Below are positions 1 to 64,000 of a DNA stretch of 64,000 nt, piece by piece. How positions within the stretch are numbered: position 1 is the stretch's first letter; each line of letters starts with the position of its first letter. The position numbers were made by a program, and so were the translations under genes. Below the pieces are notes generated by a model, which worked only from the letters and a program-made list of their open reading frames with translations, did not search any database and had not been told where the DNA came from. Source of the DNA: Nonomuraea dietziae (GTDB taxonomy: Bacteria > Actinomycetota > Actinomycetes > Streptosporangiales > Streptosporangiaceae); contig NZ_JACIBV010000001.1 in the NCBI RefSeq assembly GCF_014195505.1, positions 7,998,001-8,062,000 on the forward strand, read 5' to 3'.

Positions 1-284
1 GCTCGGTGGTGGCCGCCCTGTGCGAGCGCGGCCACGCGGGCAGGCTCGTGCTGTCCCACGACTCCTACTGCTTCAACGACAGGTTCGACCCCGACGTCGT
101 ACGGCGCCGCCACCCCAACTACCACCTGCTCCACATCCCCACCGACGTCCTGCCCGAGCTGCGAAGGCGTGGCGTGACCGAGGAACAGATCCACCAGATG
201 CTCGTCGACAACCCGCGGAGGATCCTCGGATGGACTTCGACGTCACCCAGGACTGGCACGTCGCCTCGCCGTACGACTTCCTGA
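1..284 (+). CDS. Phosphotriesterase-family hydrolase, C-terminal fragment
   Basis: This is the 3' end of a gene that begins before the window. The last ~90 residues show features of the phosphotriesterase (amidohydrolase TIM-barrel) family: the SHD motif near residue 17 of the fragment (the Asp is the last metal ligand in this family) and the usual ending with ILPELRRRG-like helix and NPRRIL. Members hydrolyse phosphotriesters, lactones or related esters with a binuclear metal centre; the substrate cannot be told here. The reading frame runs 55 bases into the next gene (P450), which suggests translational coupling. The family core normally stops near NPRRIL, so the last ~15 residues are an out-of-frame-derived tail. 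Confidence 0.8.
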   Translation, partial: SVVAALCERGHAGRLVLSHDSYCFNDRFDPDVVRRRHPNYHLLHIPTDVLPELRRRGVTEEQIHQMLVDNPRRILGWTSTSPRTGTSPRRTTS

Positions 285-1417
285 GAACGCTGCGGCACCA
301 GCAGCCGGTCTTCCACAGCGCGCACCTGGGCGCCTACGTCCTGACCAGGTACGCCGACGTGCGCGCGGCCTACGGCGACCCGCGCGTCTTCTCCTCGAAG
401 GGCTCGCTCACGATCTCTCGCAGCCTCACCGAGGAGACCAGGAGGAGGCTCGGCGAGCACGGCTCGTTCCTGTCCAGCTTCGTGGCCAACGTGGACCCGC
501 CCGACCACACCCGGCTGCGCCGCTCGGTCTCGCGCGCCTTCACCCCGCGCGCGGTGGCCGCCATGGAGCGCCGCTTCCGCGAGCTCAACGAGAACCTGCT
601 CGACCGGCTGGCAGGGCGTCGCGAGGCCGACTTCGTCCAGGAGGTCGCGCACGAGCCCTCGGTCAAGCTCACCGCCGCCTTCATCGGCGTGCCGGAGTCC
701 GACGAGAGCTTCGTCCAGCACCGGGTCAAGGACTGGTTCCAGCTGTTCCTCTCGCCCCAGCCGCCGGACAGGCAGCTGGAGCTGGCCGACAGCTTCCTCA
801 CCTACCTCGACTACGTCGACAGGCTGGTCGCGGCCAGGGCCAAGGAGCCGCGCGACGACTTCACCTCGCTGATGACCTCTCTCATCGGCAAGGAGCTCAC
901 CCACCGCGAGGTGGTCGAGCTGATCTCCACGATCCTGCTCGGCGGCAACGACACCGTGCCCAACCAGCTCGGCAACAGCGTGCTGCGCCTGCTGCGCGAG
1001 GGCCTCTGGCCGGTGCCGCCCGAGCGGATCCCGAACGCGGTCGAGGAGTGCATGCGGATCGACGGCGCCTCGCTCGGCTCCTTCCGCCACACCACCGCCG
1101 AGGTCGAGCTGCACGGCGTGCGCATACCTGCCGGGGCGCTGGTGCTGCTGTCGACCGACTCCGCCGCCCACGACGAGACCGTCTTCCCCGACCCCGAGAC
1201 CTTCGTGATCGACAGGGCCAACGCCGACGCGCATCTGGTCTTCGGCTACGGCATCCACTTCTGCGTCGGCGCCGCGCTCGGCAGGCTGCAACTGCGCACC
1301 GCACTGGAGGTGCTCGGCCGCCGCCTTCCCGGGCTCAAGCCGGTCCCCGGCGCGCCCGTCGCCTACCGCAGGTCGATCGTCGGGCGCGGACTGCCGTCCC
1401 TGCTGGTGCAGTGGTGA
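230..1417 (+). CDS. Cytochrome P450
   Basis: A 395-residue soluble bacterial P450. It has a C-helix segment DPPDHTRLRR (about residues 88-100), an I-helix GGNDT (about 238-243; the usual AGxxT has a leading Gly here), an ECMR ExxR motif (about 273-276) and the haem loop FGYGIHFCVG with the axial Cys at residue 345. It would be a haem mono-oxygenase fed by a ferredoxin; no ferredoxin gene is adjacent. ATG at 230 gives the normal N-terminus; the frame is open further upstream only because it overlaps the preceding gene. The stop overlaps the GTG of the SDR gene (GTGA), so P450, SDR and the Gfo/Idh gene form one operon. Substrate unknown; oxidation of a small molecule in a catabolic or specialised pathway is inferred. 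Confidence 0.93.
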   Translation: MDFDVTQDWHVASPYDFLRTLRHQQPVFHSAHLGAYVLTRYADVRAAYGDPRVFSSKGSLTISRSLTEETRRRLGEHGSFLSSFVANVDPPDHTRLRRSVSRAFTPRAVAAMERRFRELNENLLDRLAGRREADFVQEVAHEPSVKLTAAFIGVPESDESFVQHRVKDWFQLFLSPQPPDRQLELADSFLTYLDYVDRLVAARAKEPRDDFTSLMTSLIGKELTHREVVELISTILLGGNDTVPNQLGNSVLRLLREGLWPVPPERIPNAVEECMRIDGASLGSFRHTTAEVELHGVRIPAGALVLLSTDSAAHDETVFPDPETFVIDRANADAHLVFGYGIHFCVGAALGRLQLRTALEVLGRRLPGLKPVPGAPVAYRRSIVGRGLPSLLVQW

Positions 1418-2214
1418 GCCGCTTCGACGGCAAGGTGGCGCTGGTCACGGGGGCGGGCTCGGGCATCGGCGCCGCCTGCGCGGCCAGGCTCGCCGCCGAG
1501 GGCGCCTGCGTCGGCGTGGCCGACCTGCGCTCGGCCGCCGCCAAGAGCACCGCGGCGGCGATCAGGGCGAGGGGCGGCACCGCCATGGCCATCGCCTGCG
1601 ACGTCTCCGAAGAGGTGCAGGTCGCGGCGGCGGTGGCCGACCTGGTGGGCAGCTTCGGCCGCCTGGACGTGCTGCACTCCAACGCCGCCTGCCTCGACCC
1701 CGACGTCTACGGCCGCGACGGCGACCTGGCCGACCTCGACGTCCGGGTGTGGGACAGGACGATGGCGGTCAACCTGCGCGGCGCGATGCTCATGGTCAAG
1801 CACGCCGTCCCCGCCATGGGCAGCGGCTCGGCGATCGTGATCACCTCCTCCCTCTCCGGTTACCTCGGCGACGTCGACCACGCCGCCTACGGCACCTCCA
1901 AGGCGGCGCTCACCGGGTTCGTCCGCTACGTGGCGACCATGTACGGCTCCCGCGGCGTCCGCTGCAACGCCGTCGCTCCCGCCCTGGTCATGACCGAGGC
2001 CGCCAGGCTCGCGCTCGGCCCCTCCCGCCTGGCCGACAAGGCCGCGGAGCGCCTGCTGCCGTGGCCGTGCGAGGTGGAGGACGTGGCCGCGCTGGTCGCC
2101 TTCCTTGCCTCCGACGAGGCGCGCTGCGTCACGGGACAGAGCCTGGTCATCGACTCGGGCACCTCCGCGCACCGGCCCGAGCACGCTATCCACACCTGGC
2201 AGGGCCTAGAGTGA
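1414..2214 (+). CDS. SDR-family oxidoreductase
   Basis: A 266-residue classical short-chain dehydrogenase. It has the cofactor motif TGAGSGIG (about residues 12-19), an NAA motif in place of NAG (SNAAC, about 92), and the catalytic Ser in ITSSLSGY followed by YGTSK (Tyr about 159, Lys about 163). The C-terminus ends in the usual SDR strand (TGQSLVIDSGT). It should oxidise or reduce an alcohol/ketone using NAD(P). The GTG start overlaps the P450 stop by 4 bases and its own stop overlaps the next GTG, so the three genes are translationally coupled. A role in oxidising the P450 product is inferred only from position. Confidence 0.92.
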   Translation: MSRFDGKVALVTGAGSGIGAACAARLAAEGACVGVADLRSAAAKSTAAAIRARGGTAMAIACDVSEEVQVAAAVADLVGSFGRLDVLHSNAACLDPDVYGRDGDLADLDVRVWDRTMAVNLRGAMLMVKHAVPAMGSGSAIVITSSLSGYLGDVDHAAYGTSKAALTGFVRYVATMYGSRGVRCNAVAPALVMTEAARLALGPSRLADKAAERLLPWPCEVEDVAALVAFLASDEARCVTGQSLVIDSGTSAHRPEHAIHTWQGLE

Positions 2215-3080
2215 AGATCATGGAGCCTGTCGCGGTAGGACTCATCGGCGCCGGACCCTGGGCGGAGATGGCGCACGCGCCCATGCTGGCCAAGGGGCCT
2301 CACACCAGGCTCGCCGGCGTGTGGGCGCGCCGTCCCGAGGCCGCGGCCAGGCTGGGCGCCCCCGTTCACGAGCGGATCGAGGAGCTGTTCGACGCGGTCG
2401 AGGCGGTGGCCTTCTGCGTGCCGCCCGCCGTCCAGGCCGAGCTGGCCGTGCAGGCCGCGAAGGCGGGCAAGGCGCTGCTGCTGGAGAAGCCCCTCGCGGC
2501 CGATCTCGACGGCGCGCGCAGGCTGGCCGACGCGGTGGCCGAAACGGGCGTCGCCTCCCAGATGCTGCTCACGCTCCGCTACGCCCCGCAGACCAAGGAC
2601 TTCCTGGCCAGGTGCGCCCAGATCGAGGCGTTCGGCGGCCACGCGGCCAACATCTCGGGCGCACTGACAAGCGGAGGCCCCTTCGCCACGCCCTGGCGGC
2701 TCGAGCGCGGCGCGCTCCTCGACGTCGGCCCGCACGTCATCGACCTGCTCGACGCCGCGCTCGGCAGGGTGGTCGGCGTCCGCGCGCACGGCCACCCGCT
2801 CAGGTGGGTCGGCCTGCTGCTGGAGCACGAGGGCGGCGCGGTCAGCGAGGTGTCGCTGTCCATGGCAGCGGCCGGCGACCTGCCGCCGCAGCGCGTCGAG
2901 GTCTACGGCAGGCTCGGCAGCGCCCGCCTGCCCCACTTCGACGACGACCCGCTCTCCGTCGTGGCCGAGGAGTTCGCCATGACCGTACGCCGGGGCGGCG
3001 GCCACCCGCTCGACGCGGCGCGCGGTCTCCACCTGCAGGAAGTCATCGCCGAGGCGGAGGCCCAGCTCAACACCCCTTGA
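2211..3080 (+). CDS. Gfo/Idh/MocA-family oxidoreductase
   Basis: A 289-residue protein with an N-terminal Rossmann fold (GLIGAGPWAEMAHAP, about residues 9-23) and the family's EKP motif (LLEKPLA, about 89-95), followed by the alpha/beta domain used for substrate binding. Family members are NAD(P)-dependent dehydrogenases of sugars, inositols or related compounds. It is shorter than the usual 330-350 residues, mainly in the C-terminal half. GTG at 2211 overlaps the SDR stop (GTGA); an in-frame ATG at 2220 is an equally possible start. It is the last gene of the operon; a riboswitch for the next operon follows within 30 bases. Confidence 0.88.
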   Translation: MKIMEPVAVGLIGAGPWAEMAHAPMLAKGPHTRLAGVWARRPEAAARLGAPVHERIEELFDAVEAVAFCVPPAVQAELAVQAAKAGKALLLEKPLAADLDGARRLADAVAETGVASQMLLTLRYAPQTKDFLARCAQIEAFGGHAANISGALTSGGPFATPWRLERGALLDVGPHVIDLLDAALGRVVGVRAHGHPLRWVGLLLEHEGGAVSEVSLSMAAAGDLPPQRVEVYGRLGSARLPHFDDDPLSVVAEEFAMTVRRGGGHPLDAARGLHLQEVIAEAEAQLNTP

Positions 3081-3104
3081 CTTCGGGCCCACGGGGAGAA
3101 TTGA

Positions 3105-3198
3105 TAACGTGTGTCCGACGCGTAGTGCCGCAGCGAAGTCCGGTGTGATTCCGGCGCTGTCCCGCAACTGTCAAAGCCAGGTCGCCTGCCGCTGCGCT
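3105..3198 (+). promoter_or_regulatory. Cobalamin riboswitch aptamer
   Basis: The stretch contains the conserved cobalamin aptamer core: the GGTGTGATTCC segment at about 3142-3152, then CTGTCCCGCAACTGT (B12-box region, about 3157-3171) and AGCCAGGTCGCCTGCC (about 3175-3190). GCAGCG at 3130-3135 can pair with CGCTGC at 3190-3195 to close the domain. It lies directly upstream of a BtuF-BtuC-BtuD-CbiZ operon, exactly the target expected. The 5' boundary is approximate. Confidence 0.88.
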
Positions 3199-3234
3199 GA
3201 CGTCATCAACCCTCGTGGAAAAGGGTGATCCGTC
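3199..3234 (+). terminator. Expression-platform hairpin of the cobalamin riboswitch
   Basis: The arm at 3199-3213 pairs with 3222-3234 (with one bulge) around an 8-base loop; a second short GCG-TTTT-CGC hairpin follows. It sits between aptamer and the RBS of btuF, so it may act as a regulated terminator or attenuator. Whether control is at transcription or translation is inferred. Confidence 0.5.
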
Positions 3235-3276
3235 GCGTTTTCGCGGGTCTCTCGGTTCCGACAGAAAGGACTCCTC

Positions 3277-4233
3277 GTGAGGCCCGTACGCACGGCCTTC
3301 GCGGGCGCGCTGCTGGGAACGGTCATGCTGGCAGGCTGCGGCCAGACCAGCGCGACCCCGTCCGGCGCCCCCTCGTCCAACGCCCCCTCCTCCGCCCCCT
3401 CCGCCTCGCAGGACGCCGCCTTCCCCGCCAAGGTGCAGGCGGCCAACGGCGAGATCACGATCGCCAAGCGGCCCGAGCGCATCGTCTCGATCTCGCCGAC
3501 CGCGACCGAATCCCTCTTCGCGATCGGCGCGGGCCCGCAGGTCGTCGCGGTGGACGCGCTGTCCAACCACCCGGCCGAGGCGCCCAGGACCGACCTGTCG
3601 GGCTTCAAGCCGAACGTCGAGGCGATCATCGCCCACAAGCCCGACCTGGTCATCGCCTCCGACGACACGATCGCCGCCGAGCTGGCCAAGGTCAACGTGC
3701 CCGTCCTCGTGGAGCCGGCCGCCACCAAGATCGACGACGCCTACGACGAGATCGCCGACCTCGGCCTCGCCACGGGCAACAAGGACAAGGCCGACAAGGT
3801 CGTCGCGGACATGAAGTCGGCGATGGAGAAGCTGTCCGCCCAGGCGACGGACGGCAAGAAGCTCACCTACTACCACGAGCTCGACACCACGCCCTACGCC
3901 GCGACCTCCAACACCTTCATCGGCCAGATCTACTCGATGTTCGGGCTGGTCAACGTGGCCGACAAGGCCCCCGACGCGGCGGGCGGCTATCCCAAGCTGT
4001 CGGCCGAGTTCGTCGCACAGGCCGACCCCGACCTGATCTTCCTGGCCGACGTGAAGTGCTGCAAGCAGAGCAGGCAGACGCTGTCCGAGCGGCCGGGCTG
4101 GAAGGAGCTCAAGGCGATCAAGAACGACAGCGTCGTCCAGCTCGACGACGACATCGCCTCCCGCTGGGGCCCGCGCATCGTCGATCTGGCCACGACCATC
4201 GGCCAGGCCGTGCAGAAGGCCAACGGCCGCTAG
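3277..4233 (+). CDS. btuF: Corrinoid ABC transporter substrate-binding lipoprotein (BtuF-like)
   Basis: A 318-residue lipoprotein. It has a short signal peptide ending in the lipobox LAGC (Cys about residue 21), a Ser/Pro-rich linker, then a type III periplasmic-binding domain starting PERIVSISPTATES (about 67-80) as in BtuF/FepB proteins. It would bind vitamin B12 or cobinamide outside the membrane and deliver it to BtuCD. The GTG start has an AAAGGA RBS at 3265-3270. Its last base is shared with the start of btuC. The cobalamin riboswitch and CbiZ in the same operon point to corrinoids rather than siderophores as ligand. Confidence 0.9.
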   Translation: MRPVRTAFAGALLGTVMLAGCGQTSATPSGAPSSNAPSSAPSASQDAAFPAKVQAANGEITIAKRPERIVSISPTATESLFAIGAGPQVVAVDALSNHPAEAPRTDLSGFKPNVEAIIAHKPDLVIASDDTIAAELAKVNVPVLVEPAATKIDDAYDEIADLGLATGNKDKADKVVADMKSAMEKLSAQATDGKKLTYYHELDTTPYAATSNTFIGQIYSMFGLVNVADKAPDAAGGYPKLSAEFVAQADPDLIFLADVKCCKQSRQTLSERPGWKELKAIKNDSVVQLDDDIASRWGPRIVDLATTIGQAVQKANGR

Positions 4234-5264
4234 TGGTCGCGCACGCGCCCGCCAGAGCCAGGCCCCTCTGGATCGTGGCCGCCCTCGTGGTCCTCGCGCT
4301 CTCCATGATCGCCGGGATGCTGGGCGGCGCGGCGGGCATCTCGCCCTGGCAGGTCGTGCTGCAGGTGCTCGACTGGCTGCCCGGCGTCGAGATCGACGCC
4401 GGGCTGGCCCCCATCGAGCAGGGCCTGCTGTGGCAGATCAGGCTGCCGCGCGTGCTGGTTGCCGCCACGGTCGGCGGGCTGCTGGCCATCGCGGGCGGCG
4501 GCTACCAGGGCGTCTTCCGCAACCCGCTGGCCGACCCCTATCTGCTCGGCGCCGCCGCGGGCGCGGGCCTCACGGTCACGATGGTCATCGTGCTCCTCCC
4601 CGGCGGCGGGGCCGCCATCCCTCCCGCCGCGTTCGCGGGCGCGGTCGGGGGCGTCCTGCTCGCCTACGCCCTCGGCAACACCGCGGGACGGTCCGGCGGC
4701 ACCGTCACCCTGGTCCTGGCGGGCGTGGCCGTCACCTCCTTCCTCACCGCGATCCAGACGTTCATCCAGCAGCTCAAGGTCGAGGAGCTCAAGCGCATCT
4801 ACTCCTGGATCCTCGGTGACGTGCGCGGCGGGTGGGACCAGATCGCGCTCATCGCCCCCTACGCGCTGGTCTCGACGGCCGTGCTCCTGCTGCACGGGCG
4901 GATGCTGGACGTGCTGTCGGTCGGTGACGACGAGGCGACCGCGCTCGGCGTCAGGGCCGCGAGGGTCAGGCTCGTCGTGCTCGTCGCCGCCTGCCTGGCG
5001 ACCGCGGCGGCCGTCGCGGTCAGCGGGCTCATCGCCTTCGTCGGCATCGTCGTCCCGCACGTCGTGCGCCGCCTCGCAGGGGGCTCCTACCGGGTCGTGC
5101 TGCCACTCTCGCTGATCGGCGGCGGCGCCTTCCTGGTGCTGGCCGACCTCGCCGCGCGCACCGTCATCGCCCCCGCCGAGCTGCCCATCGGCGTCGTCAC
5201 CGCCTTCATCGGCGCCCCCTTCTTCGTCGGCGTCCTGCGCATGACCAGGAAGGCGGAAATGTGA
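4233..5264 (+). CDS. btuC: Corrinoid ABC transporter permease (BtuC/FecCD family)
   Basis: A 343-residue polytopic membrane protein with about nine to ten hydrophobic segments and FecCD-family signatures: LPRVLVAATVGGLLAIAGGGYQGVFRNPLADPYLLG (about residues 71-106) and the cytoplasmic coupling region near GLIAFVGIVVPHVVRRL (about 264-280). It forms the channel for corrinoid import. The GTG at 4233 overlaps the btuF stop by one base and the stop overlaps the GTG of btuD by four, so the operon is tightly coupled. Confidence 0.92.
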   Translation: MVAHAPARARPLWIVAALVVLALSMIAGMLGGAAGISPWQVVLQVLDWLPGVEIDAGLAPIEQGLLWQIRLPRVLVAATVGGLLAIAGGGYQGVFRNPLADPYLLGAAAGAGLTVTMVIVLLPGGGAAIPPAAFAGAVGGVLLAYALGNTAGRSGGTVTLVLAGVAVTSFLTAIQTFIQQLKVEELKRIYSWILGDVRGGWDQIALIAPYALVSTAVLLLHGRMLDVLSVGDDEATALGVRAARVRLVVLVAACLATAAAVAVSGLIAFVGIVVPHVVRRLAGGSYRVVLPLSLIGGGAFLVLADLAARTVIAPAELPIGVVTAFIGAPFFVGVLRMTRKAEM

Positions 5265-6025
5265 TCGAGGTCCAGGGGCTGTCGGTCGCGCTGGGAGGGC
5301 GGCCTGTCCTCTCCGACGTCGCCCTGACGGTGCGGCGGGGCGAGTGGCTGGCCGTCATCGGCCCCAACGGCGCGGGCAAGTCGACGCTGCTGCGGGCGAT
5401 CATGGGGCTGATCCCCTGCGAGGGCTCGGTCCTGTTCGACGCGGCGCCGCTGGGCCGTCCGAGGGAGCGGGCCAGGACGGTCGCCTTCGCCCCGCAGACG
5501 CCCGGACTGCCCCCGGACATGACGGTCTTCGACTACGCGCTGCTGGGACGCACGCCGTACATCCCCTACCTCGGGCGCGAGAGCCGCAGGGACAGGGAGG
5601 TGACCGCCTCGGTGCTCGACAGGCTCGATCTGACGGCGCTGGCGGGGCGGCGGGTGGAGAACCTCTCAGGCGGCGAGCGGCAGCGGGTCGTGCTGGCGAG
5701 GGCGCTGGCCCAGGAGGCGCCCGTCCTGTTGCTCGACGAGCCCACCACCGCCCTCGACCTCGGCCACCAGCAGCAGGTGCTCGAACTCGTCGACCACCTC
5801 AGGCTCGCCGACGGGCTGACCGTCGTCACCACCCTGCACGACCTCAGCCTCGCGGGGCAGTACGCCGACAGGCTCCTGCTCCTGGCCGACGGCCGCGCGG
5901 TAGCCTCGGGCAGGCCGTCCCAGGTGCTGACTGAGGCGCTGGTGGGCAAGCACTTCGACGCGCACGTCAAGATCGAGCCGGGCCCCGACGGGCGGCCCGT
6001 CGTCCACCTGGTGAGGGGCCGTTGA
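5261..6025 (+). CDS. btuD: Corrinoid ABC transporter ATPase (BtuD-like)
   Basis: A 254-residue ABC ATPase with Walker A GPNGAGKST (about residues 34-42), signature LSGGERQR (about 136-143), Walker B VLLLDEPT (about 157-164) and the H-loop TLHD (about 193). It powers the BtuC channel. The GTG start overlaps the btuC stop and its own stop overlaps the TTG start of cbiZ. Sequence type is that of FecE/BtuD ATPases; the corrinoid role rests on the riboswitch and CbiZ. Confidence 0.92.
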   Translation: MIEVQGLSVALGGRPVLSDVALTVRRGEWLAVIGPNGAGKSTLLRAIMGLIPCEGSVLFDAAPLGRPRERARTVAFAPQTPGLPPDMTVFDYALLGRTPYIPYLGRESRRDREVTASVLDRLDLTALAGRRVENLSGGERQRVVLARALAQEAPVLLLDEPTTALDLGHQQQVLELVDHLRLADGLTVVTTLHDLSLAGQYADRLLLLADGRAVASGRPSQVLTEALVGKHFDAHVKIEPGPDGRPVVHLVRGR

Positions 6026-6660
6026 ACCTGTCGTACCGCATGGAGGAGGGCGAGCGCCTCGGCGCGCTGCTGTGGGAGTTCGGCCCGGGCTGGCGGATGA
6101 TCTCCTCTGCGATGCTCGGAGGGGGCATCGGAGCCCGCTCCTGGGTGCTGAACGCCCAGGTCACGGCGGGATACTCACGGATGGACCCGGTGGAGCACCT
6201 GCTCTCGCTCGGCCCCGCGGGTGAGGGGGTCGGCATGATGACCGCCGCCTCGGTGGACCGCTGCACGACGGGCTCGGACGGCGGCGTCGAGGCCGTCGCC
6301 ACGGTCGGGCTCCGCGTGCCCACCTGGGCCGCCGCCCCTGAGGGACACGTCGATGCCGAGCTGGCGCCCATGCGCGTGGGCACGATCAACATCATGGTGA
6401 CCGTGCCTGTCGCGATGACCGACGCGGCGCTGGTCAACGTGGTGATGACCGCCACGGAGGCCAAGACGCAGGCGCTGGTCGAGGCGGGCTATCCGTGTAC
6501 GGGAACCGCTTCGGACGCCGTCTGCGTCGCCGTCCCTTCCTCGGGCCCCGAGGAGATCTTCGGCGGGCCCCGCTCGCCGTACGGCGCCCGCGTCGCCCGC
6601 GCCGTCCACGCGGCGGTACGGCAGGGCGCGCTTTCGTGGCGGCCTCGTGACGGAAAGTAG
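6022..6660 (+). CDS. cbiZ: Adenosylcobinamide amidohydrolase CbiZ
   Basis: A 212-residue protein recognised as CbiZ by SSAMLGGGIG (about residues 28-37), GVGMMTAA (about 73-80), the VATVGL strand, and the TINIMVTV and GTASDAVCVA segments (about 121-128 and 163-172). CbiZ removes the aminopropanol side chain of adenosylcobinamide (or of pseudo-B12) to give adenosylcobyric acid, which re-enters cobalamin synthesis. Being last in the BtuFCD operon, it lets the cell remodel imported corrinoids. The TTG start at 6022 overlaps the btuD stop (TTGA); ATG at 6040 is an alternative. This is the salvage route first described in archaea. Confidence 0.92.
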   Translation: MNLSYRMEEGERLGALLWEFGPGWRMISSAMLGGGIGARSWVLNAQVTAGYSRMDPVEHLLSLGPAGEGVGMMTAASVDRCTTGSDGGVEAVATVGLRVPTWAAAPEGHVDAELAPMRVGTINIMVTVPVAMTDAALVNVVMTATEAKTQALVEAGYPCTGTASDAVCVAVPSSGPEEIFGGPRSPYGARVARAVHAAVRQGALSWRPRDGK

Positions 6661-6714
6661 CTGAAATCGGGGAAGTAGCATCTGTGCAAGGGCTGGACTC
6701 CCGATACTGAATGG

Positions 6715-7308
6715 GTGACCGCGATGGCGACGACCGAACCGACCACGAGGCGCACGGTTCTTCCAGGAGAGCCGCCGTTCACCGTCGACGACCTGCTCAA
6801 GTTCCCTGACGACGGGAACCGTTACGAGCTCTTCAACGGGAGCCTACTCGTGAGCCCTGCCCCCACCTCCTTCCACCAATTGGCGATCATCCGTCTCGGA
6901 CGGATTCTGGAGGACGCCGCTCCACCTGAGATGCAGCCGCTGCCCACAGTCAACCTCCGGGTGAGCGACAAGGATTTCTACATCCCCGACCTCGTCGTCG
7001 TCTCTGCTGAGTCCATGGAGGACGACAAGCTGATGTTCGTTCCGGGCGACCTGCTACTGGCCGTCGAGGTCGTCAGCCCCAGCACCCAGGCGCGCGACCG
7101 GGGGTTCAAGACCGAGGCCTACGCGGCCGCCGGCATCCCCGTCTACTGGCGGATCGAGCTGTCCGAAGGGCCGGCGCTCTACGTCTACCGGCTCGACGGC
7201 GACGCCTACGAGCCGCCCGTCGTCCACAAGCCGGGCGAGCTCGCCACCCTGTCCACGCCGTTCGAGGTCAGCTTCGACCCGGGCGAGCTGGTGAAGCGGC
7301 GGGGATGA
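6715..7308 (+). CDS. Uma2-family (DUF820) putative endonuclease
   Basis: A 197-residue protein with the Uma2/DUF820 restriction-endonuclease-like fold: FTVDDLLKFPDDGNRYEL near the N-terminus (about 20-37), then IPDLVVV and LLLAVEVVSPST (the PD-(D/E)xK core, about 84-90 and 113-124) and YWRIEL (about 144-149). Family members are presumed nucleases of unknown biological role and occur in many copies in actinomycetes. Start is GTG 6715 or ATG 6724. The 3' end overlaps the convergent hydantoinase B gene by 41 bases. It is not part of an obvious operon. Confidence 0.87.
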   Translation: MTAMATTEPTTRRTVLPGEPPFTVDDLLKFPDDGNRYELFNGSLLVSPAPTSFHQLAIIRLGRILEDAAPPEMQPLPTVNLRVSDKDFYIPDLVVVSAESMEDDKLMFVPGDLLLAVEVVSPSTQARDRGFKTEAYAAAGIPVYWRIELSEGPALYVYRLDGDAYEPPVVHKPGELATLSTPFEVSFDPGELVKRRG

Positions 7309-9076
7309 CCAGTCCGTAGTCGCGTCGGGCGCCCTGCTCGGTGATCAGGCCCGCCCTGAGGTCGGCCTCGACGAGGGCGCGATCCCTCGACAGCGGGGGT
7401 CCGAGACCGCCTCCCCCCGTCGTCTCGACGACGAACGCCTCGCCCTCCTCGAACCGCACGTTGTTGGCCTTCGACGGTAGCCGTTCCAGCGTGCCGTCCA
7501 GGTGCCGTCTGTAGAAGCCGCCCAGCCTGCCGGGCAGCCCGCCCTCGCGGCCCTGCGGCGCCAGGCTCAGCCGGTCGCCGCGGGTGGTGACGTGGCAGGG
7601 GGCCAGGAACCTCAGCACCGTACGGGAGCCGAGCCCGCCCCTGAACGTGCCGGGCCCTCCGGAGTCGGGGATGGTCTCGACCGACTCCACGATCATCGGG
7701 CAGCGCGTCTCCACCGGCTCGGCCTGGGGCACGGAGTTGCGGCCGATGCCGAAGTGCACGCCCGTGGCGTCGGGCCCGTCCAGGCCGCGGCGGGCGCCGA
7801 CCCCGCCGAAGTCGTAGGACAGGTGGATCCAGTACGGCGCCCCGACGGCGGCGATGGAGAACGGCTGCAGGATGCCGCTGGCGGCGATGGCCCGCTCGGG
7901 CACCGCCTCGGAGAGGGCCTGGAAGACGGCCTCCATGGCGGCGTAGATCGGTACGAAGCGGCCGCCGCAGGGGTGCGGGGGCGTGGCGTTGAGCAGCGAG
8001 CCGACGGGCAGGCGCACGTCGATGGCGCGCAGGCAGCCGTCGTTCATGGGGATGGTGGGGTCGAGGAAGCAGCGCACGGCGAAGACGGCGGCCGCCATCG
8101 ACTGGGAGGCGGAGGAGTTGATGGCGGCGGGCACCTGCGGGCCTGTCCCCTCGAAGTCCACCACCACGGGAGCGCCCGCCGGAGCCCCGCCCCCGCCCCC
8201 GCTCTCTCCGCCCTCGCTCTCTCCGCGTTCCGCCGTCCCCCGAACTCGCGACTGCCCGGTGACCGGGTGCGGAGCCTCCGTGCCGTGGGTGGGGAGGGTG
8301 ACGGTGACACGGACGGTGTGCGGGCGGCCGGGGTGGATGCCGTCGTCGTCGATCGGGTACGACGCGGTGAAACGGCCCCTGGGCAGCTCGGTGAGGGCGG
8401 CGCGGGTGCGGGCCTCGGTGTAGTCGAGGTAGGCGTCGATCCCCTCGGCCAGCCCGGCGGCGCCGTACTCCGTGACCAGGGAGGAGAGGCGGGCCGCGGC
8501 GACGGCGGTGCCGGCCAGGAGCGCGCGGACGTCGCCCATCACCTTGTCGGGCGTGCGTGAGTTGGCGCGCAGGATCGCCTCGACGGCGGGCACGATCCCC
8601 TCGGCGGTGGCCAGCCGCACAGGAGGCAGCTGGAGGCCCTCGAGGAAGATGTCGGTGGCGAGAGGGGCCATGCCGCCCGCCGACAGGCCGCCGAGGTCCG
8701 AGACGTGGATCATGGTGGCGGTGAGGTAGGCGGGCTCGCCCTCCACGAAGACGGGACGGTAGACGAGCAGGTCGTTGGTGTGGACCCCGCCCCTGTAGGC
8801 GTCGTTCATGACGTAGGCGTCGCCGGGCGCCATGGTGGCAGGCGGGTGGTCGGCCAGCAGGAAGGGGAGGGCGACCTTGAGCGCCATGCTGTTCATGAGC
8901 GTGGTCGCCATGGACTGGGCGATCAGGCGTCCTCGGACGTCGAGGACGGCGGCGCTGGCGTCGGAGCCCTCGACGATGAAGGTGGAGTAGGCGGACCTGA
9001 CGACGACGACGCTCGCCTCCTCGGCCGTCACGACGAGGGCGTTGCGCAGGACCTCCGCGGTCAGGGCGTCGTTCAC
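7268..9076 (-). CDS. hyuB: Hydantoinase B / oxoprolinase family protein
   Basis: A 602-residue protein of the HyuB/oxoprolinase B family. The N-terminus LTAEVLRNALVVTAEEASVVVV and the segments GDAYVMNDAYRGG (about 95-107), HVSDLGGLSAGG (about 129-140) and the C-terminal FRGGLGSRTVLRF are family hallmarks. With HyuA it should form an ATP-dependent amidohydrolase or carboxylase acting on a cyclic amide such as hydantoin or 5-oxoproline, or on acetone-like substrates; the substrate is not clear. The GTG start at 9076 overlaps the hyuA stop by four bases. A Gly/Glu/Ser-rich low-complexity insert (about residues 275-300) is unusual for the family. Confidence 0.9.
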   Translation of the reverse strand: MNDALTAEVLRNALVVTAEEASVVVVRSAYSTFIVEGSDASAAVLDVRGRLIAQSMATTLMNSMALKVALPFLLADHPPATMAPGDAYVMNDAYRGGVHTNDLLVYRPVFVEGEPAYLTATMIHVSDLGGLSAGGMAPLATDIFLEGLQLPPVRLATAEGIVPAVEAILRANSRTPDKVMGDVRALLAGTAVAAARLSSLVTEYGAAGLAEGIDAYLDYTEARTRAALTELPRGRFTASYPIDDDGIHPGRPHTVRVTVTLPTHGTEAPHPVTGQSRVRGTAERGESEGGESGGGGGAPAGAPVVVDFEGTGPQVPAAINSSASQSMAAAVFAVRCFLDPTIPMNDGCLRAIDVRLPVGSLLNATPPHPCGGRFVPIYAAMEAVFQALSEAVPERAIAASGILQPFSIAAVGAPYWIHLSYDFGGVGARRGLDGPDATGVHFGIGRNSVPQAEPVETRCPMIVESVETIPDSGGPGTFRGGLGSRTVLRFLAPCHVTTRGDRLSLAPQGREGGLPGRLGGFYRRHLDGTLERLPSKANNVRFEEGEAFVVETTGGGGLGPPLSRDRALVEADLRAGLITEQGARRDYGLVIPAASPARPGRS

Positions 9077-11079
9077 GCGCCGCCCTCCCCTGTGAGGGTG
9101 ACGGAGCCGTCGGGCGACAGGGCGGCGCCCCAGCCGGGCGGGACGACGATGGTGGACTCGGGGTCCTCGATGATCGCGGGACCCCGGAGGGAGCCCACGG
9201 CGGCGCGGGTGAGCACAGGGACGTCGACGTAGCCGCCGCACTCGGCGAAGTAGGCGAGGCGGCTGCGGGGCGGCCGGCCGGTGGGCCCCTCTCGGGTGCC
9301 GGGGTCGCCCGCCGTCCGCCGCCCGGCCGGGATGGTGAGGCGCAGGCGGTAGCTGACGATCTCGATCTCGCCTTCCTGGGCGATGCCGTACACCTGGTGG
9401 TACTTCAGGAAGAACGCGGAGTCCACGGACGGGCCCCATGGCACGGTGAGCTCGTGCGCCTGCCCACGGAAGCGCACGTCGACCGAGCGCTCGACCCGCA
9501 GGCCGGCCGCGCCGGCCGCGACCCCGAGGTCGGCCAGGGCGGCGGCCTCCAGAGCGGCGAAGACCGCGCCGGGATCGGGGGCTGACAGGGCCGACAGGAC
9601 CCGCTCGGTGGACAGCTCACCGGCCAGCAGCCCCGCCGCCGACGCGACCCCGCACAGGGCGGGCACGACGACGGTGCCGATGCCGAACCTGCCTGCCACC
9701 CTGGCGGCGTGCATGGGGCCCGCGCCGCCGAAGGCGACCAGGACGAACCCCCGAGGGTCGATCCCGCGCTGCACGGTCACCACGTGCACCGCCGAGCCCA
9801 TCGCCGCCCCGACGATCTCGTGCACGGCATGCGCCGCCGCCTCCCTTGCCACCCCGAGCGCGCCCGCCACCCTGTCCACGGCCTTCTCCGCGAGCTCGGC
9901 GGAGAGCGAGAAGGCGGCGAAGGAACGAGGAGAGAGGTAGCCGAGAACCAGGTTGGCGTCCGTGACGGTGGGGGAGGAGCCGCCCAGCCCGTAACAGGCG
10001 GGCCCGGGGGAGGAGCCCGCCGAGCGGGGGCCCACGCGCAGCGCGCCCGCGGCGTCCACCCAGGCGATGCTGCCGCCGCCCGCGCCCACCTCGGCCAGGT
10101 CGATGGCAGGGGTCTTCACGGGGACGCCGGTCCCCGCGCGACGGCCGCCGAAGCTGCCCTTGCCGCCGACGTGGAACTCGTGGGTGATCTCTGGCCGGCC
10201 GTTCCTGATCACGCACGTCTTGGCGGTCGTGCCGCCCATGTCGAAGGAGATCACGTCCGGGTGTCCGGTGAGCGAGGCGGCCAGCACGCCCGCCGCGGGC
10301 CCCGACTCGATCGTGGCCACCGCCCTGCGCGCCGCCTGGACGGCCGACATGACCCCGCCGCCCGACTCCATGACGTGCACGGGGGCGGTGATGCCGAAGG
10401 AGCGCAGCTCGTCCTGGAACCTGGTCAGGTACGACGCCATGAGCGGCCCGACATATCCGGACATGATGGTGGTGGTGGCTCGTTCATACTCCCTGAGCTC
10501 CGGCCACACCTCCGAGGAGATCACCACGCTGGGCACGAACTCCCGCAGCAGATCGGCCACCTGGCGCTCGTGCGAGGGGTCGGCATAGGAGTGCAGCAGG
10601 CACACGGCAGCCGAGGTGATCCCGCGAGCGGCGATCTCGCGGCCCGCCCGCCGTACCGATTCGGGGCACAGGGGAACCAGCACCGAGCCGTCCGCGCCGA
10701 CGCGCTCGTCCACCTCGAAGCAGTCCTCGGCGGCCACGGGCGGGACGGGCGGGGTGAAGCGCAGGTCGTAGCGGTCCTCCTCGACGCGTGCGTAGCGGCC
10801 GAGAGGTATCAGGGAGCGGAAGCCCTTCGTCGTCACGAACGCCACCCTCGCGCCCGTGCGCTCCAGCACCGCGTTGGTGGCCAGCGTGGTGGCGTGCACG
10901 ACCCTGGTGATCAGTGAGGGAGTAACGTCGCCGAGCGCCTGAGCGATACCGCTCATGATGCCCAAGAGAGGGTCGTCGGGTGTGCTGAGGCACTTGACGG
11001 CCGAGACCTCGCCATGAGGAGCGCGCAGCACGACGTCGGTGAAGGTGCCGCCGACATCGACACCCAACTGGTATCCCAC
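9073..11079 (-). CDS. hyuA: Hydantoinase A / oxoprolinase family protein
   Basis: A 668-residue HyuA-family ATP-binding subunit. It begins with the actin-like phosphate-binding motif LGVDVGGTFTDVV (about residues 5-17) and contains SFDMGGTTAKTC (about 275-286) and AFGGAGPMHA (about 440-449), the second ATP-fold motifs. It works with HyuB encoded just downstream. GTG 11079 is chosen because the family consensus starts there and a promoter with correct spacing (11086-11114) would start transcription at that GTG, giving a leaderless mRNA. A longer frame to 11157 would remove the promoter. Confidence 0.9.
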   Translation of the reverse strand: MGYQLGVDVGGTFTDVVLRAPHGEVSAVKCLSTPDDPLLGIMSGIAQALGDVTPSLITRVVHATTLATNAVLERTGARVAFVTTKGFRSLIPLGRYARVEEDRYDLRFTPPVPPVAAEDCFEVDERVGADGSVLVPLCPESVRRAGREIAARGITSAAVCLLHSYADPSHERQVADLLREFVPSVVISSEVWPELREYERATTTIMSGYVGPLMASYLTRFQDELRSFGITAPVHVMESGGGVMSAVQAARRAVATIESGPAAGVLAASLTGHPDVISFDMGGTTAKTCVIRNGRPEITHEFHVGGKGSFGGRRAGTGVPVKTPAIDLAEVGAGGGSIAWVDAAGALRVGPRSAGSSPGPACYGLGGSSPTVTDANLVLGYLSPRSFAAFSLSAELAEKAVDRVAGALGVAREAAAHAVHEIVGAAMGSAVHVVTVQRGIDPRGFVLVAFGGAGPMHAARVAGRFGIGTVVVPALCGVASAAGLLAGELSTERVLSALSAPDPGAVFAALEAAALADLGVAAGAAGLRVERSVDVRFRGQAHELTVPWGPSVDSAFFLKYHQVYGIAQEGEIEIVSYRLRLTIPAGRRTAGDPGTREGPTGRPPRSRLAYFAECGGYVDVPVLTRAAVGSLRGPAIIEDPESTIVVPPGWGAALSPDGSVTLTGEGGA

Positions 11080-11085
11080 GCCGAT

Positions 11086-11114
11086 AACGTAGGACTCAAG
11101 CAAGCGCTTGTCAC
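11086..11114 (-). promoter_or_regulatory. Promoter of the hyuAB operon (leaderless)
   Basis: On the minus strand a GTGACA -35 element (11109-11114) and a TACGTT -10 element (11086-11091) are separated by exactly 17 bases. Transcription would start about 7 bases later, at the GTG of hyuA (11079), so the mRNA would have no leader. Confidence 0.5.
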
Positions 11115-11171
11115 GATTGACTTTCGGCGGACCGCAGGCAGTCTGGTCTTGTCGCACGTAGGGAGCTCACG

Positions 11172-12635
11172 ATGAGACGTCTCACAGTGCCTGCGATGGC
11201 GGTGGCCGTCGTCCTGGTGAGCGCGCCCCTGGCCATGGCGCACGAACACCCCAGCGGCATCACCGACCTCGTCACGCCCGCGGTGGTGCGCGTCGAGGCC
11301 ACGGCGAAGATCGACATCACCCTGCTCGACCACGTGGGCGAGCTGCTCCACGTCGAGCGCACCTACGAGGTGCCGATCGGGACGGGCACCGGCATCGTCG
11401 TCAACCCCGAGGGCGGCGTGGTCACGCTCACCCGGGTGGTCAGCACCGACAAGGACCTGGCCGTCTACGCGGCCAACAGGGTCTTCGCCGAACACCACAA
11501 GGCGAAGATCCCCGCCGACTTCGCCAGGCACGAGGTCTCCGACGACACGCTCAACCACCACCTGGAGCTCTGCTACGACCTCAAGAGCAAGATGTCGACC
11601 TGCATCATCGACATCAAGCCCGACATCACGATCTTCCCGAACATCGCGCCCGCCGACGGTCGCGGGTTCAAGGCCGAGGTCGTGAAGCTGGGCGACAAGC
11701 CAGACAGCCCCGTCGTGCTCAAGCCCACCTCCCGCGCCGACGGCGGCGTGGGCCTGCCCACCGCCCCGCTGGCCGACAAGGTGCCCGACAAGCCAGGCTC
11801 GCCCACCTCGGTCGCCGGATTCCTGGCCAGGCCCGCCGCCGACAAGCCGGTCAAGCTCGACATCGCCCACCTCGGCCAGGGCGGCGCGGGCGAGGGCGGA
11901 CGGCCCTTCGCCGACCCGGAGAAGAAGGTCGACGAGCCGGCCAAGCTCGGCAAGCTCATCGACCAGGGCATGCTCGGCGCCCCCGTGATCGGCGACAAGG
12001 ACGGCCACGTCATCGGGCTGCTCATCGGCGGCGGCAAGGACGCCAAGATGATCGGCGTCCGCGAGATCACCTCCGCGCTGACGGCGGCGAAGACCCCGCC
12101 GCGCAGGGGGCCGCTCGACGCCGCCTTCGAGGCCGCCCTCACCCGCTTCCACACCAAGAACTACACCGACGCGGGCCCCGCCTTCCAACGCGTGCTCGAC
12201 CTCTACCCCGGTCAGCCCGTAGCCGCCGCGCACCTGAAGGAGTCGCTGGCCAAGAAGGGCAGCGCCGCCGACACGGGGGTGCGCAAGGCCGCGCAGCCGA
12301 GGGGCACCACGATCCCGCTGTGGCCGTTCATCGTCGCGGCCGCCGTCGTGCTGGTCATCGCCCTGGGCGGCGGGTTCCTGCTGTGGCGGCGAAGGGCCGC
12401 GACGGAGGAGACGCCGCCGCGCATCGAGATCCCGTCGCCTCCTCCCGACGACGGCGCCAACCCGACCGTGATGGTCAGACGTTCCCAGGCCTTCCCTGTC
12501 GTCCCCCCGCACCAACCGCAGCCGCAACCTGTGCTGACCGCACAGCACCAGGTGAAGTTCTGTACGGCCTGCGGCATGAAACTGGGCCCCGCGCACCGGT
12601 TCTGTGGCTATTGCGGCCACCCGATCGAAACGTGA
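11172..12635 (+). CDS. Secreted/membrane protein with trypsin-like (inactive) domain, TM segment and cytoplasmic zinc ribbon
   Basis: A 487-residue protein. It has a signal peptide ending AMA near residue 18, so the mature chain may start HEHPSG. The extracellular part resembles an HtrA/trypsin-like domain: GTGTGIVVNPEGGVVTLT (about 72-89) and LGAPVIGDKDGHVIGLLIGG (about 271-290). However, where active enzymes have the Ser (GNSGGP) this has GMLGAP, and no catalytic His is evident, so it is probably a non-catalytic sensor. A TPR-like stretch (about 315-355) and one TM helix (about 378-402) follow, then a cytoplasmic tail ending in a zinc ribbon with two CxxC pairs (FCTAC and FCGYC, about 463-480). 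RBS GGAG at 11162. The stop overlaps the kinase start, so the two form a pair. Confidence 0.75.
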   Translation: MRRLTVPAMAVAVVLVSAPLAMAHEHPSGITDLVTPAVVRVEATAKIDITLLDHVGELLHVERTYEVPIGTGTGIVVNPEGGVVTLTRVVSTDKDLAVYAANRVFAEHHKAKIPADFARHEVSDDTLNHHLELCYDLKSKMSTCIIDIKPDITIFPNIAPADGRGFKAEVVKLGDKPDSPVVLKPTSRADGGVGLPTAPLADKVPDKPGSPTSVAGFLARPAADKPVKLDIAHLGQGGAGEGGRPFADPEKKVDEPAKLGKLIDQGMLGAPVIGDKDGHVIGLLIGGGKDAKMIGVREITSALTAAKTPPRRGPLDAAFEAALTRFHTKNYTDAGPAFQRVLDLYPGQPVAAAHLKESLAKKGSAADTGVRKAAQPRGTTIPLWPFIVAAAVVLVIALGGGFLLWRRRAATEETPPRIEIPSPPPDDGANPTVMVRRSQAFPVVPPHQPQPQPVLTAQHQVKFCTACGMKLGPAHRFCGYCGHPIET

Positions 12636-14152
12636 TGCACTTGAACGAGAGATCCCTGATCGGCCAGGAGGTCGCCGGGTACTACATCGAGGACGTCATC
12701 GGCAAGGGCGGCATGGCGGTGGTCTACCTGGCCCTCGACCCCAGGCTGAGCCGCAGGGTGGCGTTGAAGATCCTCAACCCCATCCTCAGCGTCGACGACC
12801 GCTTCCGCCAGCGTTTCATCCTGGAGTCGAGGACCGCCTCCAGCATCGAGCACCCCAACATCATCCCGATCTACGAGGCCAACTCCGACGACCACGGCGT
12901 GCTCTACATCGCCATGCGCTACGTGGACGGGCTCGACCTGCGCCGCCTCATCTACGACAGGGGCCCGATGCCCGTCGGCCAGGTCAACAGCATCGCCGCC
13001 CAGGTGGCCGCCGCACTCGACGCCGCCCACGCCCACGACCTGATCCACCGCGACGTGAAACCCGCCAACATCCTGCTCGCGGGCGACGAAGCCAGCCAGC
13101 ACGTCTACCTGACCGACTTCGGCATCACCAAGCACCGCACCTCGATCTCCGGGCTCACCCAGACCGACCAGTTCATCGGCACGCCGAGATACATGTCGCC
13201 CGAGCAGATCAACAAGGAGCACATCGACGGCAGGGCCGACCAGTACGCGCTGGCCTGCGTCGTCTACGAGGCGCTGGCCGGACGGATGCCTTTCGAGAGG
13301 GACAACGACGTCGCGCTGTTGTGGGCCCATCTGGCCGAGTCGCCCGCCCCGCTCTCGCACCTGCGCCCCGAGCTGCCGCTCGAGGTGGACGGCGTGATGA
13401 TGAAGGCGCTGGCCAAGTCGCCCGAGCAGCGCTACCCGTCCTGCACGGCCTTCGTCGGCGCGCTGCGCGACGCCATCAGCGGCGAGGTGGCACCGACCAG
13501 GCCCCAGCAGCCGATGCCCAGGACGAGCAGGGCGCCCAAGCCGGCCACGACGGGCAGGCGCAGGCTGCCCGCCGTCCTGATCGGGGTCACGGCCGCCGTC
13601 GCCGCGATCACGCTGGCGGTGCTGCTCGTGCTGGCCAACAGGGGCGAGGGCATGCTGACCTACCGGCCGACCCCCGCCGTGCCGATGACGTTCACCTATC
13701 CCGAGGGCTGGACCGCGACGACCCACGTGGACCTGTTCGCGCTCGCCTCACCCAGCGCCGCGCAGTTCGAGTCGCTGTTCGTCGCGGCGGCCAACGCCGA
13801 CTGGAGCGAGGTCAACGCGCTCGACCCCACCGACGCCACCGGCCTGTACGTGCAGCTCGCCGACACCTTCGATCCCAAGGCCGACCTGCAGAGCATGCAG
13901 GAGACGCTCAACACCATGCTGCCCGGTAAGGTCACCTTCACCAACGAGCCCGCGGCCGACCTGATCGCGGGCCGTACGGCCACCAGGTTCGAGGGCTACC
14001 TGCGCAGCGCGACGGGCACGGGTCAGCTCAGGGTGACCGGCTACCTCGTCGAGACGCCGACCAGGTCCGCGCTCGTCCTCTACTTCTGCGCGGAGAGCGC
14101 CTGCGACCCCGCGCTGCTGGCGAAGATCAGGGAGAGCGTCGCGCTGACTTGA
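12635..14152 (+). CDS. Membrane Ser/Thr protein kinase (PknB-like)
   Basis: A 505-residue kinase. The kinase domain (about 13-275) has the glycine loop GKGGMAVVY (23-31), Lys45 in VALK, the catalytic HRDVKPAN (138-145) and DFG (161-163), followed by GTPRYMSPEQ. After a Pro-rich linker comes one TM helix (about 310-333) and an extracellular domain of ~170 residues, containing two cysteines near the C-terminus, that may sense a ligand. There are no PASTA repeats. ATG 12635 overlaps the stop of the upstream gene; GTG 12632 is an alternative. Co-translation with the zinc-ribbon membrane protein suggests that protein is a partner or substrate. Confidence 0.93.
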   Translation: MHLNERSLIGQEVAGYYIEDVIGKGGMAVVYLALDPRLSRRVALKILNPILSVDDRFRQRFILESRTASSIEHPNIIPIYEANSDDHGVLYIAMRYVDGLDLRRLIYDRGPMPVGQVNSIAAQVAAALDAAHAHDLIHRDVKPANILLAGDEASQHVYLTDFGITKHRTSISGLTQTDQFIGTPRYMSPEQINKEHIDGRADQYALACVVYEALAGRMPFERDNDVALLWAHLAESPAPLSHLRPELPLEVDGVMMKALAKSPEQRYPSCTAFVGALRDAISGEVAPTRPQQPMPRTSRAPKPATTGRRRLPAVLIGVTAAVAAITLAVLLVLANRGEGMLTYRPTPAVPMTFTYPEGWTATTHVDLFALASPSAAQFESLFVAAANADWSEVNALDPTDATGLYVQLADTFDPKADLQSMQETLNTMLPGKVTFTNEPAADLIAGRTATRFEGYLRSATGTGQLRVTGYLVETPTRSALVLYFCAESACDPALLAKIRESVALT

Positions 14153-14215
14153 GCCTGACTTGGAGGCCGCTGTACCCCCATGGGCAAGCGCGGCTGAAAC
14201 GTCTACTCTCCGCGT

Positions 14216-14878
14216 GTGGGCATTCGAATCGTCATCGCGGACGACCAGGCCATGGTCAGGGTGGGCCTTCGCATGGTCGTCGACAGCGAAGAGGGCATGG
14301 ACGTCGTCGGCGAGGCAGCCGACGGCCTGGAGGCGCTGGCCGTGGTCAGGCGGACCCGCCCCGACATCGTCCTGATGGACATCTCCATGCCGCGCATGGA
14401 CGGCCTGGCCGCGGCGCAGCAGATCCTCGAGGATCCGGCTCCGCCCAAGGTCGTGATGCTGACGACCTTCGACACCGACGAGAACCTCTACGCGGCGCTG
14501 CGGGCGGGCACCAGCGGCTTCCTGCTCAAGGTCTCGCCCCCCGAGCAGCTCGTGGAGGCGATCAGGGTGGTGCACTCCGGCGACGCCCTGCTCGACCCCG
14601 CGGTGACCAGCCGCGTCATCGCCTCCTTCGCGGGCAGGCACGACCCCTCGCCGCCGCCGCAACTGGCCGAGCTGACCCCTCGCGAGCTCGAGGTGCTGCG
14701 CCTGCTCGCCAGAGGCCTCACCAACGCCGAGATCGCCCGCGAGCTGTTCGTCGGCGAGGCCACGGTCAAGACGCACGTGGCCCGCGTGCTGATGAAGCTG
14801 GGCCTGCGCGACCGCGCTCAGGCGGTCGTGTTCGCGTACGAGTCGGGCGTCGTACGGCCCGGCGCCGCCATCGCGTAG
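14216..14878 (+). CDS. NarL/LuxR-type response regulator
   Basis: A 220-residue response regulator. The receiver has the acid pair DD at 9-10, phospho-acceptor Asp55 (VLMDISMP), Thr (MLTTFD) and Lys (FLLKV). The C-terminal LuxR HTH is intact: LTPRELEVLRLLARGLTNAEIA (about 149-170) with recognition helix EATVKTHVARVL. No sensor kinase is adjacent; the preceding gene is a Ser/Thr kinase, so cross-phosphorylation is possible but unproven. The GTG start lies close to a likely promoter with no clear RBS. It is about 60 percent identical by eye to the C-terminal half of the fusion protein at 62324-63796. Confidence 0.92.
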   Translation: MGIRIVIADDQAMVRVGLRMVVDSEEGMDVVGEAADGLEALAVVRRTRPDIVLMDISMPRMDGLAAAQQILEDPAPPKVVMLTTFDTDENLYAALRAGTSGFLLKVSPPEQLVEAIRVVHSGDALLDPAVTSRVIASFAGRHDPSPPPQLAELTPRELEVLRLLARGLTNAEIARELFVGEATVKTHVARVLMKLGLRDRAQAVVFAYESGVVRPGAAIA

Positions 14879-15540
14879 TACGAGGCCCACGCCTCGTCTC
14901 CCATCCTGAGGATCTTCACGCCCACCCAGCCGAGGGCCACCACGGGCGCGTACCAGAACGGCAGGATCAGCGGCCCGTACGGCACCGCGAACGACCCCAG
15001 GTATCCGGCCGTCACCACCAGCGGCGCCCACCAGCCGACGAACCCGGTCCGCCACACCGCGATGAGCAGCAGCGGCAGCCCGACGAAGCCGAGGAAGATC
15101 CACGGCATCTGGAACGCGCCGACCGTGATCGGCAGGTCCAGCATCTCGTCCATGATCTGCTGCGCCCGCTCGGGCGTGTGGTGCCTGCCGAGCCACCACT
15201 CGACCGGGTCGATGATCAGCATGCCCGACAGCGAGCTGTAGCCCACGACCGTCAGGGCGCCGGAGACCTGCCCCAGCCTGGTGTTGCGCTGCCGGGTGAG
15301 GTGGACGAGGCCGAGGACGGCCACCGCCATGAGCAGCCAGCTCCAGTGGTAGAGCGCCGACTGCACCTGGGCGAGCGTCGGGTTGGCGCCGAAGCTGACC
15401 GCCTCCCTGTCGTCTCCCCACGTGCCCGGATCGACGGTGACGGCCAGCGCCTGGAGCAGCGGTGCGACGACGAGGAGCGCGCCTGACACGACTCTGCGGA
15501 AGGTGACGTGGTTGTTGAGCATGCCCGGCACGCTAGGCAT
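14818..15540 (-). CDS. Polytopic membrane protein, unknown function
   Basis: A protein of about 240 residues with six to seven hydrophobic helices (from VVSGALLVVAPLLQALAV through ALGWVGVKIL). No catalytic motif was recognised. Starts are possible at ATG 15540 or ATG 15522; an upstream in-frame ATG at 15633 would add a polar tail and overlap the divergent promoter region. The 3' end overlaps the convergent response-regulator gene by 61 bases, which is long, but the last residues of both frames look reasonable. It may be a paralogue of actinomycete DUF4386-like membrane proteins, but this is a guess. Confidence 0.7.
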   Translation of the reverse strand: MPSVPGMLNNHVTFRRVVSGALLVVAPLLQALAVTVDPGTWGDDREAVSFGANPTLAQVQSALYHWSWLLMAVAVLGLVHLTRQRNTRLGQVSGALTVVGYSSLSGMLIIDPVEWWLGRHHTPERAQQIMDEMLDLPITVGAFQMPWIFLGFVGLPLLLIAVWRTGFVGWWAPLVVTAGYLGSFAVPYGPLILPFWYAPVVALGWVGVKILRMGDEAWASYYAMAAPGRTTPDSYANTTA

Positions 15541-15636
15541 CCGCGGCGCTGGAGTCGTCCGTCTGCCGGTCGACTCGCTCTCACTCTGGAGGGGGACGGC
15601 TGTCTCGCGATTCGGGAGGGTATGGCGGTGCATGCC

Positions 15637-15664
15637 TTATCTGTGTGTATATTTTCCGTTATAG
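15637..15664 (+). promoter_or_regulatory. AT-rich promoter of the DUF6421-like operon
   Basis: TTATCT (15637-15642) and TTATAG (15659-15664) are separated by 16 bases inside an unusually AT-rich stretch (15636-15687). An AGGAG RBS at 15677-15681 and ATG 15688 follow. The AT-rich patch stands out in this very GC-rich DNA. Confidence 0.4.
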
Positions 15665-15687
15665 GGCGTCTAATTCAGGAGATTTTC

Positions 15688-17730
15688 ATGCGAGCGTTCC
15701 CCAGGGTGTTGTTCGACGAGGGGCATAGCGAGTCGTGGACGATCAGGCGTGAGACCGCCGAGGCCATGAACCCCGCCCATCCCGACGACAACAGCTACGC
15801 CCGCGCGGCCGAGCTGCTGCGCCGCCTGGGACATCAGGTGACCTCGGGCGGCCTGGAGTCGCTGGGTGAGCAGGATGTCCTGGTGATCGCCCACCCGTCG
15901 CAGCAGCGCTGGGAGCGCACCACGGGCCAGGGCAGCCCGGTGTTCAGCCCCGAGGAGCTGGACGCGATCGAGTCCTTCGTGGCAGGCGGCGGCGGCTTGG
16001 TCGTGCTGGCCGAGGAGGAGCAGGACAAGTACGGCAACAACCTGGCCGACCTGCTGGCCCGCTTCGGCATCGGCGTGACCCACACCACCGTGCGCGACCC
16101 CGGCAACTCCCACCGCGGCGTGGCCACCTGGGTCCTCGGCACCCCGGCCGGTGGCGGCCTGCTCGCGGGCGTCGGCACCGCGTGCTTCTATCGCTCGGGC
16201 GTCCTCACCGCCGGTGACGACGCCACCGTGCTGTTCACCACCTCCGCCACCGCCGACCCGGCGGGCGCGCCGCTGGCCGTCGCCGTCGAGCACGGCAAGG
16301 GCAAGGTCGTGGCGTTCGCCGACTCCGACCTGTTCGGCGACGACTCCATCGACGACTACGACCACCGCACGCTGTGGAGCAACGTCGTGACCTGGGCGGC
16401 CAGGGTGCCCGCCCCCGTCCGCGCCTCCGGCTCGCAGGACGGCGCGAAGGCCGAGTTGTTCGCCGACCTCAAGGCCGTCGTGGAGGAGCTGCGCCCGCTG
16501 CAGGTCAAGGACGGCTCCGTCCCCGACGACAAGCCGGCCGCCGCCGCGCTGGTCGCCCGCGTCTCCCAGCTGGTCGGCGAGCTCTCGGGGTACTTCCCCC
16601 ATGACGCCGCCTACCTGCGGGCCGTCCAGGCCGACCTCGCCAAGTGGGTCGAGCAGGACCTCGGCGTGCCGGACTTCCTGGACTCCCTCGACCTCTTCCA
16701 TCCAGACACCCAGCGTGTCGACGGCCTGGAGCACCTGGTGGTGTTCCCCATGTACACCCAGAACGGCAACCCCAACCGCAACCTCGAAGCGGTCTGGATC
16801 CGCACCATCTGGCCGTCGTGGCTGGCCGAGCTCGAGGCGAACGGCTACGACAACCCGCTGTTCGTGCCCATCGCCTTCGAGGACTTCACCTCCGGCTACG
16901 ACACCTTCTCCGCCGTGCTGTTCCCCGAGACGGTCGCGGTCAGGAAGGCGCCCGAGCGCTTCACCTGGGGCGGCATCTTCGCCGACAGGGAGGCCGCCCG
17001 CTTCCGCAGGGTGAGCAGCGCCGCCGCCACCACGCTCAAGCTGGACCTGCCGCCCGACGCGGCCAGGCTGCTGGAGTCGCAGGAGCTGGCCCAGGACACC
17101 TTCGTCATGTGGGACCTCATCCACGACCGCACGCACAGCCACGGCGACCTGCCGTTCGACCCCTTCATGATCAAGCAGCGCATGCCGTACTGGCTGTACT
17201 CGCTCGAGGAGCTGCGCTGCGACCTGACCGCCTTCGGCGAGGCGGTGAAGCTCGAGGCCGCGGGGGTGCCGCACGCCCGCTACGTGCAGGTCGCGATCCT
17301 GTTCGACAGGCTCTTCCGCTTCCCGATCACCGGCGAGCGGGTGCGCAACTACGACGGGCTCGGCGGGCAGCTGCTCTTCGCCTACCTGCACCGCAACGAC
17401 ATCATCAGGTGGACCGACAACAGGCTGTCGATCGACTGGAACCGCGTGGCGGGCGGCGTGGCCGACCTGCGCGCCGAGGTGGAGAAGCTCTACCGCGACA
17501 GCATCGACCGCGCCAAGCTGGCTCACTGGATCGCCGCCTACGAGCTGGTCACCGCCTACGTCGAGCCGCACCCGCGCTCGGCGTGGAAGCGAGGCGAGCT
17601 GCCCGAGGAGCAGAAGGCGATGGTCGACGCGGTGCTGCCCGACGAGTTCCCCCTGAGCATGTTCTACGAGGCGCTGCGCCGTAAGCTCGGTGACGTCGTC
17701 GAGTCCACGAAGGGGATCACGGGAGCATGA
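15688..17730 (+). CDS. DUF6421-like protein
   Basis: A 680-residue cytoplasmic protein. The first ~230 residues look like a glutamine-amidotransferase-like alpha/beta domain of the DUF4350 kind (VLFDEGHSESW at 6-16, AGGGGLVVLAEEEQDKYGN at about 99-117, GKGKVVAFADSDLFGDD at about 205-221). The remaining ~430 residues start with VVEELRPLQVKDGS (about 266-279) and, from memory, match the actinobacterial family DUF6421; I have moderate confidence in that name. No catalytic residues are known. AGGAG RBS at 15677. The stop overlaps the ATG of the SDR gene (ATGA), and the order DUF6421-like, SDR, threonine aldolase is one I recall as conserved in actinomycetes, so they likely share a pathway. Confidence 0.7.
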   Translation: MRAFPRVLFDEGHSESWTIRRETAEAMNPAHPDDNSYARAAELLRRLGHQVTSGGLESLGEQDVLVIAHPSQQRWERTTGQGSPVFSPEELDAIESFVAGGGGLVVLAEEEQDKYGNNLADLLARFGIGVTHTTVRDPGNSHRGVATWVLGTPAGGGLLAGVGTACFYRSGVLTAGDDATVLFTTSATADPAGAPLAVAVEHGKGKVVAFADSDLFGDDSIDDYDHRTLWSNVVTWAARVPAPVRASGSQDGAKAELFADLKAVVEELRPLQVKDGSVPDDKPAAAALVARVSQLVGELSGYFPHDAAYLRAVQADLAKWVEQDLGVPDFLDSLDLFHPDTQRVDGLEHLVVFPMYTQNGNPNRNLEAVWIRTIWPSWLAELEANGYDNPLFVPIAFEDFTSGYDTFSAVLFPETVAVRKAPERFTWGGIFADREAARFRRVSSAAATTLKLDLPPDAARLLESQELAQDTFVMWDLIHDRTHSHGDLPFDPFMIKQRMPYWLYSLEELRCDLTAFGEAVKLEAAGVPHARYVQVAILFDRLFRFPITGERVRNYDGLGGQLLFAYLHRNDIIRWTDNRLSIDWNRVAGGVADLRAEVEKLYRDSIDRAKLAHWIAAYELVTAYVEPHPRSAWKRGELPEEQKAMVDAVLPDEFPLSMFYEALRRKLGDVVESTKGITGA

Positions 17731-18356
17731 TCATTCTTGTTACGGGTGCGGCGGGCCCGACAGGCCAGGCCATCACCGGATACTTCCAGCGGAATGGTCA
17801 CACCGTGATCGGGGTGGACAAGGACGACGTCGACCTGCTCGACCGCGCGGCCGTACAGGACCTCGCCGCGCGGATCGAAGGTGAGCACGGCCGGGTCGAC
17901 GGCGTGGTGCACCTGGTCGGCGGCTGGCGCGGAGGCAAGACCTTCGCCGACACCGACCTCGACGACTGGACCGTCCTGCACGACCTGCTGGTCCGCACCC
18001 TCCAGCACGTCTCGCTGGCCTTCGAGCCGCTGCTCAGGAAGTCGGACAACGGCCGGTTCGTGATCGTGTCGGCCAAGGCGGCGCAGCAGCCGGCCGCGGG
18101 AGGCGCCTGCTACGCCGCCGCCAAGGCCGCCTCGGAGGCCTGGACGCTGTCGCTGGCCGACGCGCTGAAGGACACCGGCTCGGCGGCGACCATCCTGGTG
18201 GTCAAGGCCCTGGTGAACGACGCCATGAAGGCGGCCAAGCCGGAGGCGGCGTTCGCCGGCTACACCCACGTCGACGCCCTGGCGGAGGCGGTCGCGGGGC
18301 TCTACGAGCGACCCGCCCACGAGATCAACGGCACGCGATTGGACCTCACCCAGTGA
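17727..18356 (+). CDS. SDR-family oxidoreductase
   Basis: A 209-residue short-chain dehydrogenase-like protein with the cofactor loop GAAGPTGQA (about residues 7-15), VVHLVGGW (about 57-64) and YAAAKAASEAW (Tyr about 130, Lys about 134). It is shorter than classical SDRs. ATG 17727 overlaps the stop of the DUF6421-like gene; its stop overlaps the GTG of the aldolase gene. This tight packing suggests the three products act together, but the substrate is unknown. Confidence 0.88.
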   Translation: MIILVTGAAGPTGQAITGYFQRNGHTVIGVDKDDVDLLDRAAVQDLAARIEGEHGRVDGVVHLVGGWRGGKTFADTDLDDWTVLHDLLVRTLQHVSLAFEPLLRKSDNGRFVIVSAKAAQQPAAGGACYAAAKAASEAWTLSLADALKDTGSAATILVVKALVNDAMKAAKPEAAFAGYTHVDALAEAVAGLYERPAHEINGTRLDLTQ

Positions 18357-19423
18357 TTCCCCGTCACGACCCCGCCCTCAAGGCGTTCGCCAGCGACAAC
18401 TACGCGGGCGTGCATCCGGAGATCCTCCAGGCCATCGCCGTGGCCAACGAGGGACACCAGATCTCCTACGGCGAGGACGTCTACACCGAGGCGCTCCAGG
18501 GCGTCTTCAAGCGCCACTTCGGCGACACGGCCCAGGTCTTCCCGGTCTTCAACGGCACCGCGGCCAACGTCGTGTCGCTGCGCTCCATGACGCGGCAGTG
18601 GGAGGCCGTCGTCTGCGCCGACACCGCGCACATCCACACCGACGAGGGCGGCGCGCCCGAGGTCGCCGGCGGCATCAAGCTGCTCACCGTGTCGACGCCC
18701 GACGGCAAGCTCACCCCCGAGCTGATCGACACGCAGGCGTGGGGCTTCGGCGACGTCCACAGGGCCCAGCCCAAGGTCGTCTCGATCTCCAACACCACCG
18801 AGCTCGGCACGCTCTACACCCCTGACGAGATCGCGGCCGTCTGCGAGCACGCCCACGCGCTCGGCATGACCGTCCACCTCGACGGCTCCAGGCTGACCAA
18901 CGCCGCCGCGGCGCTCGACGTGCCGCTGCGCGCGCTGACCACCGACGCGGGCGTGGACGTCCTCTCCTTCGGCGGCACCAAGATCGGCCTGCTGTACGGC
19001 GAGGCCATCGTGGTGCTCAACCCCGAGGCGGCCAGCGGCATCGACTACCTGCGCAAGACGTTCATGCAGCTGTCGTCGAAGATGCGCTTCGTCTCCGCGC
19101 AGTTCGAGGCGCTGCTCTCGGGCGACCTCTGGCTGCGCAACGCCAGGCAGGCCAACGCCATGGGCAGGCGCCTGGCCGAGGCCGTCAAGGACATCCCGGG
19201 CCTGGAGGTGCCGCGCCCCGTGCAGGCCAACGCGGTCTTCGCCCGGCTGCCCAAGGACGCCATCGCGCGCCTGCAGAAGCGCTTCCGCTTCTACACCTGG
19301 AACGAGGCGATCGGGGAGGTGCGCTGGATGTGCGCCTTCGACACCACGGCGGCCGACGTCGACGCCTTCGCCGCCGCGATCGCCGAGGAGCTTCACGGCG
19401 AGCCGCCGGTCTCCTTCTCGTAG
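18353..19423 (+). CDS. Low-specificity L-threonine aldolase family PLP enzyme
   Basis: A 356-residue fold-type I PLP enzyme. It has FASDNYAGVHPEILQAI (about 9-25), YGEDVYTEAL (about 40-49), the GTAANVVSLRSM region that holds the PLP phosphate (about 66-77), HLDGSRL (about 176-182), and the Schiff-base lysine in SFGGTKIG (Lys about 207). It should cleave L-threonine/L-allo-threonine to glycine and acetaldehyde, or a related beta-hydroxy amino acid. GTG start, coupled to the SDR. The 3' end overlaps the convergent DUF3467 gene by 31 bases. Confidence 0.9.
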   Translation: MIPRHDPALKAFASDNYAGVHPEILQAIAVANEGHQISYGEDVYTEALQGVFKRHFGDTAQVFPVFNGTAANVVSLRSMTRQWEAVVCADTAHIHTDEGGAPEVAGGIKLLTVSTPDGKLTPELIDTQAWGFGDVHRAQPKVVSISNTTELGTLYTPDEIAAVCEHAHALGMTVHLDGSRLTNAAAALDVPLRALTTDAGVDVLSFGGTKIGLLYGEAIVVLNPEAASGIDYLRKTFMQLSSKMRFVSAQFEALLSGDLWLRNARQANAMGRRLAEAVKDIPGLEVPRPVQANAVFARLPKDAIARLQKRFRFYTWNEAIGEVRWMCAFDTTAADVDAFAAAIAEELHGEPPVSFS

Positions 19424-19686
19424 GCCGACAGCTGCTGTTCCAGGGCCTTCATCAGCTCGAAGACCTGGCTCGGCGGAATCCTCACGCGGCTGACGATCCT
19501 GGTCGGGACATGCACGACGGCCTGTCCCGACCCCGGCTCCTCGGTCAGCTGCGGGGGGCGGGTGATCACCGCGAAGTCGAGCACGAACCCGTCGCGGGTG
19601 TGCCACACCGAGGCGAAGTTGGCGTAGTGTCCCGCCTCGACCTCAGGTGTGATGCTGACCTCCAGGCGGCTTTCGGGCTCTTCCAT
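19393..19686 (-). CDS. DUF3467 family protein
   Basis: A 97-residue protein recognised as DUF3467: residues LEVSITPEVEAGHYANFASVWHTRDGFVLDFAVI are absent as one quoted string here but run from about 9 to 42, with the family's YANF and F-x-LDF core; it ends with a helix (VFELMKALEQQLSAYE). Function is unknown; members are small cytoplasmic proteins widespread in bacteria. ATG 19686 lies 14 bases from the stop of the DUF305 gene, on the same strand. Confidence 0.8.
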   Translation of the reverse strand: MEEPESRLEVSITPEVEAGHYANFASVWHTRDGFVLDFAVITRPPQLTEEPGSGQAVVHVPTRIVSRVRIPPSQVFELMKALEQQLSAYEKETGGSP

Positions 19687-19700
19687 GCGGCCATCGTCCC

Positions 19701-20324
19701 TTACTGGAGAATCGAGGGCAGCGCCACCGCGCCGCGTTTGGCCAGCAGGTCGCCCATCAGCTTGATCTCGCTGGTCTGGCTGTTGACGATCTGCTGCGCC
19801 ATGCCCCTCACCTCGGCCCTGTCGGTCAGCTCCAGCAGCCCCTTCGACATGTCGACGCCGCCCTCGTGGTGGCGGGTCATCAGCTGCAGGTAGTAGACCT
19901 CGGCCTGCGCGCCCCGCAGGCTCCTGAGCTTGGCCATCTCCTCGTCGCTCGCCACGCCGGGCATCGGCTCGGGCTTGTCCTGGGTGCCGCCGTGGCCCGC
20001 GTGGCCGACCATCCACGCCATCTCGCGACGCTCGCTCGACTGGCTGAGGCCCCACTGCTGCAGCCATCCCATGAACATGCCGCGCTGGGCCGTCTGGGTG
20101 ACGATGATGTCCTCGCTCAGATTCCGGATGTCGGGCGAGGTGGTCCTGTCGCGCACGATGAACGACATCTCGGCCGCCTGCGCGTGGTGCTTGCCCATGT
20201 CGCGGGCGAAACCCGCCTCAGGCGAGGAGTCGGTGGGCGTGCCGCTCCTGCCGAGGACGAAGAAGAGGACAGCGGCGACGGCGAGCACGGCGAACGCCGC
20301 CAGCTGGAAAGGCTTTCTGGTCAT
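19701..20324 (-). CDS. DUF305 family secreted protein
   Basis: A 207-residue protein with an N-terminal signal anchor (about 7-25) and a DUF305 four-helix domain carrying the family's His/Met motifs: FARDMGKHHAQAAEM (about 39-53) and LMTRHHEGGVDM (about 146-157). The domain is often found in metal-stress and copper contexts; here the neighbour across a 95-base divergent gap is a DUF3105 protein, a pairing I recall as common in actinomycetes. ATG 20324 is clear. Role unknown. Confidence 0.88.
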   Translation of the reverse strand: MTRKPFQLAAFAVLAVAAVLFFVLGRSGTPTDSSPEAGFARDMGKHHAQAAEMSFIVRDRTTSPDIRNLSEDIIVTQTAQRGMFMGWLQQWGLSQSSERREMAWMVGHAGHGGTQDKPEPMPGVASDEEMAKLRSLRGAQAEVYYLQLMTRHHEGGVDMSKGLLELTDRAEVRGMAQQIVNSQTSEIKLMGDLLAKRGAVALPSILQ

Positions 20325-20419
20325 CGTTTTTCCAGACTACTCATGGCACAGTCCTTATTCGCTACATACGCCCGCAGGGCATAAGGTGACCCGCAGTTGG
20401 TCACCCATGTGGAGGAACG

Positions 20420-21139
20420 ATGACGAAGGAGAAGGCGCAGGCCCGGCGCGAGCATCTGAACAAGATGCGCGCCGAACAGAAGGCCAAGGAGCGCCGTACC
20501 GCGATGCTGATGTGGGGCGTCGGTGGACTCGTCATCCTCCTGCTCATCGGCGGGGTCGGCTTCTACGTGGTGAAGGACCGCCAGGCGACCTCGCTCGACG
20601 CCGTCTCCAGCGTCTCCTATGCCGGTGGCGAGCACGTCTGGACCGCGGTGAAGTACAAGGAGAACCCGCCGGTCGGCGGCCAGCACAACAACTACTGGCA
20701 GCAGTGCGACATCTACGACAAGCCGATCCACAACGAGCACGCGGTCCACTCGCTGGAGCATGGCGCGGTCTGGATCACCTACCGTCCCGACCTGCCCAAG
20801 GCTCAGATCGACAAGATCAAGAGCATCGCCGGGTCCACGGGCGACGCCAACTACATGCTCGTCAGCCCCTACCCGAACCTGCCCGCGCCCATCGTGGCCA
20901 GCTCGTGGGGCCACCAGCTGACCTTCCAGAACGCCGACGACCCGAAGCTGCCGAAGTTCATCACCAAGTACCAGAACGGGCCCGACACCCCCGAGCTCGG
21001 CGCCACCTGCGGCGGTGAGTACGCGATCACCGCCACCGCCGACCAGCAGCCGCTGCCGCCGGAGCCCAAGGGCGAGGCCACGCCGCTGCCGAGCGAGTCG
21101 CTCGCGCCCTCGACCTCTCCCTCACCCGCGCAGTCCTGA
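20420..21139 (+). CDS. DUF3105 family membrane-anchored protein
   Basis: A 239-residue protein. It has a highly charged cytoplasmic N-terminus, one TM helix (about 30-53), and an extracellular DUF3105 domain with paired His motifs ([17 protein letters not shown] at about 89-105, then [17 protein letters not shown] at about 108-124). The tail is Pro/Ser-rich. RBS GGAGG at 20411-20415 upstream of ATG 20420. DUF3105 has no established function; the conserved His and Cys suggest metal binding. It is divergent from the DUF305 gene. Confidence 0.88.
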
Positions 21140-21237
21140 CCCGAGCGGTCCTGACCCGAGCGGTCCAGAGCCAGGCGGCCCTGGAGGAACTCGGTCCAGG
21201 GCCGCGGGCCTTGATCTCGCGGTCCTGGCCCGGAGGG
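21134..21237. repeat. Decaying 15-bp tandem repeat array
   Basis: About seven units of 14-16 bases begin TCC or CC and end CGG. Units 1 and 2 (21134-21148, 21149-21163) are identical; later units diverge. The array starts inside the stop region of the DUF3105 gene and reaches the stop of the alanine dehydrogenase gene, filling the whole convergent gap. Several CCAGG/CCTGG pairs could form hairpins, so it may also serve as a terminator. Confidence 0.6.
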
Positions 21238-21238
21238 A

Positions 21239-22363
21239 CTAGGCGAGCACCTCTTCCAGAGGCGTCGACGCGAGCCCGTGCGCCTCGGCCACGGGCTCGC
21301 TGATCAGGCGCCCCTCGTAGGTGCTCAGGCCACGGGCGAGGGCGCGGTCGCGTCGGAGAGCGCCCAGCCACCCCTGCTCGGCGATGGCCAGCGCGTAGGG
21401 CAGGGTGACGTTGGTGAGCGCGTAGGTCGAGGTGTACGGCACCGCCCCCGGCATGTTCGCCACGCAGTAGAAGATCGAGTTGTGCACCGGGTAGGTGGGC
21501 TCGGCGTGCGTGGTCGGCCGGGAGTCCTCGAAGCACCCACCCTGGTCGATGGAGATGTCCACCAGCACCGAGCCGGGCTTCATCCTGCTGACCAGCTCGT
21601 TGCTGACCAGCGTCGGCGCCTTGGCCCCCGGCACCAGCACGGCGCCGATCACCAGGTCGGCCTCGAGCACGGCCTGCTCGATCTCCAGCGTGTTGGAGGC
21701 GATCGTCTGGCAGTGCCCCTGGTAGATGACGTCGGCCTGGCGCAGCTTGTCGATGTTGCGGTCGAGCAGCAGCACCTCGGCCTGCATGCCGAGCGCGATC
21801 GCGGCGGCGTTCATCCCCGACACTCCCGCGCCGATGACCACGACGTTGGCCGCCCGCACACCCGAGACGCCGCCCATCAGCACGCCTCTGCCGCCCTCGG
21901 GGCGCATCAGGTGGTAGGCGCCGACCTGCGGCGCCAGCCGTCCCGCGACCTCCGACATGGGCGCCAGCAGCGGCAGCGCGCCGTTGTCCGCCTGGACGGT
22001 CTCGTAGGCGATGCCGGTGACGCCCGCGTCGAGCATCGCCGCCGTGCACGGCCGAGAGGCGGCCAGGTGGAGGTAGGTGAACAGCACCTGCCCCTTGCGC
22101 ATCCGGTGGTACTCCTCGGCGATGGGCTCCTTCACCTTCAGGATGAGGTCGCCCGTGGCCCACACCTCGTCGGCGTGGTCGAGGACGACGGCGCCCACCG
22201 AGATGAAATCCTCGTCGGGAATGGCCGAACCGCGGCCCGCGTCGCGCTCGACGAAGACGTCGTGTCCATGCCTGATCAGTTCATGTGCGCCCGCCGGTGT
22301 CAGGGCCACGCGATACTCGTGGTTCTTCACCTCGCGGGGGACTCCGACTCTCATACGATCCAT
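21239..22363 (-). CDS. ald: Alanine dehydrogenase
   Basis: A 374-residue enzyme matching alanine dehydrogenase: [19 protein letters not shown] at the N-terminus (Arg and Lys that bind pyruvate), [10 protein letters not shown] (about 78-87), HLAASR (about 99) and the NAD motif [12 protein letters not shown] (about 177-188), with DISIDQGGC and VANMPGAVP near the C-terminus. It interconverts L-alanine and pyruvate plus ammonia with NAD. ATG 22363 is preceded by GGAGGGAAG on the minus strand and is preferred over ATG 22354. The length is normal for the family. Confidence 0.94.
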
Positions 22364-22491
22364 CTTCCCTCCACCCGGACCGACATTCTGTATGGACCGT
22401 GCCAATCTTCCTTGCACTCTGTCGAGGATTACCCGCTTTTTGCCGTCCTCGCTAGGCTCTGCGGGAGCAACAGTCAGGATGGGGTTCACCG

Positions 22492-23553
22492 ATGGAGAAA
22501 CCGTCGCCGCCGGAGGAGTCGTCCGGGGCGCCGCCCACCGCGTCACCCGCGTCACCCCCGCCACCGGCGGGCCCCGCGGGACCCAGGGCGAGCAGGCTCA
22601 CCACCATCGTCCTCATCGTCTCCCTGGTCCTGGTCGTGCTCACGGCCGGCGTGCTGGGCACCGTCGCGGTGCTCATGACCAGGAACCCCGACTCGCCGCT
22701 GTTCGGCGGCAAGCCCCTCACCAGGCTCGGGCAGCCGATCTACTTCGCCCCCGTCGAGGACCAGAAGGCCGCCCCCTGTCCTGGAGAGAAGGTGGCGCTC
22801 TCCCTCGACAGGACGGTCTGCTACTTCCTGTCCGACGCGGTGGCGGTCTCGGCGGTCCAGGCGATCGAGACGGTGAAGGAGAAGGACGGCTACGGCGTCA
22901 GGATCGCCGTGGCGCCCGCCTTCCGCGACGCGCTGGCCGCGCTGCTCAAGGAGCGGGTCGACCAGCAGATCGCCATCATGGTGGGTCAGAACGAGAGCGC
23001 CACCGTGCTGGCCGCGCCGACCGTCGCCCAAACCATGAGCGGCGACAGCCTGAGCATCGCGGGCTTCACCAAGGAGAAGGCCGACGAGCTGGTGCGGGCG
23101 ATGCTGGGTGCCTCCGGCCCCACCTCGCCGGCGCCATCCTCGCCGGCCACCGAGCCGGGCACGGGCACCGTCCCGCCCGGCACCGGCACGACACCGCCGG
23201 GCCCCGCTTCCACGCCGCCCGGCACCGGCACCACACAGCCGGGCACCGGTACCACCCCGCCGGGCACCGGCGCCACCCCGGGCAGCGGCGGCACGCCACC
23301 GGGCACGGGCGCCACGCCGCCAGACACGGGGACGGGAACGACGGGCTCGGGGAGGGGCAGCGGCGCCCCCACCGGCGGCACGCAGTCCACCGGCTCCTCC
23401 CTCAGCGCGGGAGGCGAGAAGAAGTACGCCGACTGCGCGCAGGCCAAGGCGGCCGGCTACGGCGGGCCGTACCAGAAGGGCAGGCACCCGCAGTATCACT
23501 GGTACGCCGACAAGGACGGCGACGGCTTCGCCTGCGACCCCCAGGACGGCTAG
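22492..23553 (+). CDS. Membrane-anchored surface protein with SecDF-head-like domain and C-terminal excalibur domain
   Basis: A 353-residue protein. A Pro-rich cytoplasmic N-terminus (1-35) precedes one TM helix (about 37-62). The extracellular part (about 75-205) resembles the SecDF P1 head subdomain (GQPIYFAPVED, then AVQAIETVKEKDGYGVRIA). Next is a linker of repeated PPGTGT-type hexads (about 210-290), and the end is an excalibur calcium-binding domain: YADCAQAKAAGYG ... YADKDGDGFACD (about 318-350, two Cys plus DxDxDG). It is probably a Ca-binding cell-surface protein; partners unknown. It overlaps the convergent permease gene by 4 bases. The repeat linker is likely to vary in length between strains. 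Confidence 0.78.
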   Translation: MEKPSPPEESSGAPPTASPASPPPPAGPAGPRASRLTTIVLIVSLVLVVLTAGVLGTVAVLMTRNPDSPLFGGKPLTRLGQPIYFAPVEDQKAAPCPGEKVALSLDRTVCYFLSDAVAVSAVQAIETVKEKDGYGVRIAVAPAFRDALAALLKERVDQQIAIMVGQNESATVLAAPTVAQTMSGDSLSIAGFTKEKADELVRAMLGASGPTSPAPSSPATEPGTGTVPPGTGTTPPGPASTPPGTGTTQPGTGTTPPGTGATPGSGGTPPGTGATPPDTGTGTTGSGRGSGAPTGGTQSTGSSLSAGGEKKYADCAQAKAAGYGGPYQKGRHPQYHWYADKDGDGFACDPQDG

Positions 23554-24923
23554 AACAGCCCGTCGATCGCGAAGTAGACCAGGAAGATCAGCGAGACCAC
23601 CCACAGCAGCCAGGGGATCTCGTCCCACTTGCCGCGAGCCGCCTTGATGAGCGTGTAGGCGATCACGCCCGCGCCGACGCCGTTGGTGATGCTGTAGGTG
23701 AACGGCATCAGCGCGATCGTCAGGAACGCGGGCACGGCCAGCTCGAGGTCGTCCCACGGCACCTTGCGGCTCTGCGTCATCATCAGCGCGCCCACCAGCA
23801 CCAGCGCGGGCGCGGCCGCCGCGGCGGGCACGACCTCCGCCAGCGGTGTGAAGAGCATCGTCAGACCCAGCAGCGCTCCGGTCACCACGCTGGCCAGGCC
23901 GGTGCGCGCCCCCTCGCCCACGCCGGCCGCCGACTCCACGAAGACCGTGTTGGCCGAGGCGCTCACCGAGCCGCCGACCATGCCGGCGACGCCGTCGACG
24001 GTCAGGATCCGGCCCAGGCGCGGCACCCGGCCCCTGGTGTCGACCAGGCCCGCCTCGTCGGCCACGCCGATGATCGTGCCCATCGCGTCGAAGAAGCCCG
24101 ACAGCACCAGCGTGAACAGCACGATCGTGGCCGTGAGCGCGCCCGCCGTCACGAAGCCGCCGAACAGGTCGAACTGCCCGACCAGCCCGAAGTCGGGTGT
24201 CGAGACGATCGAGTCGGGCACTCTCGGCACGACGACGCCCCAGGTCTTCGGGTCGATCACGGCCAGTGAGTTCACCACGATCGCCAGGATCGTGGTGATC
24301 ACGATGCTGAGCAGGATGGCGCCGGGCGTCTTGCGGATGAACAGCACGATCATCAGCAGCAGTCCGAAGCAGAAGACCGTCACGGGCCAGCCCGTGAGGT
24401 GTCCCGCCGTCCCCAGCTGCAGGGGGGTGCCGCCGGTGCCCGAGACGAAGCCCGCGTCGACCAGGCCGATCAGCGTGATGAACATGCCGATGCCCACGCT
24501 GATGGCGTGTTTCAGCGCCAGAGGGATCGAGTCCATGATCAGCCTGCGGACGCCCGAGACCGCCAGGATGATGATCACCAGGCCTTCGAGCACCACCAGG
24601 CCCATCGCCTGCGGCCACGTCATGAAGGGGGCCGCCTGGTAGGCCACCACCGCGTTCAGTCCGAGCCCCGCCGCCAGGCCGAAGGGCGCGTTGCCCACGA
24701 ACGCCATCAGCAGCGTGCTCACCGCTCCGGCCAGCGCGGTCGCCGTGGTCAGCTGCCCGATGCTGAGCTGGGCCCCCGTGACGTCCTTCGCCCCTGCCAG
24801 GATGATCGGGTTGAGCAGGATGATGTAGGCCATGGCCATGAAGGTCGTGATGCCACCACGCACCTCACGGCCGACCGTCGCGCCACGCGCGGTCAGCTCG
24901 AAGAGCCTCTCGAGCACGATCAT
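23550..24923 (-). CDS. NCS2-family purine permease (AzgA/PbuG-like)
   Basis: A 457-residue transporter with 12 or more hydrophobic helices. The start EVRGGITTFMAMAYIILLNP (about 20-39) and GLGLNAVVAY (about 84-93) are hallmarks of the hypoxanthine/guanine/adenine branch of NCS2; the substrate-binding segment near SGFFDAMGTIIGVADEAG (about 266-283) fits. It imports purine bases by proton symport, consistent with the nearby xanthine dehydrogenase subunit. ATG 24923 and the RBS-like AGGGGG lie inside a perfect hairpin (24918-24949). GTG at 24917, six bases after that G-run, is a plausible true start. Confidence 0.92.
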   Translation of the reverse strand: MIVLERLFELTARGATVGREVRGGITTFMAMAYIILLNPIILAGAKDVTGAQLSIGQLTTATALAGAVSTLLMAFVGNAPFGLAAGLGLNAVVAYQAAPFMTWPQAMGLVVLEGLVIIILAVSGVRRLIMDSIPLALKHAISVGIGMFITLIGLVDAGFVSGTGGTPLQLGTAGHLTGWPVTVFCFGLLLMIVLFIRKTPGAILLSIVITTILAIVVNSLAVIDPKTWGVVVPRVPDSIVSTPDFGLVGQFDLFGGFVTAGALTATIVLFTLVLSGFFDAMGTIIGVADEAGLVDTRGRVPRLGRILTVDGVAGMVGGSVSASANTVFVESAAGVGEGARTGLASVVTGALLGLTMLFTPLAEVVPAAAAAPALVLVGALMMTQSRKVPWDDLELAVPAFLTIALMPFTYSITNGVGAGVIAYTLIKAARGKWDEIPWLLWVVSLIFLVYFAIDGLF

Positions 24924-24949
24924 CCCCCTTAGCCTTCAGGGGGATGATC
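24918..24949 (-). promoter_or_regulatory. Perfect 12-bp hairpin over the RBS and start of the NCS2 permease gene
   Basis: The arm 24918-24929 is the exact reverse complement of 24938-24949, with an 8-base loop. In the permease mRNA the 3' arm contains AGGGGG, the ATG and the next codon, so folding would block initiation. No U-tract follows, which argues against a simple terminator of the upstream EF-hand gene. Confidence 0.6.
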
Positions 24950-24975
24950 GCCTTCTTACCCGCTTTGCCGTGCGG

Positions 24976-25209
24976 CTACCGCTGCTCGTGCTTGCCGCCG
25001 CCGACCAGGGCGACGAACTCGTCCAGCGTGATGCCGCCGTCACCGTCACGGTCGGCGGAGGCGACGAACGCCTCGATCTCCTCGTCGGTGACACCGTGGC
25101 CGCCGAGGGCCTGGTTCACCTGCCTGATCTCGCCCGCAGTGAGCACGCCGTCGTGGTCGGTGTCGAACTTCTCGAACTCGGCCTTGGCCGCCTCGCGCGC
25201 ATCTGACAT
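24976..25209 (-). CDS. EF-hand calcium-binding protein
   Basis: A 77-residue protein made of two EF-hands: DTDHDGVLTAGE (about residues 17-28) and DRDGDGGITLDE (about 53-64), each with Asp at positions 1, 3 and 5 and Glu at 12. It is a small calmodulin-like cytoplasmic protein, probably a calcium buffer or sensor. It has its own ATG at 25209 and lies 42 bases downstream of the xanthine dehydrogenase gene on the same strand. The target is unknown. Confidence 0.9.
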   Translation of the reverse strand: MSDAREAAKAEFEKFDTDHDGVLTAGEIRQVNQALGGHGVTDEEIEAFVASADRDGDGGITLDEFVALVGGGKHEQR

Positions 25210-25251
25210 GGGGGCTGCTTCCTCCGGTGATAGTCGACCCTTACGGACCGC

Positions 25252-27435
25252 TCACCCTACAAGGTGTTCAGGACGTACCGGCACTCTGGTCAGGGCGACG
25301 CCCGTGGCGTCCCTGACCGCCGCCACGATCGCGGGGGTGGACGACAGCGTGGGCGGCTCGCCCGCGCCCCTCAGCCCGTACGGCGCGGCGGGGTCGGGGT
25401 TCTCCAGAATGGAAAGGCGCATGGGCGGCATGTCGAGAATGGTGGGGATCAGGTAGTCGGTGAAGGACGGGTTCAGCACCTTCCCCTCGCGCACCTGGAT
25501 CTCCTCCATCAGCGCCAGACCGAGTCCCTGCGCCGAGCCGCCGTGGATCTGCCCCTCGAGGGCGAGCGGGTTGAGGATCTTGCCGACGTCCTGCACGGCC
25601 GCCAGCTCCACCACCTTCACCAGGCCCAGTTCCACGTCCACGTCCACGACCGCCCTGTGCACGCACAGCGCCAGCTGGGTGTGCGAGTCGGCCTGTCCCG
25701 TGACCGGGTCCATGGGGTAGGTGGGCCGGTGCCTGTACTCCCTCGTCTCCTCGATGGGGCCGAACTTCTCCAGCGCCAGCGCGGGCGGCAGCCCGTCGAA
25801 CCGCGCGCGCACGGCCTCGCAGGCCGCCTTCACCGCCCCGCCCGTGACGTAGGACTGGCGGGAGGCGGACGAGGAGCCCGCCGAGCCGACCTGCGTGTCG
25901 GCCGTGGCGACGGTGACCCTCTCGATGCCCAGCTCGGTGCGGGCGATCTGGGCCTGGATCGTCACCAGTCCCTGGCCCACCTCGGCGGCGGCGGTGTGCA
26001 CGGTGACGTGCGGCTCGCCGCCGATGAGCTCGGCCCTCACCCTGGCGGTGGAGTAGTCGTCGAAGCCCTCGGAGAAGCAGATGTTCTTGATGCCCACGCC
26101 GTAGCCGACGCCCCGCCGTACGCCTTCGCCGTGGGTGGTCTGGGAGACGCCGCCCGGCAGGTCGAGCAGGTCGGAGGTGGCGGCGGGCGGCATCGGCATG
26201 GCGGCCAGCTCACGCAGCATGTCGGCGAGCGGGGCGGGGGAGTCGATGATCTGGCCGGTGGCCAGGGCGGAGCCCTGGGAGACGGCGTTGCGGATCCGGA
26301 TCTCGACGGGTGACAGGCCGCAGGCGGCGGCCAGCCTGTCCATCTGCGACTCGTAGGCGTAGCAGGCCTGCACCGCGCCGAAGCCGCGCATGGCGCCGCA
26401 GGGCGGGTTGTTGGTGTAGACGCCCGTGGCCACGATGTCGACGTTCGGGACCTCGTAGGGGCCCACGCCGAGTGAGGCGGCGTTCCCCACGACGGCGGGG
26501 GAGGAGGAGCAGTAGGCGCCGCCGTCGAGCAGGATCTCGGCCTTGACGTAGACGAGCTCGCCCTCGCGGGTCGCGCCGTGCTCGTAGCGCATCCAGGCGG
26601 GGTGGCGGTGCACGTGGCCGAAGAACGACTCCTCCCGGCCGTAGACGATCTTGACGGGCCGGTCCAGGCGCAGCGCCAGCATGCAGGCGTGCACCTGCAT
26701 CGACAGGTCCTCGCGGGCGCCGAAGGCGCCGCCCACCCCTGCCAGCGACAGCCGTACCTTCTCGGGCGGCAGCCCCAGGCACGGCGCCAGCTGGTCGCGG
26801 TCCACGTGCAGCCACTGGGTGGCGATGTAGAGGTCGACGCCGCCGTCCTCGGCGGGCACGGCGAGGCCGGACTCGGGGCCGAGGAAGGCCTGGTCCTGCA
26901 TGCCGACCTCGTACTCGCCCGTGACCACGACCTCCGCCTCGAAGGTGTCGCCGACCCTGACGGGCTGCCTCCTGACGAACTCCGTGGCCAGGCGCGGGTC
27001 GGTCACGGCCTCGCGGACCTCGTAGTCCACCACGATGGCCGCGGCGGCCCTGCGCGCGGTCTCCGGGTGCTCGGCGGCCACGAGGGCCACCGGCTCGCCC
27101 TGGTAGCGGACCTGGTCGATGGCCAGCACCGGCTGGTCCTTGTGCTCCAGGCCGTAGAACTTCTCGCCCGGCACGTCCTCGTGGGTGAGGACGGCGAGCA
27201 CGCCCTGGATCGCCAGCGCCGGCCCGATGTCGATCGAGCGGATCCACGCCGAGGCGTGCGGGCTGCGCAGCGTCACGCCCCACACCATGCCCTCGAGCCA
27301 CAGGTCGGAGGAGTATGCGAACTCGCCCGTCACCTTCAGCGTGGCGTCGGGGCGGCCGGCGCTCTCGCCCACCCCCTGCTGGACCCTGCCGGCCGTCTGC
27401 GGGCCGGCCGTCCCTGTGCTGGCCGTCTGCGTCAT
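25252..27435 (-). CDS. pucD: Xanthine dehydrogenase molybdenum-binding subunit
   Basis: A 727-residue molybdopterin-binding subunit of the xanthine dehydrogenase family: GESAGRPDATLKVTGEFAYS at the N-terminus (about 17-36), the aldehyde oxidase a/b hammerhead (about 36-140), GGAFGARED (about 226-234), the MRGFGA motif (about 345-350), and the C-terminal GAGEPP region with the catalytic Glu (about 697-702). It would oxidise hypoxanthine/xanthine to urate. ATG 27435 is chosen; the frame extends upstream only across the divergent promoter. The FeS and FAD subunit genes that normally accompany it are not in this neighbourhood. The divergent PucR-type gene supports a role in purine breakdown. Confidence 0.88.
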   Translation of the reverse strand: MTQTASTGTAGPQTAGRVQQGVGESAGRPDATLKVTGEFAYSSDLWLEGMVWGVTLRSPHASAWIRSIDIGPALAIQGVLAVLTHEDVPGEKFYGLEHKDQPVLAIDQVRYQGEPVALVAAEHPETARRAAAAIVVDYEVREAVTDPRLATEFVRRQPVRVGDTFEAEVVVTGEYEVGMQDQAFLGPESGLAVPAEDGGVDLYIATQWLHVDRDQLAPCLGLPPEKVRLSLAGVGGAFGAREDLSMQVHACMLALRLDRPVKIVYGREESFFGHVHRHPAWMRYEHGATREGELVYVKAEILLDGGAYCSSSPAVVGNAASLGVGPYEVPNVDIVATGVYTNNPPCGAMRGFGAVQACYAYESQMDRLAAACGLSPVEIRIRNAVSQGSALATGQIIDSPAPLADMLRELAAMPMPPAATSDLLDLPGGVSQTTHGEGVRRGVGYGVGIKNICFSEGFDDYSTARVRAELIGGEPHVTVHTAAAEVGQGLVTIQAQIARTELGIERVTVATADTQVGSAGSSSASRQSYVTGGAVKAACEAVRARFDGLPPALALEKFGPIEETREYRHRPTYPMDPVTGQADSHTQLALCVHRAVVDVDVELGLVKVVELAAVQDVGKILNPLALEGQIHGGSAQGLGLALMEEIQVREGKVLNPSFTDYLIPTILDMPPMRLSILENPDPAAPYGLRGAGEPPTLSSTPAIVAAVRDATGVALTRVPVRPEHLVG

Positions 27436-27516
27436 CCTCCGAGTACAGCACCCGCGGCCTGGGCGTCCTATGCGCGCGATGTGAAATCGCGGTAAGCCGC
27501 GCTTTGACCGGACTTG

Positions 27517-27530
27517 TATATTCCTCCAAG
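27517..27530 (+). promoter_or_regulatory. -10 element of the pucR-like gene
   Basis: TATATT at 27517-27522 lies 7 bases before the GTG start at 27530, so transcription probably begins at or next to the start codon. No RBS is visible, which fits a leaderless mRNA. No convincing -35 is present. Confidence 0.35.
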
Positions 27531-29039
27531 TGCGCATCAGGGACCTGCTCGCCGCCTCCGAACTCGGCCTCACCCTGCTCGTGGGGGACGAGGACACCGA
27601 GTTCACCGCCGTGCACGTCACCGACCTGCCCGACCCCTGCCGCTACCTGACGGGTGGGGAGCTGGTGCTCAGCGGGCTGATGTGGCGGCACGAGCCCGCC
27701 GACTCGGCCCGCTTCGTCGCCGCCCTGCGCTCCTCGGGTGTCGCGGCGCTCGGCGCGGGACAAGCGTGGCTCGGTCACGTCCCTGACGACCTGGTGGAGG
27801 CGTGCGCGCAGGCGGGCCTGCCGCTGCTGGAGATCCCGACCGCCGTCTCCTTCCGCGTCGTCGGCGAGGTGGCGGCACCCCGGCTGTCCGGCGACGTCAG
27901 GGCCGCGCTCGGGCGTCAGCGCAGGATCGTCGACGCCGTGGCCGAGGGCGCCGACCTCGCCGACCTGTTCGCGCTCACCGCCGCCGAGCTCGGCGTCAGC
28001 GGCGCCGTCCTCTCCACCACGGGAGAGCTGGTCGTCGGCTCCGTGACCGATCCCGCACCGGAGCAGGCGCCCGCCCTTCCGCTCCGCCTGGCCCGCGCGT
28101 TCCTGTCGGCTCCCAGACTGCCCTGCGTCGCCGAGGGCCACACCCTGTTCGCCGTCGGCAGGGGACACCGCGCGGCAGGCTGGGCGCTGGCCTGCGAGGG
28201 CGACCTGCTCGGCCGCGCCGACCTCGGCTTCGAGCTGGCCGCCTGCGTCGCCCTCGAACGCACCAGGATGGAGGAGGGCAGAAGGGTCGAGCGCCGCCTG
28301 GTCGAGCAGCTCGTGAGCGCGGCCTTCGCGGCCGAGGCAGACCCGGCCGAGCTCAGCGCCAGGCTGCGGATGTGCGGGCTGGGGGCGGCCGAGCCGTACT
28401 CGGTGGTGACGGCGACGGCCGCGCGCCCTGGGGCCACCCGCGGGCCCGACCCCGCCACGCTGGGCGGCCAGGTCCTGGAGGAGCTGCTGGGCCGCAGCGT
28501 CGTGGCCGCCGCGGGCGCGGACGGCGCCGTCGCCCTCGTCGCGCTGCAGGGCCCGGTCCCCGTGCTGGCCGACCGCCTGCGCTCAGGTCTCGAGGTGCTG
28601 TCGGTCCTCAGGGACACCAGGGTCTCCATCGGCGTGAGCGGCGCCCTCACCGGCGCGGCGGCGATCAGGGGCGGCGTCGAGGAGGCCGGCCACGCCCGCA
28701 GGCTGGCCGAGGCCCCGCTCGGGCGGGGTGGTCACCAGCGACGAGATCTACACCCACGCGCTCCTGCTGGCCACCGTGCCGGGCGACGTGCGCCGCTCGT
28801 TCGCCCACCGGCTGCTCGCGCCGCTGTTCGACTACGACGCGGGGCACCAGTCGGAGCTGGTGCGCACCCTCGGCACCTTCCTGGACACGGCGGGGTCGTG
28901 GAACGCCTGCGCCGAGCGGATGCACGTCCACGTGAACACCGTCAGGTACCGGATCAGGCGGATCGAGGAGCTGACCGGAAGGGATCTGTCGACGATGGCC
29001 GACAGGGTGGACTTCTTCCTGGCCCTGCGGTCAGGCTGA
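27530..29039 (+). pseudogene. pucR: PucR-family transcriptional regulator, frameshifted
   Basis: The first ~400 codons encode a PucR regulator: N-terminal purine catabolism domain (MRIRDLLAASELGLTLLVG, 1-19; GGELVLSGLMW, about 43-53) and a GGDEF-like middle region. At 28724-28727 a GGGG run shifts the frame; the true C-terminus (VVTSDEIYTHALLLATVPGD, then the HTH_30 helix HVHVNTVRYRIRRIEELTG) continues one frame over, to 29039. Dropping one G restores LGRVVTSDE, as in relatives. The product as written would lack DNA binding. It is divergent from the xanthine dehydrogenase gene, which it would regulate. A sequencing error in the G run is a real alternative. Confidence 0.85.
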
Positions 29040-29046
29040 CAGCCGT

Positions 29047-29077
29047 AAGCCCCCGAAATATGAGCATTCGGGGGCTT
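29047..29077. terminator. Bidirectional terminator between pucR-like and peptide genes
   Basis: A perfect 11-bp stem (29047-29057 with 29067-29077) with a 9-base loop lies between two convergent genes. The outer AA/TT pairs give short A/T tails in both directions. Confidence 0.8.
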
Positions 29078-29112
29078 GTGGGGAGCGGCATGTTCGAGTG
29101 AACATGACCGCA

Positions 29113-29244
29113 CTAGCAGCAGAGGTAGTCGAAGCTCGAACGAGCAGGAGACACTTCGGCACCTGCGGTCGTAACATTGCCTCCAACTGTGGCAATTGCC
29201 GCGATGAAGACAGCGAGTGCGGACATGACAAGACGCTTGCGCAT
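29113..29244 (-). CDS. Small secreted peptide precursor (43 aa)
   Basis: A 43-residue precursor. It has a basic N-terminus (MRKR), a hydrophobic core (LVMSALAVFIAAIATVGG) and a signal-peptidase I site TTAGA before Glu30. The predicted product is EVSPARSSFDYLCC (14 residues), ending in a vicinal Cys pair. ATG 29244 is preceded by a GAGGGAG RBS at 29253-29259 (minus strand). Codon use has far more A/T at third positions than neighbouring genes. It is divergent from an XRE-TPR regulator, with only 58 bases between the two starts, so the two are probably a unit. Candidate roles are a signalling peptide sensed by that regulator or a Cu-binding peptide, since CopC/CopD genes lie beyond the regulator. 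No family was recognised. Confidence 0.72.
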   Translation of the reverse strand: MRKRLVMSALAVFIAAIATVGGNVTTAGAEVSPARSSFDYLCC

Positions 29245-29302
29245 GGGGGGTTCTCCCTCGCTCAGGTGGTGCTTGGCTTCATCATCCCAGGGAGACATTG
29301 CT

Positions 29303-30586
29303 GTGACCACATCTGACCTGGTCGGGCTGCGCATCAAGACAGTCCGCCGCCAGCGGGGGCTCTCACAGGCCCAGCTCGCTCACCCTGAGTTGTCTGACAG
29401 TTATGTCTCTCTGATCGAGAGCGGCAAGCGTACTCCAACACCTGCGGTGCTCGAGCTCCTGGCCCAGAAGCTGGACTGCTCGCTCAGCTACCTCGTCAAC
29501 GGCGTCACCGCCGAGCAGATGAACGACATCGAGCTCGGCCTTGGCTACGCGCGGCTCGCCCTGGAGAACGGCGAGGTCCACGAGGCCCGGACCAGGTTCG
29601 CCGAGCTCCTTGCGGACAACAACCTGGCGGGTTTGACCGCTCTTCGTCAAGAGGCCGAGTACGGCCTGGCCCTGGCGACGGAGGCGACAGGCGACCTCAG
29701 CCAGGCCATCGAGATCCTCAGGCGGCTCGACGCCGAGGAGCTCAGCGCCGACCGTCACGTCGAGATCGCGCTGGCCCTGTGCCGCTGCCACCGCGACAAG
29801 GGCGACCTGGTCGCGGCCGTGGAGGTCGGCGAGCGGATCCTGTCCGGCGCCGTCCGTCCCGCGTGGACCGACGGCCTGGTCGAGCTGGGGGCCACCCTGC
29901 TCGCGGCCTACTGGGTGCGCGGCGACCTGCTGCGCGCCCGTCAGTTCTCCGCCGAGCTGCTGGCCGCGGCCGAGCTCCTCGGCACGCCCCGCGCGACGGT
30001 GGCGGCCAGCTGGAACGCCGCGAGGGTCGCCGAGTCCGTGGGCAGGGGCGAGGAGGCGCTGGCCCTGGTGGAGCGCGCCTACGCCATCCAGTCCGAGACC
30101 GGCGCCCCCCGCAACCTGGCCAGACTGCGCGGTGCCGTGGCGGGCCACCACGCGCGGCTCAACCCGCAGAACACCGACAAGCTGAGGGAGCTGTTCGGCC
30201 AGACGCTCAGAGACGTGGCGGAGAGCTCGGCCGGCGTGACCGACCAGGCCATCGCGGAGCTCGAGCTGGCCAAGGTCGAGCTGACGGCAGGCCGCCTCGA
30301 GCTTGCCATCGAGCACGCCAGGGCGGCCGACGGGCTCCTGGCCGCCGAGACCCCCGAGCTCGACGCCCAGGGACGGATGATCCTCGCCAGGGCGCAGGGC
30401 GCGCTGGGCGACAGGGAGCAGGGGCTGGCCAGCGCCCGCGAGGCGCTGCGGTTCATGCAGCAGTCGCCCGCCTCGCGCCAGGCCGCGGGCAAGTGGTACG
30501 CCCTCGCCGAGACCATCGACGAACTCGGCGACGAGGAGCGTGCCGTCGAGGCGTACCAGCAGGCGCTCGCCTGCGTCGGGCTGTAG
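29303..30586 (+). CDS. XRE-family regulator with TPR domain
   Basis: A 427-residue cytoplasmic protein. The N-terminal XRE HTH (about 6-62) includes RIKTVRRQRGLSQAQLA and SDSYVSLIESGKRTPTP. The remaining ~360 residues are repeated helix pairs of the TPR type (for example ELGLGYARLALENGEVHEA, about 79-97, to the final RAVEAYQQALACVGL). HTH plus TPR is the layout of peptide-sensing RRNPP regulators (PlcR, NprR, Rgg), known mainly from Firmicutes, but also of unrelated actinomycete regulators. GTG 29303 has an AGGGAGA RBS at 29289-29295; the frame is open upstream but overlaps the peptide gene. The HTH codons have lower GC at third positions than the TPR part. Confidence 0.88.
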   Translation: MTTSDLVGLRIKTVRRQRGLSQAQLAHPELSDSYVSLIESGKRTPTPAVLELLAQKLDCSLSYLVNGVTAEQMNDIELGLGYARLALENGEVHEARTRFAELLADNNLAGLTALRQEAEYGLALATEATGDLSQAIEILRRLDAEELSADRHVEIALALCRCHRDKGDLVAAVEVGERILSGAVRPAWTDGLVELGATLLAAYWVRGDLLRARQFSAELLAAAELLGTPRATVAASWNAARVAESVGRGEEALALVERAYAIQSETGAPRNLARLRGAVAGHHARLNPQNTDKLRELFGQTLRDVAESSAGVTDQAIAELELAKVELTAGRLELAIEHARAADGLLAAETPELDAQGRMILARAQGALGDREQGLASAREALRFMQQSPASRQAAGKWYALAETIDELGDEERAVEAYQQALACVGL

Positions 30587-30630
30587 CGAAGTCGGCACCG
30601 GGCGGGGCGGTGGGTAGCCTTGGGGGTGCC

Positions 30631-31218
30631 ATGAACAGATCCCCACGCGCGGCCCTCACCGCCCTGCTCGCCGCCCTGGTCGCCGCCGTCGTCCTGGCGC
30701 CGCCCGCACTGGCCCACGACGCCCTGAAGAGCAGCAACCCGAAGAAGGACGCCACCGTCAAGAAGGTGGACCAGGTCGAGCTGGAGTTCACCGCGGCTCC
30801 GAAGCTGCCCTTCGTGATCGTGCGCGATGCCGACGGCACCGAGCAGCAGCTGGGCAAGCCCGAGATCGACGGCCCCGTCGTGACGCAGAAGCTCAAGGGC
30901 ACGCTGTCCGACGGCGCCTACACGATCGCCTACAGGGTCGTCTCCTCCGACGGGCATCCCATCGAGGGTGAGATCCCGTTCAAGGTCAAGGGCGCGCCGC
31001 AGGCGACCCCGACCGAGGAGCCCACGCCCACGGCCGCCGTCAGTGAGAGCGCCCAGCCCAGCGCGACGGCCTCAGCCGCGCCCGTCGCCCAGCCGAGCGA
31101 GCAGGCGGCCGAGCAGGACAGCGCGCCCGGCTTCCCGATCTGGCTCATCATCGTGATCGGCGCCCTCGTCGGCGTCGGCATCGGCTTCCTGCTGAGCGCG
31201 AGGAAGAAGAAGCCGTGA
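30631..31218 (+). CDS. copC: CopC-domain copper-binding protein
   Basis: A 195-residue exported protein. The signal peptide ends ALA (residues 26-28), so the mature chain begins HDALKSSNPK, the classic CopC N-terminus whose His1 binds Cu(II). The CopC beta-barrel spans about 29-125 (VVSSDGHPIEGEIPFKV near its end, with a second His). A Pro/Thr/Ala/Ser linker and a C-terminal TM anchor (about 169-190) with a KKK end follow. It should bind copper outside the membrane and pass it to CopD. GGGGG RBS is at about 30621. Its stop overlaps the GTG of copD. Confidence 0.92.
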   Translation: MNRSPRAALTALLAALVAAVVLAPPALAHDALKSSNPKKDATVKKVDQVELEFTAAPKLPFVIVRDADGTEQQLGKPEIDGPVVTQKLKGTLSDGAYTIAYRVVSSDGHPIEGEIPFKVKGAPQATPTEEPTPTAAVSESAQPSATASAAPVAQPSEQAAEQDSAPGFPIWLIIVIGALVGVGIGFLLSARKKKP

Positions 31219-33206
31219 CCAGGACCGCCCGTCTGGCACTGGCGTTGACGGCCGCGGCGCTCGCCGCGCTGGTCGCCGCCATGATCGCTGGAGGCGCGGC
31301 GTTCCCGCGCATCATCCCCGGCCTGCCGGACGAGGGCACGCTGACCAGATGGGCGCTACCCGTCTCGAAGCTGGCGATGGACGTCGCGGGCCTGCTCACC
31401 GTGGGCCTCCTGCTGACCGCCACCGCCTTCCTGCCCAACGACAAGGGGCTGCTCGGCACGTCCGCTCTGGGCTACGTCAAGGCCGCCTCCTGGACGGCGC
31501 TGGTCTGGGCGGGGGCGGGCGCGCTCACGATGGTGTTCACCCTGTCGGAGACGCTCGGGCTGCCGGTGGCGGACGTGCTCGGCGGCAACGAGCTGACCAG
31601 CTTCGCCAGCCAGGTGGGCCAGGGCATCGCGCTGACCCTGGTGGTCCTGTTCGGCGTGTCCATCGCGCTGTTCTCGCGGGGGGCGATCACGGCCGGCGCG
31701 TCGGCGGGGCTGCTGGCGCTCGCCCTGGTCACGCTGCTGCCGCCCGCCCTGACCAGTCACGCCTCCTCCTCGCCCAACCACGACCTGGCCACCACGGGCG
31801 TCGCGGTCCACCTGATCTCGCTGGCGCTGTGGGTCGGCGGCCTGACCGTGCTCGTGACCCACGGGATGCGCAAGCAGCCGCAGCTGGAGGTGGCGGCGGC
31901 CCGCTTCTCCAGGATGGCGGTGTGGTGCTACGTCGGCGTCGGCCTGTCGGGCGTCTTCAGCGTGCTGGCCAGGCTGACCGCGATCAGCGACCTCTGGACC
32001 TCCCCCTACGGCGTGCTCCTCGTCGTCAAGACCGTCGCCTTCGTCCTGCTCGGCTACGTCGGCTGGTGGCACCGCCAGCGCACGATGGGCGAGCTGGCCA
32101 AGGGCAAGCCCGGCGCGTTCACCCGGCTGGCGGTCGGCGAGCTGGTCCTGATGTTCGCGACCATGGGCCTGGCCGTCGCGCTGGCCCGCACCCAGCCGCC
32201 CGCGGTGACCCTGCCCGCCGACCGCGCCTTCGAGCTGCTCGGCTTCCCGATGCCGCCGCCGATCACGCTCGGCAACCTGGCCTCGCTGTGGTGGCTCGAC
32301 CTGTTCTTCGCGCTGGTCGCCGCCGCGCTGGCCGGCCTGTACGCCGGAGGCGTCATCAGGCTGCGCCGCCGGGGCGACGCCTGGCCGGCGGGCCGTACCG
32401 CCGCCTGGTTCGTCGGCGTGGTGATCCTGGTGCTGGCCACGCAGAGCGGCATGGCCCGCTACGCCCAGGTGCTGTTCAGCGTGCACATGATCGAGCACAT
32501 GACGCTGGCGATGCTGGTGCCGATCTTCCTGGTCCTCGGCGCCCCCGTCACGCTGGCGCTGCGCGCGCTCAAGCCCGCCGCCCGACGCGGCGACAGGGGG
32601 CCGCGCGAGTGGCTGAACGTCGTGCTGCACAGCGCCTTCGTCCGGGTGCTCACCCACCCGGCGGTCGCCACGACGATCTTCATCGTCTCGACCTACGCGC
32701 TCTACTTCACGCCGCTGTTCGGCGCGGCGATGGAGGAGCATCTCGGGCACATCGTGATGACGCTGCACTTCCTGCTGAGCGGCTCGCTGTTCTTCTGGGT
32801 GATCATCGGCGTGGACCCGGCCCCGCACAAGCTGCCGCACGTGGGCCGCCTGCTGACGCTCTTCGTCACGATGCCCTTCCACGCCTTCTTCGGCATCGCG
32901 CTGATGATGATGGGCACCGTGATCGCCTCCGACTGGTACGAGCAGCTCGGCCGCACGTGGGGCGTCTCGCCGCTGCTCGACCAGCAGGACGGCGGCGCCA
33001 TCGCCTGGGGCTTCGGCGAGATCCCGACCTTGATCGTGCTGCTGGCACTGGCCTTCCAGTGGTATCGCGACGACGACAGGAGGGCGCGCACGGCCGACAG
33101 GAGGGCCGACGCGGTCGCCGCCCGCACCGGCGGCAGCGGCGACGCGGAGCTCGATTCCTACAACGACTACCTGGCCAAGCTGAACAGACGCGACCAGGTC
33201 GAGTAG
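31215..33206 (+). CDS. CopD - cytochrome c oxidase assembly factor (CtaG-like) fusion
   Basis: A 663-residue polytopic protein. The N-terminal half (about 1-330) is a CopD domain with His-rich TM segments (LTSHASSSPNHDLATTGVAVHLISLALWVGG, about 178-208). The C-terminal half (about 345-630) is the caa3_CtaG domain: FSVHMIEHMTLAMLVPIF (about 418-435), LTHPAVATTIF, LHFLLSGSLFFW (about 516-527) and HAFFGIALMMMG (about 556-567). It would import copper and supply it to cytochrome oxidase. This fusion is common in actinomycetes. GTG 31215 overlaps the copC stop. Confidence 0.93.
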   Translation: MTRTARLALALTAAALAALVAAMIAGGAAFPRIIPGLPDEGTLTRWALPVSKLAMDVAGLLTVGLLLTATAFLPNDKGLLGTSALGYVKAASWTALVWAGAGALTMVFTLSETLGLPVADVLGGNELTSFASQVGQGIALTLVVLFGVSIALFSRGAITAGASAGLLALALVTLLPPALTSHASSSPNHDLATTGVAVHLISLALWVGGLTVLVTHGMRKQPQLEVAAARFSRMAVWCYVGVGLSGVFSVLARLTAISDLWTSPYGVLLVVKTVAFVLLGYVGWWHRQRTMGELAKGKPGAFTRLAVGELVLMFATMGLAVALARTQPPAVTLPADRAFELLGFPMPPPITLGNLASLWWLDLFFALVAAALAGLYAGGVIRLRRRGDAWPAGRTAAWFVGVVILVLATQSGMARYAQVLFSVHMIEHMTLAMLVPIFLVLGAPVTLALRALKPAARRGDRGPREWLNVVLHSAFVRVLTHPAVATTIFIVSTYALYFTPLFGAAMEEHLGHIVMTLHFLLSGSLFFWVIIGVDPAPHKLPHVGRLLTLFVTMPFHAFFGIALMMMGTVIASDWYEQLGRTWGVSPLLDQQDGGAIAWGFGEIPTLIVLLALAFQWYRDDDRRARTADRRADAVAARTGGSGDAELDSYNDYLAKLNRRDQVE

Positions 33207-33346
33207 CCGCGAGGCCATGGCCTTCTATCTTCACCCCACGCGTCTCCGAACCGCCCGGTAACCTTGCGAGCGGGGGTGACGGGCATCACCTTTGTACGGC
33301 CGTCAGCCAGCGCCATCGTGGGGAGGCGCCCAGGGACACGGCCGCG

Positions 33347-33796
33347 GTGATCGCCCGGTGTGTGCTCAGGAAGGCGAGTGCCAAGTTGGTGGATGAGACG
33401 CGCATGCGTGGGGGGCAGAGCTTCGCCGAGGCTCTGGACAGCCATCTCGCGGAGTGGTCGCAGCGCACAGGGATCGCGGTCGAGGTCTGGGCGCTTCCTC
33501 GGAGCGACGTGCCCCCGACGATCGCGGGCAGCGTCATGGCCGTGGTCGAGGAGGCGCTGCTCAACGTCGAGCGGCACAGCAGGGCGGGCACGGTGTCCAT
33601 CGCCGTCACCGTGGGCGCCAGTGGGCTGCGGCTGACGGTGAGCGACGACGGCGGCGGGTTCGCCGTGCCGCACGAGCGCAGGGGCATCGCCAGGATGCGC
33701 GCGAGGATGGCCGAGGTCGGCGGCACCCTGTCGGTCAACAGCGTCCAGGGGGAGGGCACGACGGTCTCGGCGGCGGTCCCGCGCAGGCCACGCTGA
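33347..33796 (+). CDS. Orphan histidine-kinase-like ATPase domain
   Basis: About 149 residues containing a NarL-type HATPase domain: N-box EEALLNVERHS (about 64-74), G1 box DDGGGF (about 95-100), GIARMRARMAEVGG (about 108-121) and GEGTTVS (G2). There is no H-box (HisKA_3), sensor or TM segment, and no response regulator next to it. It may be a stand-alone ATPase or the remnant of a sensor kinase. Start is uncertain: GTG 33347, GTG 33362 and ATG 33404 are all in frame. The 140 bases before it hold no gene I can support. Confidence 0.6.
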   Translation: MIARCVLRKASAKLVDETRMRGGQSFAEALDSHLAEWSQRTGIAVEVWALPRSDVPPTIAGSVMAVVEEALLNVERHSRAGTVSIAVTVGASGLRLTVSDDGGGFAVPHERRGIARMRARMAEVGGTLSVNSVQGEGTTVSAAVPRRPR

Positions 33797-33810
33797 GGGA
33801 AGAGTGAGTA

Positions 33811-33846
33811 CGGCGAGCCAGGCCCGGGCGTGGGCCTGGCTCGCCG
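33811..33846. terminator. Strong hairpin terminator between convergent genes
   Basis: A perfect 15-bp stem (33811-33825 with 33832-33846) with a 6-base loop lies between the ATPase-domain gene and the convergent methionine aminopeptidase gene. Confidence 0.8.
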
Positions 33847-33884
33847 CGCTGGATCAGGGGCTGGCTCGCCGCCCGGATCAGGGG
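33836..33884. repeat. Two-copy tandem repeat at the end of map
   Basis: Units at 33836-33860 and 33861-33884 are near-identical (CTGGCTCGCCG followed by a GGATCAGGGG ending). The first unit contains the right arm of the terminator stem; the second contains the map stop codon. It looks like a local duplication. Confidence 0.55.
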
Positions 33885-34726
33885 AGGGTGAGGATCTCCG
33901 ACCCCGTGTCGGTGACGAGGATGGTGTGCTCGAACTGGGCGGTGCGCTTGCGGTCCTTGGTGACGGCGGTCCACTTGTCCGGCCAGATCTCGTAGTCGAT
34001 CGTGCCGAGCGTCAGCATCGGCTCGATCGTGAACGTCATGCCGGGCACCAGCTCCACCTGCAGCGTGGGGTCGTCGTAGTGCGGCACCATCAGGCCGGAG
34101 TGGAACGTCGTGCCGATGCCGTGCCCGGTGAAGTCGCGCACCACGCCGTAGCCGAAACGCTTGGCGTAGGCCTCGATGACCCTGCCGACGACGTTGAGCT
34201 GGCGTCCCGGCGCGACGGCCTTGATGGCGCGCATCGTCGCCTCGCGGGTGCGCTCCACCAGCAGCCGCGACTCCTCGTCGACCTCGCCCACCAGGTAGGT
34301 GGCGTCGGTGTCGCCGTGGACCCCGCCGATGTAGGCGGTGATGTCGATGTTGACGATGTCGCCGTCGCGCAACACGGTGTCGTCGGGGATGCCGTGGCAG
34401 ATGACCTCGTTGATCGAGGTGCACAGCGACTTGGGATAGCCGCGGTAGCCCAGCGTGCTGGGGTAGGCGTCGTGGTCGAGAAGGAACTCGTGTCCGATCC
34501 TGTCGAGCTCGTCGGTCGTCACTCCTGGAGCGACGTGCTTGCCGACCTCTTCGAGGGCCTGCGCGGCGATCCTGCCCGCGACGCGCATCCGCTCGATGAG
34601 CTCGGGGGTCTTGACGTCGGCCTCTCCGGTCTTGGGCTGCTTCTTGCCGACGTACTCCGGCCGCTGGATGTGGGCGGGAACCTTGCGCATGGGCGAGATC
34701 CGCCCTGGCTGGAGCAGTGTGGTCAT
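33878..34726 (-). CDS. map: Type I methionine aminopeptidase
   Basis: A 282-residue enzyme with the five metal ligands of MetAP: two Asp in [19 protein letters not shown] (about 126-144), His in [11 protein letters not shown] (about 201-211), Glu in [10 protein letters not shown] (about 234) and Glu in QFEHTILVT (about 266). It removes initiator methionine from nascent proteins. It has the N-terminal extension [12 protein letters not shown] typical of actinobacterial MetAP. ATG 34726 is preferred to the upstream ATG at 34747, which would overlap the divergent promoter. Confidence 0.94.
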
Positions 34727-34757
34727 GAAAACGAGTTTACGGGGCACAATTCACCCC

Positions 34758-34937
34758 GTGAGCGAAGGTCAATGGTGGTTCTGTCTCAAGCACATGCGCG
34801 TCGAGCCCGAGCAGGGCTGCCCGAACAAGGACCGCATGGGCCCCTACGTGACCGAGCAGGAAGCGGCCGGGGCGCTGCAGCGCGCCGCCGACCGTAACAA
34901 GGCCTGGGACGAACAGGACCAGGACGACGATGACTGA
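34758..34937 (+). CDS. Small conserved actinobacterial protein, unknown function
   Basis: A 59-residue protein: VSEGQWWFCLKHMRVEPEQG at the N-terminus, then CPNKDRMGPYVT, an alpha-helical EAAGALQRAADR segment and an acidic end (DQDDDD). Two Cys and one His near the N-terminus could bind a metal. GTG 34758 sits just after a CACAAT -10-like element (34745-34750) with no RBS, suggesting a leaderless mRNA. It is divergent from map. I recall similar short proteins in many actinomycetes but no known function. Confidence 0.75.
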   Translation: MSEGQWWFCLKHMRVEPEQGCPNKDRMGPYVTEQEAAGALQRAADRNKAWDEQDQDDDD

Positions 34938-34973
34938 CCGGATGATCGACCGGATGACCGGCGGGGCGACTGG

Positions 34974-35630
34974 CTAGGCCGCCCGCACCACCGCGTAGGC
35001 GCGCACGGGGAAGGTGCCGAGACCGGCGATCATGGGTGGCGCCGCGTGGAAGCGGAACCCGCTGACCGGCAGGCGCGCCAGTCCTGTCAGATGCTCGACC
35101 AGCGGGATCCCCGCCGCCAGCAGCAGCGTGTGCGCGGGGCGCTCGCCCTTGGGCGGGGTCGCGTCGATGTTCAGCGAGTCGATGCCGACCAGCGCCGCGC
35201 CCTGCTCGGCCAGCCAGGCCGCGGCCTCGGGCTCGAGGTAGGGGTGCTCGCGCAGGTAGGCGTCGGTGCCGAAATGCCTGTCCCAGCCGGTGTGCAGGAG
35301 GACGGCCCTGCCGCGCACGTCCAGCTCCCGCAGCAGGTCGAGGCCCACGCTCGGCCTGCCCTCCGCGCGCACCACGAGCCCGGGCAGGTCGGCCATCCGC
35401 TCGATCGGCAGCTGTGAGAGGTCGGGCCCTTCGGCGTAGCGGTGATACGGGGTGTCCAGGTACGTCCCGGTGTTGGCGGTCAGCGTGATGGTGCCGATGT
35501 GGAACTCGGTGCCCTCCGCGTAGACCTCGCGGGAGTCCTCCCTGCTCAGGTGCGTGCCGAGCACGGGCCCCGGGATGCCGGGGTAGGTGGTCATGCCTTC
35601 GGTGATCCGGTGACTCAGCTCGATGATCAT
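34974..35630 (-). CDS. Cyclase-family metal-dependent hydrolase (kynurenine formamidase-like)
   Basis: A 218-residue protein of the cyclase family (Pfam Cyclase). It has IIELSHRITEGMTTYPGIP (residues 2-20) and a version of the metal motif reading NTGTYLDTPYH (about 50-60), where the family has HxGTHxDxPxH; the first two His are replaced by Asn and Tyr. GIDSLNIDAT (about 146-155) and the C-terminal GFRFHAAPP are typical. Hydrolysis of a cyclic or formyl amide is expected if a metal still binds. ATG 35630 overlaps the stop of the upstream membrane protein gene (ATGA), so the two form an operon opposite a LysR regulator. Confidence 0.83.
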   Translation of the reverse strand: MIIELSHRITEGMTTYPGIPGPVLGTHLSREDSREVYAEGTEFHIGTITLTANTGTYLDTPYHRYAEGPDLSQLPIERMADLPGLVVRAEGRPSVGLDLLRELDVRGRAVLLHTGWDRHFGTDAYLREHPYLEPEAAAWLAEQGAALVGIDSLNIDATPPKGERPAHTLLLAAGIPLVEHLTGLARLPVSGFRFHAAPPMIAGLGTFPVRAYAVVRAA

Positions 35631-35872
35631 CGAACGGCCTCTTTCAGTCTGACGATAGAGACGACGCCGATCGCCGCCCACACCACGTTGAGGATCGCCG
35701 AGGGCCAGGCCGCGTTGTAGGCCGTGTTGACCATGAGGGCGAGGGATCCCGCCAGGTTGATCAGCTGGTACGGCAGGCCGTCCCCCGCCATCACCCCGGC
35801 CGAGACCCTGGCGTAGCCGTAGAGCATCAGGCCCGCGCCGATCCAGCCGACGGCGGCCACAAGGAGATCCAT
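35627..35872 (-). CDS. Small membrane protein (CBU_0592-like)
   Basis: An 81-residue protein with three hydrophobic segments (LLVAAVGWIGAGLMLYGYA, YQLINLAGSLALMVNTAY, AILNVVWAAIGVVSIVRL). The pattern LINLAGS followed by a Pro-containing third helix matches the CBU_0592-like membrane family of unknown function. ATG 35872 is preferred to the longer frame from 35908. It is the first gene of an operon with the cyclase and is divergent from the LysR gene. Confidence 0.7.
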   Translation of the reverse strand: MDLLVAAVGWIGAGLMLYGYARVSAGVMAGDGLPYQLINLAGSLALMVNTAYNAAWPSAILNVVWAAIGVVSIVRLKEAVR

Positions 35873-35943
35873 ACGGACATTGTGGGGAGCCCGCTTCCTC
35901 AAGCGCAAATAATGAAATCTACACTTTGACGTAAGCTGAGCTA

Positions 35944-36897
35944 ATGGAGATCGACCCCCGTCGCCTGCGGGTGCTGCACGAGGTGGCCCGCCGCGGCGGG
36001 GTCATGCGCGCGGCCGAGGCGCTGCACCTCACGGCCTCGGCCGTCTCCCAGCAACTGGCGCAGCTCGAACGCGAGGTCGGCCTCGCCCTCATCGACCGCT
36101 CCCAGCGCAGGGTCTCCCTCACCCCCGCGGGGCGCGTGCTGGCCGGATACGCCGAGCGGGTGGAGGAGGAACTGGCCGAGGCCAAGCGCGAGCTCACCCA
36201 CTTCTCCGAACGGCTCGCGGGGCCCGTGACGATCGCCGCCTTCTCCACCGTGATCACGCATCTGCTCGTGCCCGCCCTGCGGTCGCTGGCCGTCAGGCAT
36301 CCGCAGATCACCCCCGTCATCCAGGAGACGTACGGCGCTTCCGCCCTGCGCGAGCTGCGTCTGGGCGGGGTGGACGTGCTGATCACCGAGCGCGACGCCG
36401 GCCTGCCCGCGCCCGCCAGGCCCTCGCTGACGTCGAGGACGCTGCACATCGACGAGTACAGGATCGTGGTGCCGCCGGACTGGCCCGCCATGCCCCGCAC
36501 CGTCGCCGACCTGGCAGGGGCCCCATGGGTGGCGGGCCTGCCCGAGCAGGCCTGCGGTCAGGCGCTCGAACGGCTGGCCGCGCTGCACGGCTTCGAGCCG
36601 AGACGGGTGCACGTCATCGAGGAGTTCCCTCCCACGCTCGCCCTGGTGGCCGCGGGGCACGGCGTGGCGATCGTGCCGGAACTGGCCCTTCTCGACGTGC
36701 CGGAGGGGTTCGTGAGGGTGAGCGAGATCGGGGAGATCGGCGCGCGGGGGCTCGACGCCGTCACCCGCGTCAGCCGTACGCGCTCGGGGGAGCCCGACCC
36801 CGTGCAGGCCGTGGTCATCGCGGCGATCGAGGAGGCGCTAGTCGACCACCTGCGGGCCGCTGACCCGCTCGAGGAGCCTGGCGAGCCTGTCGCGTAG
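35944..36897 (+). CDS. LysR-family transcriptional regulator
   Basis: A 317-residue LTTR: N-terminal winged HTH (RRLRVLHEVARRGGVMRAAEALHLTASAVSQQLAQLE, about 6-42), linker helix, and a two-lobed effector domain (GPVTIAAFSTVITHLLVPAL from about 92; GHGVAIVPELALL near 239). It is divergent from the membrane protein-cyclase operon, with 71 bases between the starts, so it likely regulates it. The 3' end overlaps the convergent hypothetical gene by 60 bases. Confidence 0.92.
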   Translation: MEIDPRRLRVLHEVARRGGVMRAAEALHLTASAVSQQLAQLEREVGLALIDRSQRRVSLTPAGRVLAGYAERVEEELAEAKRELTHFSERLAGPVTIAAFSTVITHLLVPALRSLAVRHPQITPVIQETYGASALRELRLGGVDVLITERDAGLPAPARPSLTSRTLHIDEYRIVVPPDWPAMPRTVADLAGAPWVAGLPEQACGQALERLAALHGFEPRRVHVIEEFPPTLALVAAGHGVAIVPELALLDVPEGFVRVSEIGEIGARGLDAVTRVSRTRSGEPDPVQAVVIAAIEEALVDHLRAADPLEEPGEPVA

Positions 36898-37416
36898 CCC
36901 CGGGCGCTGGGGCAGCTCGGCCGCCGCGGCGCTCACCAGGTGCTGGGCGCCGTCGAAGCTGACGGGCCCGTCGGAAGGGATCGCCAGCGCGTCGTGGGCC
37001 AGCCCGGCCAGCTCGGGATCGCCGCTCTCCAGCGCCAGGATCGTCGCGCCGGTGCGCCTGGCGTCGTCGACGCGCTCGAGCAGCGGCACGGGCGCCTGCC
37101 GCTCGGCCACCACGAACAGGGTCTCGCCCCTGCCGGCGCGCTCGATGCGGTCGAGGCCGACCCTCAGATGGGCGGGGGCCTGCGCGGGCGGACTCCACCG
37201 CACCAGCGTCGGCGCCAGCTGGGGCAGCCCCGCCAGGCGTGCCTCGTCGCCCAGGTGGGCGGTGAGGTGCCACGGCTCGTCGCCGGGCGTGCCGACCAGG
37301 AGCAGGCCGCCGGGGGAGCGGGTGGCCCTCAGCGCCGTTCCCAGCTCCCTGGTGCGCTCCAGCCAGCCGGTTTCGGCCAGAACCTCGCGAAGGAAAGCCA
37401 CCGACCCTGCGTCCAT
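36838..37416 (-). CDS. Conserved protein of unknown function
   Basis: A 192-residue soluble protein starting MDAGSVAFLREVLAETGWLE, with a segment GGLLLVGTPGDEPWHLTAH (about 35-53) and strands ILALESGDPELAGLA (about 131-145) that suggest an alpha/beta fold (perhaps SIS-like). No catalytic motif was recognised. ATG 37416 is the only good start. The 118 bases to npdG, on the other strand, hold the divergent promoters. Confidence 0.68.
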   Translation of the reverse strand: MDAGSVAFLREVLAETGWLERTRELGTALRATRSPGGLLLVGTPGDEPWHLTAHLGDEARLAGLPQLAPTLVRWSPPAQAPAHLRVGLDRIERAGRGETLFVVAERQAPVPLLERVDDARRTGATILALESGDPELAGLAHDALAIPSDGPVSFDGAQHLVSAAAAELPQRPGLRDRLARLLERVSGPQVVD

Positions 37417-37534
37417 TCGTCCATGGTGCCTGACCAGTGCCTGCTCTGCTGCCCGTTTGCCGCGTTGGCCGATCACCGCCCGCCCGGCGGGGCTGGGTTC
37501 GGCCCGTGAACTCCGCCCTGGCATGATTCGCCGT

Positions 37535-38197
37535 ATGACTGACCTTCCCGAAGTGAGCGGCTTGACCATCGGCATCCTGGGCGGAACGGGCGACCAGGGC
37601 AAGGGGCTGGCCCGGCGCTTCGCCCTGGCGGGACACCCCGTGCTCATCGGCTCCCGTGACGCAGGACGCGCCCAGGAGGCCGCCGACTCGATCGGCAACG
37701 GCGCGAGGGGCGCGGAGAACGCCGCGGTCGCCGCCGAGGCCGACATCGTGATCGTCGCCGTGCCGTGGGACGGCCACAAGGCCACCCTCTCCGCGCTGCG
37801 CGAACCGCTGGCCGGCAAGATCGTGGTCGACTGCGTCAACCCGCTGGGCTTCGACAAGCAGGGCGCCTACGCGCTGCCGGTCGAGGAGGGCTCGGCCGCC
37901 CAGCAGGCCGCGGCGGTGCTGACCGACAGCCGCGTGGTGGCCGCCTTCCACCACGTCTCCGCGGTGTTGCTGCTCGATCCCGCGGTGGACAAGGTGGACC
38001 TGGACGTGCTCGTCCTGGGCGACGACCGTGAGGCGACCGACACCGTCCAGGCCCTCGCCTCGGTGATCCCCGGGGTGCGCGGGGTGTACGGCGGGCGCCT
38101 GCGCAACGCCCACCAGGTCGAGGCGCTGACGGCCAACCTCATCTCGATCAACCGCCGTTACAAGGCGCACGCGGGGGTTCGCCTCACCGACATCTGA
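37535..38197 (+). CDS. npdG: NADPH-dependent F420 reductase
   Basis: A 220-residue protein with the F420:NADP oxidoreductase signature: IGILGGTGDQGKGLARRFALAGHPV begins at about residue 10 (Rossmann GGTGDQG), LIGSRD (NADP-binding Ser-Arg), VIVAVPWDGH (about 71-80) and VDCVNPLGF (about 97-105). It moves hydride between NADPH and coenzyme F420, so this organism makes F420. Start is ATG 37535 or, in frame, ATG 37523; the first aligns with known proteins. It is monocistronic here. Confidence 0.93.
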   Translation: MTDLPEVSGLTIGILGGTGDQGKGLARRFALAGHPVLIGSRDAGRAQEAADSIGNGARGAENAAVAAEADIVIVAVPWDGHKATLSALREPLAGKIVVDCVNPLGFDKQGAYALPVEEGSAAQQAAAVLTDSRVVAAFHHVSAVLLLDPAVDKVDLDVLVLGDDREATDTVQALASVIPGVRGVYGGRLRNAHQVEALTANLISINRRYKAHAGVRLTDI

Positions 38198-38221
38198 TCG
38201 GGGCGCCCTCCCCTCGCCGGC

Positions 38222-38827
38222 TCAGAGCCAGCCCGCGTCCTGGGCGATGCGGATGGCGTCGATCTTGTTCTTGGCGCCCGTCTTGGTGATCGCGCCGGTC
38301 AGGTAGTTGCGCACGGTTCCGGCCGACAGGTGCAGCCGCGCGGCGATCTCCTCGGCCGTCGCGCCCCTCGCCGCCTCGTCCAGGACCGTGCGCTCGCGCT
38401 GGGTGAGGGGGCTCTCGCCGTACTCCATGGCCGAGGCCACCAGGTCGGCGTCGAGCACCCTCAGCCCGGCGGCGGTGCGCCTGATGGCGTCGGCCAGGCG
38501 GTCGCCCGGCGCGTCCTTCACCAGGAACGCCTCGATGCCGACCGACAGGGCCCGCCGTACCTGGCCCGGCTGGCCCATCGCGGTCAGCACCAGGATCCGG
38601 CAGGACGGCAGGCGGGTGCGCAGTTCGGCGGCGGCGGTGATGCCGTCGACGACGGGCAGGTCGATGTCCACGATCGCCACGTCAGGCCTGACCTCCATCG
38701 CGGTGGGGACGATCTCGTCGCCCCTGGTCACCTGGGCGACCACGTCGATGTCGGGCTCCAGGCGCAGCAGCGCGATCAGGGCCGCCCTGATCATGTGCAT
38801 GTCCTCGGCCAGCAGCACCCTGATCAC
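38222..38827 (-). CDS. DesR-like response regulator
   Basis: A 201-residue response regulator. The receiver has Glu-Asp at 8-9, phospho-acceptor Asp54 (AIVDIDLP), Thr in VLTAMG and Lys in FLVKDA. The C-terminal LuxR HTH runs from LTQRERTVLDEAARGATAEEIA (about 140-161) to GTVRNYLTGAITKTGA. GTG 38827 overlaps the stop of the sensor kinase (GTGA). It is the last gene of a four-gene set: ABC ATPase, permease, kinase, regulator. Confidence 0.92.
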   Translation of the reverse strand: MIRVLLAEDMHMIRAALIALLRLEPDIDVVAQVTRGDEIVPTAMEVRPDVAIVDIDLPVVDGITAAAELRTRLPSCRILVLTAMGQPGQVRRALSVGIEAFLVKDAPGDRLADAIRRTAAGLRVLDADLVASAMEYGESPLTQRERTVLDEAARGATAEEIAARLHLSAGTVRNYLTGAITKTGAKNKIDAIRIAQDAGWL

Positions 38828-39966
38828 GCGGGGACCTCCATGATGAGCCGGAAGCCGCCCGCGGCGGTCGTCTCGGCGGTGACGGTGCCCCCGGCCTGGG
38901 AGGCGCGCTCGCCGAGCCCGGTCAGGCCGTTGCCCGGCGTCACCGGGGCGCCCCGGCTCGAGGACGCGGCCGCCCCGTTCGCGGAGGTCGCCGGGCGTTG
39001 AGGGGTGCCGTCGTTGACGACCTCGAGGCGGGCCGCCTCCGCCCGCACCGAGGTGGTGATGGAGCAGGTGGTGGCGCGGCTGTGCCGAAGGACGTTCGTC
39101 ACGCCCTCGCGCACGCCCCAGGCCAGCGCCTCCTCCGACGAGCGGGGCAGCGCCGCCGCCGTGAGGTTGACCTGGCAGTCGACCCCTGACGCCTCCAGCA
39201 GCGCCACGGCCCTGTCCGTCTCGCCCTTCAGCGACATCTCCCGGTAGCCGCGCGCCACGTGCCGTACGTCCTGGACCGCCTCGCGGGCGACCTGCACGAG
39301 CTCGGTGACCTCGGTCCTGGCCGAGGCGGGGTCGCGCTCGACCAGCCTGGCCGCCAGGTCGCCCTTCAGGGCGATCGCGGTGAGGCTGCGGCCGAGGCCG
39401 TCGTGCAGGTCACGGGAGATGCGCAGCCGCTCCTTCAGTACCGCCGCCTCCGCCAGCTCCGCCCTGGCCTGCTCCAGTTCGCCCGCCATGCGGGCGCTCC
39501 TGACCAGCGCGTAGACCATCACCCCTGTGGTGAGAACGGTGACGGCGTAGAAGAGCGCGATGGCCCAGTGCCCGCCCGTCGCGTTCATGATCCCCAGGCC
39601 CTGGTAGACGGTCACCAGCCCGACCAGCGGGCCGCTGACCCGCAGGCGCAGCAGCACCAGCAAAGACCCAGCGAACAGCGGTGCGATCACCCCCGACCAG
39701 CCGAAGGGGAGCAGGAAGTCGGGCACGTAGGTGGCGAGGGCCTGCACAGAGAGGGTCAGCGGCAGATGGCGAGGACGGAGGCCGCGCAGCCCCGCTCTGA
39801 CGTGGAGGACGAGCGGGACCGTGGTGCCCACGGTCCCCACCAGGGCGCCGGCTGTGACCGCGAGATCGGCCGCCGCGAGGTAGAGCCCGAAGCCGATCAT
39901 CGTGTAGCAGACGGAGACCGCGGTGATCACGATGACGGCGAAGCGTCGGAGAGCGGCGGAGGTCAT
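38824..39966 (-). CDS. DesK-like sensor histidine kinase
   Basis: A 380-residue kinase with an N-terminal membrane domain of about five to six helices and no large extracellular loop, then HisKA_3 with the phospho-His in ISRDLHDGLGRSLTAIA (about 191-207), and an HATPase domain (GVREGVTNVLRHS at about 293-305; EVVNDGT; GNGLTGLGERA near 352). A poly-Ala/Ser insert (about 330-348) interrupts the ATP lid. The architecture is that of DesK kinases which sense membrane state or a membrane-active compound. It follows the ABC-2 permease gene by 11 bases. Confidence 0.9.
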   Translation of the reverse strand: MTSAALRRFAVIVITAVSVCYTMIGFGLYLAAADLAVTAGALVGTVGTTVPLVLHVRAGLRGLRPRHLPLTLSVQALATYVPDFLLPFGWSGVIAPLFAGSLLVLLRLRVSGPLVGLVTVYQGLGIMNATGGHWAIALFYAVTVLTTGVMVYALVRSARMAGELEQARAELAEAAVLKERLRISRDLHDGLGRSLTAIALKGDLAARLVERDPASARTEVTELVQVAREAVQDVRHVARGYREMSLKGETDRAVALLEASGVDCQVNLTAAALPRSSEEALAWGVREGVTNVLRHSRATTCSITTSVRAEAARLEVVNDGTPQRPATSANGAAASSSRGAPVTPGNGLTGLGERASQAGGTVTAETTAAGGFRLIMEVPA

Positions 39967-39977
39967 AGTGGGATCAA

Positions 39978-40721
39978 TTATGACTTCCTGGGCTCCCACC
40001 TGAACCGGTAGCGGAGGACAATCAGCCCGATAGCGGTCCAAACCGCCAGGTTGAGCAGGGCGAGCAGGACGTTGCCCTCGCCTGTGTAGGCGAAGCGGGC
40101 TCCCTCGACGATGCCACCGGTGGGCAGCAGGTTCAGAACCGTGCCGACCCACGAGGGCAGGAGCTGGATGATCGGCCCGAACCCGCCCGCGCCGAGCCCC
40201 GCCAGCATGAACCACGGCATCGTGACGGCCGCCGCCAGCTCCGCCCGCGAGATCGCCACTGTCCACGCCGCGCCGAGCAGCGACAGCACGGCCGCGCCCG
40301 CCACCACGAACGCGACCAGCACCAGCGGGTTGCCCGGAGTCGGCATCCCCGCCGCGACGTACAGGACGACCGTCACGACCAGCGCGAGCAGCACGGCCTG
40401 CGCGGCGATGTTGGCCAGCTCGCCGCCGATGATCTCCCGGTCGTTCAGCCCAGTGGCCCGCATCCTCTTGAGAATCAGCTGGTCCCTGCGCGCGCTCAGG
40501 TTGACCGCGGCCTGCAGGAGCGCGGAGAGCGTCATGATCATGGCGAGCAGGCCGAGGTGCATGTCGAGCAGCAGGCCGGAGTCGCCTGGCCGCAGCTTCG
40601 CCATCAGGAACGGCATGCCGATGCCGAGCCCCAGCGAGAGCGCCACCGAGGTGGACAGGGCCACCTTGTCGCGCCAGTAGAGCCTGCCGCCGAACCTCGC
40701 CACCGCCATGAAGTCACGCAT
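39978..40721 (-). CDS. ABC-2 type transporter permease
   Basis: A 247-residue membrane protein with six predicted helices, starting RDFMAVARFGGRLYWRDKVAL and ending with a basic tail (RWEPRKS). It has the ABC-2 family shape (the helix 2 - helix 3 loop contains SARRDQLILKRMRATGLNDREI, about 77-98, the cytoplasmic coupling segment). It partners the upstream ATPase, with 8 bases of overlap, in an exporter likely to handle drugs, peptides or lipids. Confidence 0.9.
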   Translation of the reverse strand: MRDFMAVARFGGRLYWRDKVALSTSVALSLGLGIGMPFLMAKLRPGDSGLLLDMHLGLLAMIMTLSALLQAAVNLSARRDQLILKRMRATGLNDREIIGGELANIAAQAVLLALVVTVVLYVAAGMPTPGNPLVLVAFVVAGAAVLSLLGAAWTVAISRAELAAAVTMPWFMLAGLGAGGFGPIIQLLPSWVGTVLNLLPTGGIVEGARFAYTGEGNVLLALLNLAVWTAIGLIVLRYRFRWEPRKS

Positions 40722-41592
40722 TGCCGATCCCTTCGAGAAACAGGTCTTCGAGTGAGGCCGTCCGCACCTCGAGCCCGCGCAGCCGCAGGCCCTTCTCCGC
40801 CGCCCAGCTCAGCAGCCGCTGCGCGGCCAGGTCGGGGTCCTCGGCCCTGCAGGTGGCGACCGCGCCCGCCATGGTCACCGGCAGCGGGAGCTCCTGCGGC
40901 GAGATCCCCTCGGGCAGTTCGAAGGAGACCCTGCCCGCCTGCGTGGCCAGCGTCTCGGCCATGCCGCCGCTGGCCACGATCTCGCCGCGGTCCATGATCG
41001 CCATCCGGGTGGCCAGCCGCTGGGCCTCGTCCAGGTAGTGCGTGGTCAGCAGGATCGTGGTGCCCTCGGCGGCGAGAGCGCGAACGACCTCCCAGGTGTT
41101 CCTGCGCGCCTCCGGGTCCATGCCGGTGGTCGGCTCGTCGAGGAAGAGCACGTCGGGACGGCCCAGCAGGGCCAGCGCCAGGTCGAGCCTGCGCTTCTCG
41201 CCCCCGGACAGCTGCCTGACCTTCGTCGCCGACCTGTCCAGCAGCCCGGCGAGCTCGAGCGCCTCGTGCGCGGGCCTGGCCGCGGGGGTGAAGGCGCGCC
41301 ACGACTCGACCGTCTGGACGACGGTCAGGTCGGGGAAGAAGCCCGCCTCCTGCAGCATGATGCCGGTGCGCCGCCGTACCTGCCTGCGGTCCTTCATCGG
41401 GTCGAGGCCGAGCACGCGCGCCTGGCCCGCGTCGGCCGGCTGGAAGCCGGCCAGCACCTCGATGGTGGTGGTCTTGCCCGCGCCGTTCCTGCCCAGGAGC
41501 GCGAAGACCTCGCCGGGAAGGGCCTCGAACGAGATGCCCTTCACCGCCTGGAAGTCTCCGTAGCTCTTGGTGAGTCCGTTCACCTGGATCAT
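40714..41592 (-). CDS. ABC transporter ATPase
   Basis: A 292-residue ATPase of the drug/lantibiotic exporter type: Walker A GRNGAGKTTT (about 35-44), signature LSGGEKRRLDLALALLG (about 134-150), Walker B VLFLDEPTTGMDP (about 155-167) and H-loop LTTHYLD. The C-terminal ~70 residues are the usual regulatory extension. ATG 41592 begins MIQVNGLTKSYG. It heads the operon with the permease and the two-component system, which probably induces the exporter in response to its substrate. Confidence 0.92.
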   Translation of the reverse strand: MIQVNGLTKSYGDFQAVKGISFEALPGEVFALLGRNGAGKTTTIEVLAGFQPADAGQARVLGLDPMKDRRQVRRRTGIMLQEAGFFPDLTVVQTVESWRAFTPAARPAHEALELAGLLDRSATKVRQLSGGEKRRLDLALALLGRPDVLFLDEPTTGMDPEARRNTWEVVRALAAEGTTILLTTHYLDEAQRLATRMAIMDRGEIVASGGMAETLATQAGRVSFELPEGISPQELPLPVTMAGAVATCRAEDPDLAAQRLLSWAAEKGLRLRGLEVRTASLEDLFLEGIGNA

Positions 41593-41697
41593 GTCTGTGA
41601 TTGTTCTGGCTCGCCTCCCGCGTGGGCAGTGAAGAATTCATGACCTGCGACGCTTTCCGGATCGATGAGCGTTCCCCTCGCCCGGAGAGGAGGGCGT

Positions 41698-43107
41698 TCA
41701 GACGATCAGGGTGTGGCGGGTGGCGGGGTGGCGGGCGCCGTCGTAGGCGGCCCACGCCTGCGCCAGCGCGTCGATCGCCGCCGTCAGCTCCTCCGGTGGG
41801 AAGAGGAAGTGCAGCCTCAGGTGGTCGGCGTGCCCGCCCTGCGGATCGAACGAGCGCCCGGGCGGGATCGCCACCCCGTGCCTGAGCGCCACCTGCGCGA
41901 AGGTGTCGGCGTCGCCGCGCGGCAGCCGGGCCCACACGGTCTGGCCGCCGAGCGCGGGGAAGACCTCCCATGAGGGGAGCCTGGCCCGCAGCCGCGAGAG
42001 CAGGTGGTCGTGCCGGTGGCGGAGAGCCTCGACGCGCGCCTGCCGTACCTCGGGCAGCCGTGACAGCACCGAGGCGGCGGCCAGCTGGGACAGCACGTCT
42101 CCGCCGAGATCGTGGACGGCGCGCAGCCTGGCCAGCCTGGAGACCAGCGGGGCGGCGGCGCGGATCCAGCCCACGCGCAGCCCGCCCCACACCAACTTGC
42201 TCAGCGAGGCGATCGTGATGATCTGCTCGCCCGAGGTGAAGGAGGCCAGCGGAGGCGGCGCCGAGCCCGAGAAGCACAGCTCCGCGCAGACCTCGTCGTC
42301 GATGAGCGGCACGTCGTGCTCGGTGGCCGCGGCGGCCAGCCGCCTGCGCGTGGCGGTGTCCATGATCGTGCCCGCCGGGTTGCTGGCCGTGGGGATGGCG
42401 TACATCAGGGCGGGGCGCTCGCCGGGCTCGAGGCGCGGACGGATCACGGCGGCGGCGTGGCGGAAGACCTCCAGCGCGCCAGGATAGGTGGGCGACTCGG
42501 TCTGCACCACGTCGCCCGGGTTGACCAGCAGGCCGGTGAGCAGCGTGATGGCCTGCTGGGCGCCGGTGGTGACCATGATCTGCGAAGGGTCCGTGGGCAG
42601 GTCGCGGCCGGTGTAGTAGGCGGCGACGGCCGCGCGGAGGGCGGGGTGGCCGGCGGGGTGGTAGCCGAGGTCGCGCTCGGGCAGCAGCGACACCGCCTGC
42701 CGGAAGGCCTCGGCCAGCAGCGGCGGCGGCTCGTCCGGCGCGGCGCAGGTGAGCAGCGTGACGCCGTCCGGCGGGTGCAGGATGTGCGACAGCAGCGGGT
42801 TGCTGCCGACCTCGTTGGCCGCGCGGGTGGCCGGCAGGTCGGCGGCGGCCACGCGGGTGCCGCTGCCCCTGCGCCTGACCACGCGCGCCTCCTGCTGGAG
42901 CAGGTCGTAGGCGGCGACGACGGTGCCCCTCGCCACGGCCAGCCGTCTGGCGAGGACACGGTCGGGCGGCAGCGCGGTGTCGGGCGGCAGCAGGCCGTCG
43001 TCGATCAGGTCGCGCAGCCGGGCGGCCAGCAGCAGGTAGAGCGGGCCCCTCCCGGTCGCCCACCGGCCGAGCAGCTCAATGAGCTCGCCGATATTGGCCT
43101 CATTCAT
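41698..43107 (-). CDS. MocR-type GntR/aminotransferase regulator
   Basis: A 469-residue protein. The N-terminal GntR winged HTH (about 20-85: LYLLLAARLRDLIDDGLLPP, LPPDRVLARRLAVARGTVV) is joined to a fold-type I aminotransferase domain (about 105-465) with PLP residues: DDEVCAEL and the Lys in IASLSKLVWGGLRVGW (about 296-311). MocR proteins use PLP to sense amino acids. ATG 43107 is chosen; the open frame extends to a TTG at 43137. It is divergent from a Cys/Met-metabolism enzyme gene, with ATTGG/CCAAT half-sites between them, so it probably regulates that gene. Confidence 0.9.
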   Translation of the reverse strand: MNEANIGELIELLGRWATGRGPLYLLLAARLRDLIDDGLLPPDTALPPDRVLARRLAVARGTVVAAYDLLQQEARVVRRRGSGTRVAAADLPATRAANEVGSNPLLSHILHPPDGVTLLTCAAPDEPPPLLAEAFRQAVSLLPERDLGYHPAGHPALRAAVAAYYTGRDLPTDPSQIMVTTGAQQAITLLTGLLVNPGDVVQTESPTYPGALEVFRHAAAVIRPRLEPGERPALMYAIPTASNPAGTIMDTATRRRLAAAATEHDVPLIDDEVCAELCFSGSAPPPLASFTSGEQIITIASLSKLVWGGLRVGWIRAAAPLVSRLARLRAVHDLGGDVLSQLAAASVLSRLPEVRQARVEALRHRHDHLLSRLRARLPSWEVFPALGGQTVWARLPRGDADTFAQVALRHGVAIPPGRSFDPQGGHADHLRLHFLFPPEELTAAIDALAQAWAAYDGARHPATRHTLIV

Positions 43108-43110
43108 GGG

Positions 43111-43166
43111 CCAATTATCGGCGATTGGATCTGACAATCAACACGAAACCAGGACATCCTTATTGG
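43111..43166. promoter_or_regulatory. Putative MocR operator (ATTGG/CCAAT half-sites)
   Basis: CCAAT at 43111-43115 and ATTGG at 43124-43128 form an inverted pair; CAATC (43135-43139) pairs with the GATTG at 43123-43127; and ATTGG recurs at 43162-43166 (and at 43093-43097 inside the MocR gene). The sites lie in the 60-base gap between the divergent starts. Binding is inferred. Confidence 0.4.
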
Positions 43167-43167
43167 T

Positions 43168-44340
43168 ATGAGCGAACTACGCCCTGAGACCCGAGCCGTC
43201 CACCTGCCCAGACCCGTGATCAAGGGAAGCGTCCCGATCTCGGTGCCGATCTACCAGACCTCCGGGTTCGTCTTCGACGATCCCGAGGTCTTCGCCGACG
43301 GGATGAGCAGGCCCGACGGGGCTTTCGTGTACGGCAGGCTCTCCAACCCCACGGTCCGCTCGCTCGAGGAGGCTGTGGCCGGACTGGAGGGTGGTGTGGC
43401 CTCCGTCGCGACCGCCTCGGGGATGGGCGCGATCAACTCCGTCCTGCTCGGCCTGCTCAAGCCGGGCGACCACCTGATCGCGCAGAAGGCGCTGTACGGC
43501 GGAACGGCCGCCATGATCAACGACCTGGCGTCCAGGTTCGGCATCGCCGTCACCCACGTCCCTGGGGACGACCCCGCGGCGCTGCGGGCGGCGGTGCGCC
43601 CCGAGACCAGGCTCGTCTACCTGGAGACCATCGCCAACCCCGTCTGCCAGGTCGCCGACCTGCCCGCGATGTGCGCGGCGGCCAAGGAGCTCGGCCTCGT
43701 CTCCGTGGTGGACAACACCTTCGCCTCGCCCATCCTGTGCCGTCCGCTGGAGCACGGCGCGGACATCGTGGTCCACTCGACCACGAAGTACCTGTCCGGG
43801 CACACGGACGTGCTCGGCGGCATCGCCGTCTTCGCCGCCGACGAGCTCTACCGCAAGGTGTGGCACTACGCGATCGAGCTCGGCTCGACGCCCGACCCCT
43901 TCGCCGCGTGGCTGACGCTGCGCGGCATGCAGACCCTGCCCCTGCGGATGGAGCGGCACTGCGCGAACACCCGCGTGCTCGCCACCCGCCTGGCCGGGCA
44001 TCCCGCGGTCAGCGCCGTCCACTGGCCAGGGCTGCCGACGCACGCCTCGCACGAGGTGGCGGTCAAGCTGATGCCCGAGTTCGGCGGGGTGTTCTCCTTC
44101 GACCTGGCGGGAGGGCGCGCCGCGGGCGAGCGCTTCATGAGCGCGCTGAAGCTGGCACTGCTGGCCCCCTCGCTCGGCGGGGTGGAGACGCTGGTGCTGC
44201 ACCCCGCGACGACCTCGCACAGGTCGCTGAGCGCGGAGGAACTGGCGCGGCACGGTATCTCCGAGGGCACGGTGCGCGTGGCGGTGGGCATCGAGCACGC
44301 CGAGGACCTCTGGACGGACTTCGCCCAGGCACTGGCCTGA
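43168..44340 (+). CDS. Trans-sulfuration enzyme family PLP protein (cystathionine/methionine gamma-lyase-like)
   Basis: A 390-residue Cys/Met-metabolism PLP enzyme: PIYQTSGFVFDD (about 27-38), YGRLSNPT (about 55-62; the Tyr and Arg bind PLP phosphate of the neighbouring subunit), ASGMGAIN (about 87-94), VVDNTFASP (about 183-191) and the PLP lysine in VVHSTTKYLSGH (Lys about 211). It should act on cystathionine, methionine or O-acyl-homoserine; the exact reaction cannot be fixed by eye. ATG 43168. The divergent MocR protein probably senses an amino acid and controls it. Confidence 0.9.
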   Translation: MSELRPETRAVHLPRPVIKGSVPISVPIYQTSGFVFDDPEVFADGMSRPDGAFVYGRLSNPTVRSLEEAVAGLEGGVASVATASGMGAINSVLLGLLKPGDHLIAQKALYGGTAAMINDLASRFGIAVTHVPGDDPAALRAAVRPETRLVYLETIANPVCQVADLPAMCAAAKELGLVSVVDNTFASPILCRPLEHGADIVVHSTTKYLSGHTDVLGGIAVFAADELYRKVWHYAIELGSTPDPFAAWLTLRGMQTLPLRMERHCANTRVLATRLAGHPAVSAVHWPGLPTHASHEVAVKLMPEFGGVFSFDLAGGRAAGERFMSALKLALLAPSLGGVETLVLHPATTSHRSLSAEELARHGISEGTVRVAVGIEHAEDLWTDFAQALA

Positions 44341-44349
44341 CGGTCTGGG

Positions 44350-44384
44350 CTGACAGAGGGCCGCGGGGAAGCGGCGGCCGTCAG
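44350..44384. terminator. Terminator hairpin between convergent genes
   Basis: Nested inverted repeats: CTGAC (44350-44354) with GTCAG at 44380-44384, and GGCCGC/GCGGC inside, lie between the lyase gene and the convergent SDR gene, overlapping the SDR stop. Confidence 0.5.
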
Positions 44385-45196
44385 TCCACTTTTGTCACCA
44401 GCCTGTCGAAGAGGCGGTCGGGCAGGATCCTGTTGAGCGTCAGAAGGGTCCTGGCCATGTACCCGACGGGACGGCGCGGCCTCGGCCGCGCCCCTTCCAC
44501 GAGCTTCCTGACGGCCGTGGCCACCACGAGGGGGTCCGACGCCCTCGCCGTCGCCGGTGACTCGGCCCTGCGCGCCATCGACTCGGCGAGAGCGGCGTAG
44601 GCCCCGTCGCCCGACAGCTCGCGAAGCTCCCGAGCGGCCCCCTGCTCGAACTCGGTCCTGATCAGGCCCGGCTGGATGACCACGACGTCGATCCCGAACG
44701 GCCGGGTCTCCTGGCGCAGTGAGTCGGAGAACGTCTCGAGCGCGTGCTTGGAGGCGTGGTACCAGGCGACGAGCGGCAGGGAGATCTCGCCCGCGATCGA
44801 CGAGACGTTCACGATCAGGCCCGAGCCCCGCTGACGCATGTGCGGCAGCACGAGCTGGGTCAGCCTGGCCACGGCGAAGAGGTTGACGTCGAACAGCCGG
44901 CGCGCCCTCTCGACAGGGACGTCCTCGATCGCGCCGTGCAGCCCCGCCCCCGCGTTGTTCACCAGCACGTCGATCCTGCCGTGCGCGTCGAGGATCGCGC
45001 GCACGGCGCGTTCGACGCGGGGCTCGTCCGTGACGTCTGTCGCCACGGGGTGGCCGCCGGCGTCGCGCAGGGCCGCCATCCTGTCGAGGCGGCGCGCGGC
45101 GCCGTACACGATGTGGCCCGCGCGCAGGAGCTCCAGCGCGGTGGCGCGGCCGATACCCGACGAGGCGCCGGTGACAAGGCAAACCTTGGCTGTCAT
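44381..45196 (-). CDS. SDR-family oxidoreductase
   Basis: A 271-residue classical SDR: TGASSGIG (about 10-17), NNAGAG (about 79-84), catalytic Ser in VNVSSIAGE (about 129-137) and WYHASKHALE (Tyr about 147, Lys about 151). The C-terminal ~70 residues (after about 205) are of the type seen in SDRs that act on lipophilic substrates, with MARTLLTLNRILPDRLFDRL. ATG 45196 is clear. It is divergent from the rph gene across a 49-base gap holding a strong palindrome, so the two genes are probably controlled together. Confidence 0.9.
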   Translation of the reverse strand: MTAKVCLVTGASSGIGRATALELLRAGHIVYGAARRLDRMAALRDAGGHPVATDVTDEPRVERAVRAILDAHGRIDVLVNNAGAGLHGAIEDVPVERARRLFDVNLFAVARLTQLVLPHMRQRGSGLIVNVSSIAGEISLPLVAWYHASKHALETFSDSLRQETRPFGIDVVVIQPGLIRTEFEQGAARELRELSGDGAYAALAESMARRAESPATARASDPLVVATAVRKLVEGARPRPRRPVGYMARTLLTLNRILPDRLFDRLVTKVD

Positions 45197-45204
45197 GCTA
45201 TTTA

Positions 45205-45227
45205 CAATACAGTACTGTTCTGTATTG
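45205..45227. promoter_or_regulatory. Palindromic operator between SDR and rph
   Basis: CAATACAG (45205-45212) is the exact inverted repeat of CTGTATTG (45220-45227); within it ACAGTACTGT (45209-45218) is itself a perfect 10-base palindrome. On the minus strand it falls between TTCAAT and TGTAAA promoter-like hexamers 17 bases apart for the SDR gene. The shape fits a TetR/MarR-type operator; no regulator gene is adjacent. Confidence 0.6.
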
Positions 45228-45245
45228 AAATAGGAGGACGCTGCC

Positions 45246-47864
45246 ATGGGCGCCTACGTGCTCGGATTCCACGAGATCGACAAGACCCTGCTCGCGACGG
45301 TCGGCGGGAAGGGGGCCAACCTCGGAGAGCTGTCCGCGATCGACGGCGTCCGCGTGCCCGAGGGGTTCTGCGTCACGACCGAGGCCTACCGGGCGGTCGT
45401 GGAGCGCGACCCCGCCGTCGGCCTGCTGATCGACGGCCTCTCGGGGCTCCGGGCCGACGACAGGGAGGCGATCGCCGAGGCGTGCGCCCGCCTGCGAGCC
45501 GCCGTCGAGGACCTGCCGGTGCCGGAGGCAATAGAACGCGACATCGTCGGCCGCCTCGCCGCGCTCGGCGGCGACGTGGCCTGCGCGGTGCGCTCCAGCG
45601 CCACCGCGGAGGACCTGCCGTCGAGCTCCTTCGCGGGCCAGCAGGACACCTACCTCAACGTCAGGGGGGCGGAGGCGGTGGTGCGCGCCGTCAGGCGGTG
45701 CTGGGCCTCACTGTTCACCGACCGCGCCGTGGCCTACCGCGTGAGGAGCGGCTTCGACCACCGCGCCGTGCGGGTGTCCGTGGTCGTCCAGCGCATGATC
45801 TTCCCGGAGGCGGCCGGCATCATGTTCACCGCCGACCCTGTCACCTGCAACCGCAGGGTCGTCTCCATCGACGCCGGCTTCGGCCTGGGCGAGGCGCTGG
45901 TCTCCGGCCTGGTCAACGCCGACACCTACCGGGTGAAGGCGGGCCGCGTCGTCGAGCGGAACGTCAGCGTCCAGACCAGGGAGCTGTACGCCGCGCCCGA
46001 CGGCGGCACGCGCGAGCGGCCCGTCGAGGCGGCGCGCCAGAACGCGCAGACCCTGACCGACGAGCAGATCCTCCGGCTGGAGCGCCTGGGCCGCAGGATC
46101 GAGGCCCACTTCGGCCGGCCCCAGGACATCGAGTGGGGCCTGTGCGACGGGGACTTCCACGTGCTCCAGAGCCGTCCGATCACCACGCTCTACCCGGTCC
46201 CCGCCGTGCCCGACGGCGAGAACCGCGTCTTCATGTCCTACGGTCACCGCCAGATGATGACCGACGCCTTCACCCCGCTCGGCCTGTCGTTCTTCATGCT
46301 GCTGGACGAGGCGCTCGGCCGCCCACCGATGAGCGTGGCGGGCGGACGCTTCTACAAGGACATGTCCCACGAGCTGTCCTCGTGGTGGGCCAGGCCCGTC
46401 ACGCTCAGGAGCCTCGGCCAGGTCGACGTCCTGATGGCCGACGCCCTCGCCACCGTGGCGGCCAGGAAGGACTTCCCTCTCGCCCGGGGCAAGGCGGCGG
46501 TGATGAACTTCGGCGAAGGCGGTCCGCTGCCGATGGCCCGCCAGTACCTCAAGCTCACCAGGCAGGACGATCCGGGCGTCGTGCCCTCGCTCATCGCACG
46601 GAACGAGCGGTCGGTGCAGGAGCTCGGACGGGCCATCGCCGCCAGGTCGGGCGACGAGCTGTTCGCCTTCATCCTGGAGGACCACCGCGAGCTGACGGCC
46701 ATCATGTTCGAGCCGAGAAGCGTGGCCGCGGCGTTCGCCGGCATCCAGGCGGCGAACTGGGTCAACAAGCACATGTAGGCCTGGCTGGGCGAGAGGAACG
46801 CCGCCGACGTCATCGCCCAGTCCGCCGACCACAACGTCGTGGCCGCCATGGGGCTGGACCTCATGGACGTCGCGGACGTGGCGAGGCGCCACCCCGCCGT
46901 CGTGGCCTACCTCGAACGCGCCGAGCGGGAGACCTTCCGCGCGGGTCTGGCCAGGGTGGAGGGCGGTGACGTCGTCGGCCGCGCCATCGACGACTACCTC
47001 GGGAAGTACGGCATGCACTGCTCGGGCGACATCGACATCACCAGGACGCGATGGAGCGAGGACCCCACGCTGCTCGTCCCGATCATCCTGGGCAACATCG
47101 AGAACTTCCCTCCTGGAGCGCGACGGGCCCGCGAGGAGCGCGGGCGTCTCGAGGCCGAGAACAAGATCGCCGAACTCCTGGGCCGCCTGAGCGGGCGCAG
47201 GGCCAGGAAGGCGGCCAGGAAGATGAGCGTGCTGCGCCACTTCATCGGCTACAGGGAGTACTCCAAGCACGCCTGCCTGCAGCGGTACGGGCTGTACAAG
47301 GAGGCGCTGCTCGGCGAGGCGAGGAAGCTGGTCGCCAGGGGAGTGATCGCCGCGCCCGAGGACGTGTACTTCCTGGACTTCGAGGAGTTCAGGCAGGTCG
47401 TGCGCACGGGGGAGCTGGACTACGCCGTCATCGAGAGACGCCGTGAGGAGTTCGAGGAGCACGGCAGGCTGGCCCCGCCGAGGGTGATCACCTCGGAGGG
47501 CGAGGTGATCAGCGGCGCGTACGACACCGGCGCCCTGCCGGAGGGGGCGTTGGCGGGCGTCGCGGTGTCGTCGGGCGTCGTGGAGGGCACGGCCAGGGTC
47601 GTGCTCAGCCTGGAGGAGGCCGACGTGCGCGAGGGCGACATCCTCGTCACCGTCTTCTCCGACCCCAGCTGGTCGCCGCTGTTCGTCTCGGTGAAGGGGG
47701 TGGTCATGGAGGTCGGCGGCGTGATGACGCACGGCGCGGTGATCGCGCGCGAGTACGGCCTGCCCGCGGTCGTCGGCGTGGAGGGCGCCACCCGGCGCAT
47801 CAGGGACGGCCAGCGTATCCGCCTCAACGGCGGCGAGGGCTACGTCGAGCTCCTCTCGGATTGA
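45246..47864 (+). pseudogene. rph: Rifampicin phosphotransferase gene with in-frame amber codon
   Basis: The full frame is 872 codons, the normal Rph size (about 870). The ATP-grasp domain begins AYVLGFHEIDKTLLATVGGK and spans about 1-330; the rifampicin-binding domain begins near MTDAFTPLGLSFF (about 338); the swivelling phospho-His domain has MTHGAVIAREYG with His829. Rph uses ATP to phosphorylate rifamycins. Codon 511 (46776-46778) is TAG, within NKHM-stop-AWLGERNAAD; relatives have a Glu or other residue there, and one change from GAG would create it. The frame resumes without shift, so either the gene is inactivated, the stop is read through, or it is a base error. AGGAGG RBS at 45232-45237. 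The downstream ATG at 46839 has no RBS. Confidence 0.9.
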
Positions 47865-47957
47865 CAGGCGCCCGGGTAGTGAGGAAAGTGGCGAAGCTCA
47901 TGCGGGGGGCGAGACCAGGGTCGCCGGGCTGAACCGCGCGATCGAGTGGGGGTTGTG

Positions 47958-48866
47958 ATGACGGTCATGTACGACGATGTGGTGGCGGCCGCCAGGCGGA
48001 TCGAGGGACACGCGGTGCGCACCCCCGTCGTCGAGATCTCCGAAGGCCTGTTCCTCAAGCTGGAGACGCTGCAGCACTCGGGCTCGTTCAAGGCGCGAGG
48101 GGCCTTCAACAGGATGCTGTCGGCGCACGTCCCCGGCGCGGGGGTGATCGCGGCCAGCGGCGGCAACCACGGGCTCGCGGTCGCCTACGCGGCCAGGGCG
48201 CTGGGCGTGCGGGCGGAGATCTTCGTGCCCGAGGTGTGCGCCCCGGTGAAGGTGGCGGGGCTGCGGGCCCTCGGCGCGCACGTCACCAGGACGGGGGCCA
48301 TCTACTCGGAGGCGGCCGAGGCCGCGGCCAAGAGGGCGGCGGAGACCGGGGCGCTGCAGGTGCACGCCTACGACCAGCCCGACGTGGTGGCGGGTCAGGG
48401 AACGCTCGGCCTCGAGGTGGTCGAGCAGACGGGCGGCGTCGACACCATCCTGGTCGCCGTGGGCGGCGGCGGGCTCGTGGCGGGCCTCACCGTCGGAGTG
48501 AGGGGCGGAGCGAGGGTGGTCGCCGTGGAACCCGAACTGATCCCCACACTCCACGAGGCGCTGAAGGCGGGCGGGCCCGTCCCGGTGGGCGTGAGCGGTG
48601 TCGCCGCCGACGCGCTGGGCGCCACCAGGCTGGGGGCGCTCGCCTACGACATCGTCTCGACGGTGGGCGTCGAGAGCGTGCTGGTCACCGACGAGGCCAT
48701 CGAGGCGGCGCGCCACGCGCTCTGGGCCGAGCACCGCGTGGCCGCCGAGCACGCGGGCGCCACCGCCTACGCCGCGCTGGCGCAGGGCGTCTACGCCCGC
48801 GAGCGGGGCGAGCGGGTCGCGGTGGTGGTGTGCGGCGCCAACACCGACCCCGCGACCCTGGTGTGA
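47958..48866 (+). CDS. Threonine/serine dehydratase-like PLP enzyme
   Basis: A 302-residue fold-type II PLP enzyme: the PLP lysine in HSGSFKARGAFNR (Lys about 42), the Asn in ASGGNHGLAVAYAARALG (about 64-81) and the phosphate loop VAVGGGGLVAG (about 164-174). It lacks the C-terminal regulatory domain of biosynthetic IlvA, so it is of the catabolic or serine-racemase-like kind. It should deaminate threonine or serine to the 2-oxo acid. ATG 47958 has a GGGGG RBS; GTG 47946 is an upstream alternative. It ends 4 bases before the convergent panB gene. Confidence 0.9.
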   Translation: MTVMYDDVVAAARRIEGHAVRTPVVEISEGLFLKLETLQHSGSFKARGAFNRMLSAHVPGAGVIAASGGNHGLAVAYAARALGVRAEIFVPEVCAPVKVAGLRALGAHVTRTGAIYSEAAEAAAKRAAETGALQVHAYDQPDVVAGQGTLGLEVVEQTGGVDTILVAVGGGGLVAGLTVGVRGGARVVAVEPELIPTLHEALKAGGPVPVGVSGVAADALGATRLGALAYDIVSTVGVESVLVTDEAIEAARHALWAEHRVAAEHAGATAYAALAQGVYARERGERVAVVVCGANTDPATLV

Positions 48867-48870
48867 CGGC

Positions 48871-49695
48871 TCAGCTGTAGGCGTGCTCCCGCGTGGGGAA
48901 CGCGCCTGAGGAGACCTCCGAGGCGAAGGCGCGCACCGCCCTGTCCATCTCGGTGGCCAGATCGGAGTACTTCCGCACGAACTTCGCGGGGTTCGGGGTC
49001 AGGCCCATCAGGTCCTGCCACACGAGCACCTGCGCGTCGGTGCCCGCGCCCGCGCCGATGCCCACCGTGGGCACCGCCAGCGAGGTGGTCACCCGCTCGG
49101 CCAGCTCGGCGGGCACGCACTCCAGCACCACCGCGAACGCGCCCGCCTGCTGCAGCGCCTTCGCGTCTGACAGGAGTTCGTCGCCGTCCTGGCCTCGTCC
49201 CTGCACCCGGTAGCCGCCGAGGGTGTTGACCGACTGCGGCGTCAGCCCGAGGTGCGCCATGACCGGGATTCCGGCCGCGACCAGCGCCTCGACCTGCGGC
49301 AGGACGCGCCGCCCTCCCTCCAGCTTGACCGCGTGGGCCCCCGCCTCCTTCATGAACCGCGCCGCCGACTCCAGCGCCTGCGCAGGGGAGGACTGGTAGG
49401 AGCCGAAGGGCAGGTCGGCGACCACCAGCGCGCGTGACGAACCGCGCACCACGGCTGCGGTCAGCGAGAGGAGTTCGTCGACGGTGACGGGCAGCGTCGA
49501 GTCGTAGCCGTAGACGACCATCGCGGCGGAGTCGCCGACGAGGAGCACGGGGACGCCCGCCTCGTCGAAGACCCTGGCCGTCATGGCGTCGTAGGCCGTC
49601 AGCATCGGCCATTTCTCGCCGCGCTCCTTGGCCGAGGCCAGGTCGCGGACGGTGACTCTGCGGCCCGAGGCGCCGCCGTACAGAGAAGAGGACAT
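48871..49695 (-). CDS. panB: 3-methyl-2-oxobutanoate hydroxymethyltransferase
   Basis: A 274-residue Pan[24 protein letters not shown] (about 15-37), [13 protein letters not shown] (about 51-63; metal-binding Asp), [12 protein letters not shown] (about 95-106), AVKLEGG (Lys-Glu, about 125-131), [10 protein letters not shown] (about 147-156) and [21 protein letters not shown] (about 207-227). It makes ketopantoate for pantothenate and CoA. ATG 49695 has a GGAGG RBS on the minus strand. Confidence 0.95.
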
Positions 49696-49820
49696 GAGTC
49701 CGACCTCCAGAACAGTCTCGAATCGCCCCTGTGGCGTATCCGGACATTCCTGATGATGGCATGCGATGAAGGTTCTGTCGGTGCCAGACGACACAATAGG
49801 TGCGGAGGTAAGCAATAACG

Positions 49821-51023
49821 ATGGCTATTGAACCTTACCGGCGCCTGTTCAGGATCCCCGGTGTACGGACGCTGCTCCTGGTCGGCCTGGTCGCCAGGAT
49901 CCCCGCGACGGCGACGGCGATGGCACTGACGCTGCACGTGGTGAACCTGCCGGGGATGGGGTTCACCCAGGCCGGGATGGTCGCCATGGCCAGCACGGTC
50001 GGCATGGCCGTCGGCTCCCCGCTGTCGGGAAGGTTCGTGGACAGGCACGGGCTGCGTCCCGTGCTGGCCGTCACGACGGTCGCGCAGGCGCTGTTCTGGT
50101 CGACGGCGTGGCTGCTGCCGTTCGCCGCGCTGGTGCCCGCCGCGGGCGTGGCGGGTCTGCTGGCGCTGCCGATCTTCAGCGTCATCAGGCAGTGCCTGGC
50201 CGCGATGGTCCCCCTCGAGCAGCGCAGGATGGGCTTCTCGCTCGACTCGATGATGGTCGAGCTGTCCTACATGACCGGCCCCGCGCTGGCCGTCGTGGGC
50301 ATCACCTCGCTGGGGAGCACGTGGACGATGGCGACGATCGCCGTCGGGCTGGCGTGCGCGGGCGTGGCGCTGATCGTGCTCAACCCGCCCATCCGCTCAG
50401 CCGACGAGCTGAAGGCGCCCGCGGGCAAGGTCTCGCGCCGCACGTGGCTGACCCCTTCGCTCATCGCGCTGCTCGGCACGGTCACCGCCGCCACCTTCAT
50501 CCTCACCGCCACCGAGCTGTCGCTGGTGGCCACGATCGAGCACGCGGGGCAGACCGCGTGGATCGGGCTGGCCGTGGCCATCTGGTGCGTCTACTCCCTC
50601 GTCGGCGGCTTCGTGTACGGCGGGCTGCCGCGCGGCTTCTCCGTCCTCGTGCTGACCGGGCTCATGGGCGCGCTCACCATCCCCGTCGGCCTGGTCGGCG
50701 GCGACTGGCGATGGCTGCTCGTGGCGCTGCTGCCCGCCGGGGTGCTCTGCGCCCCCGCGCTCTCCTCCTCCGTCGACACCCTCAGCAGGTGGACCCCCGC
50801 CGCGGCGCGCGGCGAGGCCATGGGCCTGCACGGCACCGCCCTGCTGATCGGCGGCGCCGCGTCCGCGCCGATCGCGGGGGCCATCATCGACGCGCACGGG
50901 CCCGCATGGGCGTTCGCGGTCGCCGGCCTGGTGGGCGTGGTGATGGTGCTGGTCGCACTGCCGTTCTGGAAGGGCGCGGACGAGCCCGAGGCCGTCCGCG
51001 AGCCCGTCAGCATGGCCTCCTGA
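49821..51023 (+). CDS. MFS transporter (12 TM)
   Basis: A 400-residue major facilitator with about 12 helices and the cytoplasmic loop motif [20 protein letters not shown] (about 56-75, a form of GxxxDRxGRR). A basic middle loop (about 195-215) separates two halves. It is of the drug-efflux type; the substrate is unknown. ATG 49821 has a GGAGG RBS at 49804-49808. It is divergent from panB and is followed by the DHA2 exporter gene, which has its own promoter. Confidence 0.88.
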
Positions 51024-51047
51024 GAGACGACTTATGAAACGCGACCG

Positions 51048-51076
51048 TTGCGTATCGGAATTCCTTGCGCTACGGT
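51048..51076 (+). promoter_or_regulatory. Promoter of the DHA2 exporter gene
   Basis: TTGCGT (51048-51053) and TACGGT (51071-51076) are separated by exactly 17 bases. The -35 overlaps the first of two 12-base direct repeats. Confidence 0.55.
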
Positions 51077-51106
51077 GGCGTTGCGAAACTACGTCGTATC
51101 GAAATT
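51051..51106. repeat. Direct repeat pair at the DHA2 promoter, possible TetR operator
   Basis: CGTATCGGAATT (51051-51062) and CGTATCGAAATT (51095-51106) differ at one base and are 44 bases apart. One overlaps the -35, the other lies just before the RBS region. The core CGTATCG recurs at 53304-53310, downstream of the tetR gene. Confidence 0.5.
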
Positions 51107-51117
51107 GGAGCTTCCTG

Positions 51118-52656
51118 ATGGAACCACAGACGGGCCACCCCCGCCGATGGGCGATCCTCGGCGTGCTCGTTTTCAGCCTCCTCGCGGTGGTGCTGGACAA
51201 CACGATCCTGAACGTCGCCATGAAGACCATCGCCGACCCCGTACAAGGGCTCGGCGCGACACAGAGTGAGCTCGAGTGGGCGATCAACTCCTACACGCTC
51301 GTGTTCGCCGGCCTGTTGTTCACCTTCGGCGTGATCGGTGACCGCACAGGGCGCAAGCGCATGCTGTTCATCGGCATGGCGCTGTTCGGACTTGCCTCCC
51401 TGGCCAGCGCCTACTCGCAGGACCCCATGCAGTTGATCATGGCAAGGGCCGCGATGGGCATCGGCGGCGCGGCCATCATGCCGGCCACCTTGGCGATCAT
51501 CTCCAACGTCTTCCCTCCGCAGGAGCGCGGCAAGGCCATCGGCGTCTGGGCCGGCGGCGTCGGCCTCGCGGTGGCGATCGGCCCGATCACCGGCGGCCTG
51601 CTGATCGAGCACTTCTGGTGGGGCTCGGTCTTCCTGATCAACGTGCCGATCGTGCTGATCAGCATGTTCCTCATCGCCACCGTGGTGCCGGAGTCGCGTG
51701 ACCCCAAGCCGTCCAGGCTCGACCCCGTCGGCGTGATCCTGTCGATCATCGGTCTGGTCGCCGTCGTCTACGGCATCATCCGCGGCGGCGAGCTGGCCAC
51801 GTTCGCCAGCGCAGAGGTGCTCGTCCCGACCCTGTTCGGCGTGGTGGTGCTGGCCGCGTTCGTCTGGTGGGAACGGCGCGTCGAGCACCCGGCCTTCGAC
51901 GTTCGCAACTTCGGCAACGTCCGCTTCAGCTCGGCCATCGGCATGATGGGCATCGTCTTCTTCGCGATGATGGGCGGGATGTTCTTCCTGACCTTCTACC
52001 TGCAGATCGTGCTGGGCTTCAGCCCGATCCAGGCGGGGGCGCTGATGATCCCCTTCGCGGCGGCGCAGCTCATCTTCGCCCCGCTGAGCCAGCGGGTGAA
52101 CGAAATGCTCGGCGCCAAGACGGCCGCCACGGTCAGCATGCTCGTCGTGACCCTCGCGCTGGCCGCCTACGCGCTGTTCGACCAGAACACCCCGATCTGG
52201 CTGATCGAGGTCGTCTTCTTCGTCCAGGGCGCGGCGATGGCCAACATCATGCCGCCCGCGACCACCGCGATCATGGAGGCCCTGCCCAGGGAGAAGGCGG
52301 GCGTCGGCTCGGCCATGAGCAACACCGTCCGCCAGGTGGCCGGCGCGCTCGGCGTGGCCGTGCTCGGCTCGGTGCTGTCCTCCTCCTACCGCGGCGAGGT
52401 CGCCCCCGCCCTGGCCGGGCTCCCCGAGGACGTCCAGCACCGCGCAGGCGAGTCCATCATGGCCACCGTCGGGATGGCCCAGGGCAACGAGGCCATCCTG
52501 CAGCCCGCCTACCGCGCCTTCATCGACGGCATGCACACCACGGCCCTCATCTCGGCCGTCATCGCCCTGGTGGGCGTCGTGGTGGTGGCCGTCTGGATGC
52601 CCGGCAAGACGAGGGCCGTCCAGAGGGTCGAAGAGAAGGAACCAGCGGTAGTGTGA
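51118..52656 (+). CDS. DHA2-family MFS drug exporter (14 TM)
   Basis: A 512-residue transporter with about 14 helices. It has the DHA2 motifs: LDNTILNVAMKTIADP (motif D1, about 26-41), GDRTGRKRMLFIGM (motif A, about 75-88), ARAAMGIGGAAIMPATLAII (about 106-125) and GPITGGLLIEHFWW (motif C, about 151-164). It should expel drugs or dyes by proton antiport. ATG 51118 is chosen over the in-frame ATG at 51034, which would lie upstream of the promoter. The downstream TetR gene begins 8 bases after its stop, so the two form an operon that is probably autoregulated. Confidence 0.92.
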   Translation: MEPQTGHPRRWAILGVLVFSLLAVVLDNTILNVAMKTIADPVQGLGATQSELEWAINSYTLVFAGLLFTFGVIGDRTGRKRMLFIGMALFGLASLASAYSQDPMQLIMARAAMGIGGAAIMPATLAIISNVFPPQERGKAIGVWAGGVGLAVAIGPITGGLLIEHFWWGSVFLINVPIVLISMFLIATVVPESRDPKPSRLDPVGVILSIIGLVAVVYGIIRGGELATFASAEVLVPTLFGVVVLAAFVWWERRVEHPAFDVRNFGNVRFSSAIGMMGIVFFAMMGGMFFLTFYLQIVLGFSPIQAGALMIPFAAAQLIFAPLSQRVNEMLGAKTAATVSMLVVTLALAAYALFDQNTPIWLIEVVFFVQGAAMANIMPPATTAIMEALPREKAGVGSAMSNTVRQVAGALGVAVLGSVLSSSYRGEVAPALAGLPEDVQHRAGESIMATVGMAQGNEAILQPAYRAFIDGMHTTALISAVIALVGVVVVAVWMPGKTRAVQRVEEKEPAVV

Positions 52657-52663
52657 GCCGGCG

Positions 52664-53269
52664 ATGACGACGACAGAGACCGCCACGGCCCGCCCCGCGG
52701 GCCGTCCGCGCAGCGAGAAGGCCGAGAAGGCGATCATCGAGGCGACCCTCGATCTGATCGGCGAGGGGATGGGCGTCTCCGAGCTGTCCATCGAGGCGAT
52801 CGCCTCTCGGGCAGGCGTCGGCAAGACGACCATCTACCGGCGCTGGTCCAACAAGGAGGACCTGGTCGCCGACGCGCTGGCCTCGCTCAAGGCGCCGGTT
52901 CCCACCCTGGCGGGCGTCTCGGTGCGTGACGACCTGATCGCGTTGCTCGACACGATGATGCGCGAGGCCGGCCAGGACCGCACGCGCTGCGTGATGAACA
53001 TCGCGATGAGCGAGTCCGATCGCTATCCCCGGCTGTTCGAGAAGTTCATGAAGCAGGCCGTCGAGCCGCGCACCGCGGCGATGGTCGCGGTCCTGGAGCG
53101 CGGCGTCGAGACCGGCGAGCTGCGGGCCGACCTCGACGTGCGGCTGTCGCTCGGCACGCTGGCGGGGGCGATGATGTGGCACATCAAGCGGGCGGCCGGC
53201 GAGGACGACCTCGCCGACGACCTGCCAGGCCGCATCGTCGACAGCGTCCTGCGCGGCCTGGCGCCGTGA
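52664..53269 (+). CDS. TetR-family repressor
   Basis: A 201-residue TetR regulator. The HTH runs about 22-68 (AIIEATLDLIGEGMGVSELSIEAIASRAGVGKTTIYRRWSNKEDLVADAL as separate helices), followed by a C-terminal ligand domain of the TetR_C_11 kind (about 90-200). It probably represses the exporter upstream through the CGTATCG repeats and releases them on drug binding; this is inferred from gene order. Confidence 0.92.
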   Translation: MTTTETATARPAGRPRSEKAEKAIIEATLDLIGEGMGVSELSIEAIASRAGVGKTTIYRRWSNKEDLVADALASLKAPVPTLAGVSVRDDLIALLDTMMREAGQDRTRCVMNIAMSESDRYPRLFEKFMKQAVEPRTAAMVAVLERGVETGELRADLDVRLSLGTLAGAMMWHIKRAAGEDDLADDLPGRIVDSVLRGLAP

Positions 53270-53299
53270 GAACCCCACCGAAAGCGGATCGATATCGGG

Positions 53300-53435
53300 G
53301 GCTCGTATCGTGCACTCATCCCGTCCGTGAGGGATGACGGGAGGCGATGGATGCGCAAGGAGAAGATCAGTTCCATGGACGTGGAACTGACCCAGTGAGC
53401 ACGGCCGGTGGCTAAGGGGTTCGCCACCGGCCGCT
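53300..53435 (+). other. Small structured unit with a 15-codon ORF: candidate sRNA, leader or micropeptide
   Basis: Between tetR and the convergent AfsR-like gene lie, in order: CGTATCG (53304-53310), a hairpin CATCCC/GGGATG (53317-53322 with 53331-53336), a GGGAGG RBS (53339-53344), an ORF 53351-53398 encoding MRKEKISSMDVELTQ, an internal hairpin AGTTCCA/TGGAACT (53369-53375 with 53382-53388), and a strong terminator. The arrangement looks like a complete short transcript. No family was recognised. Confidence 0.4.
53402..53433. terminator. Perfect 11-bp terminator hairpin
   Basis: Arm 53402-53412 pairs perfectly with 53423-53433 around a 10-base loop. It serves the tetR side and the convergent AfsR-like gene (stop at 53463). 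Confidence 0.8.
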
Positions 53436-53462
53436 CTCGCCTCCCACGTCGACGCGGTCCTG

Positions 53463-56318
53463 TCACGTCCTCCGTCTGATCGCGGAGGGGGTGGCAGGCA
53501 CCCGCTGCCTGAGCAGCTGGCGCGCCTCCTTCGGCGTCATCAGCCGCAGCTCACGCAGCAGCCCTGCCGAGGCCACCCAGTGCTCCCTCGCCGCAGGCTC
53601 GCCCAGCGCGTGCGCGGCCTGTCCGAGCCCCCACAGGCACAGCGCCTCGCCGTACCTGTCTCCCGCGGCGACGGCCAGCCGCCGGGCCTGCTCGAACTGC
53701 TCGCGTGCCACCGCGGGGTCGCCGTGCCGCAGGTGGGTCTCGGCCAGGTGGCTGAGGGAGATACCGACCTCCTGGTCATTTTCGAGCTCCCTGCGGATGG
53801 CCAGCCCTCTCTCGAGCGCCCGCAGGCAGTCGTCTAGCCGTCCGAGCTCCCGGTAGGTGAGCCCCAGGCTGTCCCAGTTCGCCGCCTCAGGTCCGCGCCG
53901 GCCGAGGCGCTGGAACAGCTCGATGGCGTGCAGGACGCACCTCATCGACTCCTCCAGCCGCCCCAGCCACCGGTAGGGGATCGACAGGTTGCTGAGGGCC
54001 CTGGCCTCGCGGTCGTCCCTGCCGAGCTCCTTCCACAGCGACGCCGCTCTCTCGAAGTGCGTGGCGCCCGCCTCTGCGCGGCCGAGACCCTGGTTGGCGA
54101 TGCCCAGGTGGTTGTGCGCGTCGGCCTGGCCCTCGTGGTCCTGCCCGGCGCGAGCCGCTTCGAGGAAACGCTGGTGCAGGGCCAGCAGCTCGTGGATGCG
54201 CCCCCTGACGAACAGCGGCGTCGAGAGGTTCACGCACAGCAGCGCGCCGAGGGCGTAGCCGTCCCGGGAGCCGAGGAGCTGCGGGATGACGGAGAGCAGG
54301 TTGTCGCCCTCCGCGTCCAGCCACGCCATCGCCTCGGCCCCGCCGGCCAGGGGCTGAGAGGACCGCTCGACACGGAAGTCCTCGGGCAGCGCGGCAGGCC
54401 CCGCCTTCATCACCTCCTTGGCCCTGAGCACGGTGGCCAGGTAGCCGTGGGCCGTCCTGCCCAGCGCGGCTCGCGCGTCGGAGGGGGCCAGCTCCCTGGC
54501 GTACAGGCGCAGCAGGTCGTGCATGGCGTACCTGTGCGGGGCGATCCTGTCGATCAGCCTGGCGTCGGCCAGACGCCTCAGCGCGGCGGCCGCCTCCGCC
54601 TCGTCGCAGTCGAGGAGCGCGGCGGCGACGCCGGGGGCGTAGGTGCGCGCGTCGAGGGCGCCGAGCAGGCCGAACAGCGGGGCGTCAGGCTCGTCGCGCA
54701 GGCCGACGGAGAAGCTCGTGCGGACCGCCAGGTCGGCGTACTCCAGCGAGTCGAGCCTGGTCCTGGCCTCGACCAGGGCGGTCCTGAGCTCGGTCAGCGG
54801 ACGGCTCGGCCTGGCCGCCCCCCTGGCCCCCACGATGCGGACGGCCAGCGGAAGCCCGCCGCACAGCCGTACGATCTCCCGCGCCGCCTCGGGATCGGCC
54901 GCGGCACGTGAGTCGCCGAGCGCGCTCTCCAGCAGGCTGAGCGCCTCGTCCTCCGCCATGGCCTCCAGGTGCACGTGGGCGGCGCCGTCGAGGGTGGTGA
55001 GCGGGCGCCGCGAGGTGACCACGACCATGCACCTCGGCCCCGCGGGCAGCAGCGGCCGCACCTGCGCCACCCCTGTCGCGTTGTCGAGCAGCACCAGGAT
55101 CCGCCGGTGCGCGGTCAGCGACCTGAACCTGGCCGCCGCCTCGTCGACCGCCGCGGGCACGTCGGGGCTGCCGAGCGAGCGGAGGAACCTGCCGAGGACC
55201 TCGGCGGCTCCGAGCGGGGCCAGGCCAGGCGTGGCGCCGTGCAGGTCGGCGTAGAGCTGGCCGTCGGTGAAGCCCTCGGCCAGCCGCCTGGCCGCCTCCA
55301 CGGCCAGCGTCGACTTGCCAACCCCGCCAGGGCCGTTGATCGCGACGATCGGCAGGTCCTCGCCCGCCAGCTTGTGGATGTACCTGAGCTCCACCGCCCT
55401 GCCGACGAACCCCGCCGCCGCGGCGGCGGGCAGCTCGGCGGGCCGCGGGACGAAGCCCGGATCGTCCTGGTCCGCCGCGTCGCAGGCGTCGGGCGAGCAG
55501 GACGCGGCGGCGTGCTCATGGGGGGAGGAGCCCTGGAGGAGCGCGGGCCCGCCGGGGGAGCGGAAGAACGCGGGCTCGTCGGTGAGGACGGCCCGCTGCG
55601 CGCGCCGCAGCTCGGGCCCGGGCTCCAGGCCCAGCTCGGCGCCCAGCAGGCCGCGTCCCGCCTGGTAGGTCTCAAGCGCCTCCGCCCTGCGCCCGTTCAG
55701 ATAGAGAGCGCGCATCAGCTGGGCGCGGCTGCGTTCGCGAAGCGGGTGCTCGGCCACCAGGGCCGTCAGCTCGACCACCAGCTCGCCGTGCCTGCCGAGG
55801 GCCAGCTCCAGCTCCACGCACTCGTCGGTGGCGGCGAGCCGCAACTCCTCCCAGACGGCGGTGCCGGGGACCGTCCTGCCCAGGTTCGCCAGCGTGGGGC
55901 CGCGCCAGAGGGCCAGCGCCCGCCGCAGGGCCGAGGCCGCCTCCGCCTGCCGTCCCGCAGCGGCCGCGGCCCGCGCATCGGCGATGCCGCGCTCCGCCTC
56001 GAGCGCGTCCAGCCGTACGGCGGGCGGCACCCGGTAGCCCGCCGCCACCGTCTCGATCACGCCGGGGTCGGCGCCCGCCTCCCTCAGCGACCTGCGCAGC
56101 GTGGAGACCACGATGGCCACCTGGCCTCGGGCCGAGCTCGGAGGATCCTCCCCCCACAGCACGTCGACCAGCCGCTCGACGGAGATCGCCCTGCCGGGGC
56201 CGAGCAGCAGCAGCGCCAGCGCGGCCTGCGCTCTCGGGCCACCGACGTGCACGGGCTCACCGCCGACGAGCACCTCCAGCGGGCCCAGGATCCCGAACTC
56301 AACCGTGGCGAAGGACAT
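53463..56318 (-). CDS. AfsR/SARP-family regulator with NB-ARC and TPR domains
   Basis: A 951-residue regulator. Order: OmpR-like winged HTH (about 4-95, FGILGPLEVLVGGEP), bacterial transcriptional activator domain (about 100-245), NB-ARC ATPase with P-loop INGPGGVGKSTLA (about 325-337) and a Walker B-like RILVLLDNAT (about 408-417), then C-terminal TPRs (about 700-930). It is the AfsR layout, typical of activators of specialised metabolism, in which ATP binding and TPR contacts tune DNA binding. ATG 56318 is used; the frame extends to 56354 without a better start. It is divergent from the secreted beta-helix gene, with 105 bases between the starts, so regulation of that cluster is possible. 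Confidence 0.92.
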   Translation of the reverse strand: MSFATVEFGILGPLEVLVGGEPVHVGGPRAQAALALLLLGPGRAISVERLVDVLWGEDPPSSARGQVAIVVSTLRRSLREAGADPGVIETVAAGYRVPPAVRLDALEAERGIADARAAAAAGRQAEAASALRRALALWRGPTLANLGRTVPGTAVWEELRLAATDECVELELALGRHGELVVELTALVAEHPLRERSRAQLMRALYLNGRRAEALETYQAGRGLLGAELGLEPGPELRRAQRAVLTDEPAFFRSPGGPALLQGSSPHEHAAASCSPDACDAADQDDPGFVPRPAELPAAAAAGFVGRAVELRYIHKLAGEDLPIVAINGPGGVGKSTLAVEAARRLAEGFTDGQLYADLHGATPGLAPLGAAEVLGRFLRSLGSPDVPAAVDEAAARFRSLTAHRRILVLLDNATGVAQVRPLLPAGPRCMVVVTSRRPLTTLDGAAHVHLEAMAEDEALSLLESALGDSRAAADPEAAREIVRLCGGLPLAVRIVGARGAARPSRPLTELRTALVEARTRLDSLEYADLAVRTSFSVGLRDEPDAPLFGLLGALDARTYAPGVAAALLDCDEAEAAAALRRLADARLIDRIAPHRYAMHDLLRLYARELAPSDARAALGRTAHGYLATVLRAKEVMKAGPAALPEDFRVERSSQPLAGGAEAMAWLDAEGDNLLSVIPQLLGSRDGYALGALLCVNLSTPLFVRGRIHELLALHQRFLEAARAGQDHEGQADAHNHLGIANQGLGRAEAGATHFERAASLWKELGRDDREARALSNLSIPYRWLGRLEESMRCVLHAIELFQRLGRRGPEAANWDSLGLTYRELGRLDDCLRALERGLAIRRELENDQEVGISLSHLAETHLRHGDPAVAREQFEQARRLAVAAGDRYGEALCLWGLGQAAHALGEPAAREHWVASAGLLRELRLMTPKEARQLLRQRVPATPSAIRRRT

Positions 56319-56423
56319 GGCCGCCACCGTAGCCAGCGGGCGTTGGGTCGGCATTGGGCCATCTGACCAGGCGTTTCAGCCAGGCCCTAGGCAGAACGTG
56401 AGCAATGTTCTAGTCTCGCCGCC

Positions 56424-58382
56424 ATGCCCCTCATCGCGCGCCGGACCTTATCCCTGCTGGGCCTGATCCTCGTCCTCCTGCTCCCGGCCTCAGCGGCCCT
56501 CGCCCACGAGGAGCGGGAGGTGAAGTTGCCGGACGGCACGGGCAGCGTTCCCGTGTACCGGCAGGGCGAGCCCGACCTGCTGGTCTGCAAGACGGACAAG
56601 TCAGATTTCCAACGCCGAATCGCGAAATTTCCGGATGAGCTGCGGCAGCGCAACCTCAGGCTCTTCGCCAGGTGCCAGAAAGAGGGGTTCAGGCACCTCC
56701 AGGAGGCGGTGGACAGGGTCGATGGACCCGGGATGAACATCGCCATCCTGCCCGGCCTCTACCTGGAGGAGCCCGGTCAGCCCGCGCCCACGGGAGAGTG
56801 CGCCGACCTCGAGGCCCGCTGGTCGAGCTGGGGCTACCAGATCCTCTCCTACGAGCAGCAGGTCCAGTGCCCGCACAACCAGAACCTGGTCGCCATCCTC
56901 GGCAAGAAGGACCTGCAGATCGAGGGTACGGGCGCGGGCCCGCTCGATGTGATCATCGACGCGCAGTACCGCAAGCTCAACGCCATCCGCGCCGACATGA
57001 CCGACGGCGTCTACTTCAGGAACTTCACCGCCCAGCGCACGACCTTCAACTCGCTCTACATCCTGGCCACCGACGGCTTCGTCATCGACCGCATGCTGAC
57101 CAGGTGGAACGACGAGTACGGCTTCCTCACCTTCGCCAGCGACCACGGCCTCTACACCGACTGCGAGTCGTACGGCAACGGCGACTCGGGCATCTACCCC
57201 GGCAGCGCCTCCAACATCAACGACGGCCTCGGCTACGAGGTGCCGCGCTACGCCATCGAGATCAGGCGCTGCAAGAGCCACCACAACATGGTCGGCTACT
57301 CGGGCACGGCGGGCGACTCGGTCTGGGTGCACGACAGCGAGTTCTGGGGCAACCTCGCGGGCGCCACCATGGACAGCGCCTTTCCCGGGCACCCGGGCCT
57401 GCCGCAGAACCACGCCAAGTTCGAGAACAACAAGATCTACGACAACAACGCCGCCTACTACGAGCACGTCAGGGACGGCACCTGCGCCAAGCCTCCCGCC
57501 GAGCGCGGTTACGAGAAGGGCGTGGTCTGCCCGCAGATCGGCCTGCCGCCCGGCAGCGGCATCATCACCGCGGGCGGCAACTGGAACGTCTTCAGGAACA
57601 ACCAGATCTGGGGCCACGACAACGCCGCCTTCAACCTGATGGCGGTACCCGCCTTCATCAGGGGCGAGGAGGCGTGGGACAAGCAGTTCGACACCTCCCA
57701 CCACAACCTCTACACGGGCAACCAGCTGAAGGACAACGGCGCCGACGTCTACTGGGACGGCCAGGGCAGCGCCAACTGCTGGGAGGGCGTGCGGGTCGCC
57801 AGCCCCGCCGCGCTGCCGGGCTGCGGCGCCACGGGACCGGCCAGGGTCGTGGCCGAGCCGGTCAAGCTCGTACAGATGTATCTGTGCAACGACTACAGCA
57901 TCGGCGAGCGCCGGCTGCCCGGCGGCTGCTGGTGGTTCGGCTCCAGCGGCCTGGCCAGGGTGGAGGTGCAGCTCGCGCTGGGCGGCTCTGTCGTGCTCGC
58001 CCTGATGGCGGTGCTGTTGTGGCGGCGCCGCCTGCGTTCGCGCTGGGCGCTGCCGCTGACCGTCGTGGGTCTGGCGGGGCTGGCCCTCGACGTGCTCGGC
58101 GCCCTCGACGGCTACTCCGTGCTGCCCGCCGCCGCGCTGGCGCTGACCGGGCTCTGGCTGCTCGGCGCGGGCTGGATCATGCGCGGCGCGTTCGGCTGGT
58201 TCACCGTCGTGCTCGGGGTGCTGCACCTGGTCGACGCCTTCGACAGGGCGGTGTGGATGCTGCCGTTGATCCCGATCGGACCAGGCTGGATCCGCGGGCT
58301 GCTCACAGGGGTCTGGGTGCTGTGCGCGGTGGTCGTGGTGGCGCCCAGGCGCAGGGCCGAGCGGGAAGAGGCGGCGGCGTGA
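56424..58382 (+). CDS. Exported right-handed beta-helix protein with C-terminal TM domain
   Basis: A 652-residue protein. The signal peptide ends ALA (about 25-27), so the mature chain begins HEEREVKLP. A parallel beta-helix domain (about 75-470) shows repeated short strands with Asn/Asp/Gly turns (for example NNKIYDNNAAYYEH, FRNNQIWGHDNAAFNLM). A linker with several Cys follows (about 452-510), then five hydrophobic helices (about 515-645). Residue 9 is encoded by TTA (56448-56450), a very rare codon in such genomes. Substrate or partner unknown; the Pectate-lyase/NosD-like fold often binds polysaccharide or assembles metal sites. The stop overlaps the start of the cupredoxin gene (GTGA). 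Confidence 0.82.
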   Translation: MPLIARRTLSLLGLILVLLLPASAALAHEEREVKLPDGTGSVPVYRQGEPDLLVCKTDKSDFQRRIAKFPDELRQRNLRLFARCQKEGFRHLQEAVDRVDGPGMNIAILPGLYLEEPGQPAPTGECADLEARWSSWGYQILSYEQQVQCPHNQNLVAILGKKDLQIEGTGAGPLDVIIDAQYRKLNAIRADMTDGVYFRNFTAQRTTFNSLYILATDGFVIDRMLTRWNDEYGFLTFASDHGLYTDCESYGNGDSGIYPGSASNINDGLGYEVPRYAIEIRRCKSHHNMVGYSGTAGDSVWVHDSEFWGNLAGATMDSAFPGHPGLPQNHAKFENNKIYDNNAAYYEHVRDGTCAKPPAERGYEKGVVCPQIGLPPGSGIITAGGNWNVFRNNQIWGHDNAAFNLMAVPAFIRGEEAWDKQFDTSHHNLYTGNQLKDNGADVYWDGQGSANCWEGVRVASPAALPGCGATGPARVVAEPVKLVQMYLCNDYSIGERRLPGGCWWFGSSGLARVEVQLALGGSVVLALMAVLLWRRRLRSRWALPLTVVGLAGLALDVLGALDGYSVLPAAALALTGLWLLGAGWIMRGAFGWFTVVLGVLHLVDAFDRAVWMLPLIPIGPGWIRGLLTGVWVLCAVVVVAPRRRAEREEAAA

Positions 58383-58759
58383 GGCGCGCGGTGGTCCTGC
58401 TGGCGTGCGCGCTGGTGGCGGGGTGCGGGCCGATCTCGGAGACCCATCACAAGCCGGGCACCGGGCACGAGGTCGCCACGGGCGCGCCGATGCCCGGCGA
58501 GCCGAGCGCGGAGATCACCATCGCCGGGGGGCGGGTGACGCCGCCGCCGGGCTGGCTGGAGGTCAGGCGGGGCCAGACCGTCAGCCTGACCGTGACCAGC
58601 GACGTCGCCGACGAGCTGCACGTGCACGGCTTCGACATCAAGCAGACACTCCAGCCAGGAAAACCCGCAAATATCAGGTTCAAGGCTGATATGTCGGGTG
58701 TCTTCGAGGTGGAGACCCACGGCGGCAAGCTCGTCCTCATCCAGCTGGCAGTGAAGTGA
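58379..58759 (+). CDS. Cupredoxin-like lipoprotein
   Basis: A 126-residue lipoprotein. The lipobox LVAGC places the lipid on Cys16. The rest is a cupredoxin-type beta-barrel (about 45-126) with LEVRRGQTVSLTVTSDVADE, then ELHVHGFD (His81, His83) and VETHGGKLVLIQLAV (His114). The blue-copper Cys is absent, so it would be a non-blue copper or other metal binder. GTG 58379 overlaps the beta-helix gene stop; the next gene follows in 13 bases. The tight linkage suggests it works at the outer face of the membrane with both neighbours. Confidence 0.82.
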   Translation: MRRAVVLLACALVAGCGPISETHHKPGTGHEVATGAPMPGEPSAEITIAGGRVTPPPGWLEVRRGQTVSLTVTSDVADELHVHGFDIKQTLQPGKPANIRFKADMSGVFEVETHGGKLVLIQLAVK

Positions 58760-58772
58760 CGGGCCGGCGGAG

Positions 58773-59993
58773 ATGACAGGAGTGCTGGCGCACGGGATCG
58801 GCAGCCGCAGCGACCTGCCGATCCCGCTCTTCTACGCCTACGCGGGGGCCTTCGCGGCGCTGGTCGTGTCGTTCCTCGCGCTGGGCCTGCTGTGGGCCGA
58901 CTCCCGCTTCAGCGGTGACAGGGCGGGGCGGGTGCTGTCATGGCGTCCGCCCGCCAGGGCGATCCGCGTGGTCACCGCGGTCCTCGCGCTCTACACGCTC
59001 GGCTGGCTGCTCCTCGGTCCCGCCGAGGACAACGCCGCGCCGTACCTGGTCTACGTGATCTTCTGGGTGGGGCTGGTGCCCGCCTCACTGCTGTTCGGAC
59101 CCGTCTGGCGGCTGGCAGGCCCGTTCAGGCTGCTGCCCGACAGGCCACGCCGTCCGCTGCCCGGCCGCCTCGGGTACTGGCCCGCCGCGGCGGGTCTGCT
59201 CGCCTTCACCTGGATGGAGCTGGTCTCGCCCGAACCCGCCGCCTCCGCGACGCTGCTGATCTTCCTGCTGGCGTACGGCGCCGCGCAGGTGGCCGGGACC
59301 GTCGTCTACGGCCACGCCTGGCTCGAACGAGGCGACCCCTTCGAGGTCTACTCCACGCTCGTCGGCCACCTGTCGCCCCTCGGCCGCAGGGCCGACGGCA
59401 CGCTCGTGCTGCGCAGCCCCTTCAACGGGCTCGACGCCATCGCCCAGGCCCCCGGGCTGGTGGCGACCGTGTGCGTGCTGCTCGGCAGCACGGGCTACGA
59501 CGGTTTCGCCGGAGCCCCCTTCTGGGTGAACGCGCTGCAGACCAGCCCGCTGGGCCGGACGGGCCTCGGCACGCTCGGCCTGCTGGTGGCGATCGGGGGA
59601 GTGGCCGCCCTCTACACCGCCTGCCTCTGGGCGGCGGGCCTGATCGGCGGGGCGCGCGGGCTGACGCCCAGGTTCGCCCACTCGCTGGTGCCGATCGCGA
59701 TCGGCTACCTGGTCGCCCACTACTTCTCACTGTTCGTCATCGAGGGGCAGCGGGCGGTGATCCTCGCGCTGGGCCTGGACGCGCAGGTGAACCAGGACGT
59801 CGTGAGCGCGGGCGTCATCGCCACCGTCCAGGTGTTGGCCATCGTGGCAGGGCACGTGATCGGCGTGGTGGCCGCGCACGACAGGTCGGTGCGGCTGCTC
59901 GAACCGGCCAAGGCCGTCGCGGGTCAGATCCCGCTGTTCGTGCTCATGGTCTGCTACACCCTCGGCGGCCTGACCCTCCTGTTCGCCGCATGA
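58773..59993 (+). CDS. Polytopic membrane protein of the beta-helix/cupredoxin cluster
   Basis: A 406-residue protein with about ten to eleven hydrophobic helices. It starts MTGVLAHGIGSRSDLPIPL and contains conserved-looking His/Asp positions (VYGHAWLERGDPFEVYSTLVGHLSPLGRR as separate parts, about 174-210; HYFSLFVIEGQ about 311-321; GHVIGVVAAHDR about 360-371). From memory this resembles membrane proteins annotated as fenitrothion hydrolase-like, but I cannot confirm it. ATG 58773. It is probably part of one complex or pathway with the two genes before it. Confidence 0.72.
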   Translation: MTGVLAHGIGSRSDLPIPLFYAYAGAFAALVVSFLALGLLWADSRFSGDRAGRVLSWRPPARAIRVVTAVLALYTLGWLLLGPAEDNAAPYLVYVIFWVGLVPASLLFGPVWRLAGPFRLLPDRPRRPLPGRLGYWPAAAGLLAFTWMELVSPEPAASATLLIFLLAYGAAQVAGTVVYGHAWLERGDPFEVYSTLVGHLSPLGRRADGTLVLRSPFNGLDAIAQAPGLVATVCVLLGSTGYDGFAGAPFWVNALQTSPLGRTGLGTLGLLVAIGGVAALYTACLWAAGLIGGARGLTPRFAHSLVPIAIGYLVAHYFSLFVIEGQRAVILALGLDAQVNQDVVSAGVIATVQVLAIVAGHVIGVVAAHDRSVRLLEPAKAVAGQIPLFVLMVCYTLGGLTLLFAA

Positions 59994-60006
59994 GACTGTT
60001 TGCCGC

Positions 60007-60540
60007 ATGAGACGCACCCCGCTTCAGCGGCGCAGCGCCGAGAGGGTCGACCGGATGCTCGACGCGGCGGCCGCGCTGCTGGACGAAGGCGGCTACGACG
60101 CGCTGAGCACGCGCACCGTGGCCACCCGCACCGGCATGCCGATCGGCTCGATCTACCGCTTCTTCAGCGACAAACGCTCGCTGGCGGCGGCGCTGACCAG
60201 GCGCAACCTGGAGCAGTTCCTGGCCAGGCTCGAGCCGAAGCTGGCAGGGGCCTCGGGGTGGGACCCCGTCATCGACACCGTCGTGGACGAGTACCTCGAC
60301 ATGAAGGCCACGGTGCCGGGCTTCGCCGTCCTCGACTTCGGCGACAACGCGGAGGTGGCGGGCGCGCTGGCCGAACTGCTCGGGCTGCGCGAGGGCGCCA
60401 GGGCGATGCTGGTGGCGGTGGAGGCCGCCGACGCGCTGCTCAGGGCGCATCACGACGAGCCCGAACTGGTGGAGGAGACCAAACTGCTGCTGCGCTCCTA
60501 CCTAGGAGGGCGTCTCCCTCCACCTGTTGGTGATCGGTAG
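60007..60540 (+). CDS. TetR-family regulator
   Basis: A 177-residue TetR protein: N-terminal HTH (about 10-57, RVDRMLDAAAALLDEGGYDA and RTGMPIGSIYRFFSDKRSL) and a short C-terminal domain (TetR_C_17-like). ATG 60007 lies 13 bases after the membrane protein stop, so it is in the same operon and likely controls it. The 3' end overlaps the convergent nadE gene by 39 bases. Confidence 0.9.
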   Translation: MRRTPLQRRSAERVDRMLDAAAALLDEGGYDALSTRTVATRTGMPIGSIYRFFSDKRSLAAALTRRNLEQFLARLEPKLAGASGWDPVIDTVVDEYLDMKATVPGFAVLDFGDNAEVAGALAELLGLREGARAMLVAVEAADALLRAHHDEPELVEETKLLLRSYLGGRLPPPVGDR

Positions 60541-62274
60541 CCTGCGGTCCCTGCCGAAGTTCTTCGGGGTGATCTTGGGGCCTGGCGGGTACTGCCGCCG
60601 CTTGTACTCCGCCAGGTCGACCAGCCGGATGATCCGCGCCACCAGCGCCGGGTCGTGGCCCGCCGCGATCAGCTCCGCCGAGCCCATGTCCTTCTCGACG
60701 TAGTCGTCCAGCAGCCGGTCGAGCACCTCGTACGGCGGCAGCGAGTCGGTGTCGCGCTGGTCGGGCCGCAGCTCGGCGCTGGGCTCCTTGGTGATGGAGT
60801 TGTCCGGGATCGGCCGCTCGGCGCTCATCAGGAACGAGGGGTCGGTGTGCTCGTTGCGCCACCTGGCCAGCGCCCACACCATCGTCTTCGGCACGTCCTT
60901 GATCGGCGCGAACCCGCCGGCCGAGTCGCCGTACAGCGTGGAGTAGCCGGTGGCCAGCTCGCTCTTGTTGCCCGTGGTCAGCACCAGGTGGCCGTGCTCG
61001 TTCGACAGGCCCATGAGGATCATCCCGCGCACCCTGGCCTGGAGATTCTCCGCGGCCAGGCCCGACAGGGCGATCTCCTTCTCGAAGCCGTCGACGATGT
61101 CGGAGATCGGCACGATCCTCGCGTTGACGCCCTGCCTGCGCACCAGCTCCTCGGCGTCGCCGAGCGAGTGCTCGGAGGAGTAGCGCGAGGGCATCATGAC
61201 GACGTGCACGCGCTCGGGCCCGATGGCGTCGGAGGCGATGGCGGCCGTGAGCGCGGAGTCGATGCCGCCCGACAGGCCGAGGATCACCGAGCCGAACCCG
61301 TTCTTGGCCACGTAGTCGCGCACGGCCAGCACCAGGGCGTGGTAGACCTCGCCGGTGTCGTCCAGCCTGGGCTCCACCTCGGGCGTCACCGGCTCGTACG
61401 GCGCGACGGGCTCGGCCGACAGCACCACCCGCTCCACCGTGATCGTCGTGCCGTCGCCCGCGTCGAAGGGGAACAGGCCGGGCTCGGCGTCGGAGACGGG
61501 CAGGTCGAGGTCCACGACGAGCAGCTCCTCGCGGAACTGCCCCGCCCTGGCCACGAGCGTCCCCGAACCGTCGACGACCAGCGAGTCGCCGTCGAAGACC
61601 AGCTCGTCCTGTCCGCCGACCTGGTTGGCGTAGACGAGCGCGCAGCCCGCCTCGCGCGCCCTGCGCGCCACCAGCTCCAGGCGGACGTCGTCCTTCTCCC
61701 TCTCGTACGGCGAGGCGTTGGGCACCACGAGCAGGCCCGCTCCCGCCTCGCCCACGACGGCGACGGGACCGCCCTCCTGCCACAGGTCCTCGCAGACCGC
61801 GATCGCCACGTCGACGCCGTGCAGGCGGAAGATCGGCAGCCGGTCGCCGCGGACGAAGTAGCGGTACTCGTCGAAGACGCCGTAGTTGGGCAGGTGGTGC
61901 TTGGCCGTCCTGGTGACGATCCTGCCCCTGTGGAGCAGGGCGGCGGCGTCGAGCGGCGCGCCCTTGGGCTGGCCGACGCGCGGCGCGAGCCCCGCCCTGT
62001 CGACGTAGCCCACCACGACGGGCAGCTCACCGAGGCCCTCGTCGGCCAGCCGCGCCGCGACCTGCTCGAGCGCCCTGATGCTGGCGTCCACGAAGGACGT
62101 GCGCAGGACGAGGTCCTCGACCGGATAGCCGGTCAGGAACATCTCCGTGAAGAGGGCGAGGTGCGCGCCGCGGTCGGCGGCGTCGCGTGTCCACCTCACA
62201 AGCGAGTCGGCGTTGGCGGTCAGGTCGCCGACGACCGGATTGGTCTGAGCCAGGGCAATGCGCAGAAGTGCCAC
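60502..62274 (-). CDS. nadE: Glutamine-dependent NAD+ synthetase
   Basis: A 590-residue two-domain enzyme. The N-terminal nitrilase-type glutaminase (about 1-270) has Glu in FTEMFLTGYP, Lys in AKHHLPNYGVFDE and Cys in VAICEDLW-like IAVCEDLWQEGG (the catalytic triad). The C-terminal synthetase (about 300-580) has the P-loop LGLSGGIDSALTAAIA (about 335-350). It makes NAD from nicotinate adenine dinucleotide, ATP and glutamine. GTG 62274 gives the family start VALLRIALAQTNPVVGD; GTG 62283 is also possible. Confidence 0.95.
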   Translation of the reverse strand: MALLRIALAQTNPVVGDLTANADSLVRWTRDAADRGAHLALFTEMFLTGYPVEDLVLRTSFVDASIRALEQVAARLADEGLGELPVVVGYVDRAGLAPRVGQPKGAPLDAAALLHRGRIVTRTAKHHLPNYGVFDEYRYFVRGDRLPIFRLHGVDVAIAVCEDLWQEGGPVAVVGEAGAGLLVVPNASPYEREKDDVRLELVARRAREAGCALVYANQVGGQDELVFDGDSLVVDGSGTLVARAGQFREELLVVDLDLPVSDAEPGLFPFDAGDGTTITVERVVLSAEPVAPYEPVTPEVEPRLDDTGEVYHALVLAVRDYVAKNGFGSVILGLSGGIDSALTAAIASDAIGPERVHVVMMPSRYSSEHSLGDAEELVRRQGVNARIVPISDIVDGFEKEIALSGLAAENLQARVRGMILMGLSNEHGHLVLTTGNKSELATGYSTLYGDSAGGFAPIKDVPKTMVWALARWRNEHTDPSFLMSAERPIPDNSITKEPSAELRPDQRDTDSLPPYEVLDRLLDDYVEKDMGSAELIAAGHDPALVARIIRLVDLAEYKRRQYPPGPKITPKNFGRDRRLPITNRWRETPS

Positions 62275-62323
62275 GCCACCCACCCTAATACTCTGCCCTT
62301 TTTATCCTCAAAGCGACGATAAG

Positions 62324-63796
62324 TCACCCGTTGTCTCCGGGAGTCACCAGACCCGTCTCGTAGGCGGCCACCACCAGCTGCGCCCTGTCGAACAGGCCCA
62401 GGTGGTCGAGCAGCCCCGCGACGGCCTCGGCCACCTCGTCGTCGGGGACGGCGAGCGTCCGGGCGATCTGCCGGTTGGTCAGCCCGCGCGCGATCAGCCT
62501 GAGCACGTCGAGCCTGGTGTCGGCCAGCCCGGCGAGAGCCGGGGGAGCGGAGGGGTCGGGCCTGCCGGCGAAGGCGGAGATGATGCGCGTCGTGAGCGCG
62601 GGGTCGATCAGCGCGTCCCCGGCCGCCGCCGCGCGCATCGCGGCCACGAGCTGCTCGGGGGCCGAGGTCTTGAGCACGAACCCGCTGACCCCCGCCCGCA
62701 GCGCGGCGTAGAGGTTCTCGTCGGTGCCGAAGGTGGTCATCATGATGACCTTGGGAGGGTCCTGGTCGGCCAGGATCCTGCGGGCCGCGGTCAGGCCGTC
62801 GAGCCTCGGCATCTGGATGTCGAGCAGGACCAGATCCGGCCTGGTGTCGCGGACGACGACGATGGCCTGCTCGCCGTCAGAGGCCTCGCCGGCCAGCTCG
62901 AGCCCCTCCTCGGTGTCGATGACGACCCGAAGCCCCGTCCTGACCAGCGCCTGGTCGTCGGCCACCACGACGCGCAGCGTCCGCTCCGCCGAACCCCGCC
63001 GCGCGACCTGCGGACGGGACACGGTCACGGCGTCCTCGCCGGCCGGGAGGTCGAGGTGGGGGGCCTGGCTGAGCATGTCGGCTTCCAGCCGCTGCAGGAC
63101 GCTCGAGGGGTCGAGCCCCAGCTCCTCACGCCAGATCGTCCTGGCCCTGCGCAGCGCGCCCAGAGCGTCGCCCTGCCGTCCGCTCCTGTAGAGGGAGGTG
63201 GCCAACAGCCGCCAGCCCTCCTCGCGCAGCGGGTGGGCCGCGGCGTGCGCCTCCAGGTCGGGCACGAGCGAGGCCGCCTGCCCGAGCCGCAGCCCCGCCT
63301 CCGCCCGCCGTTCGAGGGCCACCAGGCGCAGCTCCTCCAGCCGGCCCGCCTCGGTCGAGGCCCACCCCAGCTCGGCGAACTCGGCCAGCGCGGGACCCCG
63401 CCACAGCCCGAGCGCGGCCTCCGTGGCGTCCCAGATCTCAGCGGCCGTCCCGTCGGCTCTGGCCAGACGCTCGAATCGCCAGCAGTCCACCTGGTCGGTC
63501 GCGGCGCGCAGCGCGTAGCCCGGCGGAGCCGACACCAGGACCGCCGCCTCCGAGCGCGGCGCCCTGTCAGGCTCGAGGGCGCGCCGCAGGCGGGAGACGT
63601 ATCCCTGGATGGTCGACAGTGCCTGCGCGGGTGGGTCACCTGGCCAGAGCTCGTCGATGAGCGTGGTTACGGGCACCGCCCTGCCCCTGGCCACCAGCAG
63701 CCTGGCCAGTACGGCCATCTGGCGCTGGCCGCCGAGATCGAGGGGGATGGCGTCGAGACAGACCTGGAACGGTCCCAATGCGCTGAAGGTCACCAT
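62324..63796 (-). CDS. Fused SARP-type (HTH-BTAD) / receiver / degenerate LuxR regulator
   Basis: A 490-residue fusion. Residues 1-95 are an OmpR-like winged HTH and 100-245 a bacterial transcriptional activator domain, as in SARPs. Residues 275-395 are a complete receiver (Asp280-Asp281, phospho-acceptor Asp326 in VLLDIQMP, Thr354, Lys376). Residues 421-485 match a LuxR HTH in length, but LTPRELEVL is changed to LADTRLDVL and the recognition helix to DDEVAEAVAGLL, so DNA binding there is probably lost. The C-terminal half closely resembles the stand-alone regulator at 14216-14878. ATG 63796 gives a normal SARP start; the frame extends upstream to 63844. No partner kinase is nearby. Confidence 0.88.
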   Translation of the reverse strand: MVTFSALGPFQVCLDAIPLDLGGQRQMAVLARLLVARGRAVPVTTLIDELWPGDPPAQALSTIQGYVSRLRRALEPDRAPRSEAAVLVSAPPGYALRAATDQVDCWRFERLARADGTAAEIWDATEAALGLWRGPALAEFAELGWASTEAGRLEELRLVALERRAEAGLRLGQAASLVPDLEAHAAAHPLREEGWRLLATSLYRSGRQGDALGALRRARTIWREELGLDPSSVLQRLEADMLSQAPHLDLPAGEDAVTVSRPQVARRGSAERTLRVVVADDQALVRTGLRVVIDTEEGLELAGEASDGEQAIVVVRDTRPDLVLLDIQMPRLDGLTAARRILADQDPPKVIMMTTFGTDENLYAALRAGVSGFVLKTSAPEQLVAAMRAAAAGDALIDPALTTRIISAFAGRPDPSAPPALAGLADTRLDVLRLIARGLTNRQIARTLAVPDDEVAEAVAGLLDHLGLFDRAQLVVAAYETGLVTPGDNG

Positions 63797-63814
63797 GGCA
63801 GGCGTAAGCGTAGA

Positions 63815-63846
63815 GCGACATGCGGGTGTGGCATATGGCGACATGC
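63815..63846. repeat. GCGACATGC direct repeats upstream of the SARP-receiver gene
   Basis: GCGACATGC occurs at 63815-63823 and 63838-63846, 23 bases apart, about 20-50 bases before the start codon of the fusion gene. SARPs bind direct heptamers about 11 or 22 bases apart, so autoregulation is conceivable. Confidence 0.35.
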
Positions 63847-63852
63847 CCCAAA

Positions 63853-63872
63853 GCTCCCTTCAAAGTGGGAGC
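63853..63872 (-). terminator. Small hairpin after the partial membrane gene
   Basis: GCTCCC (63853-63858) pairs with GGGAGC (63867-63872) around an 8-base loop, downstream of the stop at 63903 on the minus strand. Confidence 0.45.
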
Positions 63873-63902
63873 GCGGGGCGCCGGCGTGCCGCCGACGGCC
63901 GA

Positions 63903-64000
63903 TCAGCCCTCGTTCAGCGCCGCCCTGCGCCTGATCGCCGGGCCCAGCGCCACCCCTGCCCCCGCCGTCACCAGGCCGATGACCCCGACCGTGAGCCACA
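63903..64000 (-). CDS. C-terminal end of a membrane protein
   Basis: The last 31 residues of a gene that starts beyond the window: a hydrophobic helix (WLTVGVIGLVTAGAGVALGP) and a basic tail RRRAALNEG before TGA at 63903-63905. It is probably the last helix of a transporter or other polytopic protein. Nothing more can be said. Confidence 0.6.
   Translation of the reverse strand, partial: WLTVGVIGLVTAGAGVALGPAIRRRAALNEG

Follow-up and report, generated by a model that had tools for sequence, protein, structure and literature searches.

We identified in Nonomuraea dietziae a conserved pair of adjacent genes, one encoding a short precursor with the anatomy of a secreted peptide and the other a divergently transcribed XRE helix-turn-helix (HTH) regulator with TPRs. 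The peptide tail and the receptor differ jointly in one clade. Together, the two genes represent a candidate actinobacterial peptide-signaling family, most members of which carry a dicysteine tag at the C terminus. Judged from sequence, we consider it probable that they form an RRNPP-like pair of a secreted peptide and its TPR receptor, with the conserved Cys-Cys end as part of the signal. Intracellular peptide-pheromone receptors have so far been described for Bacillota. The gene pair supplies candidate receptors, their peptide sequences and a naturally occurring putative specificity variant for experiments in lineages including antibiotic producers. As a signal tag, a conserved Cys-Cys end would be out of the ordinary and might undergo redox or metal chemistry. 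The pair lies within a 64,000-nt stretch of DNA, analyzed as a whole and termed the window here, from a genome of 10.2 Mb (Table 1).

The precursor open reading frame (ORF) proposed in the initial annotation was recovered exactly, including its signal peptide, its 14-residue product and its ribosome-binding site (RBS), GAGGGAG, which is located 8 nt 5′ of the ATG. The translation of the window reads MRKRLVMSALAVFIAAIATVGGNVTTAGAEVSPARSSFDYLCC, and cleavage at the AxA site is predicted to release the 14 C-terminal residues. Precursor lengths ranged from 40 to 57 aa across 81 loci, with start codons chosen by us, and the peptide matched no family in Pfam or NCBIfam. The regulator on the other strand, likewise confirmed as an HTH plus TPR protein, contains HTH_3 (5.6e-13) and TPR_16 (34.3 bits against a cutoff of 32.7) domains, both above the Pfam cutoffs. 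Its AlphaFold (AF2) model is nearly all helical, with a mean pLDDT of 90.1, and its Foldseek matches are TPR superhelices. The ‘inverted pair’ that the two RBS sequences had been suggested to form has no special meaning; these are just two ribosome-binding sites on opposite strands, and both differ in sequence between genera.

Table 1 Features of the peptide–regulator locus, in window coordinates
Feature	Position	Strand	Basis or remark
Inverted repeat GCCCCCGAA...TTCGGGGGC, between the convergent PucR-type gene and the peptide gene	29049..29075	.	Direct reading
Precursor peptide gene, 43 aa	29113..29244	-	Signal peptide 1-29, AxA site, predicted mature tail EVSPARSSFDYLCC
DNA element CGTAACATT (consensus CGTANCATT) within signal-peptide codons 23-25	29170..29178	+	Third-base locking
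Divergent intergenic region, 58 nt	29245..29302	.	RBS of both genes: GAGGGAG on -, AGGGAG on +
XRE helix-turn-helix and TPR regulator, 427 aa, GTG start, proposed peptide receptor	29303..30586	+	Pfam, profile match, AF2
Regulator codons 194-238 (194, 198, 230, 233, 234, 238), proposed tail pocket	29882..30016	+	Co-change, AF2 helices
CopC-domain protein	30631..31218	+	44 nt downstream of regulator; PF04234 5.7e-21
CopD-CtaG fusion (copper import / caa3 oxidase assembly)	31215..33206	+	Pfam; conserved downstream neighbor

A regulator homolog (E ≤ 1e-60) was present in 119/200 genomes of the GTDB family and is, therefore, common but not universal there. From 118 relatives detected in a scan of genome contigs, we kept 80 named loci of Nonomuraea and related genera, all of which we take to be Streptosporangiaceae. 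At all 80, an ORF encoding a signal peptide is divergent from the regulator and starts 50–67 nt away from it, where the ORFs of four Acrocarpospora loci are tabulated with a longer start and the distances for four Microbispora loci (L068, L075, L077 and L085) run to the first matched residue rather than to the start codon. Conservation of the small ORF beside orthologous regulators, set beforehand as the test of the proposal, hence held at every locus (80/80). The peptide ends in Cys-Cys at 75 of these loci. The other five, four from Streptosporangium and one from Planomonospora, carry the tails WSYPD, WNHPD or WNHPG (W-x-x-P-D/G, hereafter WxxPD), endings that were admitted to our ORF pattern (PD/PG) only after they had been spotted by eye. 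A further 29 loci (L086–L114), of which the 13 on the plus strand gave a peptide and 16 lie on the minus strand, enter none of the counts. Application of an automatic filter (ORF of 30–90 aa, hydrophobic, CC end) to 732 kb of the loci returned 63 CC-ended ORFs beside the regulator; the single hit at another position was a longer reading of that locus’s own peptide. The pairing of peptide and regulator is not due to chance.

The 76 CC peptides, including that of the window, share a conserved leader, with A29 of the AxA site present in 57 of the 62 peptides of common leader length, while positions −10 to −3 are hypervariable (3.2–3.7 bits entropy). For 16 disjoint pairs of closely related CC peptides, dN/dS was 0.56 for the leader versus 0.71 for the variable tail. 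In the same pairs, the Cys-Cys codons showed three synonymous and no non-synonymous differences; the dicysteine is, therefore, maintained as protein, and selection acts on it at this level. Tandem Cys codons at the end of an ORF could also belong to a cysteine-codon leader that works in cis and not as a peptide, and attenuators of this type are known from actinobacteria. For the ORF studied here, such a role is extremely improbable: it encodes a conserved signal peptide, lacks the Cys codons at five loci and, in part of the other families, lies convergent and downstream of the regulator. The gene layout in the window led us to reject the cysteine-codon leader: beyond a hairpin, the neighboring gene on that side is convergent, and a co-directional target downstream of the ORF is thus lacking.

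Related pairs were also found in other families of the class, extending what had been a single instance. Among 24 further regulators from other genera of the family and own-genome paralogs (31–60% identity), 12 are accompanied by a CC-ended secreted peptide, one by a convergent peptide ending in CCYE and 11 by none; these counts exclude L133a, which is the same locus as L052 and is still contained in the 36 regulators of the 198/234 comparison below. One lineage at 42–44% identity has the common tail GPRVHCC. Ten further home-family homologs of other types were without a CC-type peptide. Eight regulators from related genera (L115–L120, L123 and L126) have the domain order and no CC-peptide within 900 nt; T198 is missing from six of them, and position 238 is Glu rather than Asn in every one. 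A search of the class detected homologs (E ≤ 1e-45) in 65/394 genomes, 46 of which, with 52 matches, lie outside the home family. We inspected 28 of these 52 for peptides. A CC-type secreted peptide is encoded no more than 450 nt from the regulator in 22 of the 28, which represent eight GTDB families; its gene is divergent from the regulator or follows it downstream in convergent orientation, and one of the 22 peptides ends in CCLV. Within eight plasmid or phage records, a CC peptide was found in two, from Nonomuraea gerenzanensis and from one of five Streptomyces plasmids. Counting the home family, eight others and, via one plasmid, Streptomycetaceae, the pair occurs in ten actinobacterial families. 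In a sample of the phylum (396 genomes, E ≤ 1e-60), the only matches beyond the genome itself came from two genomes of one other family. For two genomes of out-of-family group f21, the nearest 16S record in the plasmid collection was Tsukamurella (92.5% and 91.6%), and for one genome of group f27, Pseudarthrobacter and Streptomyces records from this collection tied at 89.4%. Spread by phages was considered and dropped, as no relative was confirmed in viral contigs; one partial phage-labeled contig had no CC-peptide.

Several loci depart from the simple one-to-one arrangement. A second pair in the N. dietziae genome (L232, G000:C1:286000-300000) comprises a regulator of 36% identity (G000:C1:292084-293382, − strand) and the tail VGAVGNHCC; contig C3 carries a near-identical copy of this regulator without a peptide linked to it. 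Locus L133 (G121:C31:63000-68900) contains two tandem regulator–peptide pairs with the tails DIFCC and APRCC, as expected of duplicated signaling channels. At L167 (G469:C1:1344600-1348400), two CC-ended peptides flank one regulator, GMFCC being divergent and SLYCC convergent downstream.

We compared the receptors of the two tail classes using the 81 aligned regulators. With the five WxxPD loci set aside, 158 columns are ≥90% conserved, and seven of them (176, 194, 198, 230, 233, 234 and 238) are changed in 5/5 WxxPD regulators. Six of the seven fall within 190–240, a segment with 29 of the 158 conserved columns (hypergeometric 1.5e-4; 2.2e-3 with TPR columns only), in a test that, like those on TPR positions 2 and 6 and on residues 198 and 234, was devised after the positions were known. 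None of the 58 conserved HTH columns is changed. In the AlphaFold model, residues 194 and 198 are located on helix 190–206 and residues 230, 233, 234 and 238 on helix 229–245, which we read as successive TPR A-helices; by the TPR numbering that we assume, 194/198 and 234/238 would be positions 2 and 6 and line the groove. Ten other groupings of our choice gave 0–6 such changes each and 22 in total, only one of which (235) lies in 190–240. The co-change of tail and TPR residues fits a ligand–receptor relation.

The WxxPD clade is monophyletic with a stem of 0.31, that is, one evolutionary switch and a single contrast, and has diverged further than any other group in the comparison (mean identity 0.555 versus 0.577–0.604). 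The co-change of tail and groove could, therefore, reflect one long branch, with the genes being linked for some other reason. Consistent with such a coincidence, covariation inside the CC class is not focused: tail variation tracks the whole regulator (r 0.45), the chosen groove columns gave no focused signal (partial r 0.06, p 0.07), and random TPR column sets equalled or beat the groove set in 120/120 draws. We, nevertheless, regard coincidence as rather unlikely given the contrast between 0/58 conserved HTH columns and 6/29 columns in 190–240 and the near absence of changes in this segment for the ten other groupings. Its probability overlaps with those of the other alternatives and is not exclusive of them.

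More distant regulators were examined at the positions of the proposed pocket. The combination of T, S or N at 198 with A, G or S at 234 occurs in 34/36 distant regulators with a CC-peptide versus 10/25 without one (n = 61, leaving out L002, L134, L171, L185–L188, L205, L209 and L212), where the distant regulators are not independent of each other. The combination is absent from L134, whose peptide ends in CCYE, and from two counted f27 regulators. For T198 alone, with the six most different peptide-less regulators excluded, the counts were 31/36 versus 9/19 (p 0.004). Of the seven positions, just 198 and 234 hold in distant CC-type regulators; 194 and 230 are free to vary and 238 is so in part, the GPRVHCC lineage having Glu at 238. 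These patterns also bear on a scenario in which the peptide has an effector role, perhaps as an antimicrobial or a surface peptide, and its gene is merely controlled by the regulator, without the peptide being the ligand. Divergent regulator–target pairs are common, and an arms race could explain the hypervariable tail. This scenario appears unlikely to us: tail class and TPR residues differ jointly with the conserved HTH columns fixed, the 198/234 signature tracks the presence of a CC-peptide, and none of the eight neighbor proteins scanned is a peptide-modification or immunity protein. A disulfide between the tail and regulator Cys162 was also considered; this cysteine is replaced in 9/30 close regulators and kept in 24/25 regulators without peptide, and the idea was, therefore, set aside.

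In the PlcR–PapR system of the Bacillus cereus group, an XRE HTH plus TPR regulator adjoins a small exported precursor, the C-terminal peptide of which is the signal. The PapR tail presumably lacks Cys-Cys, unlike the CC peptides described here. NprR of the NprR–NprX system from the same group is, we assume, nearer to our regulator in size and repeat number than PlcR, with a different tail in NprX. In profile searches, PlcR was the best natural HTH plus TPR match (PDB 2qfc, E 4e-9), ranking below two engineered TPR proteins, a match that could stem from the shared HTH and TPR modules; NprR (PDB 4gpk, E 4e-4) matched more weakly and in the TPRs only. The PlcR chain comprises 293 aa and originates from Bacillota, whereas the regulator in this study comprises 427 aa and originates from Actinomycetes. 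In Foldseek, PapR7-bound PlcR (E 1.5e-6) appeared at rank 26 beneath generic TPR proteins, and the superposition was poor (rmsd 8.2 Å). A likeness to the TPR-like regulators of the NsdA family (NCBIfam NF053720) is limited to a weak profile match (E 2e-4); with 20.9 bits against a cutoff of 75, the regulator is not a member.

With the RRNPP/RRNPPA class, as described in excerpts of PMC10075063 and PMC9765709, the pair shares a small secreted propeptide, a TPR receptor of 250–500 aa and adjacent genes. These surveys, as far as the excerpts go, cover Firmicutes and, in one case, viruses, whereas our pair belongs to Actinomycetes and mostly has a C-terminal CC. It agrees with all five operational criteria for RRNPP systems in the excerpted text of PMC10075063: a propeptide of 10–100 aa (43 aa), Sec export (judged by anatomy only, from a basic n-region, a hydrophobic core and the AxA site), a receptor of 250–500 aa (427 aa), TPRs in the receptor (TPR_16, AF2 fold and Foldseek matches) and direct neighborhood of the genes (58-nt gap; 80/80 named loci). 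The suggestion of an actinobacterial RRNPP counterpart is, thus, supported on architecture. We, therefore, call the pair RRNPP-like in the operational sense, which carries no claim on descent. According to the same excerpts, the RRNPP_detector survey searched genomes of Firmicutes and viruses, and actinobacterial signals are typically enzyme-made small molecules (PMC10075063). Our literature search in open-licence papers returned no RRNPP-type system in Actinomycetota among the matches listed, and the available portion of PMC5431353 contains no mention of this locus.

In the RRNPP-like mechanism that we favor, the precursor would leave the cell through the Sec pathway and be cleaved by signal peptidase at the AxA site, as suggested by its anatomy. 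The resulting short tail, composed of species-specific residues followed by the near-universal Cys-Cys, would re-enter the cell via an oligopeptide permease. Uptake of a signaling oligopeptide by BldK has been linked to Streptomyces development in the excerpted text of PMC11303876. The N. dietziae genome encodes 26 SBP_bac_5 oligopeptide-binding proteins. Inside the cell, the tail may bind the TPR superhelix groove of the neighboring XRE regulator with its end near residues 194–238, a placement suggested by the co-change. Binding would then shift the DNA-binding state of the regulator and, in this way, control the divergent pair. Its effect would probably extend to other genes as well, among which the downstream CopC and CopD-CtaG genes may count in the home family. 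Only tentatively, as an idea that we ourselves find rather doubtful, do we extend this mechanism to a peptide-pheromone language of Actinomycetes spanning many families, in which the CC tag is read by dedicated XRE-TPR receptors and identity resides in the preceding residues. A side lineage would have exchanged the CC tag for W-x-x-P-D along with the receptor pocket. Because the tag can be a dithiol, a vicinal disulfide or a metal complex, the receptor may read the reduced form only, so that the signal would report neighbors together with redox or metal state.

Two copper-related genes follow the regulator in the window, and the CopC gene is possibly co-transcribed with it. CopD-CtaG was matched at 79/80 named loci, the contig of the 80th ending 478 nt past the regulator, whereas in distant regions CopD was found near the regulator in 3/20, once on the opposite strand, as judged with a simple ORF caller. 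The CopC and CopD-CtaG genes may, thus, be targets of the regulator in the home family, yet they lie outside the core pair. Vicinal cysteines can bind Cu(I), and, together with the near-constant CopD-CtaG neighbor, this property would suit a cassette that governs copper supply to cytochrome oxidase via CopC/CopD-CtaG, in which the CC tail binds extracellular Cu and the regulator responds to the metal-loaded peptide or to copper directly. Taken as a whole, we consider this copper scheme unlikely. The five cysteine-free tails (WSYPD, WNHPD or WNHPG) still adjoin CopD, and the residues that precede the CC are hypervariable. In addition to the scarcity of CopD in distant regions, the neighbors of other pairs are unrelated: those annotated for one f21 pair are EamA, aminotransferase and ribonucleotide reductase, and those of the second pair in the N. 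dietziae genome are an MFS transporter and isochorismatase. Cu binding as the general role of the peptide is not supported. The same applies to the initial annotation’s suggestion that the Cys pair could act as a Cu ligand or vicinal disulfide.

The leader of the peptide gene also contains a putative DNA element. The third base is T in 99% of loci at codon 23 and in 96% at codon 24, and codon 25 is ACG in 76/81 loci; among regulator codons 1–60 in 73 aligned loci, none has A or T as third base in >80%. On the regulator strand, the consensus CGTANCATT contains a TANCAT hexamer ~126 nt before the regulator start, and we read the element as the likely −10 of the regulator promoter or, alternatively, as an operator. 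The regulator promoter would, by this inference, sit inside the peptide gene, and both transcripts would overlap. A sigma-70 promoter scan called no promoter at the leader element, and an Rfam search gave no match. The longer form GGCAATGNTACGNC has just one other site in the genome, inside what reads as another gene, and no regulon can, therefore, be drawn; CGTANCAT was missing from 19/20 distant loci. At the far end of the peptide gene, the inverted repeat is a possible transcription stop, and a pattern scan called no terminator there. The adjacent PucR-type gene (27530-29039, + strand) extends over two frames, with the N part beginning at 27530 and the C-terminal HTH_30 at 28728-29039, and is, therefore, frameshifted either in the genome or by sequencing error.
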